A stretch of DNA of 64,000 bases from Liolophura sinensis (Eukaryota > Mollusca > Polyplacophora > Chitonida > Chitonidae), in contig NC_088297.1 in the NCBI RefSeq assembly GCF_032854445.1, forward strand, positions 5,269,991 through 5,333,990, given 5' to 3'. The translations under genes and the position numbers were made by a program. Shown here piece after piece: positions 1-64,000 of this stretch. Positions within the stretch are counted from its first letter, which is position 1. Every line of letters begins with the position of its first letter. A model generated the notes under the pieces. That model saw nothing but the letters and a program-made list of their open reading frames with translations, had not been told where the DNA came from and ran no database searches.

Positions 1-125
1 ATTTGAAACATGTATGTAAAAATGCACTTTCAAAAGCACAATTAGGCCTTGATATTTTACTTTTTATGTCAACACGTAAGTTTTTATGATAAAAAAAATT
101 AATCCAATTTCTCAAAAAACTCTCA

Positions 126-283
126 AGTGTGCCTACAAGGTGGAAAAATTGATCAAAGTGTGCCTACAAGGTGGGAAAATTGATCAAAGTGTGCCTACAA
201 GGTGGGGAAAATTGATCACAGTGTGCCTACAAGGTGGAAAAATTGATCAAAGTGTGTCTACAAGGTGGAAAAATTGATCAAAA
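126..283. repeat. 31-bp tandem repeat, 5 copies
   Basis: Unit begins AGTGTGCCTACAAGGTGG and recurs at 126, 157, 188, 219 and 250. It lies 3' of the visible PSMF1 exons. Its right flank (283-335) resembles the right flank of the 32-bp array at 6515-6590. Confidence 0.85.
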
Positions 284-337
284 TCAAGCAAAATGTGCCC
301 CTTGAAAAATGTCAAATTTTAGGCCAAATACAGTAGA

Positions 338-508
338 GTGAGTGAGTGCTTGAGGTTTAATGTCGTACTTAACAATTTTTCAGTCATATGACGACGAAGG
401 AATCCTCAGAGTTCATGAAATGTGCCTCCTTGTTGCAGGACGGATTTCCACCGCTTCTTTATCTACCGATGCTTCACTGAGATGGCTTACCGAAGGCAAG
501 TAAACCTG
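338..508 (+). mobile_element. dispersed 'gagtgagtgagtgctt' repeat, copy 1
   Basis: Starts GAGTGAGTGAGTGCTTGAGG and includes a TCATATGACGACGAAGGAA core and a TTGCAGGACGGATTTCC segment. A second, partial copy is at 36484. I recall this sequence as abundant in mollusc genomes; that is memory, not a search. Confidence 0.55.
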
Positions 509-689
509 GTTTATCCTAGACAAGCTCCATTTGGAAACAGAGCCTTAGGACGTATTAAGCATCTACACTATGCCTTACTGCATTTCATTTACATCCTTAC
601 ACCTAATTCTTACCAAACACTTTACATCAGAACACGTCTGAGTCACTCATACAAATTTATGACATATAAAAATAAGAGAGTTATCTCAC

Positions 690-3600
690 CCTGCTCTTGG
701 ACCAGGTGGGCCACCAGGGGGTCCAAATGGATCAAATCTGGCTCCAGGGGGAACTGCTCCTCTGTAATGAATAAAACCTTAAGTTTGTGAACCAATTGTT
801 TATTTGAAAACATATAATATTTATATTAAAAGTGAACATCAGACCCATAGTCTTTTGCTTTCAACCTGTCACCTATGTTCAGCTCTCTGAAAACACTCAT
901 AATTACTGTACACTCTGAAATGTCAGACTTCTGTATAATCACAAGGAAAGTGAAATTGGAATACTTTATGTCTAATTCATAACGGTTTCTTAAAGTAGGA
1001 ATCATTGCTTTGGAAGACATCACAATTATTCATGACTGCATGATGAAAACTTGTCACTTTTATTTGGCAGTCCTGTTTATTGGTGTCCGTCACTGGAGTG
1101 CCCAGAGTGCAGACCATCCACAGATGTCCGTCACTGGAGTGCCCAGAGTACAGACCATCCACAGATGTCTGTCACCGGAGTGCCCAGAGTACAGACCATC
1201 CACAGATGTCCGTCACTGAAGTGCCCAAAGTGCAGACCGCCCACAGATGTCCGTCACTGGAGTGCCCAGAGTGCAGACCACCCACGGATGTCCATCACTG
1301 GAGTGCCCATGGTGCAGACCATCCACAGATGTCCGTCACTGGAGTGCCCAGAGTACAGACCACCCACAGATGTCCGTCACTGGAGTGCCCAGAGTACAGG
1401 CAATCCACAGAAGTCCGTCACCGGAGTGCCCAGAGTACAGACCATCCACAGATGTCCGTCACCGGAGTGCCCAGAGTACAGACCAACCACAGATGTCCGT
1501 CACCGGAGTGTTCAAAGTACAGACCATCCACAGATGTCCGTCACTGGAGTGCCCAGAGTACAGACCATCCACGGATGTCCGTCACTGGAGAGTCCAAAAG
1601 ACAGAGCATCCACGGATGTCCGTCACTGGAGAGTCCAAAAGACAGAGCATCCACGGATGTCCGTCACTGGAGAGTCCAAAAGACAGAGCATCCACGGATG
1701 TCCGTCACTGAAGTGCCCAAAGTGCAGACCATCCACAGATGTCCGTCACTGGAGTGCCCAGAGTAGAGACCACCCACAGATGTCCGTCACTGGAGTGCCC
1801 AGAGTACAGGCAATCCACAGAAGTCCGTCACCGGAGTGCCCAGAGTACAGACCATCCACAGATGTCCGTCACCGGAGTGCCCAGAGTACAGACCAACCAC
1901 AGATGTCCGTCACCGGAGTGTTCAAAGTACAGACCATCCACAGATGTCCGTCACCGGAGTGCCCAGAGAACAGACCATCCACAGAAGTCCATCACCGGAG
2001 TGTTCAAAGTACAGACCATCCACAGATGTCCGTCACCGGAGTGCCCAGAGTACAGACCAACCACAGATGTCCGTCACCGGAGTGTTCAAAGTACAGACCA
2101 TCCATAGATGTCCGTCACCGGAGTGCCCAGAGAACAGACGATCCACAGATGTCCGTCACTGGAGAGTCCAAAAGACAGAGCATCCACAGATGTCCGTCCC
2201 TGGAGTGCCCAGAGTACAGACCATCCAAAGATGTCTAAACTTGCAATCCTAACATTTCACCTGTACAGCCAAGGCTGACATCATTAGTGACATGTTTCGC
2301 TAATATCGCTCATAAAACCCACCTTATAATTCAAATGATTTAAATAATTTGACTTTTCATTTAAATAATTTGACTGCATTTCAATTGGTGAAAAAAGTGG
2401 GGTTTTTTTACAGTAAGTTTTTTCAGATACCGATACAGTTTTCAATCGGTGTTTCCTGTGGTAGCCTTCTAATTTAAACAAATAAATAATAATTACTCTG
2501 CTTAGAACATTAAGTTATATTTATTTATTATTTATTCGAACACCGTGCTAAAGAATTTTTCATACAAACAACCACACAAGTTTTTTTTTTTTTTTTTTGA
2601 TCCCTCATTGTCAACAAAGTCAGTTAGCAACCTGCGGATGGTCGTGGGTTTCCCTCGCAGCTCTGCTGGCCACTGTCATATAAATGAAATATTCTTGAGT
2701 ACGGCGTAAAACACCAATCAAATAAACCAAATATTGTCAACAAGGCTCAGCAAATTCCCTGCCTAAAGCCAGGATTGAACCCCTGCATGCGTCATTATGT
2801 TACACACACCTGGGTAATCTCCCTGGAATGCCAAAACTGGGGTCAAAGCCTGGCATCCTGCCTCGACCTCTGAATGGGTCCATCATCATACCCCCTCCAC
2901 CCCGCAAGGGGTCCAGGTCCCCACGTCCTACAGAGAAAGGGTCCCCTGGGTCAGTCCTGTGGGAGGGGAAAGACAAAGGTACATGTAGAAGTAAGACAGG
3001 AAATACATTGCATAATTTAAAGGGGTACAGAATCAATGCTGATTGGTTGACAGCTGACACAGGGTTTCCAGAGCTAAATCTTGCAGCCAAAGTCAAGTTT
3101 GAATAACTAATTAGCCATACCTAACATTCAACATAGGCAAGACATAGCCTGGACTTGCTTATCTCTCACACCATCCAATGAGAATTGATTCTGTTTCTCT
3201 TTAAGGAGAAGAAAACAAAATGCTACAACTACGCCACCACCCCCCACCCCTGTTTTGGTACGTTCCTCCTCACAGTTCTTTTGACAGCCATCATTGTAAC
3301 TTCAAATTTGACAGCAGGTTACTTAGTTTCAGTACAAACAGCTGGGGCCTTAGGACGACTGCACCTTAAAGCAGTATGTCCCTTGCAAGGACAAACCTAA
3401 AAACCTTTCTTTTATTGCTTTTATCTCTTGGAGGATATTGTAAACTGAACATTAAGAAATAAAACTCAAATGATTCATGAAACATTTTAAGACTTGGTCG
3501 CTTAACATGGCGATGTTATGGGGCAATTATGCTGAGAATATTCTTCAGTGGCAACATTTGGATTTTCAATTTGTTAAAAATTACACAAAGGTGAATCGCT

Positions 3601-6600
3601 TAAATCTGAAATAAATATATCTTTGTCAAAATGTTTACAGTCTGGGTACGGATAGTGGTAAGCTTGTGTTTTTTTCACTTCGCTGAATCCGTTATTTTAG
3701 GGTAATTACACCGTTCACTGACCAATCAGGTGCTGGTTCTCGTCGGCCATGTCTGGGAGGCACACGCAGCGGGTCGTTATCTGGATCAGTGCGTTCTGAA
3801 TGCGAAGGCCTGCTTGTGGGCTGGCTGTGTGAGGGGCCGGGGTTATCTCCCTTCCTGAACTCATGAAGTAGATGTTGTTTTATGACACTCTCCAAATGAC
3901 CAATATCTTTGAACGCACTGCAAATGAGAAAATGATTAAAATGCAGAAGTCAGTGTACAGCAAAGTTTCTTTGATATCAAAATTTGTTTTAACCACAAAA
4001 ACATTTATCAATCACACTATATTTTTGTCACAATGATTTCTTGGTCCTGTTGCATGTTGACATGTCATTGTTATACTGTAAGGCCTTAGGGGCCTCTATG
4101 GCAGAGGGGGTTAGCATGCCAACACGGCGCAATGACCCAGGACCCTGTGAGTTCAAGTCCGGCTCATGCTGGCTCCCTCCCCACCCACACGTGGGAAGAT
4201 TTGTCAGCAACCAGCAGATGGTCAAGGGTTTCCCCTGGGTTCTGCCTGGTTTCCTCCCACCATAATGCTGGCCGCTGTGGTGAGAGTTTGTGGTGTAAAA
4301 CACCAATCAAATAAATAAATAAATAATCACTTTCTTTTCTCGATCCTATTACTTTGAGTGAAATTCTGTTCATACAGGATTTAAATTTAGGCGTCAAAAC
4401 AGACATTCACATACCAGCTTTCAACTAAACAGGACATTCCATGTCCAGAATCACAAGGCCAACTCCCAAAATACTATTCAACACAAACCATTACAGAACT
4501 ACAAAAGTATATATCGTTTGAAATAACGATGAATTCATGCAAAGAAAGGCAGTAAATGAATTTCACTGATGTCAGAGAGACACAATTAATGTTCTAGGCA
4601 TGTGAATGAAACCAGTATCCAAACTGTGTACCAGCTCACTTGGTTAGCGCGCTAGCACAGCGTAATGACTCAGGAGCCTCTCACCAATACGGTCGAAGTG
4701 AGTTCAAGTCCAGCTCATGCTGGCTTCCTCTCCCGCTGTACCTGGGAAAGTCTTTCAGCAACCTGCGGATGGTCGTGGGTTTTCCACCCACCATAATGCT
4801 GGCTGCCATCGTGTAAGTGAAATATTCTTGAGTACGGCGTAAAACACCAATCAACCAAATCAAACAAACTGTACAATGCTGGTTTCAAAGTTGTTGATCA
4901 CGAAAATATGCGTCTCAGTGGTGCTTTGCTTGCAACTGTCCACATATCCAAATATATTAAGATCTAAAGACAAGAGTTGAGATTTAAAGTGACTAGATAA
5001 TACTGCCACACAGAAACTAGAGGTTTTGGATACACTATAAACTTCTGCGCTGTTGTTTTGCCCCGAGTTAAAATATAAAGACAGCCAATGCACTCACGTT
5101 ACGTGTATTCTGGGTTCTGAGTAACAAGATGGCAGCTGCACTGTAGTCATGGTAACGGGAGCAGTTCAAATTTACACACAGGGAGTACTCTGTTATCACA
5201 TGTACAGCGTGAAAACCACTAATATATTTACCTGTCAAAAGAGCTCCAGTCATCGGTGGCAAAGTCTGATGTGTTCACAATCACGGATGCAATTTTTTCA
5301 TCACTTGCTCTCTGTTTAAAAAAAAAAAAGGGTTCTGCAATGAAACAGCTAGCCATACGGGGTTCTCTGTGGCAGAGGGGCTAGCTTGCTAGCATGGCAC
5401 AATGACAAAGGGGCCTCTCACCAATGCAATCGTTGAGAGTTCAAGCCCAGCTCTTGCTGTTCCTCTCCGGATGTACGCAGATAGGTCTGCCATCAATCAA
5501 CCCAATGACTCATACAAAATATGATGGGATTTGATGTCTGTTTGATGCCTACAATGATACTTTTGATGCCAAAAATTTAACCTGACTTCACAAAAAAGTC
5601 TTACGTTGTCATATAAGGTGGATGAATAAATCATAAGTTGTCGTATAAGGGGGATGAATACATCATACGTTGTCATATAAGGTGGATGAATAAATTGTAA
5701 GTTGTCATATACGGTGGATGAATAAATGGTAAGTTGTCGTATAAGGTGGATGAATAAATCATAAGTTGTCGTATAAGGCGGATGAATAAATCATAAGTTG
5801 TCGTATGAGGCGGATGAATAAATCAGAAGTTGTCGTATGAGGTGGATGAATAAATCGTAAGTTGTCGTATAAGGTGGATGAATAAATCGTAAGTTGTTGT
5901 ATAAGGTGGATGAATAAATCGTAAGTTGTCGTATAAGGTGGATGAATAAATCGTAAGTTGTTGTATAAGGTGGATGAATAAATCGTAAGTTGTCGTATAA
6001 GGTGGATGAATAAATCGTAAGTTGTCATATAAGATGGATGAATAAATCATAAGGTGGATGAATAAATCATAAGTTGTCATATAAGGTGGATGAATAAATA
6101 GTAAGTTGTCATATAAGAGGGATGAATAAATCGTCAGATGTCGTATAAGGGGGATAAATAAATTGTAAGTTGTCATATAAGATGGATGAATAAATCATAA
6201 GGTGGATGAATAAATCATAAGGTGGATGAATAAATCATAAGTTGTCATATAAGGGGGATGAATAAATCGTAAGTTGTCGTATGAGGTGGATGAATAAATC
6301 ATAATTTGTCGTATAAGGTGGATGAATAAATCGTAAGATGTCATACAAGGGGGATGAATAAATTGTAAGTTGTCGTATAAGGTGGATGAATAAATGGTAA
6401 GTTGTTGTATGAGGTGGATGAATAAATCGTAAGATGTCATATAAGGGGGATGAATAAATCGTAAGTTGTCGTATAAGGTGGATGAATAAATCGTAAGTTG
6501 TCATATAAGGCAGATGAATACATCAGAATCAAGCAATATGTGTCACCTGACAAATGCTTAATTTTAGACATGAAGTACAGTAGTATACAGAAAGAAAAAA

Positions 6601-9600
6601 TACACGCAATTCTGAAAAAACAGTGCAATCCATAAGTACATTTAACAGCAAACTCCGGCACCCACTCAAACAAAAACATCCACACAAGATAGAGAAAAAA
6701 CCTGAAAACCATTGTTATCACTAAACTCTTATTTTTGTACACATTAGTGATTTGATTTTAATTGATTGCCCTCTTGAATAACATAGTTCAAGCTCACATC
6801 ACAAAACTGAGATATATGCAATATGAATGTAATTCTTCCACCTGTTCTCACGTTTACAAGGTGATTATTCAAGAATATTTTGAAGGCACGATTCTGTGTA
6901 TACTGATAAAATTTAAAAAATTGGCCAATCCAAGCACTGTAGTTTTGTCCCCTAAATTGAATTAAAAAGGTTCGCAAATTCCACTGCAAGTTATCTTTCA
7001 TGTGCACAAAGTTTGAGGGATTAGGGTATGTTATATGAGCAAAAAATTGGGAAGTACTGTTGTTTTCAACATCAAATTAATTAAAATAAACACATTTTAA
7101 GCTCTTTTTTGGACTTTTTTTTTTTACTCACCATAAAATTTACAACTAAAGTTCCATCGGCACGCACTATTTTCAATATGAAAGAGTCATCTCCCCCTTG
7201 ACTGTACTTCAGAACATACAAGTCTCGGCTTTCATTCCATCCATGAGGAAGCAACTCTGATTTCCTTTCCCTTTCGCTTGTAGGCTGCAAAAAATTATGG
7301 AAATGTCACACCAGTGCATGAGCAAACAGACAATAAAAAAAATTCATGAGTTGGACTTGAACTCACAGTGACCACACTGGGGCTAGGCCCTCCAGATATG
7401 CACTAAGCCATGGGGGCCCCAAACGTTAAATAAGAAGGTAGCTCCACGAGTGAAGCAGACAGCAGATATAACAATGTCCTACCGTTCTGAGCAGCTAGGT
7501 AAGCTTCACGCACTCCTGGAATGATCCCAGAGGAGCTGGATGTTCAACCTTAACAGCGGCCTTAAATCTTAAGTACTAAATCTTAAATAAAACTCTGACG
7601 TAGTAGAATTATGCATCCATGGCAGACAAATCATGTCTGCATACATGTTTTTATGTTCCGATCAACGGGTAGAGTAAATCTTTGGTGTTTTGACGAAACA
7701 CCTTCATTTCGGTATACATCTGCCATGTTTGGACTAAATTTCACACAGTAATTAATTTCTTTTCCTGTGACCAAAAATGGCGACCAACACATCCAAGCGG
7801 AGGCAACTTGTGCAGCGAAATCATCTGATTTTATCGTACATATTGGAGTAGAGACCGTATCTATTTGTTTTGAAGAACCCCTTTCCGCGTTGCGTCTTCA
7901 CAAAATCCAGTTTTACGTAGGTGAGGACAAAATAACATCACAAACGTAAGGTTTTCCAACCGATACTAACAGAACATGTGGGACGTCCTGCGTGATTCCT
8001 GGAGTCAAGTGTCGCTCTGTCTGCTTGGCATGACAGTGCATTGTTAGATCAGTTGAGCCACATTCGTGCGGCTAAATAAAGAGGTGGACTTTAATTAGCT
8101 GACAGAATTATATGCGAGCTAAAATAAAGATTTCAAAATACTAGTCTATGTTTGGATTCATTGATTTATTTATGGGATATTTTTTTATCTCATACTCAAG
8201 AGCATATTCCCAAAATGCAGTCTGTTTCAATAATCTAAGAAACTGGAATATAATGACGTAACTCAGAGCTTAAAATGGGGGCCTGAGAATGGTGAAATGA
8301 GGGCCTGAGAATGGTGAAATGGGGGCCTGAGAATGGTGAAATGGGGGCCTGAGAATGATGAAATGGGGGCCTGAGAATGGTGAAATGAGGGCCTGAGAAT
8401 GGTGAAATGGGTGCCTGAGAATGGTGAAAAGCTGGCCGAAAATTTGCCACAGCAGGCCAACTTTAAACCGGCCTGCCCCCCAAAAATCAACAAATGACGT
8501 CACAGGCCAAGCATGAGATGTCAATGTATGGACAACTACATGTCCTGCTTTCTATGTATGGCGGCCTGATAAAGATGCACCAAATTTATTATTCACCGAA
8601 AACGACGGAGGCACTGTTCGCGGCCGTTGCAAACCACAGAACGATGTTACAAGGGATAACTCTGTGCTGAAACTCCCTTTGCCTGTGTGCTCTTAATGTG
8701 GTATGTACTTCTGTTCTTGCATCAACTAAAAGCGGCACCAATGTTGACTTCCTGTTTGGATTGAAGATAAAAGGATCCTTTCAATAACTAGTACACATTT
8801 AAATTCATTTTGACCAGTTATATGTAGAAAATCTGGTAAAGTGTTACCTTGTCCCTCTTCAAAGTCCGGATTGAATCTAAGGCCACGGTAAAAAATGAAG
8901 ACTTGGTATTAATTTTATACTTGCAGAAATGATAACATCGGTCCTATTCTCCCCTGCTTTAGAGTGAATTTAAAAGGCCAATTCGTTATGGACGGACTGG
9001 ATTTTGGACTTCAATGATTACACGCTGAGGCAGGCAAATATCAGAAAGTTGTTGAAATAGACCTCAACGTTTCATTTAATTGAACTACTAAACTGGCAGG
9101 CCAAGTTTAAAAATTGCAGGTCATCTGCTTCTGTGCCTGCTACAACTTTATGACTGGAAAAAAAGTTGCAGTCCAAAGGAGATTTTCTGATTCAAGCCCT
9201 GTAACTATGCATCGACTGTTGACCAATGAAACGCCACTGTTCACACAGGCATTACAAAACCTAACCCCAAAAGACTCCAACTCCGACTCCGAAGTTAGTA
9301 GGGACGTATGGTGGAGGTGCAGTGGGTGCAGAAAGCAGGTCTTTAGGTTGGTGTCTTTTAATTGAGCAAAACGTGTTCGATAACAAAAACAATGGGCCTG
9401 GACCTACGTTGAGTATGAAATTAACATTGTAAGCGATGAGGCTCCAAGGACACTCGGCCAGTATAAGAACAGGAGTTGGAGTTTTTCCGGCTGCAATTAT
9501 GTCAAACCACCATTAATTCGGTTAATTAATACTCTATGCGGTCGCTGTGAGTTCAAGTCCAGCTCATACTGGCTTCCTCTCCGGCCGTACGTGGGAAGGT

Positions 9601-10051
9601 CTTGCAGCAACCTGCGGATGGCCGTGGGTGTCCCCCGGGTTCGTCCCAGTTTCCACCCACGATAATGCTGGCCGCCGTTGTATAAGTGAAATTTTCTTGA
9701 GTACGGCGTAAAACCCCAATCAAATAAATAAGTAAATTAATACAAGCTTATGCATACATGATGTGTTTTGCTCGCAAGTATTTTGACTGTAATTCTACGA
9801 TACTGGGTCTCGGCTATATTCTGGTATGTAATGTAGGCTTCAACATGTTCAAATCACAACAACAACAACTTGTCTTAATAACACAATAAACAACAAGAAA
9901 AAGGCATGACGACAATAACCTGTTCGCCTTTGACAAGGCACTTAAAGCCATTCGTTATCAGAACCCAGTGAATGGCACAAACGACACAGTCTTCTGATGC
10001 TTGAATATCTCGTTGAACCTTCGAAAACAAAACTTCCAGTCCGGCCGACAT
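690..10051 (-). CDS. PSMF1: PSMF1, proteasome inhibitor PI31 (exons 1-6, last exon outside window)
   Basis: PI31 binds the 20S proteasome and partners FBXO7; it acts in the cytosol and nucleus. Exons read from high to low coordinates: 10051-9920, 7284-7132, 5311-5232, 3917-3723, 2956-2810 and 761-690, each with AG/GT borders and matching phases. The N-terminal part (MSAGLEVLF near residue 1, KSELLPHGWNESRDLYVLKY near 52-71) matches the PI31 fold domain. The C-terminal half has the family's Pro/Gly/Asp-rich repeats (DPLRVPPRHG, DPFSVGRGDLDPL, MMMDPFRGRGR, GAVPPGARFDPFGP). The start at 10051 is chosen because MSAGLEVLF aligns with the family N-terminus; an in-frame ATG at 10087 would add 12 residues with no family match. 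About 260 codons are present; the human protein has 271, so only the short final exon (the PDHLPPPGY-type tail) is missing beyond position 1. Divergently paired with TRMT11. Identification is by recall of the family. Confidence 0.93.
1085..2237. repeat. 41-bp minisatellite, about 28 copies, in PSMF1 intron 5
   Basis: Unit contains GATGTCCGTCACTGGAGTGC and repeats every 41 bp (for example 1085, 1126). Because 41 is not a multiple of 3 and the unit lacks stops, long open frames appear in all three plus frames; this is a by-product, not a gene. Copies differ by CACTGG/CACCGG and GTGCCC/GTTCAA variants, and a short sub-block of GAGAGTCCAAAAGACAGAGC copies sits near 1585-1705. Confidence 0.95.
2620..2733 (+). 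mobile_element. SINE, 3' part
   Basis: Carries the tail domain (CAACCTGCGGATGGTCGTGG to the AATCAAATAAA end) without the tRNA head. Lies in PSMF1 intron 5 after a poly(T) run. Confidence 0.85.
3018..3207. mobile_element. MITE-like inverted-repeat element, copy 1
   Basis: About 190 bp with imperfect inverted ends: the left end has CAGAATCAATGCTGATTGG and the right end its diverged complement (CCAATGAGAATTGATTCTGT). A second copy is at 12385 and a partial one at 47715. No coding capacity. Confidence 0.6.
4089..4325 (+). mobile_element. SINE, nearly full length
   Basis: tRNA-like head (GGCAGAGGGGGTTAGCATGC), B-box-like GAGTTCAAGTCC and a (AAAT)n tail. In PSMF1 intron 3. Confidence 0.88.
4632..4868 (+). 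mobile_element. SINE, nearly full length
   Basis: Head starts TTGGTTAGCGCGCTAGCACA; the tail ends AACACCAATCAACC. Second SINE in the same orientation in PSMF1 intron 3. Confidence 0.88.
5359..5500 (+). mobile_element. SINE, 5' half only
   Basis: tRNA-like head and B box are present but the element stops within the middle domain near 5500, before the usual tail. In PSMF1 intron 2. Confidence 0.75.
5602..6530. repeat. 32-bp minisatellite, about 29 copies, in PSMF1 intron 2
   Basis: Unit contains GTAAGTTGTCGTATAAGGTG then GATGAATAAATC, period 32 bp, with occasional short units (AAGGTGGATGAATAAATCAT). The right flank at 6515-6590 resembles the flank of the 31-bp array at 126-283. Confidence 0.95.
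6768..7075 (+). mobile_element. dispersed repeat family A, copy 1
   Basis: Shares ordered blocks with 20478, 29495 and 31960: TTCAAGAATATTTTGAAGGC, ATTCTGTG, TTGGCCAATCCA, TGTAGTTTTGTC, then a TTATCTTTCATGTGC end. All four copies face the same way. Class unknown; no open frame. Confidence 0.55.
7346..7423 (-). mobile_element. SINE, 5' head fragment
   Basis: Reverse complement reads GGCCCCCATGGCTTAGTGCA then a B-box-like GAGTTCAAGTCC; the rest of the element is missing. In PSMF1 intron 1. Confidence 0.7.
7424..8270. other. intron stretch without recognised gene
   Basis: PSMF1 intron 1. A short segment near 8028-8085 (CCACATTCGTGCGGCT) recurs diverged at 58665-58715, so part of it is dispersed repeat. 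Nothing else recognised. Confidence 0.5.
8275..8430. repeat. 22-bp tandem repeat, 7-8 copies, in PSMF1 intron 1
   Basis: Unit GGGGGCCTGAGAATGGTGAA plus AT, period 22 bp, with A/G changes in the G run. Followed by a GC-richer segment (CCGGCCTGCC) and then unique sequence. Confidence 0.9.
8435..9530. other. intron stretch without recognised gene
   Basis: PSMF1 intron 1. An open frame of 83 codons on the plus strand (9114-9365) contains a Ser-rich stretch (RRFSDSSPV) and a CSGC motif but no family is recognised and no splice context is clear. Confidence 0.4.
9534..9736 (+). mobile_element. SINE, lacking the first part of the head
   Basis: Begins at the CGGTCGCTGTGAGTTCAAG block and runs to AATCAAATAAATAAG. 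In PSMF1 intron 1, close to exon 1. Confidence 0.85.
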
Positions 10052-10289
10052 CGTGTAAAAGTTCTCTTTCGTTTTTAGCGACGTCACTCAGTAGATACTC
10101 TCCAGCCAAACGTTATAAACTACATATAGTGTCAACGATTTTACTTGTTTTCAAAACTTTTCATGAATTATCCGACATTACTCTTTGTAATATAATTTGA
10201 ACAATATTCCGTGAAATCATATCATTCAACGTTTTGAGGCACCCTCACGTAAGTTTATGCTTTTTGGAATAAGCGAGGTTATTTTCAAG
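10052..10289. promoter_or_regulatory. bidirectional promoter gap between PSMF1 and TRMT11
   Basis: The two start codons face away from each other with 238 bp between them, so both 5' UTRs and the promoter must fit here or overlap. No TATA box is placed convincingly. A CRE-like half site (CGACGTCAC) lies near 10080-10088, close to the PSMF1 start. The layout is seen in the sequence; shared regulation is inferred. Confidence 0.6.
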
Positions 10290-10297
10290 ATGGCGGC
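10286..10297 (+). promoter_or_regulatory. YY1-type motif overlapping the TRMT11 start codon
   Basis: CAAGATGGCGGC matches the YY1 core AAnATGGCGGC, with its ATG serving as the TRMT11 initiation codon. YY1 sites placed over the first codons of housekeeping genes are a known arrangement in animals. Binding is inferred from the match alone. Confidence 0.5.
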
Positions 10298-13200
10298 CCC
10301 CATGCGGCATGCTTCGAAAACGTATCTTTTGCAATTTGCCCACGAACACATCGATTTTAAACTAGCGGTAAGATTCTTTTCCTGTTCAAAATGCACATTA
10401 TTTGCCCTCTAGGGCAGGAAGAAACTTTTACAGGTGCTAGAACTGAAAGAAGCTACGATCCGAGTAGATGCGCAGAAATCGGGTGTCGCTGTCTGTCAGT
10501 GTCGCATCATGTTTATATGTTGATGCTTGGTCCCTAACCCCGTTCTAAGATGTTCATTTTGAAAAGTAGGCTCTTTCATGAATTGATGTGACTCCAGCAC
10601 TTGACATAGTAAAACTATAAATATAGCTACAGTATTTGTTGTGGATTGTAGGCGGAAAGCTTTGATCGCTGACCAATATCTCTGTTTTCAACAGAATTGA
10701 TACTTATTGAGAAGACTGGATCATTCTTCAATATATATGAGTCAGGCCACTTACATACAGAGTTGTAATTTTAATTCTCTGGATATGTTTTGTGATTGGG
10801 ACATTGACTGCAGGGCTTTTTTGTTCTTGGTGGTTTTGTTTTCGGGCTTATGTCCAACAGGGCTCCATTCATTTTTTATCATATTGTTTTTATAGGTAAT
10901 TTCAGTTTGCTGAAATGTTGGAGATTTTATATGTTTATAGAGGTCTTAATTAAAACGCATTTCATTTTGTGAACTTATTGACTGGAGGAAAGGTCTGTCA
11001 CCTTGCCACAGTTAATAAGTACTGTATATACCCTCTCGAGGAATGACATCTGGTTTATTTTGTTTTGGTAGGAACTTAAAGCCATTGCTCACCTGTTAAG
11101 AATTCCAATCAGAGTTGATGAGGCCAAGTATGATAAAAAGGTAAAGCATGTATGTTTCATTTGGACATATGGGACTTGAGGCAGGTACATCTATGAGCAT
11201 TTGGAGCCTACTAGCCCAGCCTAAAGCCTCTCACTAATGGTTTCACTGTGAGTTTAAGTCCAGCTCATGCTGGCTTCCTCTCCGGCCATATGTGGGAAGG
11301 TCTGTCAGCAACCTGTGGATGGTCGTGGGTATCTCCCGGGATCTTCCCGGTTTCCTTCTACCATAATGCTGGCTGCCGTCGTATAAGTGAAATATTCTTG
11401 GGTACGGCGTAAAACACCAATGAAATAAATAAATAACTGCATGAGCATTTGTATGGCAAAAAAGCATAAAACACATTTGCATTTCATTTAGAGTTGATCA
11501 GAGCAAATATGGTGAAAAGTTATACTACTGGTTGGTACTACTGCTTACAGCGCATGTGCCGCTCCTCTATTGTCGCTGTACATCACTGCTACCACTAGAC
11601 AACCTTGACCTTTGCGTGGAGTTATAATCTGCATTTGTCAATAAATTTGTTTCAGATGTTAGTTAGAATCATATTGTGCATGCTTTAGATAAAGAGAATG
11701 AATTTGTGTTGAAATGTGTTGAATTTGTGTAGAGTATTATGTTGAAACAGAGCGTTTGTGTTGTCTGACATATAAAATTTACCAGTGGTGACAGTGATGT
11801 ATAATAGAGAATGTAGAGAGTGGCGTTTGCACAGTAAGGATTATGGTTTTATCACGTTGATTGACTGTTTAAATTAAAATTCCATTTATGAGGCTTTTGG
11901 TGAAACAACATATTTCTGTCTTAAATTTAGCACTGGTACGTGTATGTACTTGTGAAACAGAATTAAACTCAAATTGGATTTTTTTCCTGGCTGTGGTGAA
12001 GGAAGTGAAAATGCTAAATTCAAGCCAAGAATAACTCAATTTTGAGTTTTTGGTGGTAAAATTTCGGTCTTCTCTGAATGCCTGCATTTAGAATCAATTA
12101 AAGTGTGGTAAAAACATAAAAACATTTGTATTATAATGTATAGTTGATGAAGGAAAGTATCTCCGTGAACATAATGGTTAAAAGAAAAGACGGCATTACC
12201 GGTACACCAAATATATATGTGTAGCTCTGTAGGGCGATGATTATGAACACTGTCACAGCATTGTCTTGTTTCCAAGCATGTTATAAATAAATGGATGTGC
12301 TTGTTCAGGCATGTTTCCTCCACAATCCTTTTTTCCTTCCATAATAACAAAGGTTCATTTACCTGGTTTATTTTCTTTTCTTTTAGAGGCATACAGAATC
12401 GACACTGATTGGTTCACAGTGGAGATAGGGTTTCCTGGGTTAAATCTTGCAGCCTTGGTCATGCTGGAATAATTGTACCATACCTAAAATTGATCTGTAG
12501 CATTGCGTAGCCTGAACTTGCCTATCTCTCACACCAGCCAATCAGAGTCGATTTTGTGTCCCTTTAAGGTTATGACAGTATTTGTCATGCTTTGATGAGA
12601 AATTGCTAAAGTAATACATTTACGTTCTGTTAAGGGTTGATGAAAGTTTTCATTACGGTTTTAAGTCAAAAAATGTCATATTTTCATCCTATCTCTGGGA
12701 GGTTAATTGAGCCTGGGAAAAATTTTGGCCATTTAGTTTGACATCATGAGAATGTAAATATTACTATATTGTAGAACCCTTTTCTTGTTGTGGATTTACC
12801 GTCAGAAAAAGATGGAAGAAGGATTATGGGAAGAAGTGTTTTAGCAAAGTAGGTATAAAATGTTATGCGTGGGTCTCCGTGGCTCAGTTGGTTAGTGCAC
12901 TAGCGCAGCGTAATGACTGAGGAGCCTCTCAACAATGTGGTCGCTGTGAGTCCAGCTCATGCTGGCTTCCTCTCCAGGCTGTACGTGGAAAGGTCTGGCA
13001 GCAACCTGCGGATGGTCCTGGGTTTCCCCCGGGTTCTGCCTAGTTTGCTCCCACCGTAATTCTGGCTGCTGTCGCATAAGTGAAATATTCTTGAGTACAC
13101 CGTAAAACAACAATCAAATAAATAAATGAATAAGTAAGTACAATGTTATATATATTGTGCTTTTTATGTGGTACTGCAACTTTGCCCTCACTGGTCAAGC

Positions 13201-16200
13201 ATTAAAAAGAGGCAGAACTTAGGCAAGTAGCCTCTAACCAATGGAAGACATTCTGAAATCTCCAACAGTTAATGGTGTGGAGTGTTTCATAGAGCCTATT
13301 TCATAGAGCCCATTCCATAGAGCTTATTTCATAGAGCCCATTCCATAGAGCCCATTTCATAGAGCCTATTTCATAGAGCCCATTCCATAGAGCCTATTTC
13401 ATAGAGCCCATTCCATAGAGCCTTTTTTATGGGGCTCAGTAACTTGCCTAAGGTCAGTGGTTTACCACAGGCACTTTAGTTATACCACCCATGAAACTGA
13501 TCGTCATCGTATTTAAGTGAAATCAAAGATCCTTGAGTATGACGTCGAAACAACAATCATTCAGTCAACCAATCAGTGGTTGTTGTAAAAGATTTGTTCT
13601 ACATGTACTGACAGAAAGATCTGACTTCTAGAGAATAATGTAAAGATTTCAATCTATATAGTAATATAATTGATTTTCCTTAGCATTAAAACAATAACGA
13701 GCAACCTGATTGGTCAATATTTTGCTTTCATGCCTCAATGAACGTAAATAATATTTATATTTAAACAGACCACTTTTTCTAAACAAAGACCAGGTCATTG
13801 CATGCCTAAAACCATGAACATTAATAATTAATACTTTCTTTGCGGATTCATACAATGATTTTTTTTGTTTATACCCTAATGAACTGAGAAAAAAATTAGT
13901 CCTTAACTAATTACCATGTTAAAGCTGTCTATTCCTAAATGAATTTGCGTGGCGTTTTGTGATTGGTCTGTACTGCAGTGGATAGCACACCAGCGCGGCA
14001 AAAAGACCCAGGAGCCTCTCACCAATGAGGGTGCTGTGAGTTCAAGTTCTCATGCTCATGCTGGCTTCCCCTCTGGCCACACGTCATGTGCGTGGGAAGG
14101 CCTGTTAGCAACCTGCAGATGGTCGTGGGTTTCCCCTAGGCTCTGCTCGGTTTGCTCTCACCCTTAATGCTGGCCACAGTTGTATAAGTAAACATTTTTG
14201 AATATGGCCTAAAATACCACTGACATAAATGAAAAAAAATGATATGATTGGCTACGGCCTTTGTCTTACAGGTCATTATTTGAACTTTGGGCTACAGCAG
14301 GCTGTTTTGATGACCTTCATAGAGAACTTCAGATGCTTCCAAAAGACTTTGTGGTAAATTATCACACATAGTACATTGCTTCACAAGATTAACTTGATCT
14401 CCAGGTGTACCTAGGAAGGTCTGTCAGCAACCTGCGGATGGTTTGTAGGTTTCCCACCAATCAAACTAGAACCGCCTGCAAGTTCACAGCTTCCAAGCAC
14501 AAATGGTTTTCAGCTACTGTTTCTTTACGGGTCAGTTTTGGCTGGTTTGTAACAATAGTTAATAAGCCTGGGAGCCATAAATAAATGAAATTCGTGATAT
14601 TAAGATATCTGAAAGTCCTCTAGCTACAGAAAGGCTGATTCCTGACTTTTCTCTCAGACATTGTCAGACTTTAGAAAATGGAAAATTGTCCAGCGCTTGT
14701 TTCATTACTATACTTCCCCAACAATTTTTTTTGCAAGTTCGGGGCCAGAAACTTACAAAAAACATTAAAGGCAAAAAAAACACTGGAATGAAGTGTATAT
14801 CAGGCGAAAGACCATTAAACACTGTCCATGACAATAGTGCAATCTGTTTTTTTTTCAGAATTTTTCCAATCAAGTAGAATGGTTTTAAAACATCAGAATC
14901 TATGGTGGTCTTTAGTGACCCAGAGGGTATAAGTGACGTCACATCCAAACTTTTTTTCTTGAAATAGTTTGTGTCAAGGTTCATTGGGCAAGTGCATTCA
15001 TAGATCGGCATGTCCATGCAATTATAAAACAATGAAACTAAACGTTGTATGGGTGCTGAGTATCAAAAATCTGATATGACATCACTGGTCCCAATATGGT
15101 GATGTTACTGGTCCCAGTATGGTGATGTCACTGGTCCCAGTATGGTGATGCCACTGGTCCCAATATGGTGATGTCACTGGTCCCAATATGGTGATGTCAC
15201 TGGTCCCAGTATGGTGATGCCACTGGTCCCAATATGGTGATGTCACTGGTCCCAATATGGTGATGTCACTGGTCGCAGTATGGTGATGTCACTGGTCCCA
15301 ATATGGTGATGTCACTGGTCCCAGTATGGTGATGCCACTGGTCCCAGTATGGTGACGTCACTGGTCCCAATATGCTGATGTCACTGGTCCCAGTATGGTG
15401 ATGCCACTGGTCCCAGTATGGTGACGTCACTGGTCCCAATATGCTGGTGTCACTGGTCCCAATATGGTGATGTCACTGGTCCCAGTATGGTGACGTCACT
15501 GGTCCCAATATGCTGATGTCACTGGTCCCAATATGGTGATGTCACTGGTCCCAATATGGTGATGTCACTGGTCCCAGGCTGGACAGATAAAGTATCCATA
15601 TAATCCAAAGTTCCAAATGCATTTTTCTGGGTTGAAAATATTCTACAAAAATAAATTCACCTATTTTTAAGGGGCTTTCATTTGACATATATATATAATG
15701 TTAGTGTTTTTTCGCCTTTGAAATGCTAAATTGATAGGCAAATATGAACACTTGGATAATACCGTTTGCCCGAAACCCTTGTGGTTTTCCAGCTCTTACT
15801 ATTCCAATAACAGGTCTTGAAACACCCCTCCTGTGTTTTGCTTTTTTCAGAAGCCTCACTTGTCAGAAGATTTGACATATCGGATTCGCGTGGAGGCATT
15901 TAACAGATCTTTGTCTCCAGCAGAAAAACTAGAGAGGATTAATGTGAGTTGTGAGGTAGACATTTTGGACAATCAGCTCAGTTGGCAGACTGCTCTGTGA
16001 GTTGGTCTGGTTTGGACATCTTCTCTTTTAACAATGGTGGGGGCCTCCACGGCCAGGGGGCTAGTGTACTAAGCGCAGCACAATCACCCAAGAGTCTCTC
16101 ACCAGTGCAGAGTTCAAGTCCAGCTCATACTGGCTTGCTCTTCGGTCATATGTAGGAAGGTCTTCCAGCAGCCTGCAGATGGCTGTGGGATTCCTCTGGT

Positions 16201-19200
16201 TTCCCGTATCATAATGGTGCCCATGTTGTGTAAGTGAAATATTCTTGAGAACAGCGTAAAACTCCAGTTGAATGAATAAATTTATCAGTGGCCGATGAGT
16301 CAAACTTTTGACATCTATTTTGAACAGGGGCCATTCATTATTAGATGTTTGGCTCATTCACTTAATGATGGATCATTCACTTAATGATGGATCATTCTCT
16401 TAATGGTTGACCATTCTCTGGATGATAGGTCATTCACAGGGATGGGCCATCCACTTAATAGTGGGCCATTCTCTTGATGATGATGGGTCATTCACTTAAT
16501 GATGGGCCATTCCTTTAATGATGGGTCATTTACTTAATGATGGGCCATTTACTGAATGATGGATCATTCACTGATTGATGGACTATTCACGTAATGATGG
16601 GCCATTCACTTAATGATGGGCCATTCTTTTAATGATGGGCCATTTACTTAATGATGGGCCATTTATTTAATGATGTGCCATTCATTTAATGATGGGCCAT
16701 TCACTTAATGGTGGGCCATTCTCTTAATGGTGGGTCATTCTCTTGATGATGGGTCATTCACTTAATGGTGGGCCATTTACTTTATGATGGGTCATTCACT
16801 TAATGGTGGGTCATTTACTTAATGGAGGGTCATTCACTTAATGATGGGCCATTCACTTAATGGTGGATCATTCACTTAATGATGCCATTCACTTAATAAT
16901 GCCATTCACTTAATTGTGGGGCATTCTCTTAATTGTGGGGCATTCCCTTGATGATGGGTCATTCATTTAATGATGGGCCATTCACTTAATGGTGGATCAT
17001 TCACTTTATGATGGGTCATTCACTTAATGGTGGGTCATTCACTTTATGATGGGTCATTCACTTTATGATGGGTCATTCACTTAATGGTGGGTCATTCACT
17101 TAATGATGGGCCATTCACTTAATGGTGGGTCATTCACTTTATGATGGGTCATTCACTTAATGGTGGGTCATTCATTTTATGATGAGTCATTCACTTAATG
17201 GTGGGTCATTCACTTAATGATGGGCCATTCATTTAATGGTGGATCATTCACTTAATGGTGGGTCATTCACTTAATGATGGGCCATTCACCTAATGGGGGG
17301 GCCACTCACTTAATGGGGGCCACTAACTTAATGATGGAGGGGCCTCTGTGGCTCAGTTGGTTAGCACGTTAGTGCAGTGTAATGACCCAGGAGTCTCTCA
17401 CCAATGCAGTCGCTGTGAGTTCAAGTCCAGCTCATGCTGGCTTCTTCTCCGGCCATACGTGGGAAGGTCTGCCAGCAACCTGTGGATGGTTGTGGGTTTC
17501 CCCTGAGCTGTGCCCAGCCCAGTTTCCACCCACCATAATGCTGGCCGCCGTCGTATAAGTGAAATATTCTTGAGTACGGCGTAAACCACCAATCAAATAA
17601 ATAAATAAATAAATACTTAATGATGGGCCATTTACTAATGGGGGGGCAATCATTTTATGATGGGTCATTCACTTTATGATGGGTCATAATGCTGGCTGCT
17701 GTCATGTGAGTGAAGAGTTCTAGAATGCATAAATAAATCATTCTCTGGAATTGTTTAAAGGCTAGTAAAAGTGTGCAGCAACAGCAACCAAAAGTGTGTA
17801 TCCACCCAAATGTGTGCTGCAGCAGTTGAAAGTGTGCGAGTCATTTTGTAAATGCATCAGTGGCTGGTAGTGTGCAGTACTCATGAAAGGTGTGTATAAG
17901 TGGCTGGAAGTGGGCATCAGTGACAGGAAGTGTGCATCCGTGGTTGTAAATGGCATCAGGGGCTGGAAGTATGCATCAGTAGAGGAAAGTGTGCAGCAGT
18001 TGCAGGAAGTGTGCACCTGTCTTGATATTTAAGTGTCCATCAATGAGTGGAGAGAACAGTGAACTTTTAATCACCTAGAAATTATCACCAAAGATTAATC
18101 ATTTTATCAAAAATTTTTTTCTTGAGATTGTATAATATTTTGGATGGCTATCAGGTTTGAGTATATAATTTGTTTAGAGGCGCAGTGATGATTTGACGCT
18201 GATAATTTTCCTGATGGTACAGTGAAGATTTGGCGCTGAGGATTTTTCCTGATGGTACACTGATAATTTGACACTGAAGATTTGACACTGAAGATTTAAC
18301 ACTGATGATTTGACGCTGATGATTTGACGCTGATGATTTTTCCTGATGGTACAGTGAAGATTTGGCACTGAGGATTTTTCCTGATGGTACACTGATAATT
18401 TGACACTGAAGATTTAACACTGATTATTTGACACTGAGGATTTGACACTGAGGATTTTACCTGATGGTACACTGATAATTTGACACTGATTATTTGACAC
18501 TGAGGATTTGACACTGATAATTTGACACTGAAGATTTAACACTGATGATTTGACACTGATGATTTAATACTGATTATTTGACACTGATGATTTGACACTG
18601 ATGATTTAACACTGATTATTTGACACTGATGATTTGACACTGATGATTTTCCTGATGCAGGCCCTGCCAGAAGAGACGCTGAATTTTCAGGGCAAGGTCA
18701 ACCTCAAGTCACCTGACCAGAGTTTTCACCTGCTGGAATTTTACGAATACGAGGCTCAGAAATCAACCAAAGGACCTGTGGCTTTGTATTTTGGAAGATG
18801 GGTACGATTCAGGAAGTCTGACCAATGTCTCCCATAACTCATTAGGGATTTCACTACATTTACATGACAAAATGACAATTTCAGAAGTAATTTATGTACC
18901 AGGGCTCATATTTATCAAACAACTTAGTCATAAATCGCAAGTCCTGAAATAGCTAATCTCAGAACAGGAAAAAACCAAAATTGTGGTTAGCACATTGTTC
19001 TGCAATATAGAATCAGTGTCTCAATTTTAAACATTCTAGAACAAAACATTTTAATTGTAGCTTTGTTTGATTTATTTATTTATTTGATCGGTGTTTTACG
19101 CCGTACTCAAGAATATTTCACTTTTACGACGGCAGCCAGCATTATGGTGTGAGGAAACCGGGCAGAGCCCGGGGGAAACCCACGACCATCCACAGGTTGC

Positions 19201-22200
19201 TGCCAGATCTTCCCACTTACGGCCGGAGAGGAAGCCAGCATTAGCTGGACTTGAAGCTTTGTTTGAATTTTGTACTTAAGTCATAAGACATTTGATAAGT
19301 AATGGCTTTAGTACATAACTGACTTCAGTAATTATTAAATGAATATTACACCCTACATTATTTTCATGGACTGATTGACACTTCACCGGCTGTACGTGGA
19401 AAGATCTGCCAGCAACCCACCACAAAGCTGGCCGTCGCAGTATAAGTGAAATATTGTCCAGTACGGCGTTAAACACCAATCAAGTGAATAAGTAAAATAA
19501 TTGATTGAGGCTTGACCTACAAGTTTGCAAGCTTGAATTAAGCCCTGAGACTGGTTTTGTTTGTGGTGTTAAGTAGAGAAGTCTGTCAGGTATCTGCTGA
19601 AGACCTGTGGTTTATTCTGGACATTTCAGATTCCTTAACTCTTAAACCTTACCACCCTCGTATCAGTAATACCTCTTCGGTACCACATTCAACATTAATG
19701 AAACTAATAAGCAAGTTACTGTAATACCGTGTCTAAGGGGCTTTTATGTACTAAACCTAAAAATAAAATTAAAAAAAAATAAATAAATAAAAATAAATAA
19801 AAAAATAAAATTAACTCTATGTGATCATTATTGTGCACTATTTAGTACATTTCCTTTTACATCATTTCTTTGGTTTAAACACCAATTAAAAAAATCATCT
19901 TTTTTTTTTAACCTTTACACAAGGGAAAATTCTTGAATATTGCCTTAAATGACAATCGAGTGTAACTGCTTACATTGAGTTGTTCTAATTAAATTGCCTA
20001 CTGTTTTCAGATAACAGACGGGAAAAGAGAGCTAATAAAACAGTTTGATCTCAAAGCCCGACATTTTATAGGTAAGTGCAGTTTTACAATAAATATTATA
20101 TGTAACATTATTATAATGTGACATTAATCTTTATGGCATGCTGACTCAGTGATCAGTGTCCAGCTCAAAATGATCGCTAGTACGATTTTCTGACTTTCAA
20201 CACTTACAGAATTTACCTCTTTGGTGGCCTTTTGGTTATAGTGTCCGCCCCGATGTCAGGAGAAAGACTTTAAGGCTGGTTCTTTTTTGCTGCCTTGCTT
20301 GGTACTGAACACTAAGAGATTAAAGCGAGGAAACAGCGCTGGTTGACCCTTTGTCAGTATAGTGCAGCTGGATGGGGTGTCATGTCTGGTGTCTTTGGCA
20401 TAATATTTCAGTGGCAGCAGCACTTTGGCAGCATGGACTCTACCACATGAAGGCGTACTATTATTCTTCAACCTTTTCACATGTTTGCAAGCTGTTTATT
20501 TAAGCATATTCTAAAGGCATTATTCTGTGCAGACTGGCAAAATTACACTTTTTGTGAAGCCCAGAGATTGGCCAATCCACCAATGTAGTTTTGTCTCCAA
20601 AATTTCAAATGTACATAAAGTGCACTGAAAGTTACTCTGTCATATGCGAAAAGGCTGAGAAATTAGCATAGTATATGTACACAGATTTAATGACTCCTCA
20701 CCATTGCATGACTGAATAATGACTTCCTGTTCTATTTTGGTGGCATGAACTCTGCCACAGGGAGACATGGTATATGTACACACACTTAATGACTCCTCAC
20801 CATCATATGACTGAATAATAACTTCCTGTTCTATTTTGGTGGCATGAACTCTGCCACAGGAAGACATGGTATATGTACACACACTTAATGACTCCTCACC
20901 ATCATATGACTGAATAATAACTTTCTGTTCTATTTTGGTGGCATGAACTCTGCCAGAGGAAGACATAGTATATGTACACACACTTAATGACTCCTCACCA
21001 TCATATGACTGAATAATGACTTCCTGTTCTATTTTGGTGGCATGAACTCTGCCACAGGGAGACATGGTATATGTACACAGACTTAATGACTCCTCACCAT
21101 CATATGACTGAATAATAACTTCCTGTTCTATTTTGGTGGCATGAACTCTGCCAGAGGGAGACATAGTATATGTACACAGACTTAATGACTCCTCACCATC
21201 ATATGACTGAAAAATGACTTCCTGTTCTATTTTGGTGGCATGAACTCTGCCACAGGAAGACATGGTATATGTACACACACTTAATGTCTCCTCACCATCA
21301 TATGACTGAATAATAACTTCCTGTTCTATTTTGGTGGCATGAACTCTGCCAGAGGGAGACATGGTATATGTACACACACTTAATGACTCCTCACCATCAT
21401 ATGACTGAATAATAACTTCCTGTTCTATTTTGGTGGCATGAACTCTGCCACAGGAAGACATGGTATATGTACACACACTTAATGACTCCTCACCATCATA
21501 TGACTGAATAATAACTTTCTGTTCTATTTTGGTGGCATGAACTCTGCCACAGGAAGACATGGTATATGTACACACACTTAATGACTCCTCACCATCATAT
21601 GACTGAATAATAACTTCCTGTTCTATTTTGGTGGCATGAACTCTGCCAGAGGGAAACATAGTATATGTACACACACTTAATGACTCCTCACCATCATATG
21701 ACTGAATAATAACTTCCTGTTCGATTTTGGTGGCATGAACTCTGCCAGAGGGAGACATGGTATATGTACACACACTTAATGACTCCTCACCATCATATGA
21801 CTGAATAATAACTTCCTGTTCTATTTTGGTGGCATGAACTCTGCCACAGGAAGACATAGTATATGTACACACACTTAATGACTCCTCACCATCATATGAC
21901 TGAATAATGACTTCCTGTTCTATTTTGGTGGCATGAACTCTGCCAGAGGGAAACATAGTATATGTACACACACTTAATGACTCCTCACCATCATATGACT
22001 GAATAATAACTTCCTGTTCTATTTTGGTGGCATGAACTCTGCCACAGGAAGACATGGTATATGTACACACACTTAATGACTCCTCACCATCATATGACTG
22101 AATAATAACTTCCTGTTATATTTTGGTGGCATGAACTCTGCCAGAGGGAGACATAGTATATGTACACACACTTAATGACTCCTCACCATCATATGACTGA

Positions 22201-25200
22201 ATAATAACTTCCTGTACTATTTTGGTGGCATGAACTCTACCACAGGGAGACATGGTATATGTACACACACTTAATGACTCCTCACCATCATATGACTGAA
22301 AAATGACTTCCTGTTCTATTTTGGTGGCATGAACTCTGCCAGAGGGAGACATGGTATATGTACACACACACTTAATGACTCCTCACCATCATATGACTGA
22401 ATAATAACTTCTTGTTCTATTTTGGTGGCATGAACTCTGCCAGAGGAAGACATGGTATATGTACACACACTTAATGACTCCTCACCATCATATGACTGAA
22501 TAATAACTTCTGTACTATTTTGGTGGCATGAACTCTGCCAGAGGGAGACATAGTATATGTACACACACTTAATGACTCCTCACCATCATATGACTGAATA
22601 ATAACTTCCTGTTCTATTTTGGTGGCATGAACTCAGCCAGAGGAAGACATAGTATATGTACACACACTTAATGACTCCTCACCATCATATGACTGAATAA
22701 TGACTTCCTGTTCTATTTTGGTGGCATGAACTCTGCCACAGGGAGACATGATATATGTACACACACTTAATGTCTCCTCACCATCATATGACTGAAAAAT
22801 GACTTCCTGTTCTATTTTGGTGGCATGAACTCTGCCACAGGGAGACATGGTATATGTACACAGACTTAATGACTCCTCACCATCATATGACTGAATAATG
22901 ACTTCCTGTTCTATTTTGGTGGCATGAACTCTGCCACAGGGAGACATGGTATATGTACACACACTTAATGACTCCTCACCATCATATGACTGAATAATGA
23001 CTTCCTGTTCTATTTTGGTGGCATGAACTCTGCCAGAGGGAGACATAGTATATGTACACACACTTAATGACTCCTCACCATCATATGACTGAATAATGAC
23101 TTCCTGTTATATTTTGGTGGCATGAACTCTGCCAGAGGAAGACATAGTATATGTACACACACTTAATGACTCCGTGACAAAGTAATATCTTTCTCAGGCT
23201 GTATGTGGGAAGGTCTGGCAGCAACATGCGGATGGTTGTGGGTTTCTCCCCGGCTCTGCCTGGTTTCCTCTCACCATAATGCTGGCCGCCATTGTATAAG
23301 TGAAATATTCTTGAGAACGGCATAAAACACCAATCAAATAAATAAATAAATATGAACTTTCTGTTCTGGGAATATGTGTGCAGATTGCTTCGTGCAAGTA
23401 TATTTGCAGGTAACACAAGCATGGACCCAACACTGTCTCTCATCATGACAAACCTGGCAGAGATCAAAGAAAACCACCTGGTCTTTGATCCTTTTGTAGG
23501 CACAGGTGAGGTGTCCAGTTGATCAGTGTCATGTGTGGTGTCTCTGGCATTGCCTTCTAGTGAGGCAGCACTGTGTAGAAAATGCTGGCATTGGAACTAT
23601 GTAGTCCTGTACTGTTACAGCATGGCTATGACAAGACTGAGCTGTAAATAAGTTGTCAAGAGCATAGTAGTGTCATTGTTTCATTATAGTCTCGCGAAGT
23701 CACACATGTTTAAGCGAGAGAAGGTGGGGCTCTTGAAAACTAGCTTACCCAAAAGAGGGTATTTCATAGCAAAACTATGGGCACCGTTGAGCTGACAGAC
23801 CCCACTATGCAAGATATATATGTTCAGTCTAGCAGCTACTGTAAAGACATTTAGTCCCGTTTAGTCGTGGGAAATCTGTGCAACACTGTTGAAATGTCAG
23901 TTCAGCCTATTATATAATTTTCCTCCAAGTTTTACAAGCTCTGCCGTGTGTGATTTAGGAACAGCAACAACAGAATGCAAGATAAAACGTTCATGACAGT
24001 CATTCAGATTCTTCATCAGCAGGAGACCATGACATAATCTGGAACCCACAAAGGCAGATATTTTATCTTGAAATGAGGGGGGAGATAAGGCCTATAGATA
24101 TAGACTAAAACGTTCGTGGGTTTTCTGGCCAGTTCATCATTTCCAGCTGTCCTGAATTTCTTGGCTTCTTTTGATGTTTGTCATACAGGTATACCTTTAT
24201 CTCAACAGGTATAAATCTGATCCATGGTTTTTAGTTCATATCGGACTAAGCGCTTCAAAAAGTTGGCAGGATGTTCACATGTTGTCGGATACGTCCTTTG
24301 TATTAAAAAAAATTTTAATTACATAGAGTTTACCATACTTATTATATTTATTTGATTGGTAATTTACGCCGTACTCAAGAATATATCACTTGTACGGCAG
24401 CGGCCAGCATTATGGTGGGTGGAAACTGGGCAGAACCCTGGGGAAACCCACGACGATCCGCAGATTGATGGCAGACCTTCCCACACACGACTGGAGAGGA
24501 AGCCAGCATGAGCTAGACTTGAAGTCATAGCGACCGCATTGGTGAGAGGCTCCTGGGTCATTACGCTGCGCTAGTGCGCTAACCAAGTGAGCCATGGAGG
24601 TCCCTTACTTATTATAAAAACTGCTTTCAGTTAGTAAAAAAACTACCAGTTTTTATTTTCAATAATAATGAAGTCAAGGCCTCACCACTGAACGTAAAAA
24701 GTTTCTCAAGATTTGAATCCACATGCTGGGATCCTCATGAGTCGTAAGCAGTGTGTAATTTTTATTTTGTTTATTTCTCAGGGAGTTTGCTTGTTCCGAG
24801 CGCTCATTTTGGTGCATACGTCCTCGGCACGGACATTGACTACCTCATCATACATGGAAAGGGTATATTAAGAATGGTTGTTGTGTTGTGATTATAACAG
24901 CCGCTGTATGTAGGTTTTTTTTTTTTGTGGTGTCTGAAACTTTGGCATATCCTATTTATTTATTTGATTGTTGTTTTACACTGTGCTCAAGAATATTTCA
25001 CTTATACGACGGCAGCCAGCAACCCGAGGGAAACCCACGACCATTCGCAGGCTGCTGACAGACCTTGGCATATCCTAGATGAGTTGATTAACATCAGCCT
25101 TATACAGGGTGGACAAGTTGTTACTCTAAATGGGCAGGAAACCTTTCTTTTTACTTGATTTCAACTTTTTTTTAGCCATACAGGGTATGAGTGCTGCTCA

Positions 25201-28200
25201 TGTGGCTAAAACTACATGTCTTTCAGTCATGGGTTCAATTCTATTCTTGGCCAGAGGATTTGAAAAAATCTCGGCTGTCAGTTGTTCAGGCCTACGTGAA
25301 AACCACTTGCCTTCCAGCTGTATGATGTTTGTATAAGCTACATGTGAGGAAAAGTTTAACAGCAACTTGCCAAAGGTCAGTGGTTTGTTCCATCGGTAAA
25401 ACTGGCCACGAGCTTAAAATGAGAAATTCTTACTCACATGTCAGATATTAAAAACAGTCAAATAAAAAATATCTTTACAGCAGCCTTAAATGTGTAGTTA
25501 AAAAACCACAAAATCTTTAAAATATAATATTTAGCAGCTGATTTCTTTGAATTTCAGGCAGATCTAGCCGACACAAGCAAAAATTCCGGGGCCCTGACGA
25601 GAACATACGGGCTAATCTGCGACAGTACAACCTTGAGAAGTTTTATTTGGATGCCATGTTAGCGGACGCGTCCAGACATGACATGTGGCGACAGCATGAA
25701 TTGTTCGATGCTATTGTGACAGATCGTGAGTTTCGATGCATTTCAGCATTTCGTACCATTGCCATTTCATACACCAGTTTAGTGTCAATTTATGCAGTCA
25801 GTTTTTGGAACATAAGCAAACTCTCAACCAAGCCCCGCTGATTGTATGATCAAGCAGCAACCCGTGGCTCTATTTATGTTCCAAACGCAAAACCGTGCGC
25901 TTTTGGATTGGGTAGTAAATGAGAAGAGTTCAAGGCTTACTTTCACTCTGTGAAAGCTTTTTAAATTAATTTTTAGAACTTCTCGCAAAATTACTTATGA
26001 TATTATGGACATGAGGAAATGAATTTACAATGTTTTGCAAAAGTGGTTGAAGTTTTTTGTAAATTGCATTAAGGGTTACGCAGTGTCGGCTTCATCCATC
26101 TGTCTGTTAACATTTTGGCATGAGCAAAAAAATATCGGCTTCATAGAGTTACAAGATTTTCTCACTTTTTGTACACCTCCAGAGCATAAGCCTAATGAAA
26201 ACAAGTCCCTTCACTTTGAAATTGACCGACCTTTTTTTATTGTAATATTTTATATTATATTTTCGTGTCCATTTTCTTCTGTAGTTGAAAAAACATAATT
26301 TTTGAATCCCTCTCTTGTGTGCGACAAATATGGTCAGTATCTTGCCAAAGGTGGGAGGTTTTATCTATCAAACTAAAAGCCATTGTATGAATGAAAAATT
26401 CTAGAGTGTAGGATCAAACTCGAGAAAACGAGAAAATCCAGCTGTGTATGGAAGACTGCCAAATATGGAGCCATTTAGCAATTAACTGTTTTCATTACAG
26501 CTTTATCTTTGTGCCAGCAACCTGCAGATGGTCATGGGTTTCCCTTTGGCTCTGTCAGATTCCTCCCATTTTAATGTTGGCTGCCATTGTATATTAGGAA
26601 TATTCTTGAGGACAGCATACAACACCAATCAAATAAATAAACAGGTCTGTCAGCAATCTGCGGATGGTTGTGGGCTTCCTGTCGGCTCTGTCAGATTCCT
26701 CCCATCTGAATGCTGCCATTGTATATTAGGAATATTCTTGAGGACAGCATACAACACCAATCAAATAAATAAACAGGTCTGTCAGCAATCTGCGGATGGT
26801 TGTGGGCTTCCTGTCGGCTCTGTCAGATTCTTCCCATCCTAATGCTGGCTGCCATTGTATATTAGCGAAATATTCTTGAGGACAGCATACAACACCAATC
26901 AAGTAAATAAACAGGTCTTTCAGCAACCTGCGGATGGTTGTGGGCTTCCTGTTGGCTCTGTCAGATTCCTCCCATCCTAATGCTGGCTGCCATTGTATAT
27001 TAGCGAAATATTCTTGAGGACAGCATACAACACCAATCAAATAAATAAACAGGTCTCTCAGCAACCTGCGGATGGTTGTGGGCTTCCTGTCGGCTCTGTC
27101 AGATTCCTCCCATCCTAATGCTGGCTGCCATTGTATATTAGCGAAATATTCTTGAGGACAGCATACAACACCAATCAAGTAAATAAACAGGTCTTTCAGC
27201 AACCTGCGGATGGTTGTGGGCTTCCTGTCGGCTCTGTCAGATTCCTCCCATCCTAATGCTGGCTGCCATTGTATATTAGCGAAATATTCTTGAGGACAGC
27301 ATACAACACCAATCAAATAAATAAACAGGTCTCTCAGCAACCTGCGGATGGTTGTGGGCTTCCTGTCGGCTCTGTCAGATTCCTCCCATCTGAATGCTGC
27401 CATTGTATATTAGCGAAATATTCTTGAGGACAGCATACAACACCAATCAAATAAATAAACAGGTCTTTCAGCAACCTGCGGATGGTTGTGGGCTTCCTGT
27501 TGGCTCTGTCAGATTCTTCCCATCTTAATGTTGGCTGCCATTGTGTATTAGCGAAATATTCTTGAGGACAGCATACAACACCAATCAAATAAATAAACAG
27601 GTCTGTCAGCAACCTGCGGATGGTTGTGGGCTTCCTGTTGGCTCTGTCAGATTCCTCCCATCTTAATGCTGCCATTGTATATTAGCGAAATATTCTTGAG
27701 GACAGCATACAACACCAATCAAATAAATAAACAGGTCTCTCAGCAACCTGCGGATGGTTGTGGGCTTCCTGTTGGCTCTGTCAGATTCCTCCCATCCTAA
27801 TGCTGGCTGCCATTGTATATTAGCGAAATATTCTTGAGGACAGCATACAACACCAATCAAATAAATAAACAGGTCTCTCAGCAACCTGCGGATGGTTGTG
27901 GGCTTCCTGTTGGCTCTGTCAGATTCCTCCCATCCTAATGCTGGCTGCCATTGTATATTAGCGAAATATTCTTGAGGACAGCATACAACACCAATCAAGT
28001 AAATAAACAGGTCTTTCAGCAACCTGCGGATGGTTGTGGGCTTCCTGTTGGCTCTGTCAGATTCTTCCATCTTAATGTTGGCTGCCATTGTGTATTAGCG
28101 AAATATTCTTGAGGACAGCATACAACACCAATCAAATAAATAAACAGGTCTCTCAGCAACCTGCGGATGGTTGTGGGCTTCCTGTTGGCTCTGTCAGATT

Positions 28201-31200
28201 CCTCCCATCCTAATGCTGGCTGCCATTGTATATTAGCGAAATATTCTTGAGGACAGCATACAACACCAATCAAATAAATAAACAGGTCTCTCAGCAACCT
28301 GCGGATGGTTGTGGGCTTCCTGTTGGCTCTGTCAGATTCCTCCCATCCTAATGCTGGCTGCCATTGTATATTAGCGAAATATTCTTGAGGACAGCATACA
28401 ACACCAATCAAGTAAATAAACAGGTCTCTCAGCAACCTGCGGATGGTTGTGGGCTTCCTGTTGGCTCTGTCAGATTCCTCCCATCCTAATGCTGGCTGCC
28501 ATTGTATATTAGCGAAATATTCTTGAGGACAGCATACAACACCAATCAAATAAATAAACAGGTCTGTCAGCAACCTGCGGATGGTTGTGGGCTTCCTGTC
28601 AACTCTGTCAGATTCCTCCCATCTTAATGTTGGCTGCCATTGTATTTTATAGTGAAATATTCTTGAAGACAGCATAAAACACCAATCAAATAAAAAAAAT
28701 AATTTATGTTACCATATAAAAAAAATAATAGTTACATGAATTCTGGTGTTACCATTTACAGCTCCGTATGGCATCAGAGAATCTGCCAGAAGAATCGGCA
28801 CCGAGAAAGAAGAAGTAATCCTAACTGAAGAAAAGTAAGACTGTTATGTTCAACAAAAAGAAAAACTTCACACTTGTATTTATATGTTTTATTTCATTGG
28901 TATTCTATGCTCTACTCAAGAATATTTCACTTATACAACGGCGGCCAGCATTATGGTGGGAGCAAACCGGGCAGAGAGCGGGGGGAACCCACCGCCATCC
29001 GCAGGTTGCTGGGCAAACCTTCCATGTACGGCTCGAGAGGAAGCCAGCATGAGCTGGACTTGAACTCACAGCAGCCACATTGGTGGGAGGCTCCTGGATC
29101 ACTGAGCCGCACTGGCTCTCTAACCCCCTCGGCCACGGAGACCCTACCACACTTGTAATCTTGAAATAGAAGTACATGTATTCAGTGTATATTTATGAAA
29201 ATATATGTTCATTGATTCTTCCTGTTATCATCCTGGTAACAGGACAGAAGAAGGCAAGTGATTTTTATATATGAAAAAAAAATGTGCAGAAAAATAATAC
29301 ATGAGGCCCCAAAAACAAATTTCCCACTGGTCATCAACCTTTTGAGGCCTGACAGCAACTGGATGGTTGTGGGTATCCCCTGGGCTCTGCCCGTTTTCCT
29401 CTCACCATAATGCTGGTCGCCGTGGTATAAGTGAAATATTCTTGAGTACGATGTAAAACACCAATCAAATAAAATAAATAAATCAACCTTTCGTGCTTTT
29501 TGCAACCATATTCTGAAGGCATTATTCTGTGTGGACTTATAAACTTCTACTTTTTGTGAAGCCCTGGCCAATCCAAACAGTGTAGTCTCCAAAATAAAAA
29601 TGTACATAAATTGCACAGAAAGTTGCTCTTTTATATGCGAAAGGTTGAGGAATTAAAATATCCGTTATTTAGACACTGTGGACTTTGCAGTAATATTGTG
29701 ATTACTGCGATTTCTCACTGGTGATTTGTCATTTTGTTTTCTAGTATTATGATTACTGCGATTTCTCACTGGTGATTTGTCATTTTGTTTTCTAATGTTG
29801 TGATTACTGCGATTTCTCACTGGTGATTTGTCATTTTGTTTTCTAGTATTGTGATTACTGCGATTTCTCACTGGTGATTTGTCATGTTGTTTTCTAATGT
29901 TGTGATTACTGCGATTTCTCACTGGTGATTTGTCATTTTGTTTTCTAGTATTGTGATTACTGCGATTTCTCACTGGTGATTTGTCATGTTGTTTTCTAGA
30001 GTATTGTGATTACTGCGATTTCTCACTGGTGATTTGTCATTTTGTTTTCTAATGTTGTGATTACTGCGATTTCTCACTGGTGATTTGTCATTTTGTTTTC
30101 TAATGTTGTGATTACTGCGATTTCTCACTGGTGATTTGTCATTTTGTTTTCTAGTATTGTGATTACTGCGATTTCTCACTGGTGATTTGTCATTTTGTTT
30201 TCTAGTATTGTGATTACTGCGATTTCTCACTGGTGATTTGTCATTTTGTTTTCTAGTATTGTGATTACTGCGATTTCTCACTGGTGATTTGTCATTTTGT
30301 TTTCTAGTACTGTGATTACTGCGATTTCTCACTGGTGATTTGTCATTTTGTTTTCTAGTATTGTGATTACTGCGATTTCTCACTGGTGATTTGTCATTTT
30401 GTTTTCTAGTATTGTGATTACTGCGATTTCTCACTGGTGATTTGTCATTTTGTTTTCTAGTATTGTGATTACTGCGATTTCTCACTGGTGATTTGTCATT
30501 TTGTTTTCTAATATTGTGATTACTGCGATTTCTCAATGGTGATTTGTCATTTTGTTTTCTAGTATTGTGATTACTGCGATTTCTCAATGGTGATTTGTCA
30601 TGTTGTTTTCTAGTATTGTGATTACTGCGATTTCTCACTGGTGATTTGTCATTTTGTTTTCTAGTACTGTGATTACTGCGATTTCTCACTGGTGATTTGT
30701 CATTTTGTTTTCTAGTACTGTGATTACTGCGATTTCTCACTGGTGATTTGTCATTTTGTTTTCTAAATGGCATATTGGGATGACATTTAATTTTATATCT
30801 CCTGAAAATTTGTATTTGTGACGTGGAATACATTTTATCAACAATCAGTGCTTAGTAGAGGTTCTGATGACAGTTTACGTTTATAAATCAACGTATCAAA
30901 TTGCATCAGATAAGTCAAAGTTCTGAAAAATGAGAAGTATTTTAAAAAATGACATTTTCATGGTTTTGAACAAGTCATGACAAGTCTTTATCCCACAGGG
31001 TTTTTTTTTTGTCTCAGTTTTCTCTGAATATTACATGTTAAATGCGGGAAGTTTTCTTCAGTTTGTCCTATTTTCAAAGCCAGTTTCACAGTGTTGTCAT
31101 ACATGGTCCAAGTTCTGCGTTAACATTGGAAAAGGGCTTAAGGGATTTTTTTTTTGTTAATTTTCAGCAAGGATGGTCACATTCCTCAGCGTGTGAACTA

Positions 31201-34131
31201 TGACCTCTCCGACATTTTCAAAGATTTGTTGAATTTCGCGGCCAAGTTTCTTCGTCTCCACGGCCGTCTGGTGTACTGGTTGCCTGTCTACACTCCAGAG
31301 TAAGTTCCGCGTACAACAGGGATCAGTGCCTACCTACCACAAGTCCGCCTACATAGCGCTCTCTTGTACTCTTGTCTGTAACACACAACTGTTTCTGTAT
31401 ATTTGGCTTAACAAACAAAGAGGTGGTACTCAACCACTGCAGAGAAACGTATGATTAATGGGCGGATTTCACCATTATGTCCGCCTTATCCAAACACCAT
31501 CATTTCATGGGGAGCCTGGAGCAGTTTGTGCCAAGTGGCTAAGATACTGGCCATTTAATCGCCAGATCACACATGAGTTATACCACGCTCTTAACCCAGG
31601 CTCTGCCCAGTTTCCTCCCACCATAATGCTGGTTGCCGTCGTATAAGTGAAATATTCTTCAGTATGGCCAAAAACATCAATCAAATAACTCAGCATTTAT
31701 ATGGAAACGTAATGTATTTACCTGAAAAAAGTACATTCAGTTTTTTTAGGGCAAGAAAAGTGATAAAACATTACTTTTGATGGTGAAAACTTACATTTTT
31801 TCAATTTTCGAATATCATACTACAATTGTAAGTTCTAAACAAACCTCAGAGCACCTTTTTGACATCAATAGAACTATCACAATCAGGGCAAAATGACTGA
31901 CTTAATTATATGCAAGATTTTGGATGGAGTACAATCCTCGTTCAGACATAGTAGAACATCATATTGATTTAGTTTGTCAACCTTTTCTCATAACAGGGTA
32001 TAATACAAACTTTCAATTTGATTGCCATGACGTAATTTTAGTTCAGATCAAAAAGGCAAAATACATGCAATGTTGATGTAATTCTGCAACTTTGTCGAAT
32101 TGTAGGTGTTTATTTAAGCATATAAAATTATACGTTTTTTGAAATCCAACCAATGTACGCCTGTGTACAAAATCAGGTTAAAAATATGCATAAATTGCGC
32201 TGAAAGTTGGCAAAAGGCCAAAAGTTTTAGAAAGTAGGGCATTCTATATCATGTTTCCATGGTTAAGACATAATGGAACGTTACATCATTCTTGATATTT
32301 CAGATATTCCTCAGAAAACATACCTCGCCATCCATGCTTGGAATTACGCTCCAACTGTGAACAACCTCTCAGTGTCAAGGTCAGTCGGCGACTCATCGCC
32401 ATGGAGAAAACGCGAGAATATTGTGTAAGTTGTCCGCAAGGAATACTGCGTTAACTGAACTAAAATTTGTCTTTGGTATGTGCAATTGGTTTAATCTGTA
32501 TTTTAAAGATTAAAGTTGTCCGCAAGGAATACTGTGTTAACTGAACTAAAATTTGTCTTTGGTATGTGCAATTGGTTTAATCTGTGTTTTAAAGATTAAA
32601 GTTGGTCTCCATTTTGATATTTTTAAGTGGGCTATTCAGAATGTGAATGTTGCATGATTTGATTTAATGTTAATGAGTTGCAGTAGTCAAACATTGTTTT
32701 GGCGGGAAAATGAAGCACTGTGAAACAAAAAGATCAAATTGAATTTCATTGCCATTATTTTGTGAAAATCTGTTTAGAATGACATCACTGGTCTGGAAAA
32801 ACAAGCATTATGAAGGATGCTACCAACACGTGGAAAAATTTTTTTGCAGGGCTTAGAAAAATAATGTTACAACTAGATTTCTGTTTTCTGCATCACTATA
32901 TTGTTTCTGTATAATTTCTGTCTGTAAATGGCCATAAATTTCATCCAAGACTAATGTGCCCATTTTTCCTGATCCGGAGAGTTCTATTGATTTTTGCTGG
33001 TTTCCTCACCGGCCATACGTGAGAAGGTCTGCCAGCAACCTGCGGATGGTCGTGTGTTTCCCGTGGGCACTGTCCAGTTTCCACCCACCATAATACTGAT
33101 CAGCGTCGTATAAGTGAAATATTCTTGTGTACAGCGAAAAACACCGATGAAGTAAATCAAATAAATAAATCTATTGATTTTAGAAAGTTGTTTTGAGGTT
33201 TGCTTGAAACATGGGATGATATTCTGCTGGAAAGTTGTAAGTTTCAGCACCAAAAATAGTATTTTGTGACATTTATTTGCCTCTAAAAAATTTGCTTTTG
33301 TGAACGAAATTTTAGGTCATTCAGGGTAGTTCACAAGTGCTGAAGTGTGTTTTTACGCAGCTTGGAACCAGTTTGAGTGATTTATTTATTTGATTGATGT
33401 TTTTGCCGTACTCAAGAATGTTTCACTTATGCGACGGCAGCCACCATTGTGGTGGGGGAGACCCACAACCATCTGCAGGTTGCTGGCAGACCTGAACCGG
33501 TTAGTGTGCAGGCAGTAAATGGGGAGTGATCATGCCCGTTGGTTGTGGAAATAGGGAATTTTATCGGAGAAAAAGATCCGGGAACCTGAGTCGAGTTTGT
33601 CTGAGAGTTTTGATTTGTCTGTTACAGGAATGTGCAGAACGACATGGTGCACACGTTGCTAAAGACCATTACCAAGGTGCCACATTCAGAGAGCGGTACT
33701 TCAAGCCAGCTCATAAACACTCACATGACCAGCACAAATCTGTTGCCATGGAAACAGACAGCGGGATATTGGACAGTGACATAGCAGGAAACATTGATTG
33801 TAGAGATGTAGAAGAAAGTCACTGTGGTGGCAAAGAGAGTGTCCATCCAGACAGAGATGGGGTAGAAACTGATGGAGCGTTCAGCTGTGCAGAATTGGAC
33901 ACAGTTCGAGATTCAAAAGAACCTTTGTCAGAAATCCACCATGCAAATGAGAGTGTTGCTACATTGGACAGTATTGGCAAAGAAACTGTTGAGATGGACA
34001 GCACAGAAGTGGACACTGTGAGAACACAAATGGACGCCGCTATTTTACCAAAACGGAATGATGAAAGTACAGAATCTGTTATCGAAACTCATACAGTGTC
34101 TAAGCTGAAAGTAACCAGTTACAAATCCTGA
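10290..34131 (+). CDS. TRMT11: TRMT11, tRNA (guanine(10)-N2)-methyltransferase catalytic subunit
   Basis: SAM-dependent enzyme that, with TRMT112, methylates G10 of tRNAs. Exons: 10290-10367, 11072-11140, 12775-12848, 14272-14353, 15851-15943, 18661-18801, 20011-20071, 23410-23505, 24782-24862, 25558-25725, 28762-28834, 31168-31299, 32304-32424, 33628-34131; all AG/GT and in phase, giving 590 residues. Visible motifs: N-terminal THUMP-related region (PFLVVDLPSEKDGRRIM near 51-67, SLFELW at 75), FGRW, SAM-binding DPFVGTG at 226-232, GTDIDY, RGPDENIRANLRQY, and the catalytic DPPY at 314-317, whose codons span the exon 10/11 junction. The GRLVYWLPVYTPEY and HPCLEL stretches match the family closely. 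The human enzyme has 463 residues; here about 140 extra C-terminal residues follow FRERYF (443-448), rich in Asp, Glu, Ser and Thr. Introns carry many arrays and SINEs. Confidence 0.95.
10368..11071. other. TRMT11 intron 1, no recognised element
   Basis: T-rich unique-looking sequence between exons 1 and 2. I see no SINE, array or open frame that I can name. Confidence 0.5.
11204..11440 (+). mobile_element. SINE with 11-bp target-site duplication
   Basis: Flanked by direct repeats ATGAGCATTTG at 11193-11203 and 11441-11451, the mark of LINE-type retroposition. The head is shortened. In TRMT11 intron 2. Confidence 0.9.
11490..11519 (+). repeat. partial copy of the end of TRMT11 exon 2
   Basis: 30 bp starting AGAGTTGATCAGAGCAAATA match 11111-11140 at 23 of 30 bases and would translate to a similar peptide (VDQSKYGEK versus VDEAKYDKK). 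It is preceded by an acceptor-like TTTCATTTAG. Could be a decayed duplicate exon or chance; the true exon 3 lies at 12775. Confidence 0.35.
11520..12384. other. TRMT11 intron 2, no recognised element
   Basis: AT-rich sequence. A minus-strand open frame at 12036-12392 has no recognisable domain and is taken as chance. Confidence 0.5.
12385..12571. mobile_element. MITE-like inverted-repeat element, copy 2
   Basis: Left end CAGAATCGACACTGATTGGT and right end CCAATCAGAGTCGATTTTGT form a clear imperfect inverted repeat about 190 bp long overall. The internal part (GGGTTAAATCTTGCAGCC) is shared with 3018-3207. Confidence 0.65.
12867..13141 (+). mobile_element. SINE, full length, short target-site duplication
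   Basis: Head GTCTCCGTGGCTCAGTTGGT to (AAAT)n tail. AATGTTAT at 12859 and 13142 is the likely target duplication. It inserted only about 20 bp after the exon 3 donor of TRMT11. Confidence 0.9.
13288..13432. repeat. 14-bp tandem repeat in a 28-bp higher-order pattern
   Basis: CATAGAGCCTATTT alternates with CATAGAGCCCATTC, about ten 14-bp units. In TRMT11 intron 3. Confidence 0.9.
13972..14235 (+). mobile_element. SINE, diverged full length
   Basis: Recognisable head (GATAGCACACCAGCGCGGC), B box (GAGTTCAAGTTC) and tail, but more substituted than most copies and so probably older. It ends about 40 bp before TRMT11 exon 4. Confidence 0.8.
14398..14466 (+). mobile_element. SINE fragment
   Basis: Only the GGAAGGTCTGTCAGCAACCT block and a few following bases. 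Just after TRMT11 exon 4. Confidence 0.65.
14467..15062. other. TRMT11 intron 4, no recognised element
   Basis: A minus-strand open frame (14664-15032, 122 codons) contains no domain I recognise. No repeat identified. Confidence 0.5.
15068..15575. repeat. 23-bp minisatellite, about 22 copies, in TRMT11 intron 4
   Basis: Unit ACTGGTCCCAATATGGTGAT plus GTC, period 23 bp. Three copies (15353, 15422, 15491) mutate TGATGTCA to the full CRE palindrome TGACGTCA. Confidence 0.93.
16036..16285 (+). mobile_element. SINE, nearly full length, diverged
   Basis: Head GGGGGCCTCCACGGCCAGGG, B-box region GAGTTCAAGTCC, tail ends AATGAATAAAT. In TRMT11 intron 5. Confidence 0.82.
16343..17694. repeat. 19-bp minisatellite, about 50 copies, split by a SINE
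   Basis: Unit CATTCACTTAATGATGGGC, period 19 bp, with frequent TTAATGGTGGGT and TTTATGATGGGT variants. The array runs 16343-17337 and resumes at 17615-17694 after the inserted SINE, so it existed before that insertion. In TRMT11 intron 5. Confidence 0.93.
17338..17614 (+). mobile_element. SINE inserted inside the 19-bp array
   Basis: Full-length copy from GGGGCCTCTGTGGCTCAGTT to (AAAT)n. ACTTAATGATGG at 17326-17337 and 17615-17626 is either the target duplication or simply the array unit; both readings fit. Confidence 0.92.
17682..17736 (+). mobile_element. SINE tail fragment
   Basis: CATAATGCTGGCTGCTGTCA followed by a degraded tail and ATAAATAAAT. Lies at the end of the 19-bp array. Confidence 0.6.
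17765..18020. repeat. degenerate GTGTGCATCAG-type repeat
   Basis: AGTGTGCAGCAG and AGTGTGCATCAGTGGCTGGA-like motifs recur every 20-30 bp with poor conservation. Probably an old, decaying array. Confidence 0.55.
18180..18655. repeat. 14-bp array running up to the TRMT11 exon 6 acceptor
   Basis: Unit GACACTGATGATTT, period 14 bp, mixed with a longer block containing TTTTCCTGATGGTACAGTGA. The last unit runs into TTTTCCTGATGCAG, whose final AG is the exon 6 acceptor at 18659-18660. Confidence 0.9.
19070..19254 (-). mobile_element. SINE, 3' two thirds
   Basis: Reads in reverse from TTTATTTATTTGATCGGTGT to AGCTGGACTTGAA; the tRNA head is missing. In TRMT11 intron 6. Confidence 0.85.
19380..19495 (+). 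mobile_element. SINE fragment with internal deletion
   Basis: GGCTGTACGTGGAAAGATCT joined directly to the CACAAAGCTGGCCGTCGCAG tail; the GGATGG block is lost. Confidence 0.75.
20478..20681 (+). mobile_element. dispersed repeat family A, copy 2, abutting the 99-bp array
   Basis: Contains CATATTCTAAAGGCATTATT, TTTTTGTGAAGCCC, TTGGCCAATCCA, TGTAGTTTTGTCTCC and TCATATGCGAAAAGGCTGAG, shared in order with 29495-29668. The 99-bp array begins immediately after it. Confidence 0.6.
20682..23172. repeat. 99-bp satellite, 25 copies, in TRMT11 intron 7
   Basis: Unit holds TTTTGGTGGCATGAACTCTG and GACATGGTATATGTACACAC, period 99 bp (for example 20764 and 20863). Because 99 is a multiple of 3, a 33-residue antisense repeat (GRVHATKIEQEVIIQSYDGE core) stays open for up to 476 codons (22070-20640). 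Stops from TTATATTTT units (near 22113 and 23107), a 2-bp insertion near 22368 and a 1-bp deletion near 22510 break the frame, so coding is unlikely. Confidence 0.93.
23193..23352 (+). mobile_element. SINE, 3' part
   Basis: From CAGGCTGTATGTGGGAAGGT to (AAAT)n; sits between the 99-bp array and exon 8 of TRMT11. Confidence 0.85.
23506..24335. other. TRMT11 intron 8, no gene
   Basis: A short GTGTCATGTGTGGTGTCTCT segment near 23525-23580 is related to 20378-20420 and looks like another dispersed repeat. Otherwise unique-looking sequence. Confidence 0.45.
24347..24605 (-). mobile_element. SINE, full length, 11-bp target-site duplication
   Basis: TACTTATTATA at 24336-24346 and 24606-24616 flanks the element. 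Head in reverse ends GAGCCATGGAGGTCC. In TRMT11 intron 8. Confidence 0.92.
24951..25070 (-). mobile_element. SINE fragment with internal deletion
   Basis: Tail in reverse (TTTATTTATTTGATTGTTGT, CACTTATACGACGGCAGCCA) joined to AACCCGAGGGAAACCCACG; the CATTATGGTGGG block is lost. In TRMT11 intron 9. Confidence 0.75.
25071..25557. other. rest of TRMT11 intron 9, nothing recognised
   Basis: Plus-strand frames at 24925 and 25130 are chance or SINE-derived. No element identified. Confidence 0.5.
25726..26511. other. 5' part of TRMT11 intron 10, nothing recognised
   Basis: AT-rich sequence with a plus-strand frame of 87 codons (26035-26298) that shows no domain and no conserved motif. Confidence 0.5.
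26512..28697 (+). repeat. 138-bp satellite made from the SINE tail, 16 copies, TRMT11 intron 10
   Basis: Each unit is the SINE 3' domain: CAGCAACCTGCGGATGGTTG, then TCTGTCAGATTCCTCCCATC, GCTGGCTGCCATTG, GAAATATTCTTGAGGACAGC, and CACCAATCAAATAAATAAAC, followed directly by the next CAGGTCTCTCAGCAA. Units differ from dispersed SINEs by shared changes (GAGGACAGCATACAACACC), so the array expanded from one mutated copy. 138 is a multiple of 3, which explains the long antisense frames. Confidence 0.95.
28879..29147 (-). mobile_element. SINE, full length, 10-bp target-site duplication
   Basis: CACACTTGTA at 28869-28878 and 29148-29157. Inserted about 45 bp after the exon 11 donor of TRMT11. Confidence 0.9.
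29353..29485 (+). mobile_element. SINE, 3' part
   Basis: From CAGCAACTGGATGGTTGTGG to AATCAAATAAAATAAATAAA. In TRMT11 intron 11. Confidence 0.82.
29495..29668 (+). mobile_element. dispersed repeat family A, copy 3, next to the 51-bp array
   Basis: CATATTCTGAAGGCATTATT, TTTTTGTGAAGCCCTGGCCA and TATATGCGAAAGGTTGAGGA match 20478-20681. The 51-bp array starts about 20 bp later, the same arrangement as at 20682. Confidence 0.6.
29690..30768. repeat. 51-bp minisatellite, 21 copies, in TRMT11 intron 11
   Basis: Unit GATTACTGCGATTTCTCACT, GGTGATTTGTCATTTTGTTT, TCTAGTATTGT; period 51 bp. The antisense frame gives a 17-residue repeat (RNRSNHNTRKQNDKSPV) open for 287 codons, again because 51 is a multiple of 3. 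On the TRMT11 strand each unit carries an acceptor-like TTTTGTTTTCTAG; about 15 of 21 keep the AG. Confidence 0.94.
30769..31167. other. rest of TRMT11 intron 11, nothing recognised
   Basis: Ends with the exon 12 acceptor TTTTTTTTGTTAATTTTCAG. No repeat identified. Confidence 0.5.
31590..31691 (+). mobile_element. SINE, 3' part
   Basis: CAGGCTCTGCCCAGTTTCCT through ATAATGCTGGTTGCCGTCGT to AATCAAATAA. In TRMT11 intron 12. Confidence 0.82.
31960..32265 (+). mobile_element. dispersed repeat family A, copy 4, without an array
   Basis: Matches copy 1 over TTTGATTGCC, GTTCAGATCA, TGCAATGTTGATGTAATTCT and AAATTGCGCTGAAAGTTGGC blocks. It ends about 40 bp before TRMT11 exon 13. Confidence 0.5.
32427..32602 (+). 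repeat. 87-bp tandem duplication at the TRMT11 exon 13 donor
   Basis: TTGTCCGCAAGGAATACTG recurs at 32430 and 32517 with only two or three differences over the unit. The first copy starts immediately after the donor GTAAG. Confidence 0.9.
32995..33172 (+). mobile_element. SINE, 3' two thirds
   Basis: TGCTGGTTTCCTCACCGGCC to ATCAAATAAATAAAT. In TRMT11 intron 13. Confidence 0.85.
33173..33345 (+). mobile_element. dispersed repeat family B, copy 1
   Basis: TTTTGAGGTTTGCTTGAAAC, GATGATATTCTGCTGGAAAG, CAGCACCAAAAATAG, ATTTATTTGCCTCTAAAAA and GAAATTTTAGGTCATTCAG occur in the same order as at 36296. Other copies: 35512, 36296, 49610 and (reverse) 53035. Confidence 0.6.
33380..33497 (-). mobile_element. 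SINE fragment with internal deletion
   Basis: Reverse tail TTTATTTATTTGATTGATGT, then CACCATTGTGGTGGGGGAGA joined to the CACAACCATCTGCAGGTTGC block. Confidence 0.78.
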
Positions 34132-34689
34132 CCTTAAATACAAATATGGAATATGATTTTTCTGGCATTGTATTTTTTATGAAAAAAAAATAGGTACATT
34201 TTAGCTTTTATACCACATCTTATTTGCAACATTTTTCATGTCTTTTAAACTTTAATTCTGTCAAAAAATTAAACTATATTTAAGACTTCTGATCCCAGGA
34301 TCAAAGTCAAATTTTAAAATCACTTGAAAATTGTTATTTCTGATGTAATAAGGAAAATTAAGTATTGCTTAACCACATATATTCTAGAGCAAATTTCTAT
34401 GTTCTTTTAGAGCAAATTTCAGCAATATAAGGGAAAGGGAAATACGAAATTTAATGATTAAAATTTGACTTAAGTCTAAGATCTCTTTGTGATCCGGGCG
34501 CCTAAACTTTTAACTTGTTTTATGTAATGGGTCGCGGATAGTCAGTTAAAAACAGTTAATTATTGAAAAAGCTAGCTCTGTCTGATACATGTAAGTTGTA
34601 GACCGCTTTGGCAGCTGAGTACACAGGCCACTTGGAAGTCAGGAGACACGGGATCAAACCCAGGTTGGGTCACATCGAAGACAAATCTC
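34132..34689. other. TRMT11 3' UTR and following intergenic DNA
   Basis: AT-rich sequence after the stop codon; no open frame or repeat recognised up to the 68-bp array. Confidence 0.5.
34268..34273 (+). terminator. possible TRMT11 poly(A) signal ATTAAA
   Basis: First common hexamer variant after the TRMT11 stop codon, about 137 bp downstream. No cDNA evidence is available from the sequence. Confidence 0.3.
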
Positions 34690-35120
34690 CTCCCACAAGT
34701 AGCAATATGCTAAAGGCAATTCAGGTGGTCTTACATACAGATTGTGAGAGTACCCACCTCCCACAAGTAGCAATATGGTAAAGGCAATTCAGGTGGTCTT
34801 GCATATAGATTGTGAGAGATTCCTGCCTCCCACAAGTAGCAATATGCTAAAGGCAATTCAGGTCATCTTACGTACAGATTGTGAGAGTACCCACCTCCCA
34901 CAAGTAGCAATATGGTAAAGGCAATTCAGGTGGTCTTGCATATAGATTGTGGGATTCCTGCCTCCCACAAGTAGCAATATGCTAAAGGCAATTCAGGTGA
35001 TCTTACATACAGATTGTGAGAGTACCCACCTCCCACAAGTAGCAATATGGTGAAGGCAATTCAAATGGTCTTGCATATAGATCGTGAAAGATACTCACAT
35101 TCCACAAGTAGCAATATGGT
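34690..35120. repeat. 68-bp tandem repeat, 7 copies, intergenic
   Basis: Unit starts CCCACAAGTAGCAATATGGT and contains AAGGCAATTCAGGTGGTCTT; recurs at 34694, 34762, 34831, 34899 and 34966 onward. GGTAAAG and GCTAAAG versions alternate, so the true unit may be a 136-bp dimer. Confidence 0.9.
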
Positions 35121-35237
35121 AACGCACTTGAAATTTCGTCCATGATTTTAAAGTTACTTATTTTGTCAGATTCTGGAATTTGATTGCTCTTATGAGGTTT
35201 GTATGGAATGAATGAATGAAGATGACCATACACAACA

Positions 35238-35508
35238 TATGATTTATTTATTTATTTATTCGATTGGTGTTTTACGTTGCACTCAAGAATATTTCACTTA
35301 TACGATGGTGGCCAGCATTATGGTGGGAGAATACCTGGCACAGCCTGGGGGAAACCCACAATGATCCACAGGTTGCTGGCAGACCTTCCCACGTACGGTC
35401 AGAGAGGAAGCCAGCATGAGCTGGACTTGAACTCACAGCACCCGCATTGGTGAGAAGCTTCTGGGTCATTACGCTGCGCTAGAGCGCTAACCAACTGAGC
35501 CCACCACC
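35238..35508 (-). mobile_element. SINE, full length
   Basis: Reverse copy from TTTATTTATTTATTCGATTG to CTAACCAACTGAGCCC; B-box region TGGACTTGAACTC. Confidence 0.9.
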
Positions 35509-35511
35509 TCA

Positions 35512-35650
35512 TTTGAAGGTAAGATGATATCCTGCTGGAAAAAAAATGCAAGTTTAGGCACCAAAAAACAATATTTAATAACCTCTATTTGCATCTAAAA
35601 ATTAACTTTTCAGACGAAATTTCAGGTCATTTGCCATACTATTTTAACAG
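35512..35650 (+). mobile_element. dispersed repeat family B, copy 2
   Basis: AAGGTAAGATGATATCCTGC, TAGGCACCAAAAAACAATAT and GAAATTTCAGGTCATTTGCC match the other family B copies. Confidence 0.58.
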
Positions 35651-35741
35651 ACATACCTTTAGCTTTCAAAGGCAGGTGGTTTTACCTTAACTTGGGAAGA
35701 CCTGTCTCCTCCACTCTTAACAATGACCTACATCATACAAG

Positions 35742-35891
35742 TGAAATAGGTCTTCCAGCAACCTGCGGATGGTCATGGGTTTCCCCCGGGCTGTGCCTGG
35801 TTTCCTCCCACCATAATGCTGGCCGCCTTCGTATAAGTGAAATATTCTTGAGTACGGCGTAAAACACCAATCAAATAAATAAATAAATACA
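35742..35891 (+). mobile_element. SINE, 3' part
   Basis: GGTCTTCCAGCAACCTGCGG to AATCAAATAAATAAATAAAT. AAGTGAAATA at 35739 and CAAGTGAAATA near 35890 may be the target duplication. Confidence 0.87.
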
Positions 35892-36295
35892 AGTGAAATA
35901 TGTCCGAATATAGCAGTAAACGACAATCTATGATTCAATTTACGCACCAAAAAAACAAAACAAGAACAAAAAACCCCAACAATGTATGTGTTATATAATG
36001 TCTGATTTTTACTTTACACAATGAAACAATTACAAATCTTACAAATGATGGGTAAGACATTTGTCTCTGGTTTAAATACCAAATATACATACAACACATT
36101 ACATTAATTAGTCCTATACCACTAATGAACAAATAATTGAATGAAAATCAGCTGGTATTGTGTAATGACAGACCCAAGCTGAGAATCTATCGAATTGTTT
36201 CTGTTTTTTGTTTTTATTCAAAAATATTTGGCTTAATTATACAAGGGAAACCATAAATTTTGCGATGACAAACTTGACCATTTTGAGAGTCTGAG

Positions 36296-36465
36296 AGTTC
36301 TATTGATTTTAGAAAGGTGTTTTCAGGCTTGCTTCGAACATGGGATGGTATTCTACTGGAAAGTTTCGGCACCCAAAAACAATACTTTGTGACATTTATT
36401 TGTCTCTAAAAATGAACTTTTGTGGGCAAAATTTTAGGGTCATTAAAGGTATATCTAACGGCAAA
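36296..36465 (+). mobile_element. dispersed repeat family B, copy 3
   Basis: GTTCTATTGATTTTAGAAAG, ATGGGATGGTATTCTACTGG and CAATACTTTGTGACATTTAT are nearly identical to 33173-33345. Confidence 0.6.
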
Positions 36466-36483
36466 CTAGAACCAACTCGCAGG

Positions 36484-36570
36484 AGTGAGTGAGTGCTTGG
36501 GGTTTAACGTCGTACTCAACAATTTTTCAGTCATATGACGATGAAACTCGCAGGGGTGAGAGATGGATTC
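36484..36570 (+). mobile_element. dispersed 'gagtgagtgagtgctt' repeat, copy 2 (partial)
   Basis: GAGTGAGTGAGTGCTTGGGG through TTTTTCAGTCATATGACGAT, then diverges into AACTCGCAGGGGTGAGAGAT. Compare 338-508. Confidence 0.55.
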
Positions 36571-36824
36571 GCGCCAAGACATCATTAGTCAAGGGCTAGC
36601 TGGCCACTCAGCCCACTCGTAACTCTAGGCAACCAAGTTGCTGTTCTATCATCTGCTCCCTCCTCCCCCCACTCTCCAGCAGAACTTCACATCATCCTCA
36701 GCTAATTAGGCTGACCAGTCTCATCGTCGAACCACCCACCCTAGCCATGTGTTCCCCCAGGGAGGCATTAGCTTGACCAGAGCTACCTGTTGGACATGTT
36801 ATATGCAATAATTTGCCAAAAAGT

Positions 36825-37150
36825 TTATGGAAGTGGAAATGCAAATGTTTCCAGGTACCGGTAATAGTGGAAATGCAAATGTCTCCAGATACCAGTAATA
36901 GTGGAAATGCAAATGTCCCAAGCCCACTGTAGAAATGCAAATGTCCCAAGCCCACAGTAGAAAGGCAAATGTCCCAAAAGCACAGTAGAAATGCAAATGT
37001 CCCAAGCCCACAGTAGAAATGCAAATGTCTCAAGAGCACAGTAGAAATGCAAATGTCCCAAGCCCACTGTAGAAATGCAAATGTCCCAAGCCCACAGTAG
37101 AAATGCAAATGTCCCAAAAGCACAGTAGAAATGCAAATGTTTTCGGATAG
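36825..37150. repeat. 28-bp tandem repeat, about 12 copies, intergenic
   Basis: Unit GTAGAAATGCAAATGTCCCA plus AGCCCACA, period 28 bp (for example 36905 and 36933). Each unit contains ATGCAAAT, the consensus octamer of POU/Oct factors, which is probably incidental. Confidence 0.92.
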
Positions 37151-37504
37151 CTATGGAAATGCAAATCTAGCGCTCTTCGTGGGCATACCTGTCTAAATGC
37201 AGCCATATTTATACTGTTGCTCTTGCACCAATTGTAAGTTCTTTTGTGTTTATCCTGTTGTGGGAACATCTACATTGACTGGGCTCAAAATAAAACTTTC
37301 TGTGGCCAATTTTGACACATCTCTGCTGTGTGTTATTCTATACATTTCGTCATTTAAATGTCCAACCCATGTGTATTGCCCCAGGAAAGACACATTTTGA
37401 CAGCAATTCTTCTCCCCTATCTGTTAATATTCCTGCCATATGGGAGTATAATAGTTGTAGCAGACCGCTAAGCTTGAGATTCTGGTCTAGCTTTAAGACG
37501 GAAA

Positions 37505-38165
37505 ACATCCTATTTTAACTGTGAGAAAAAAAAAGTTTGGTTAGTCTGGCGAAAGTCATGTTCAATACATAAACTTCTCCACAATCAGTAATTTAAAAAT
37601 TATAAGATGCGTAACCATGACAACACTGTAATGTCACAGAAAACATCCTATTTTAGCTGTGAGGAGAAAAAAAAGTTTGGTGTAGTCTGGCGAAAGTCAT
37701 GTTCAATACATAAACTTCTCCACAATCAGTAATTTAAAAATTATAAGATGCGTAACCATGACAACACTGTATAGTCACAGAAAACATCCTATTTTAGCTG
37801 TGAAGAAAAAAAAAGTTTGGTGTAGTCTGGCAACAGTTCAATACATAAACTTCTCCACAATCAGTAATTAATAATTATTACAGGCGTAACCATGACAACA
37901 CTGTAAAATCTACAGCTTATTAAACCCGTCACTACTAAAAGCACCATTATGTTTACATGCGTCTGTTACCATGGTTACTGGCTTATGTTTGGTGTAGTGT
38001 AGTCTTGCAAAAGTGAAGTTCAATACATAAAAATCTCAACAATCAGTAATTAATAATTACTACAAGGGTAACCATGACAACACTGTAAAATCTACAGCTA
38101 ATTAAACCTGTCACTACTAAAAGCACCATTATGTTTAAATGCGTCTGTTACCTTGGTTACTGGCT
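37505..38165. repeat. tandem repeat of about 130-140 bp, 4 copies, intergenic
   Basis: AAAACATCCTATTTTAGCTG, GTTTGGTGTAGTCTGGCGAA, CTTCTCCACAATCAGTAATT and GCGTAACCATGACAACACTG recur in order. The later copies carry an extra block with TCTGTTACCATGGTTACTGG. Confidence 0.88.
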
Positions 38166-38329
38166 TATTACATGTAAAAAAAAAAAAAACATCTTGCAGG
38201 CTTTAATTAACAACGTGGGGCGTACATAACCCTCTACAAAGGGAAGTAAACCTTGTTAACCATGGATATAGCAGTGCCTTTTTGCCTACTTGAATGCACA
38301 TCTAAACTGCAATCGACCCATACCAACTG

Positions 38330-38950
38330 GAAAGAGACTGGTTACCAATTGGTAAAAGGCTGATTACCAATTGGTAAAAGAATGGTCACCAATTGGTAAG
38401 AGGCTGGCTACCAATTGGCAAGAGGCTGGTAACCAATTGGCAAGAGGCTGGTTACCAATTGGTAAGAGGTTGATTACCAATTGGTAAGAGGTTGGCTACC
38501 AATTGGTAAGATGCTGGTTACCAATTGGTAAGAGGCTGGTTACCAATTGGTATGAGGCTGGTTACCAATTGGTAAGAGAATGGTTACCAATTGGTAAAAG
38601 AATGGTTACCAATTGGTAAGAGGCTGGTTACCAATTGGTAAAAGGCTGATTACCAATTGGTAAAAGAATGGTTACCAATTGATAAGAGGCTGGCTACCAA
38701 TTGGTAAAAGAATGGTTACCAATTGGTAAGAGGCTGGTTACCAATTGGTAAAAGAAGGGTTACCAATTGGTAAGAGGCTGGCTACCAATTGGTAAGACTG
38801 GTTACCAATTGGTAAGAGGCTGGTAACCAATTGGTAAGAGACTGGTTACCAATTGGTAAGAGGCTGGTAACCAATTGGCAAGAGGCTGGTTACCAATTGG
38901 TAAGAGGCTGGTAACCAAATGGCAAGAGGCTGGTTACCAATTGGTAAGAG
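38330..38950. repeat. 22-bp array of perfect palindromes, 28 copies
   Basis: Unit is TTACCAATTGGTAA plus a spacer such as GAGGCTGG, period 22 bp. TTACCAATTGGTAA is its own reverse complement. I count 28 CCAATTGG cores or one-base variants between 38345 and 38945; one spacing near 38785-38804 is 19 bp. Intergenic, between the convergent TRMT11 and EMC2 3' ends. Confidence 0.96.
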
Positions 38951-38959
38951 GTGTATTAA

Positions 38960-40615
38960 ACACCATCAGTTATGGTGATTCAAGTCAGTGTTCTTATTGA
39001 AATCAATATTAGTGCTATACAAGTAACAAGTAGGCAGAGGGAATATTTGTTCCATGGGTTCATTCGTTTTTCTGCAGAGGGCCAGTACGCCTCAGTTCAT
39101 CAAATGCGGTCATCTACTCTACTGTAGTATTTCCATATGTTCACATATATACATGTATGTCATCTGATGCGGATGTAAACACAAATTTGAAAATAATGCC
39201 CCAAAAGCACCACAAGTATAACAACAATAAATGAATTTGAATAGTTCACCTAAAGTTTAGCATTTTTCAAAAAGCACATCTTGTTTAATTTAGACTGATT
39301 CATCCATCTTATAGTAAATGTCAAGAGCGTTTAATTTCATATTAGAAAAAAGTTTAGTTTTCTTACCAAAATAACATTTTCGCTTGCTTCTGAAAGTGCA
39401 TTTTTATCGGCCAAACTTTAGGTGAAGTGCAGCAATTAATTTATATCATCAGCGTTCGTTACGCCCTTGCCGAAGCCTAACGCTGGGTTTTTCACAAATG
39501 CTGGAATAACAGTCAAAAAGTCCTAACTACAAAAAAACATTATATATGCCAAAAGCTACATCAGCTTATCAGGGAGACATAATAAAAGTTTAAATTAATA
39601 TTCATTTCTCTGCTGATATCAACCCTCCCAATAATTATTTGAACCTACCCTAAAATAAAGTAAGAACTTGCTCCAAAACTTAATATCAATCTACCTCAAA
39701 AATAATTGATTTCCTGCTCGTGATCAAACAGTTTTAGGAGTTGAATGAAATTTGGTCTGAAAATATTTTTTTAGAGTGGTTAGAAATTCTACAACATCCA
39801 AAAAAAAAAAAAGAAAAAAAAGATATGATAAAAACAAAATCTACATCTCCCTATAAAAGAGTCTTTCATGACTGGCATGTATGAATTTTAATAACTTTAA
39901 TAAAACTTAATTTTACTGTTAAGACCCCAAAAAAAACTACAGTATCAAGTATTACAAACACTGCACATTGCAAATTGAAGTTAGCCAATGCTGATATCGC
40001 AAATCTTTCACGTTTACACGAATAAGTGTATACATTACTTAGGTATGGAATGAATACTACAGACAGTACAGGTATGTCATTTACAGGTATGTCATTTACA
40101 GGTATGTCATTTACAGCATGTGGCAGATGTGAACTGGTTTCAATTGGCACTGTACTAATAATTTAAAATTTTCATGTCCCGTGAAAGCCATGGTAAGAAT
40201 TAGCTGCTAGTAATGACTGAATATGGTTGGCCCATGGTAGGCCTATTCACTCCATTGTAGACAATGAATGTACATGTGATGACTTCTGCTTGCTGCCATG
40301 TTGGATCAAGAATTTCATGGTCTGCTGCACACAGCTGAAGGTTCGCTCCAGAAAAGACCATGACATTCCTTTTTCTCAAAGATCCAACATGGCAGAGAGT
40401 GGAAGTCATCATACACCATGAGTTGTATTGCACAATCTTTCCTCTAACAATTTATCTTCTTTGCTGTCTTTCAAAAGGCATATTCTAACAATCTCAAACA
40501 TATCTTTCCCCAGTGTCCACTACATTTTTATCTCAAATCCTTACACAGCATGGTAGATTTTACCTGTCTTTTGTTAAAACAAGTTATGTCCCTTGCAGGA
40601 CTGAGTTATCTCCCT
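38960..40615. other. intergenic DNA before the EMC2 stop codon
   Basis: AT-rich; includes a short triple CAGGTATGTCATTTA repeat at 40068-40113. No gene, SINE or long array recognised. It would include the EMC2 3' UTR. Confidence 0.5.
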
Positions 40616-43600
40616 TTATGATTTGCTGCTACCAGGGTTGAGATTCTCTAAGATCTTCTCAATGGTCTCTAAAGATTTTGTCTCTGTAATCTGCTCTCGG
40701 GACTGCTGAGTCTGAAAATGACAAACAAGTTTTTGCACATAAAATTCTGTTCAAAGTTTGGGATTTCTAAAGTACTATTTGATTATACTGAATGTTAATA
40801 AATCACTTCATTCTTCCTACAAACACAAACAACTTCCCTTACCTGACAAAATGAGCCATAACAACCAATGCTTCCCTTACCTGACAAAATAATCCATAAC
40901 AACCAATGCTCCCTTACCTGACAAAATGAGACATAACAACCAATGCTCCCTTACCTGACAAAATAAGCCATAAAAATCAATGCTTCCCTTACCTGACAAA
41001 ATGAGCCATAACAACCAATCCTTCCTTTACCTGACAAAAGGAGCCATAACAACCAATGCTCCCCTTACCTGACAAATAAGCCATAACAACCAATGCTTCC
41101 CTTACCTGACAAAAGGAGCCATAACAACCAATGCTTCCCTTACCTGACAAAATAAGCCATAACAACCAATACTTCCCTCACCAGACAAAATGAGACATAA
41201 CAACCAATGCTTCCCTTACCTGACAAAATAATCCATAACAACCAATGCTCCCCTCACCTGACAAATAAGCCATAACAACCAATGCTTCCCTTACCTGATA
41301 AAATGAGCCATAACAACCAATGCTTCTCTTACCTGACAAAATGAGCCATAACAACCAATCCTTCCCTTACCTGACAAAATGAGCCATAACAGCCACTGCT
41401 TCCTTTACCTAACAAAATGAGACATAACAACCAATGCTTCCCTTACCAGACAAAATGAGACATAACAACCAATGCTTCCCTTACCTGACAAAAGGAGCCA
41501 TAACAACCAATGCTCCCCTTACCTGACAAATAAGCCATAACAACCAATACTTCCCTCACCAGACAAAATGAGACATAACAACCAATGCTTCCCTTACCTG
41601 ACAAAAGGAGCCATAACAACCAATGCTCCCCTTACCTGACAAATAAGCCATAACAACCAATGCTTCCCTTACCTGATAAAATGAGCCATAACAACCAATG
41701 CTTCTCTTACCGTACAAAATGAGCCATAACAACCAATCCTTCCCTTAGCTGACAAAATGAGCTATAACAACCACTGCTTCCCTTACCTGACAAAATGAGA
41801 CATAACAACCAATGCTTCGCTTACCTGACAAAAGGAGCCATAACAACCAATGCTTCCCTTACCTGACAAAATGAGCCATAACAAGCAATGCTTCCCTTAC
41901 CTGACAAAATAAGACATAACAACTAATGCTCTCTTTACCTGACAAAATAAGCCATAACAACCAATGCTTCGCTTACCTGACAAAAGGAGCCATAACAACC
42001 AATGCTTCCCTTACCTGACAAAATGAGCCATAACAAGCAATGCTTCCCTTACCTGACAAAATAAGACATAACAACTAATGCTCTCTTTACCTGACAAAAT
42101 AAGCCATAACAACCAATGCTTCCCTTACCTGATATTTTTCTTTCAGTTGTTTTGCTGCCCAGGCAGCATACTTCGTGTTTGACTGTCTTTCTGAGGCATT
42201 TTTGGAATTCATGGAAGCTAGAGTACTGGCAGACTGAAATGAAAAAGATCTATGTATTTATCAGATTGATATCTATTTATTTGATTGGTGTTTTACGTTG
42301 CACTCAAGAATATTTCACTTATATGATGACCAGCATTATGGAGGGAAAAAAATGGGCAGAGAATAAAGCCTGAGAATAAGTTGGACTTGAACTCACAGCA
42401 ACCGCACTGATGACCCCCCCCACCATCCCCAGCCCCACCCCCCAAATGGTATATGGTATACCAGCTCGAACATCACACATGAAAAAACTCTAGTAACTTG
42501 CCAAAGGTTAGTGGTTTACCCCGCAGTTCACCCCAGCCATAAAACTGACCCTTTTTAGAGGACATTTATCTCTCACCAATACGGTATACCAGCTCGAACA
42601 TCACACATGAAAAAACTCCAATAACTTGCCAAAGGTTAGTGGGTTACCCCGCAGTTCACCCTTGCCATAAAACTGACCGTCATTCTCTAAATACTACCAC
42701 TACTGCTCCACTGAACAAGAATCAGTGCCCTTCACATCACTTACCAATAACAGACCATACAGAGCTCTCATGTTGTTGGGGTTCAGTTTGATAGACTGAG
42801 AGTAATATGCCCGAGCTATCTCCAGGTTTTCTGTTCCCCCTTGCGTGTAACGGATCTGAAAAGCAAGAAACAAGACACTATTCGTTTAAACAGAGTCTTG
42901 TGAAAGCAATCCATCAAACTTCCTTTTATATATGACCAGGAGAATATCTAAGAGACAACCACAGCACCAAGAGAAAGTAAACGATCTACACCAAAGCTGC
43001 TGACAAAGTTGCCACGGAAACAGCCAGAGAATGATTCCAGCACATGACCTGATTGGGTAAGTGTCTGATAAATTGCAGTGAGGAAGCACTTCAACCTTGG
43101 GAGCCAACGAGGGGTCCCCCTCCCCTTGTTCAATTCCTCAGTTTACCATTCACAGATTAGTTAAAAAAAAAGTTCGAAATAAATAAGGTTAAATAAGATC
43201 ACTAAAACAGTAAGAGCTAGATACTAGCGCATGACCTGAATTGCAAAGAAGCACTTTAGTCTTGTGAGCTGGTAAGGGCCCCACTAGTTCAATTCCTCGG
43301 TTTACCAATCAAAGATTAGTTGAAAGGAAAGAAGACACCAGACGAAATGATTATACTCATATATAAAATATCCCACTTAGAATTTGAAAAGCAAATCTCT
43401 TTCCTGTTGCAATGGTGCGTATCTGAAATATCCAACTTCAAAGTGTTAAGCAAAATCGAAAGCGCTGTCATGTTATTACTTTGAATCTGTTAGGCGCAAG
43501 TTACTTCTATAACCTGAGTACGCACCAGTTTCCGCTGATGTCACCCAAACCGTTTTTTTTCCTTTCAGCCATATCAGCGTGGGGTAGGGGTGACCCAACA

Positions 43601-46600
43601 CTGTATTTCCAGATAAAATTTATTTATTTTATTTATTTGATTGGTGTTTTGCGCCGTACTCAAGAATATTTCACTCATACAACGGCGGCCAGCATTATGG
43701 TCGGAGGAAACCAAGCAGGGCCCGGGGGAACCCACGACCATCCGCAGGTTGCTGGCAGACCTTCCCACTTACGGCCGGAGAGGAAGCCAGCATGAGCTGG
43801 ACTTGAACTCACAGCGACCACACTGGTGAGAGGCTTCTGGGTCAATACGCTGCGCTAGCGCGTTAACCAACTGAGCCACAAGGCCCCTCCAGATTAAAAG
43901 GTGAGTTACTACCTTCCTAGCTGTTTATGTCTATCTCCTCATCTGTTCTGAAATAACTACGTAAAGTTAAATCTTTTCTGTTGTCTTTACTCTGAAGCGA
44001 GTCATCTACTCACGTCAGCGTATCTCTGCTGGTACAGGTGATTGTTTGGGCTGGACATGATTAGCTCCTCCACACAGAATGCTGCTTTCTCATAATCCTG
44101 CTCCTGAGTGTACATGTCACACAGCTCTAACCACGCGTCAAAGTCAGCCACAAACCTAAAGCAGAAGAGATGAACAGATACAGTCAAGACTGAGGCATTT
44201 AAAACTGGGCTTAGATCAGTCTTGCGACCGGGAGCTGGGGCTAGTAGATCGAAAAAAAGGCTTGCAATCACCAACATGTTCTACTTTTCTGTAACTCGAA
44301 GCATCCAGTTCAACTACTCTATGTTTGCTTGAGTCCAATTGGTCACCATTGGTCACAATCACAAGGTTTTTTCAAACTTAAGGTTGACTTTGTGAAGTTG
44401 GACACAATTGCTTAGAACTGCTGGCTTTAAGGTGAGCTGCTAAAGTTTTTGATCCTAAACTAAAAGTTATCAGAGAGCACACATGTGTATATTACATGTC
44501 TGTAAAATGCTAAAAGAGGCAATTTTTTTTATTTTTGTTGAAGTGAAAGTACTCACTCCTCTAAATACTCATTTAGCTTTTTGATGGCTTCTGGCATCTT
44601 GTGTTCAGCTCTCAATATGGCCACTTCTCGTTTCTTGGCAAACTGAAAGGAAAAGAAAAGGAAAAAGAATTTGTTTCATGCAAAACCATTTTTTTTCTTT
44701 TTTTTTTTTTTATCGGAAATGCCAACTTAAAGTGAAAGCAATGAAATTTATGACTGTTGAAACATACATTAGCTAAGTCACAGGATTTACATCAGAAAAG
44801 GTTAGCTGATGACAGACAGATAGCCACATCACATGATTTACATCACAGAAGACTAGCTGATGACAGACAGATAGCTAAGTCACACGATTTACATCACAGA
44901 AGGTTAGCTGATGACAGACACACAGCTACATCACAGGATTTACATCACAGAAGGTTAGCTGATGACAGACAGATAGCTAAGTCACAGGATTTACATCACA
45001 GAAGGTTAGCTGATGACAGACAGAGAGCTAAGTCACAGGATTTACATCACAGAAAACTGACGACAGAAAGATAGCTAAGTCACAGGATTTACATCACAGA
45101 AGATTAGCTGATGAAAGACAAATAGCTAAGTCACATTATTCACATACCAACACACGAACAATCGCAAGAGGCCTCAAGAAGAATTACTGATGTGATAGAT
45201 AAAGGATTTACTCTCAACAAGATTTGAACATGGATCTTCACATCCACAGTCCAGCACTGCCAATGGAGCTAAAGGGAAATTCACACTACCCACTGGTTGT
45301 GTACACACTGGAAAGCTGCTCCAAGTATACCTATGTAGAACATTTTAACCCTTGCAAAGAGAATATTTATGACGCTGACAACAATTGTTCTTATAGGAGA
45401 AGAAAATCTCAATATCAATCAAATACCACTGAAAAAAGTATGCATTTCCTCGCAGGTGCATGCAATAAAAAAATTCTAATATGTAACTGAAGTTGATAAA
45501 TTATAAATAAAGTCAGCGCCAAAATCAGCTGTGGGCGACTCCATTTTGCCTAAGAACTAGTCCCGAGATCTTCTGTGTTAGGAGGAGAATTGCCGTCTCA
45601 TTGGCTGAGAGGCACCACACCCGCAGCATAAACTACAAGGTGTTAAAGATGGAGGACGCCATGGACTCAGGGATTTATGCCAGCTTTGCCATTTTCACGC
45701 TTTACGTGTATGGCGAGGAAAAATCGCAAAATTATGCAGCAGGCACCAGCAGATAGAAAAAAATGTGCTTTTTCAGCCTTTAGTGTCATGTTTTTACGTT
45801 TTCTTTTCCTTTAAATGTGTTGAGAGTCTGAACTAAAAATCAATTTACATTATGATGATACTGCTAGGAAGATTTATAATGACATCTTTCAGACAGGATC
45901 GCCTCCCTTGACAATCTTTCAGACAGGATTGCCTCCCTTGACACTCAGCTCCTCCTTCCCACAAAGCACTAACCAGAGACAACACCACCTCTAGTAAGCT
46001 GTAGGGCCAAATCAACTTAAGTTTGTTGATTTAAGGGCAGAATAAAACTTAATCCCAATGTCAGGGGAGGGTATAAATGTAAAACTCGATGAATCTGTGG
46101 GAAAAAGACTTTCCGGGTAAGATCAAGGTCGATTTCAGTTTTACTTTATTACATGTTTGGATTTTTCACTGTCGGTTTGTTCACAAAACAATAAAATTGG
46201 TGTCGCCCAGTAGAAATTTGTGATCTGGCAGCGCCTTCTAGTTAAGATTTAGGTTGACATGCAAGAGACAGAATTATCCTCCCACAAAGAGACACAAACA
46301 ATGCACCCCCCGACATACACACACACACCCTCCCCAACACACCCCCTCACCCCCCCCCCCCCCCCATCAGTTTACCATGTTAGCAGGATCTTCCTCTCTG
46401 ATGGACGCATACACTTGCTGAGCTTCACTGTAGCTGTGAAGTAAACAAAAAGAAAAGTGTTACAAATCATCCGATGTGATAACCCTGCACTAAGTGCAAC
46501 CTGGGAAACATTTTGCAGTAGTGATTTATTGTCGCTATAGCATATTTTTTTTTCTTCCTTCTTTCCTTTTTCTTTTTTTTTTTGTTTTAATTTGATGGTC

Positions 46601-49600
46601 TCAGGAAAGAACAGTTTTAATTAATGATTGGTTTATTCATTTAACTAAAGACAAAGATGTCTATATTCAAAAGGTGCAAGTACAGCCAATTCAGATAGTT
46701 CTAAAACAAACCCTGATCACCTCAGCCTAGCTAAATCCTGCAAGCTGTACAGCTCCCCCTACAAAAGTACTTGACCACAGTTTTCGCTTGACAGATTTTA
46801 TCGCTTATACAGAGGAACTTAATCGCCGACAAAATACGCTGACAATAACCGCAGCATAAATGTAGTTGCAGATACACTAGGCTGGTTTATCCGTTGATTG
46901 TGGTCAGTAGGTTATGTTATGTGACCTAGTAAATCATGAGACACAAACAAACAGTCACAGATCAACGCAATTCTGTGTTGTTTGATTGGTCAGCTCTGTC
47001 GTCTTGATTCCCGAAATTCGATAGGGGCGGACACGATACGCAGACAGAGTGAAATCGCCGGCGTATTTCTTCACTAGTATCTGACATGTTTGATACAAGC
47101 GAATTTCGAAGCAGACAAGACAAGATCACCTGCAAAATACGCCATCGCCTGCGTAGACACACTAGGCGGATTTTTAAAAATTCACAAACTACACCTGCAC
47201 AAGCGAAAAAATCTGCCTGGTGTGTTCCCAGCTTTATATATAAAGTTACTGGCTACACGCATTCCACCTTTAGTTGCGGATACCGTGATAACAATAAAAA
47301 CTGAAAAGGAAAAAATACTCCTCAAAAATAGAGCCAACCTTTCTTGTGCCTCAAGGAAGAGTCCATGTAACCGTCGCACTCTCAGACTGTGGGGAAATTT
47401 GGCTGTTAGGGCTTCTATACATGCCTGGGAAACATCAAAAGACATTGAAATTTATTCCAGATAAAAAAAAGTAGATAAAACAGTCAAACAGATACACGTT
47501 TGCATGACTTGAGTCAGGTTTTCTTCATGCTATTTATCAAACACCAACCAAGTTTTTTTTTGTGATCAAAATCTTAGCCCTTGCTAAATTGTTTTCCTGA
47601 CAATGAAATCTTTCTGCTGACAAAATCTTGCATGTACTTTAAACTAGACATAGCATCAAAACATGAAAATTTTCACTCAATTTATTACAGAGATACAAAA
47701 TCGTTCACAATTGGTGGGTGTAAGTCCAGTCTAAGTTGAATTTTAGGTATGGTAGAGTTTAAACCTTGAAATCTTATCTCTACTGTCAGCCAATCAGCAT
47801 CAAGTCTGTGTACTTTTAATTGCCTGATTTGTAAGTTTTGTGGTTAGTTTAGCAGTTGAAGAACCACAGCGCATAAAAGCATCCCAAGTAGTCAGGTACC
47901 TGACATAGCTCCTGACCACTGAAACCTGCGGGAAGCTGGATTTAAATCTCTGCATTGACCTTCAAATGCTGCATGTCTTCTTATTAAACCTGGCTACGTT
48001 CATTTAAAGAAATGGTTGGAAATTTCTTTTATGTACCAAAGGTTTCAATATCAAACACAAATACGTGTACTTACGTCTGCTAAGTCAAATCTGCGACAGT
48101 CCAGGGAGGCTATACACACTTGTTCATACACCACCCATACTGCAAACACAACAAGACACAGTTGTTTGTGAATTCAACGTTTATGCAAATTGGACCGGGG
48201 CCAACCTGTCAAATGCCCGTCAAATTTTGCTTACCCGGCTCATCATGATAACGACAGTACAACGTTACCGTAGAAACTGATACATTGTAACGGTGTAGAC
48301 GTTACGCTACAACCTGTTCTTGACGTAACAATGGCTCAAGGTCCCGCTTCACACTAGCGCGACCTCCAAGGGATTAAAAAATATACCGCCTCCCCATTTG
48401 TCAACACTGACAGTAAAATCAGATGAGGACTCCAGAGTTTTTAAAAGTAAAATGTGTAACTTATTTTCTAAATCTTTCTGCAACATTAAATGTAATTTTT
48501 GCAATGAAATTAATTTTTTGCTTTATGCATGGACAAGATGGGGACAAAAACAACTGAAAATTAGTCCCTGTTTTGCACATTCGAATTTGCAAATGATTGT
48601 CACATTTGACATACAATTTCAATAAGGAAAACAACCCTTCATCATAGGAGCATGTTGATTCTTGATTCTTACGTTCATCTCCCAGTTTGTGGCTGTAGTC
48701 CTGTAGAATCTCCTCCCATATCCTCACCACCATGTCTCCTTCACGAACCTGATCCTCTCGCATCTTCCGTAAATAATCTCGCCCTTCTGAAGACAAACCA
48801 GAAAGTAAAAAAAAAATATAAAAAAATTGTAGTAATGCACACTGCATAGGTCTCCTAAAGTATGGTTCCCACAAAGATGTGCACTAAACAATGTGCCTAA
48901 GGTATGGTTCCCACAAAGATGTACACTAAACAATGGCCCTAAGGTATGGTTCCCACAAAGATGTACACTAAACAATGTGCCTAAGGTATGGTTCCCACAA
49001 AGATGTGCACTAAACAATGTGCCTAACGTATGGTTCCCACAAAGATGTACACTAAACAATGTGCCTAAGGTATGGCTCCCACAAAGATGTACACTAGACA
49101 ATGTGCCTAAGGTATGGTTCCCACAAAGATGTACACTAAACAATGGCCCAAGGTATGGTTCCCACAAAGATGTACACTAAACAATGTGCCTAAGGTATGG
49201 TCCCCACAAAGATGCACACTAAACAATGGCCCTAAGGTATGGTTCCCACAAAGATGTACACTAAACAATGTGCCTAAGGCATGGTTCCCACAAAGATGTA
49301 CACTAAATGAAGCATAACACATGTGATACTGGTCACGGAGTCATTATTTACACTTTCAATATACATGTTATGTACATTCAAAGTTTTCATGAAAGTTTAT
49401 AACTGTATTTTTCTGTACTCTATATTTCAGTTTAATAGATGTTCTGACAATAATTTAAAAATTACACAATGTAATGTGCGTTAAAATAGTTATAAATTAA
49501 AGAACAGGATTTCATCAGTTTTCAACCGGGCAGATACAGTAAAATTTCGCATGCGATTTCAATGAACAACAAATGGCCACCGTGGCTGCAATATTCCAGC

Positions 49601-50592
49601 CATATTCATCGTGAGGGCTTGTTTGGAAGGCAGGATGATATCTTACCAAAAAAAATTTAAACTTCAGCAAGTGATATTTTACCTCATTTATTTGTGAAAT
49701 TTTAGGTCATTTACCATAATAAGCTTGGCATTACATTTAACAGGTGATTTCACATTTAACAGGTGATTTCACATTTAACCATTAAATAGGTGATTTCACA
49801 TTTAACCAATAAATAGGTGATTTCACATTTAACCAATAAATAGGTGATTTCACATTTAACAGGTGATTTCACATTTAACCATTAAATAGGTGATTTCACA
49901 TTTAACCAATAAATAGGTGATTTCACATTTAACCAATAAATAGGTGATTTCACATTTAACAGGTGATTTCACATTCTGAACATAACTTACAACTACATGT
50001 ATAATAGCAAAGTTATGAAAGGCATCAAATAAAGGCCATACATAATTATTTAATTCCTTCATGACTCAAATTAAAACCAGCATCAGAACTATCCTGAATT
50101 CTAACGTAGTACAATTTTTCTTTACAACAAACTTCACAATCATACTCTTCGGTACGGCTATATGACCGGTACCATTGCTGGCATCTGGGCCGTTATCCTT
50201 TGGGATGAAGAGAGGGGCCCGTCAGAGCTAGCAGAGCTGACATTGTTTTACAAAGCCTAACTTCAGAGAAATCTTGCACTATAAAATATTGGGTGGTGCC
50301 TGTGTGTATGGTTTACCCGCTCCACAGTTTTTTACTGTGTAAAGGAGGCTCTTCAATGCGATTCTTCAAATTTCCCCGAGAGTGTCGATTTCTGGGCTCA
50401 TTATGATACCAAAGCATGATATTAGTGAACATTAGAATTGTGCCTTGTTTGTAAATCAATTTAAAGCAACTGGGTGGTGTTCCCATGAGCGAGTATGTTG
50501 TTGTCAACGTCCTGATATCAAATATTAACTTATTACATAAAACAAAAGGACAAAAAACTAAATTTACCTTGCCATGTTGAACTTGAGGCCAT
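40616..50592 (-). CDS. EMC2: EMC2 (TTC35), ER membrane protein complex subunit 2
   Basis: Cytosolic TPR subunit of the EMC, the insertase for tail-anchored and multipass membrane proteins at the ER. Exons from high to low: 50592-50568, 48786-48673, 48139-48075, 47424-47339, 46433-46376, 44642-44557, 44155-44014, 42855-42745, 42233-42129, 40711-40616. All junctions are AG/GT (exon 4 donor GTTGGC is weak) and phases agree, giving 295 residues against 297 in human. Recognisable segments: [116 protein letters not shown]; these follow the TPR helices of the family. The start at 50592 gives MASSSTWQ, the only in-phase ATG next to a donor fitting exon 2. Exon 9's donor is the last unit of a long tandem array in intron 9. 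Divergently paired with DNALI1. Confidence 0.94.
40840..42131 (-). repeat. 38-bp array of recursive-splice-like units in EMC2 intron 9
   Basis: 34 units plus the real exon 9 donor as the 35th and last member (42127-42131). On the gene strand each unit includes GGCTCATTTTGTCAG directly followed by GTAAGGGAAGC. The GT dinucleotide is lost in one unit (near 41748) and other units change flanking bases (GTGAGG near 41178, 41252 and 41557). Period 37-38 bp. The array covers most of the intron between exons 9 and 10. Confidence 0.95.
42267..42405 (-). mobile_element. SINE with internal deletion
   Basis: Reverse tail TTTATTTGATTGGTGTTTTA, then CATTATGGAGGG joined to AAGTTGGACTTGAACTCAC; middle domain lost. 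In EMC2 intron 8, about 30 bp before exon 9 on the gene strand. Confidence 0.78.
42455..42690. repeat. direct duplication of about 120 bp in EMC2 intron 8
   Basis: TACCAGCTCGAACATCACAC and AACTTGCCAAAGGTTAGTGG occur at about 42460-42550 and again at 42585-42680. Confidence 0.85.
43035..43340. repeat. diverged direct duplication in EMC2 intron 7
   Basis: GCACATGACCTGA, GAAGCACTTCAACCTTG, GTTCAATTCCTCAGTTTACC and ACAGATTAGTT near 43040-43165 recur with changes at 43223-43335. Confidence 0.6.
43618..43890 (-). mobile_element. SINE, full length
   Basis: Reverse copy ending GTTAACCAACTGAGCCACAA; flanked by CCAGATAAAA and CCAGATTAAA as an imperfect target duplication. In EMC2 intron 7. Confidence 0.92.
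44765..45140. repeat. 51-bp tandem repeat, about 7 copies, in EMC2 intron 5
   Basis: Unit AAGTCACAGGATTTACATCA, CAGAAGGTTAGCTGATGACA, GACAGATAGCT; period 51 bp, which keeps a 17-residue plus-strand frame open ([12 protein letters not shown]). Judged non-coding. Confidence 0.92.
45150..46375. other. rest of EMC2 intron 5
   Basis: Contains a short duplicate (CTTTCAGACAGGAT...CCTCCCTTGACA) at 45886-45940, a C-rich run near 46320-46366 (sense strand poly(G)) just past the exon 5 donor, and otherwise nothing recognised. Confidence 0.5.
46440..47330. other. EMC2 intron 4 with a degenerate inverted repeat
   Basis: ATCGCCGGCGTATTTC near 47054 and its diverged complement AAAATACGCCATCGCC near 47134, together with CGAAATTCG/CGAATTTCG pairs at 47012 and 47100, suggest an old MITE. 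No gene seen. Confidence 0.35.
47715..47822 (-). mobile_element. MITE-like element, partial, reverse copy
   Basis: GAGTTTAAACC, CTTATCTCTACTGTCAGCCA and ATCAGCATCAAGTCTGTGTA match the complement of the left half of the element at 12385. Confidence 0.5.
48850..49305. repeat. 42-bp tandem repeat, about 11 copies, in EMC2 intron 1
   Basis: Unit AATGTGCCTAAGGTATGGTT plus CCCACAAAGATGTACACTAAAC in part; period about 42 bp. The period being a multiple of 3 gives long frames on both strands. Ends about 60 bp from the exon 2 acceptor. Confidence 0.93.
49610..49730 (+). mobile_element. dispersed repeat family B, copy 4, next to a tandem array
   Basis: GGAAGGCAGGATGATATCTT, ACTTCAGCAAGTGATATTTT and GAAATTTTAGGTCATTTACC match family B. 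The 27-bp array starts at once after it. Confidence 0.58.
49735..49980. repeat. 27-bp/19-bp composite tandem repeat in EMC2 intron 1
   Basis: AGGTGATTTCACATTTAAC alone (19 bp) alternates with the same plus CAATAAAT (27 bp); the pattern 19-27-27-27 appears twice, a higher-order repeat. Confidence 0.88.
49985..50567. other. 5' part of EMC2 intron 1, nothing recognised
   Basis: AT-rich sequence after exon 1 of EMC2. No repeat or second exon recognised. Confidence 0.5.
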
Positions 50593-50784
50593 GTTTCTTG
50601 TTCGGTAATCTCCGGTGGTTTTCGGAAGACAGGTAACGACGGAAGTTGCGCTAGCTATGTGCGCCTGTAGGTGTTGTTATGGTAACGACACGCCAAAGCA
50701 CAGAGATAAACTTCGGAGGGCAGGCCGTGTTGATCTCAGTTTTACGCTCGTGTCGCAAAGATACCACACCAGAAATTAGCCAAG
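50593..50784. promoter_or_regulatory. bidirectional promoter gap between EMC2 and DNALI1
   Basis: Only 192 bp separate the two opposing start codons. The gap contains an X-box-like site (see 50673), a further GGTAAC half site near 50630 and two ETS-type CGGAAG cores near 50625 and 50640. It is less AT-rich than the surrounding DNA. A housekeeping gene and a ciliary gene therefore share one compact control region. Confidence 0.65.
50673..50686. promoter_or_regulatory. X-box-like RFX binding site upstream of DNALI1
   Basis: GTTGTTATGGTAAC has the RFX X-box architecture of two inverted half sites; the right half GGTAAC is perfect and the left half GTTGTT differs from GTTGCC. It lies about 99 bp before the DNALI1 ATG. 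RFX factors are the known activators of axonemal genes in animals, so the context supports the call. Confidence 0.6.
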
Positions 50785-53700
50785 ATGATTCCACCAAATG
50801 CTTCCCTCGTTAAATATGACAACCCAGTGTTGGTTAGCAGAAATACGGACAAGAAAACACCACGGGTAAGTTTGATATTTCATACTGAAAGCGCAAATCG
50901 TGCATTCGCTCTAGCAGATCCCGCTCGAGTATAGTAATCAAATTCTATAACGCTGACCTCCAATGTTGATTATTTTTCCGAAACCAAACGAAAAATTTAT
51001 GTGTGCTCATGTATTTGCTCCACAGAGAGTTCTACCAGTTTCATCATTCAGTGTTCAGTTGTTCAGTTAAATAAAATTGCGGTGAAAATTCCAGAAAATT
51101 AAGAATTGAAAGGCTGCAACTGTGCTTGTCACTTTCCCCTGGAAAATTTTCGGTTGATCACTTGCAATTTATTCATTCAGAAAGGTCTGCTGGATAGGCC
51201 ATGTCTACTATTGTACATGCAGCCTACATCGTTTGTGTATGTGATCTTATTTTATTGAAGTAAATCTCTGAATGGGAGTTTCAGTGATTATTTATATTAC
51301 AGGCTCGAGCCCTAAGGGTCAGCCCAACACCGCCAACAGGGGCGGGTCCAGTACCCAACCCTCCCGCCAAACAGAAACTCCCCCCAATGGATTCCAAAAA
51401 TGTACAGCAGACAGATGAAATCCTCAATTCAATCTTACCTCCCAAGTAAGTTTTTATACAGACACAGATAAAACAATTTCATACACTGCTGGTGTGGATT
51501 AAAAACATACTCCCATTTCCTAACTTAAAAATTGCCAAGACTGTGGTATACCCAGGTGGGGCTCTGTTGTGGGTCAGCTCTGTCTAGCCAGCAACTGAAA
51601 TACAGATTCTGGAGCTTACTTTAATTAGTCTGACAGCTTGCAGAATTTCACTTAATTTCACAAGTAGGTACATTATGTGTAATGTGTTTCAACTTCCTGC
51701 GTATGTTCTCTTTTTCTTCTTATATTTGCAGTACATTTCGCTTGTTGCAAAGTAACTAGAAAAAATGTTTTATTACTACAGTAAAAAAAACAGACCCACC
51801 TTAGTGATACTAAATAGAAATGAGCCACTTATGACCCAGAGCCTAATGTAGACTGATCACTGTGGCAGACTGTACCATTAAGAAGAGTTTGTTATCATAT
51901 GTTTGAGTGTAACATACCCCGCAAGGTAAATGCTTTTGTTACTTTTAAAGTTTAACATTATGTAAGCCTAAATATGACTGTTGTAGCTGGAACCTTGCTT
52001 GTAAAGCTGACCTGGAAAGTGTAGGAATTGCATGTATTCCTTTATTACATCACAATTATCGCTATACCTGTGCTCATGAAACATATATAAAGTCCACACC
52101 CATTGCAATGTTACAGAAGAAAGTGATGTGTTCTGCTGTCATTTGGACCATTTTTGTAGCTTGTCCTCGAGTCTCACATTGCTAATGTGTTGCCTTCCTT
52201 GCAGAGAATGGACAGAGAATGGTCAGTTGTGGGTACAGCAGGTGTCCAGCACTCCGGCAACCCGACTGGATGTGGTCAACCTTCAGGAGGAGCTGGACAG
52301 AAGGTTACAACAGAGACAGGCCCGGGAGACTGGCATCTGTCCTGTCCGCAGGGAACTCTACTCACAGTGCTTCGGTAACTCCCCTATTATCATCATTATT
52401 ATACATGTATATAAGAAACTATGCTGCAAGCCTTGTACTGGCGAGTCCCTCACATCAAGGTTTGCAGACCCAAACCAAGTGGGGAAGGACGAATTCCAAA
52501 AGGCCATTTCTGATTAAAATAAAAAATTGAAATATGGTTGAAGAGCTCACTTCTGGGCCGTATAAATGAAAATTTTCACCATCTCATAAATGTTATTCTA
52601 AGATAAAAGTTTCAGATTTTCTAGTCCCAGAATTGAAATGTAAGCATTGTGACGAGAGTTTAAATTTTGACTTACATGCACATCAGAAATGGCTTTGTGG
52701 AATCGGCCTCTGCTTTTAAAGCATGACTGCCATGGTAGTTACATACAAGTAATGCTACTCCATCTGTTACATACAAGTAATGCTACTCCATCTGTTACAA
52801 GTAATGCTACTCCATCTGCTACATACAAGTAATGCTACTCCATCTGTTACATACAAGTAATGCTACTCCATCTGTTACATGCAAGTAATGCTACTCCATC
52901 TGTTACATACAAGTAATGCTACTCCATCTGTTACATACAAGTAATGCTACTCCATCTGTTACAAACAAGTAATGCTACTCCATATGCAAGGGTTTCCGAG
53001 GGTTCCATCATTTCATCATTTTAATTAGACAAAATAATATATCGTATTTGCCCCTTAACTAATTCCCCAAAATTTTATTTTTAGAGGCAAATATTTCTCA
53101 TAAATTATATTACTTTTGGTGTTGATATGCACATTTTTCCAGTTGTATATCATCTTATCTTCCAAACAAACTTTTTTTGAATCGTTAGAACAAGCAAAAT
53201 AAGTGACTTCATCATGGACAAAATTTTATGGTCAAACACAGAATCAGTATTGGCATTTGTCTTTCCAGATGAGTTGATTCGCCAGGTAACCATAAACTGT
53301 GCTGAGCGTGGTCTCCTATTACTGAGGGTGAGAGACGAGATCAGAATGACAATTGCTGCCTACCAGACACTGTATGAGAGCAGCGTGGCATTCGGCATGA
53401 GGAAGGCTCTTATGGCAGAGCAAGGTAAAGCTGACATGGAGAAAAAGGTGAGTACTCAAGTTTGTATTGGTCATATCCGCAAACCAGGAAATGAAGGGGC
53501 AGTGGCCTAAGTCATAAGTGTGTACAGCTCCACTAATATTTTTTGCTGATTTTGAATATACTCATGAATCTTCACAGAGAGAATAATTGTTAATGACCAT
53601 AAAGGTATTATTCTTCAAATTTTGAAAGTAAAATTTAATGCTGTTTAAAATGCTGTAATTTCTGCATCCTTATAGCACTTTTTTCCTGTATTTTTATTTA

Positions 53701-55003
53701 TTGCATAAGAATTATTCTGTTATTCAGTATATATGACAATTTATTTTAACTTTATTTAGACTTTATGTACTTTTTTAAGAAAGAATAAACTTCAGATGTT
53801 TTTAATTTCAAATGTGTAAGACTTAATGTTAAGTTAAGAATGCAATGCGTAAAAAGTGGTAAGTCAGGAGGTATATCAGATAACTGCCAAAGGTCAGTGG
53901 TTTACACTTGGCACTCTGATTTCTTCCACCCATACTAAAACCTGACTCCCTCTCCGGACGTACGTGGGAAGGTCTGCCAGAAACCTGCGGATGGTCGTGG
54001 GTTACCCCGGGCTCTGCCTGGTTTCCTCCCACTAATGCTGGCTGCCGTCGTGTAAGTGAAATATTCTTGAGTACGGCGTAAAACACCAATCAAATAAATA
54101 AATAAATAAATAAAACCTGACCGCCATCATATATGTAAAAAATCATTCAGCAGCCAAATAAACAAACAAAATAATCTGTATGTTTCTGATTGATCTCATC
54201 GCTTCAGATTGGAGACTTGGAGCAAGAAAAGCGTGAGCTTGAGAAGAACGTGAACGAGCTGAAAGCAAAGTGTGAACAGATTGAGAAGAGAGCAGCTGAA
54301 CAGAGACAGGTAGAGGAGAAGAAACACACTGAGGAGATCCAGTTCTTAAAGAGAACAAACCAGCAGCTCAAGGTAAGGCTTTAATGAACTCACCAGGCAA
54401 CACTGTTGTGCTCCAACCCACAGACGCTTTGGATATCCACTTTAAATGCAGTTTTAACATCGCCATGCGCTTAGGCTAAAATTAAAAGTTTTCTGTTTCG
54501 GGTAACAGGCTCAGTTTGTCAATTGTCTTTATCAAGTGTACTAAAACTAAGTGAATTAAACACAGCATATCATGATATATCTCATGTGTAGATCGCCATA
54601 CATTTACAATGGCATGCCAACCCTAGCAGCCTCAGTTAAAGTGGACGCTAAATTCATGGAATAACACAGCCGTTTGCCTAGAAAAAACACTACCAAAAAC
54701 ATGAAACAAGGGTATTCTGCCTTATCATCTGGCTCTAGATCGGGGGGGGGGGGGGGGGGGGGGGGGGGGCTCTGCTGTTTTATAGGATACACTGAGTTGC
54801 TCCCCTTGTCTTTCGCAGTGTAGTGATTCGCTTGATTGTTCAGAGCAAGCAAAGTTTTTTCACGAATGTCTTATAAAAAGGCTGCTGAACTCCACGTGTT
54901 TCCACTCATGTGGTAAATGTTGAGTTGCTTTGTTGTGACTTTCACTCTTTTACTGTTTTCTTCACAGACTCAGCTGGAAGGTATAATTGCACCCAAGAAG
55001 TAA
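50785..55003 (+). CDS. DNALI1: DNALI1, axonemal dynein light intermediate chain (p28)
   Basis: Light chain of the inner dynein arms of motile cilia and flagella, binding inner-arm dynein heavy chains. Exons: 50785-50865, 51303-51445, 52205-52374, 53269-53447, 54208-54372, 54968-55003, all AG/GT and in phase, giving 257 residues (human about 258). The N-terminus MIPPNASLVKYDNPVLVSRN is nearly the family signature; the middle has REWTENG-type and RETGICPVRRELYSQCFDEL segments, then INCAERGLLLLRVRDEIRMT. Residues from about 190 form a long coiled coil rich in Lys, Glu and Gln (EKRELEKNVNELKAKCEQIE), ending in GIIAPKK. Intron 3 holds a 28-bp array, intron 4 a SINE and intron 5 a 28-base G run on the sense strand. 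Head-to-head with EMC2. Confidence 0.95.
51446..52204. other. DNALI1 intron 2, nothing recognised
   Basis: AT-rich intron without SINE or array. Confidence 0.5.
52736..52985. repeat. 28-bp tandem repeat, about 9 copies, in DNALI1 intron 3
   Basis: Unit TACAAGTAATGCTACTCCAT plus CTGTTACA, period 28 bp; one unit near 52795 lacks CATA. Confidence 0.92.
53035..53195 (-). mobile_element. dispersed repeat family B, copy 5, reverse, next to the 28-bp array
   Basis: Reverse complement reads GTTTGGAAGATAAGATGATA, TCAACACCAAAAGTAATATA, AATATTTGCCTCTAAAAAT. In its own orientation the array follows it, as at 49610. Confidence 0.55.
53938..54116 (+). mobile_element. SINE, 3' two thirds
   Basis: CTCCCTCTCCGGACGTACGT to (AAAT)n; AAAACCTGAC before it and AAAACCTGACC after it is the likely target duplication. 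In DNALI1 intron 4. Confidence 0.88.
54742..54769 (+). repeat. 28-base G run on the sense strand of DNALI1 intron 5
   Basis: An uninterrupted run of G between ATC and CTC. In RNA or single-stranded DNA it could fold as a G-quadruplex. The exact length is uncertain because homopolymers are error-prone in assemblies. Confidence 0.85.
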
Positions 55004-55236
55004 TCACATTGGCTAATAAACTGCCGACACTGCTTGAAATTTGTCATCGAAGGAAATTGGAGTCACTGGGGATCACCTGCACATTTGGGACAGTCTAAAC
55101 CGTTTTCACAGACATTGAGATACATTGAGATATGGAGATGAAAACTGTTTCTACTGATTCAACAGAAAGAGTTGTGCAGAGAAACTGTTATTACATATGT
55201 ATAAATTTGTAAATAATAATTATTATTACATTACTT

Positions 55237-55242
55237 AATAAA
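55237..55242 (+). terminator. DNALI1 poly(A) signal AATAAA
   Basis: Canonical AATAAA 234 bp after the DNALI1 stop codon, in an AT-rich 3' UTR. It is the first canonical hexamer on the gene strand after the stop that I find. Confidence 0.5.
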
Positions 55243-55527
55243 TCCGCTGATTGGCAAATGCTGCTGGTCAAAATAGCTGTTATAAAAAATGGTAAACTAT
55301 TTTTATGTCAGTTTACATGAATGACTCTTGTTTTAATCCAAATTTTAAGTAGATTGAACTATTTAACTTCATTCTGTGGAGACAAAAATGTTTCTGTGAA
55401 TTTTGGTGTTTCATTATCATTTGTTATCATTTTTCTACAGAATAAAGTGAAAACGTGTTAGAAATCTTATGCAAAAGCCCTATCTTTTCTGTCTGGAGTT
55501 TAATATGTCTGAACATGCATTCTGTAG

Positions 55528-55640
55528 ATTGTGAGTGTCCTCTGAGCTCGGACCGGTTTCCTGCCACCATATAATGCTGGCTGCTGTCATAAAAGTGAAA
55601 TATATTCTTGAGTACAGCAAAAATCACCTGTCAAATAAAT
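55528..55640 (+). mobile_element. SINE tail fragment, downstream of DNALI1
   Basis: GTCCTCTGAGCTCGGACCGG, then ATAATGCTGGCTGCTGTCAT and AGTACAGCAAAAATCACC; a diverged tail only. Confidence 0.75.
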
Positions 55641-55839
55641 AATAGGTCAGAAAAGTGTTAATCTCTTACATAGTCTCAATGTACATGTAGGAGTTTTCTT
55701 TGCCTTTTTAGGGCGAGTTCTGGAAAGTTTATTAAATCTTGAACTGAATTTTTTAAACTCTCTTCATCACACGTGTGGAATAAGTAACAATTACCTCCAG
55801 CATTGGATGAATAATATATTTGATACAGAAGAAATTTGT

Positions 55840-55960
55840 TTTATCTATTTATATGATTGGAACTCTGAGCCATACTCGAGAACATCTCACTTATACGACC
55901 GCGGTCAGCATTATGGTGGGAGGAAACCGAGCAGAGCCCAGGGGAAACCCATGACTAGAA
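55840..55960 (-). mobile_element. SINE fragment, diverged
   Basis: Reverse TTTATATGATTGGAACTCTG, CACTTATACGACCGCGGTCA and AAACCGAGCAGAGCCCAGGG; no head. Confidence 0.75.
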
Positions 55961-56078
55961 GCAATCTGTGACTTGTGTAGTTGTCAGATGAAGTTGTCAA
56001 AGGTTTTTTTTTTTTTGTTTTTTGTTAAAACACAATGAAAGTATATGTAAAAGGTTTATAGCGCGGAGAAAAGGTTTA

Positions 56079-56338
56079 TTTATTTATTTATTTGATTTGT
56101 GTTTTACGCCGTACTCAAGAATATTTCACTTATACGACGGCGGCCAGCATAATGGTGGGTGGAAACCGGGCAGAGCCCGGGGGAAACCCACGACCATCCG
56201 CAGGTTAATGGCAGACCTTCCCACTTACGGCCGGAGAGGAAGCCAGCATGAGCTGGACTTGAACTCACAGCGACCGCATTGGTGAGAGGCTCCTGGGTCA
56301 TTACGCTGCGCTAGCGCGCTAACCGACTGAGCCACGGA
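56079..56338 (-). mobile_element. SINE, full length, 14-bp target-site duplication
   Basis: GGAGAAAAGGTTTA at 56065-56078 and 56339-56352 flanks it exactly, dating it after the surrounding composite repeat. The head in reverse ends GACTGAGCCACGGA. Confidence 0.95.
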
Positions 56339-56724
56339 GGAGAAAAGGTTTACACCACGGAGAAAAGCGTTACACCAATCGAGGAGAAAAACATTTCCAC
56401 CACGGAGAGAAGATTTATGCATCGGTGGAAACATATTTGTTTAATTATTTATTTATTTATTTTTTGTTTACGAAGTTTTAAGGCTGTATGTATTGTTTTT
56501 GTGTGTTTTGTTTCTGTGTCTGCGTTTGTTCATTTTTGCTTTAAATCTTTCGAAATGTTGTTTACATTTTCTACTAATTTGTAATAATTCCTAAGTTTTT
56601 CTATTAAAAATTATCATTAAGAAAAAAAATAATGAAAAGTACATACAAAAACGAACTAACGCAGGCACAGAAACAAAGTAGACAGACCAGATAAACAGTC
56701 ATAAACTTTAAAAAAAAAAAAAAA

Positions 56725-57001
56725 GAGGGGTCTCCGTGGCTCAGTCGGTTAGCGCGCTAGCACAGCGTAATGACCCAGGAGTCTCTCACCGATGCGGTCG
56801 CTGTGAGTTCAAGTCCAGCTCATGCTGGCTTCCTCTCCGGCCGTACGTGGGAAGGTCTGCCAACAACCTGCGGATGGTCGTGGGTTTCCCCTGGGCTCTG
56901 CCCGGTTTCCACCCACCATAATGCTGGCCGCCGTCGTATAAGTGAAATATTCTTGAGTACGGCGTAAAACACCAATCAAATAAATAAAAATAAATAAATA
57001 A
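56725..57001 (+). mobile_element. SINE, full length, reference copy
   Basis: Best-preserved copy and so described here: a tRNA-like head with A box (TGGCTCAGTCGG) and B box (GAGTTCAAGTCC); a middle block GGCCGTACGTGGGAAGGTCT, CAACCTGCGGATGGTCGTGG; then the tail domain CATAATGCTGGCCGCCGTCG, GAAATATTCTTGAGTACGGC, AACACCAATCAAATAAAT. Length about 265-275 bp. The 3' domain is far commoner than the head, as expected for 5' truncation by LINE-dependent retroposition. The tail looks like the widespread molluscan SINE tail domains; the family name was not checked. Confidence 0.95.
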
Positions 57002-57007
57002 AAAAAA

Positions 57008-57133
57008 GAATGTACGGATGGTCACGGGTTTCTCCCGAGCTCTGTTCGGTTTCCTCCCATCATAATGCTGACCGCCGTTGTATAAGTGAAATATTCCTGA
57101 GTGCGGCGTAAAACACCAATTAAATAAATAAAA
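57008..57133 (+). mobile_element. SINE tail copy, tandem to the previous one
   Basis: GTACGGATGGTCACGGGTTT to AATTAAATAAATAAA, starting almost directly after the reference copy. A head-to-tail pair like this could seed an array such as the one at 26512. Confidence 0.85.
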
Positions 57134-57294
57134 AAAACAATGAAAAACGTTTTTTCCGCGTTGTAAACCTTTTCTCCGCCGTGTAAAGGCGCAAAGGTTT
57201 TCACTGTGCATGGCGCAAAGGTTTTATATTTTTTTCTCCACGTGTATACATAAAGGTATACGTAAACTTGTTTTCCGCACGGTAGAAAGGGGGT

Positions 57295-57427
57295 ATTTTT
57301 TCGCGGTCTAAACTTTTTTTCCGCGGGAGAAAGGCTTTCTCCGCTGTGGAAACTTTTGCAAAAAAGGTTTACACCGCGGAGAAAGCTTTTCTCCCGCGGA
57401 AAAAAAGTTTAGACCGCGAAAAAAAAA
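57295..57427. repeat. near-perfect palindrome, arms about 62 bp
   Basis: Left arm TTTTTTCGCGGTCTAAAC, TTTTTTTCCGCGGGAGAAAG, CTTTCTCCGC is mirrored by the right arm (GCGGAGAAAGCTTTTCTCCC, GCGGAAAAAAAGTTTAGACC, GCGAAAAAAA) with a very short centre near 57358-57362. Three or four mismatches lie close to the centre. Confidence 0.93.
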
Positions 57428-57535
57428 CGTTTTTCAATTTATAGCTGATTTTATCAACTTTCCTTAAAATGATTTGCATATACTTTAATTTCTTTGTTCT
57501 TAATGGTGTAAATCAGTTGAAAATATTCAAACTTT

Positions 57536-57785
57536 AGAATGGCGGTATAATGGGCGACCTTATATCGGCCAGCACTACAGTGGAAAGGGAACCGGCCAGA
57601 TCCCGGAGGAATGCTACAGACGACAATCTGTAGACTGCTGGTATATCTTCCCACATACGACCGGAGAGGAAGCCAGCATAAGCTGAACTTGAACTCCCGG
57701 TGATCGCAATGTTGAGAGGCTCCTGGGTCATTGTGCTGCGCTAGCACGATATTAACAACCATAATGGTCACGGGGCCCCCTCCAA
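57536..57785 (-). mobile_element. SINE, diverged full length
   Basis: Reverse; B-box region TGAACTTGAACTCCCGGTGA and head remnant TGGTCACGGGGCCCC are visible, with many substitutions. Confidence 0.8.
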
Positions 57786-57995
57786 AGTATTTAACTATCT
57801 GGTTGAGTTTTTTTTCAGACCATTCAAAAAGAAATGTAAAAAAAAAATAGCAAGTTTGAATATAGGCCATTCCACTGATTCGTAATTCTGTTCTTTTCAA
57901 TTTAATAATGAAAGGTTATATAAATGTAAGTTAAGGTTATAACTATAATTAAATTAAAGGCATGTATAGAGTGACCTTGCTTTCGTATAATAAAA

Positions 57996-57996
<1 letters not shown>

Positions 57997-58024
<28 letters not shown>
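57997..58024. repeat. (CA)n microsatellite
   Basis: About 14 CA units, intergenic. Confidence 0.9.
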
Positions 58025-58028
<4 letters not shown>

Positions 58029-58322
58029 ATGTGTCCTATAAGGGCATTCCTGTGCAGTGGTGAAAATCACCGATTTACCGAAGTAGTTCCGGGTTTAGAG
58101 TGTACTGTCGTGGTGTGTTTTGACATCTCCGTAAGGTTTTCTTCTATTAAGGAATGTAAACTCGCCTAGAGCATCGTTATTGTGAAGCACAATAGGCCTA
58201 CTTTTAGTTCATCAAATACAGGTTAAAGTTTGTTTTGTTTTTTTGTTTTGTTTTTTTTTTTTAACAATAAAATTTTAGTGTTGTCGGTTCGTACATTTTA
58301 GCTGTTGTTTGTTGCGGGTAAC

Positions 58323-58349
58323 ATGGCCGAGTCGCTAGATTCCTGCCAA
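58323..58349 (+). CDS. possible first exon of an unknown small gene
   Basis: ATG in good context (GTAACATGG) encodes MAESLDSCQ and is followed in phase 0 by GTATTT, a usable donor. It could join the phase-0 terminal exon-like piece at 59385. Evidence is weak: no family match, and a poly(T) tract follows at once. Confidence 0.2.
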
Positions 58350-59084
58350 GTATTTTTTTTTTTTTTTTTTTTTGCGGAAATGTGAGAACTTCTTTCTTCG
58401 GGAGACAAACATTACCGAGCACAAATCACCGCACTGCTCCCGACTTACCTACATTTGGTTCAGTGTTACAGGTTTGCTCTCGTCGGGGTCATTTCATCCA
58501 CTATGCCAACATATTCATCTTCACATTATTAATGTATAGGTCCTAAAACTCTAACCATGGTATCGTTTAAAACCTAATATTTTGCAGCCAATAGTCGCAG
58601 ATCCCTTGGACCTACAGTTTAATACATGTATCACTAATCAGTGTGGCTCAGTACTGTGCGTTACGAGAGTGCATCGTCGGATCACTTGACCCACATTCGT
58701 GCCGCTTATTTTCGAGTACGAACTCTTTTTCCGTTGAAGATAAAAACAGCCCTCCTGTATCATGTGACTTATCAAAAATGTTAAGCAACCTGTTGTAGAC
58801 ATTAATTTACCGATCACTAGTTGTCTCGCTGTGTTGCACAAATGACACCCCTTTCCTTTAGAAACTTCCCATGTTCGCAAACGCTCAGCTCCTCTCTTTT
58901 CTCCAGAGTTTGACTACGCTAAATAACTTTTTGCGAAATTTTTTTCAGACGCGCATGTTATGGTAAATGTTATTCCGCTAGGCCTATAGATGGCTACAAT
59001 TTTTGACAGGTCACGTGATACAGTATGACCTTTTTCATCTTTAGCGGTAAAAAGAGTTCGAACTCGAAACTCGCCTATTGCACA

Positions 59085-59325
59085 ACATTAGCGCAGCGTA
59101 AAGACCCAGGAGCCTCTCGGTGTGAGTTCAAGTCCAGCCCATGCTGGCTTTCTCTCCGGCCGTACCGTACGTGGGAAGGTCTGCCAGCAACCTGCGGATG
59201 GTCGTGGGTTTCCCCCCGGGCAGTGCCCTCTTTCCTCCCACCATATGCCGTCGTCGTGTAAGTGAAATATTCTTGAGTACGGCGTAAAAAATCAATAAAA
59301 TCAATAAATAAATAAATGCATGTAC
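59085..59325 (+). mobile_element. SINE, nearly full length
   Basis: Head partly missing; from TTAGCGCAGCGTAAAGACCC to AATAAATAAATAAAT; the middle of the tail has a deletion (CCATATGCCGTCGTCG). Confidence 0.87.
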
Positions 59326-59384
59326 AATGTTACAGATTCTTGAGGAATGAAATTAGTAAGTACGTCATACTGGTTATTTTCCAG

Positions 59385-59453
59385 GACTGGCTCAAACAGA
59401 CCGAGGACTACATCGCAAAGGGAAAACATCTACCCCTCGGGGAGCACGATTAG
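59385..59453 (+). CDS. possible terminal exon of an unknown gene
   Basis: Preceded by TTATTTTCCAG, this frame encodes DWLKQTEDYIAKGKH followed by LPLGEHD and TAG. Composition and codon choice look coding (GAC, CTC, ACC, ATC), unlike the AT-rich surroundings. No family recognised; upstream exons other than the weak one at 58323 were not found. Confidence 0.35.
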   Translation, partial: DWLKQTEDYIAKGKHLPLGEHD

Positions 59454-59494
59454 ACAGAGAGGGGTCAGTCTTCCCATACATCACACATACAACA

Positions 59495-59585
59495 GCCAAC
59501 GGAATACTTCTAGGTATATACCTGACCAGCACTCACCGCCGTCTTGGATCTGAAACGCTAGGATGTCATGGTTCAGTGCAAGCAT
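59495..59585 (-). pseudogene. possible exon of a Cys-rich 'GGECWSG' extracellular domain
   Basis: Minus-strand frame includes ALNHDILAFQIQDGGECWSG. This resembles the FGIQNGGECWSG-type motif of Cys-rich lectin-like repeats common in invertebrate secreted proteins (from memory). WSG is followed by a possible donor GTATAT. No neighbouring exon seen, so probably an isolated fragment. Confidence 0.3.
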
Positions 59586-59699
59586 AGTGGAAATAAGGCA
59601 TACATATTCTGTATGTTTACAGGAGAAGATTTGTTTAATCAACAATGGGAAATTTTGTTTAACCGACACTGGAAAATTTTGTTTAACTGACACTATTAT

Positions 59700-61250
59700 G
59701 TATACGTGTGTATTAGCCCAAAGCTAAGCTGGACGTTCCTACCTTAACGCCCAGCTTCGGTCATATACATTTCCACGCGGACAATTTCACTAAAAAAAAC
59801 CTGCTCGAACTCTACCTTATTTTTGCTATCCAACGATTCCCTTAAACGCCTGACCTGTAATATGTGAAAGCCAGCATTGGTAAAGCATCTTTCAACAGTA
59901 ATCCAGCCGTTTAAACTTTCGAATCGGACAACTCAAATCCACGTCTGCCATGTTTGGATTTTTTTTTTTTTTTTCATCTTCGGTCAGGGTGATGAGCCGC
60001 GAAAATTTGTTCCCACCTAACATTCTGTTTATACACGGCATGCAATTCTTAAAGAGAATGTTGGGTAAGATCAAATTTTCTACAGACCATTATTATTGTG
60101 GGAAAATTAATTTTACCTTTGTCTACTGTTTGTGATGTTATCACTGCATTGTAAGTGGGGCCCAATGACCGGCCTACGAGACTCTAAATAAATGCAACAC
60201 AGTATAATCACCAGAGGATGTTGTTTCTCGAACTATGGGCGAGTATGTAAACCTACATATAAGTATATCCAGAAAGGAATAAAGTGATGTAGAAAATAAG
60301 AGAAGCTTGCTTGTTCTTTTTTTCATACCTGTTCTCTACTTCGGAAAATTCAACAACCCCACCCCAACGCAACCCCGCCCCTCATCATGTATGGTTGTCC
60401 ATACACACTGTTACACCCCATATAAACCAGACAGCCTCCATGTAAGTGTAACATTCTTCAACACGTCGCTAAACACCAATTGAGTAATCCATATGAATTA
60501 TGTGTATCTGTGTGTATGAATAAAACACAAAGCATTTAGGTTAATAATGAATTATCGAACCTTACATCCAGTGAAAATAGAATAAATTCCAACAACAACA
60601 ACAGCAACAACAACAAAAAAGAACATTTTCTTTTAAAGTCCCAATAAACCAACAAATCGTATTTTGCATCTTAACTATCACCTGAATGAAAATACTATTT
60701 AAAAAGGAACACACTAATTTTACATGCAATTCTGTATACACGAAGACTTCATTAACTACATGTAATTGTGATGCGAGTACAACTGCTTAAAACGAATCTA
60801 ATATTCCTCAAAAAAAAAAAAAAAAACAAAGCATGTGTGAAAAATAACGGAATATGACCATCATAGTATAGAATTACATACCATTCAGGTTGTGGGACTG
60901 ATCCGAGGAAAATAAATATGTAGAGAATTGGTAAACACATCTCAGATGTAGTTCACAACGTGTAAGACCACAGGCCCCTATAAGTATATACAAGAGATGG
61001 TTACAGTTACATTGGTTTACACGTAAGCTTAAATACTGTGTGCATGTATTGTCTTTTACAGACGCAAATATAAGGCTTAAAAATCTATACAGCTGACCAA
61101 ATCCATTCTCAGGCTTACATGTTAATGACTTTAACAAAACTTGGGTAAGAAAATCTTCCTACCGTAAATGACAGGCATGAGATTATATACGATGGAATTA
61201 TACAGACGTATTTTACGTAGAAATTTTTTTTGGAAAGTTTCATTATTTTT
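59700..61250. other. intergenic DNA, nothing recognised
   Basis: AT-rich, with a (CAA)n-like run near 60591-60620. The frames here show no domain. Confidence 0.5.
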
Positions 61251-61304
61251 AGTTGTACTTAAACTGTGAACATACTTATGCACGTGCATGCAAGGACAAA
61301 AACA

Positions 61305-61436
61305 ATATCCCTATAAATAGGGAACAATAACACATCCCTATAAACAGGAAACAATAACACATCCCTATAAATAGGGAACAATAAAACATCCCTATAAACA
61401 GGGAACAATAACACATCCCTATAAGTAGGGAACAAC
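61305..61436. repeat. 27-bp tandem repeat, 5 copies
   Basis: Unit ATCCCTATAAATAGGGAACA plus ATAACAC; CCCTATAAATAGGG is nearly palindromic. Period 27 gives a 9-residue antisense repeat, not a gene. Confidence 0.9.
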
Positions 61437-61623
61437 AAAAAAAATTGAAACAAGTTTACCTGTACAATGGATCAGTTTTTATGCTCAGTTGACTGAATAT
61501 ATGGGCGGTAATACAACATACATCTTGCACTAACTTGTGCATTAGAAAAAAAAAACATAAGCATTTTTTGTGAATTTTAAATGACACTTAACACGAGTTA
61601 ATTTCCACCATAAACATGACATT

Positions 61624-61886
61624 TATTTATTTGATTGGTGTTTTACGCCGTACTCAAGAATATCTCATTTATACGACGGAGGCCAGCATTATGGTGAGTT
61701 GAATCCGGGCAGAGCCCGGGGATAACCCACGACCATCCGCAGGTTGGTGTCAAACCTTCCCACGTACGGCCGGAGAGGAAGCCAGCATGAGCTGGACTTG
61801 AACTCACAGCGACCGCATTGGTGGGAGACTCCTGGGTCATAACGCTGCGCTAGCGAGCTAACAAACTGAGCCACGGAGGCCCCCAG
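61624..61886 (-). mobile_element. SINE, full length, 13-bp target-site duplication
   Basis: TAAACATGACATT at 61611-61623 and 61887-61899. Head in reverse ends CTGAGCCACGGAGGCCCCC. Confidence 0.95.
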
Positions 61887-61917
61887 TAAACATGACATTA
61901 TAGCTATGTGTATCATA

Positions 61918-62088
61918 TTTATTTATTTATTTATTCATTTAATTGTTATTTTACGCCATACTAAAGAATATTTCACTTATACGACGGCGGTCAGTATTAT
62001 GTTGGGAGGAGACCGGGTAGAACCCGATGGAAACACATGACCATGCGCAGGTTGCTGGCAGACCTTCCCACGTAGGGCATACAATTTT
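61918..62088 (-). mobile_element. SINE, 3' two thirds
   Basis: Reverse (AAAT)n tail, then CACTTATACGACGGCGGTCA and GCAGGTTGCTGGCAGACCTT; ends before the head, close behind the previous copy. Confidence 0.87.
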
Positions 62089-63250
62089 TGCATAGACTGA
62101 TTGTTTGATATTGATACATAGGATTATATAGTGTGTTTATGAGGCGGGCGATGTTTTAATGCCCTTTTTTAACCCTGTTTTAATACCCGATTTATTGTTC
62201 CTCTAGAATTATCGACAATGACAACATCTTCTTAGTGTCGAACCTAATCATATTTGAGACTGAGGGACATGAGCTGATGCGCAGAAACACCATTTCGGTT
62301 AAAATAAAAGCAAGTTTCATTCCGCACGGTATCGGTGCTACTTTCATTTGCTCTCTGCGTAGAATATCCACTGAAGGCTTATATCTCTGATACATTATTT
62401 TAGCACTGTGGGTTACTTTGGAGACACTACTGACAATTTACACATTTAAATGAATAAAACATGTACTAGTCTTGCTTGGCACATGTAGCCAAATGTGTGG
62501 TAGCCACAAAACTTAAATACAGTTTACCTTTTCGATTTATATCAGCACAAACTGCGAAAGCCAACTGACCATCGTCATGTCGCCGATACGCCTAACGCCT
62601 CAAAACTCTCTACTGACAAGCATTTCATTCAATTAACTTCATTAGCGTGATTAGCATTGCCATATATCCAGCACAAGCTGAATGGTGATTTTGTTGACAG
62701 ATTGGTAATTCATCTTTAATTATAGCCGGAAAATTTAATTTTATGTTTAGTCATGATTTGATTTTTTTGGAGATAAGCCTGGATGAATTTAATACTTGTT
62801 GCATGTGATCATCTGGTTGTTTGCTGATTATTATATTGTATTACATGTACTCGACTGTAGATTCATGTACGCCAGTTTTAGGGTGATACTGTAGTTTGGG
62901 ATCCACCTGCACGATGCTTAAGGCTTTAGTCATTATTTGCTTAGGTCGTTAATTCAATCTTGATTGAAGAATTGATTAAATGCGTGATTGAGTGATCGGC
63001 TGACACAGTGAAAAAAAAAATAATAAAGCATTTCTTGATTTGTTTTTTTTGTGTCATTTGCACAATAGAAAGTGATTGAGTGATTGACTGAGTTTCCGCG
63101 TTTATCCATAGTGATGTATGTTTAACCTACTCAATTATGTAGTCAGACTTATCATTTTCGTGTTCACCAAACTTTGGTAAAATATCTCCGTTACCTTAAG
63201 CTGCAAGGGATCCCCTGTCCAACAGTAAGAGATGTTGATGTTGACCAGGA
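62089..63250. other. intergenic DNA, nothing recognised
   Basis: A minus-strand frame of 67 codons (62395-62192) shows no domain. No repeats recognised. Confidence 0.5.
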
Positions 63251-63254
63251 TTAA

Positions 63255-63530
63255 CGTGGGGTGCCTTCGAGGCAGAGGTGATAAGCATGTCAGCGAGGCG
63301 CACTACCCCTGGACGTTCTCACCAATGCGGCTGTTATGAGTTCAAGTCCAGCTCAGATCATGTTGGCTTCCTTTCCGGCCGTACGTGGGGAGGTCTGCGA
63401 GCCATGTGGTCGTTGATTTCCACCGGGCCGTGTTCGGTTTCCTCTAAATGTATTGCTGGCCGCCGTGGTATAAGTGAAATATTCTTGAGTACAGCGTAAA
63501 AAATGATGAAGTAAATAAATAAATTAATAC
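63255..63530 (+). mobile_element. SINE, full length, diverged
   Basis: Head GTGCCTTCGAGGCAGAGGTG, B box GAGTTCAAGTCCAGC, tail AGTACAGCGTAAAAAATGAT; the CAACCTGCGG block is changed. Confidence 0.85.
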
Positions 63531-64000
63531 GTTGAGACTTCATACAAAAAATGTGGTGTCACGATGTGACACGTATTTTGTATGTCTGTGTGTGATGTCG
63601 TGAAACAGTACTTTGTTAATTCTTTATTTATTTGATTATTTATTTATTTCTTTATTTGTGTTCATGAAGAAGAACAAAAAGATATATTTAAAGTTGGTTA
63701 CGTACACGCGTATCTACATATGTATGATTCTAAAATCTAAAGATTCTAAAGACGTAGCTTGTCAGATGGTTATATGTTTTAGCCTGTATCAGTGCGTACA
63801 TATTAAACACGTTTTTATTGCCAGTAGAATAAGGTCCAGTTAATTTTTGTTTTTGTGCTCATTTACACTGACTGCATCGCTCTCGTCTTCATTAATTAAC
63901 CGGTAAAAGCTGCTGTCATGAGAGTTATCGCCCATAAGAGAAAAGCATGAAAAAACGTTTTATATATGCAAGTGGGCCTCGCTGACGGTTATGTTTATGC
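63531..64000. other. intergenic DNA to the window edge
   Basis: AT-rich, with a TTTATTTATTTC run near 63622-63658. Nothing recognised. Confidence 0.5.

Follow-up and report, generated by a model that had tools for sequence, protein, structure and literature searches.

A minisatellite of donor-bearing units that begins at a 5' splice site of EMC2 in Liolophura sinensis

The 64,000-nt stretch of Liolophura sinensis DNA analysed here (the window) carries on its minus strand the gene for EMC2, identified from the match of an upstream exon to EMC2 structures; the last two coding exons, taken together, also match EMC2 (Table 1). The penultimate coding exon, called exon 9 in the original prediction, is preceded by the acceptor tttcatttcag and ends, in phase 0, with AAATATCAG. 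The intron behind it is short and is the last one before the EMC2 stop codon; it opens with GTAAGGGAAG, closes with CATTTTCAG and is followed by the last coding exon from 40711. Most of its 1417 nt are occupied by a tandem array.

Table 1. Coordinates in the window of the EMC2 features and of the array in the last intron (a slash marks the splice junction)
Feature	Position	Strand	Evidence
Upstream EMC2 exon inside an open frame	44002..44280	-	EMC2 structures, E=4.9e-17
Penultimate coding exon of EMC2, 105 nt	42129..42233	-	acceptor before, donor after, translation; EMC2 match at E=0.004 with last coding exon
Exon-adjacent donor CAG/GTAAGGGAA, first in the series	42120..42131	-	sequence and segmentation
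Whole intron, 1417 nt	40712..42128	-	segmentation and sequence
Minisatellite, with 34 full units (37 or 38 bp each; 42128-40843) and a 10-bp partial unit (40842-40833)	40833..42128	-	TRF, segmentation
First ten bases of a unit, then a unique intron tail of 121 nt that holds the genuine acceptor TTGTCATTTTCAG	40712..40842	-	segmentation
Last coding part of EMC2 with stop codon TAA	40616..40711	-	sequence and EMC2 match with penultimate exon

TRF reports the array at 40833-42132, with a period of 38, 34.4 copies and 88% matches, and segmentation agrees with it: the 34 tandem units first described behind the EMC2 donor are real. Unit 1 begins at intron position +1 (42128), so the array reaches the exon border itself, and the full units extend to 131 nt short of the intron end; the partial unit reads GTAAGGGAAG, and the genuine acceptor lies outside the array. 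Among the 34 full units 23 are distinct, and blocks of several units recur (units 2-4 are identical to units 6-8, and units 14-15 to units 17-18), as would be expected from unequal exchange or slippage. With head-to-tail units within the 10-100 bp range, unit variants and block duplications, the array has the makeup of an intronic minisatellite. Near-identical blocks are difficult to assemble and a single assembly was examined, so the array might have been collapsed or expanded in assembly; given that two thirds of its units are distinct from one another and that such arrays are present at many places in the genome, we regard an artefact as very improbable, although the copy number may still be off.

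The unit appears to be private to this intron. The 16-mer TTTTGTCAGGTAAGGG has at least 16 matches in the 609-Mb assembly and the 25-nt unit interior, allowing up to three mismatches, at least 30, all of them within the EMC2 array; a dispersed origin of the unit, which we also considered, is unsupported, the interior having been located only in this array among the matches counted. Nor is the exon copied in the unit: exon end and unit end share only TCAG without a break. The original suggestion that the exon border itself seeded the array thus holds in that the array begins at the genuine donor, but not in the sense of a copied exon. Since the array starts exactly at a real donor and unit 1 is the start of the intron, the donor within the unit is no accident.

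GT is kept in 33 of the 34 units (one has CT), in line with the original count of a single loss, and AG in 30 (three have TG, one CG), so that AG/GT is unbroken at 30 of 35 junctions when the exon border and the partial unit are counted. Over these 35 junctions the match to CAGGTAAGT reaches 8 of 9 places at 25, 7 at six and 6 at four. When the consensus unit is scored against the donor consensus CAG/GTAAGT over nine places, it matches at 8, a value attained in 0.44% of 20,000 shuffled units, and its combined pyrimidine-plus-donor score is attained in 0.2%. The acceptor side is moderate, with 8 pyrimidines in the 12 places before CAG in the consensus; among 23 other donor arrays (described below), 18 have fewer and 5 as many or more.

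It was this juxtaposition that had led to the proposal of recursive splicing, in which the upstream exon would be joined to the AG of a unit, a donor regenerated and the intron removed stepwise; every unit would then serve as a ratchet point, its 38-nt recursive-splicing exon running to the next donor. The units do place a T-rich stretch, CAG and GTAAGG side by side, their combined score exceeds that of 99.8% of shuffled units, and their pyrimidine count surpasses that of most other donor arrays. Moreover, fly ratchet points require a short cryptic exon, about 50 nt long and followed by a donor (PMC8605326), and each EMC2 unit formally supplies the like, a 38-nt exon with another donor about 38 nt after its own. 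Against this, 5 of the 23 other donor arrays match or exceed the pyrimidine count, and the geometry is unfavourable. Within the unit, the A that most resembles a branch point (in TTAT) is 16 nt short of the AG end and only about 21 nt from the donor of the same unit, as compared to a human minimum of 45-47 nt (PMC11291888); by this limit there is too little room between sites one unit apart, and hops of at least two units would be needed. A two-unit hop would give about 59 nt from donor to branch-point-like A, which would be permitted by these limits, known from human introns. Splicing is reported for human introns down to 43 nt, and introns of 43 and 49 nt lacked functional branch sites (PMC4463651); even the 43-nt intron exceeds one 38-nt unit. 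Finally, fly recursive splicing is confined to very long introns and uses acceptors stronger than ordinary ones, as described in PMC6110457, and the EMC2 intron spans just 1.4 kb.

The conservation of the unit points the same way. The original prediction had itself named, as evidence against recursive splicing, a core that varies as much as its surroundings in the unit, and that is what was found: the nine core columns (-3 to +6) differ from the consensus in 18 of 306 cells (5.9%) and the other columns in 59 of 986 (6.0%; Fisher P=1). Among the 38 circular nine-column windows, 20, the core among them, have as few differences as the core or fewer. Only one of 68 GT cells is altered; this retention is not special since 17 of the 38 columns are invariant, 14 of these outside the core. 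The core thus bears no sign of purifying selection when cells are compared within this one array of one species, while the loss of GT in just one unit of 34 leaves room for weak constraint; GT and AG columns together differ in 5 of 136 cells versus 72 of 1156 elsewhere (P=0.34). Because of the block structure the alignment cells are not independent, and claims about selection are weakened accordingly in either direction. With a core that lacks extra conservation, a spacing too short by human limits and an intron of this length, we consider recursive splicing of EMC2 at the array very unlikely.

Arrays of donor words are not restricted to EMC2. The tandem triple of CAGGTAAG with spacers of 12-42 has 895 matches in the 609-Mb assembly (424 forward, 471 reverse), and among the roughly 100 matches listed, which we clustered by hand, there are at least 23 arrays within C1:0-80.2 Mb. 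Three control words matched to it in composition gave 285, 349 and 554 triple matches. Within C1:0-80.16 Mb, the matches listed contain 23 arrays of the donor word as compared to 6, 4 and 5 of the three control words (ratio 3.1, P=0.0005; control arrays were likewise clustered by hand, and one is shared by two control words); when the longer stretches listed are taken, whose lengths of 171, 169 and 137 Mb are approximate with that of contig 3 estimated, 23 donor arrays stand against 48 control arrays (ratio 1.9, P=0.01). Per genomic word, arrays of CAGGTAAG are therefore about 1.9 to 3.1 times more frequent than those of the three control words, where word counts take in the copies inside arrays. 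Such an excess is not predicted by strict randomness. In triple matches per word, on the other hand, the donor word is unexceptional at 895/30,137 (3.0%), the five other words ranging from 1.5 to 3.6%: 285/14,616 (1.9%) for the control GAATGGAC, 349/22,934 (1.5%) for the control GAAGTCAG, 554/23,190 (2.4%) for the control CAGGAATG, 614/23,103 (2.7%) for GACTGAAG and 378/10,576 (3.6%) for GTAAGGAC. For this reason we hold the enrichment of donor-word arrays to be suggestive. A separate idea, that the left edges of arrays pile up at the donor junction, was not borne out when the 23 donor arrays were inspected by eye, partly because several array edges sit within an exon.

Arrays seeded across exon-intron borders do occur elsewhere in this genome. 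Donor-bearing arrays adjoin exons in at least three other genes, with firm exon support at the donor-side edge: L014 lies at an exon of POLR3A/RPC1 of RNA polymerase III (PDB, 3e-08), L015 at one of glycosyl hydrolase 31 (8.6e-14) and L016 at one like choline dehydrogenase (8.5e-06). L016 has in addition nine PDB matches at 0.1-0.3, which we take to be oxidoreductases of one superfamily. The exon end is carried in the unit before the donor over 32 nt with one mismatch in L014, 28 nt with none in L015 and 22 nt with one in L016. Judging by these copies, the AG/GT unit in the three arrays plainly arose by repetition of an exon end with its donor, and AG/GT comes about automatically when exon end and donor are repeated together. 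In the same three arrays the stretch before CAG is coding exon, which is a further argument against recursive splicing. EMC2 is at the opposite end of the range, with only TCAG common to unit and exon end.

Weaker matches came from deoC, deoxyribose-phosphate aldolase, at L017 (0.0013), from TSP1 at L021 (0.0034) and from a PHD finger (PHD_5) at L023 (0.00039), the last lying mostly within the first repeat copy; a PDB search of the frames of L017, L020, L021 and L023 returned nothing notable. The frames of L005, L020 and L022 seem coding by their look, and the database searches run on them gave no support. In L014, L016 and L017 the exon frame reaches a stop soon past the junction.

A comparison of edges should be read with the sampling in mind: frames were partly chosen by eye, and search effort was unequal between edges. 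The donor-side edge yielded 34 open frames from 20 of the 23 donor arrays, of which 20 (18 arrays) were searched in Pfam, 10 in NCBIfam and 6 in PDB; 12 of 17 control arrays yielded 21 frames, of which 10 (from 10 of the 17 arrays) were searched in Pfam and NCBIfam, as was one frame each from the antisense far edge of 20 of the 23 donor arrays. At a threshold of E<0.005 in Pfam or NCBIfam, matches on the donor side were found for L012, L015, L016, L017, L021 and L023. L012 (tRNA_SAD, 0.0039) was dropped since the match falls within the repeat, L023 was counted separately on account of where its PHD_5 match lies, and L014 stands outside the edge counts, its support being from PDB, in which no control frames were searched. 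The 20 antisense edges searched gave one exon, near array L003 (Aminotran_3, 9.5e-12), and the 10 control arrays searched no match below 0.005, their best value being 0.03 in Pfam and in NCBIfam alike. When L023 and L012 are set aside, exons were found at 4 of 23 donor-side edges versus 1 of 40 antisense and control edges (P=0.055; searched edges only, 4 of 18 versus 1 of 30, P=0.059), and with L023 at 5 of 23 versus 1 of 40 (P=0.021; searched edges, 5 of 18 versus 1 of 30, P=0.022); against antisense edges alone the figures are 4 and 1 of 23 (P=0.17). The donor-side excess over antisense and control edges is borderline, with P between 0.02 and 0.06 according to how L023 is counted.

Taking these observations together, we put at roughly three in four the probability that the EMC2 array is an ordinary minisatellite, for the most part neutral, which started from the 5' splice site of an EMC2 exon and grew intronward by block duplication, with the first donor in use and the rest mostly silent decoys. 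Growth would have proceeded through repeated duplication of blocks of a few units, every copy bringing a donor and the AG before it, so that most donors in the row are nearly equal and the first one is next to the exon. The spliceosome would most likely pair this exon-adjacent donor with the single acceptor at the intron end; the remaining donors would be decoys, mostly silent with occasional noise, and the array would be tolerated because the exon and the first donor remain intact. The splice noise offered as an option in the original prediction finds a possible place within this account. Seeding at a donor explains the AG/GT architecture, the position of the array, the unconserved core and the sibling arrays, the EMC2 array being on this reading one member of a kind that recurs in the genome. 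It leaves unexplained the low similarity of the EMC2 unit to the exon end; the seeding is no clean copy of the border, and the first event possibly joined TCAG microhomologies. The array looks younger than the intron, because 131 nt of the latter, donor and acceptor included, stay when the full units are discounted.

More tentatively, we speculate that 5' splice sites have repeatedly given rise in this genome to satellites, in which exon ends with donors or, as in EMC2, the donor alone have multiplied into rows of near-identical donors, that a strong rule picks the exon-adjacent donor, and that some of these arrays may serve as banks of alternative donors or as 38-nt ratchet exons. We think this doubtful at present, yet far from negligible.

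The predicted translations indicate what the choice of donor would mean for EMC2. With no unit included the normal C-terminus results; one unit would add 13 new residues, the last of which spans the junction, and then a frame-shifted last exon, and any larger number of units would bring a stop codon in the second of them. For three or more (up to six units were tried) this stop lies at least 72 nt upstream of the last junction, and mRNA decay is expected when a stop sits that far before the last junction. As later donors would alter the C-terminus or end the protein 13 new residues on, it is the first donor that should be productive and that normal EMC2 requires. Alternatively, the inner units might act as decoy donors and acceptors that pair unproductively, slowing the removal of the EMC2 intron or giving rise to alternative C-termini and unstable mRNAs through intron retention or detention. 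That 25 of the 35 junctions match the donor at 8 of 9 places, together with the altered C-terminus from one included unit and the early stop from three or more, would suit such a role, and a literature on decoy exons and intron retention exists. The core again shows no sign of constraint, and we rate a decoy function as unlikely.

The original prediction had further raised the possibility of a U1 snRNP sponge shielding the transcript from premature polyadenylation, which the many tandem U1-complementary sites would accommodate. The sponge would be without an obvious target: among ten polyadenylation hexamers sought in the 1417-nt intron nine, AATAAA and ATTAAA included, are missing, with a single AATGAA as the only occurrence, and the intron is both short and the last before the stop codon. 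This is, in our estimation, the least probable of the explanations considered.

Several known systems resemble the EMC2 array in part. Zhuo et al. are said to have described, in 2007, human introns derived from tandem arrays, with direct repeats and matching intron boundaries; the EMC2 array shares the direct repeats and the matching boundary, but only its donor lies at an array edge and its acceptor is beyond the array. Minisatellites that lie at exon-intron boundaries in human segmental duplications, their units measuring about 30 bp, can alter splicing and form introns (PMC2812944), and they too are short-unit repeats at such a boundary. They have about 4 units on average and transcript evidence, as compared to 34 units in EMC2, a conserved housekeeping gene, where most units bear a full donor. 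In the Rogers model introns are gained by tandem duplication of AGGT segments, and fission yeast genes carry multiple 24-bp AGGT duplicates (described in PMC4974935); there as in EMC2, tandem AG/GT units stand in a row and pairs of units offer GT...AG. In that model an exonic segment is duplicated to provide both GT and AG and a new intron is made, whereas in EMC2 nothing beyond TCAG is common to unit and exon end, and the intron seems to predate the array. Ratchet points (PMC6110457, PMC8605326) have in common with EMC2 the AG/GT juxtaposition and a downstream donor, and differ from it in intron length, in step size relative to the human minimum and in the conservation of the core. In the open-access literature searched we found no report of satellites that consist of 5' splice sites or recursive sites, and no paper there that brings together recursive splicing, tandem repeats and minisatellites.

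Arrays of the EMC2 type, with dozens of near-equal donors that vary in number and sequence behind an exon of a housekeeping gene, would be natural tests of how cells select the correct splice site. Studies of the choice among equally strong 5' splice sites usually rely on a few copies in minigenes. If the first donor alone is used, the array puts strict limits on how donors are chosen; if inner donors are used, it is a source of new isoforms. A simple origin for AG/GT arrays that imitate recursive splice sites is also relevant to motif-based searches, which such arrays could mislead.

Other arrays seen in the course of this work merit mention. Unit length is a multiple of three in L015, L021 and L023, and the frame is open over the first copies seen, so these arrays might be translated. 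The 39-bp array L015 (G000:C1:26352600-26354900) extends the frame of the glycosyl hydrolase 31 exon and the 45-bp array L021 (G000:C1:71465000-71467300) that of the TSP1-like exon over the copies viewed, both carrying CAG/GTAAG, while the 48-bp in-frame array L023 (G000:C1:80154700-80156700) starts at or within a stretch like the first half of a PHD finger and could be translated as repeated half-fingers. In the 47-bp array L003 (G000:C1:534200-538700) CAGGTAAG is antisense to the nearby class-III aminotransferase exon. Two control arrays about 12 kb apart, L039 and L040 (G000:C4 near 19611000 and 19622754), have nearly identical left flanks and are a duplicated segment with the same minisatellite.

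The window itself is rich in arrays, 32 hand-merged intervals covering 16,065 of its 64,000 bases, where short rows rich in A/T are not counted. At 29694-30765 an array of 21 units of 51 bp has a plus-strand unit end, TTTTGTTTTCTAG, that is acceptor-like, and the array also lies within a 293-aa minus-strand open frame, 51 being a multiple of three. At 20667-23173, 25 copies of a 99-bp unit, again a multiple of three, accompany a 491-aa minus-strand open frame. The 138-bp unit repeated about 16 times at 26515-28698 resembles by eye a dispersed element found elsewhere in the window (ATATTCTTGAG...ACACCAATCAA), and this array is perhaps a dispersed repeat turned tandem. A run of 28 G occupies 54742-54769.
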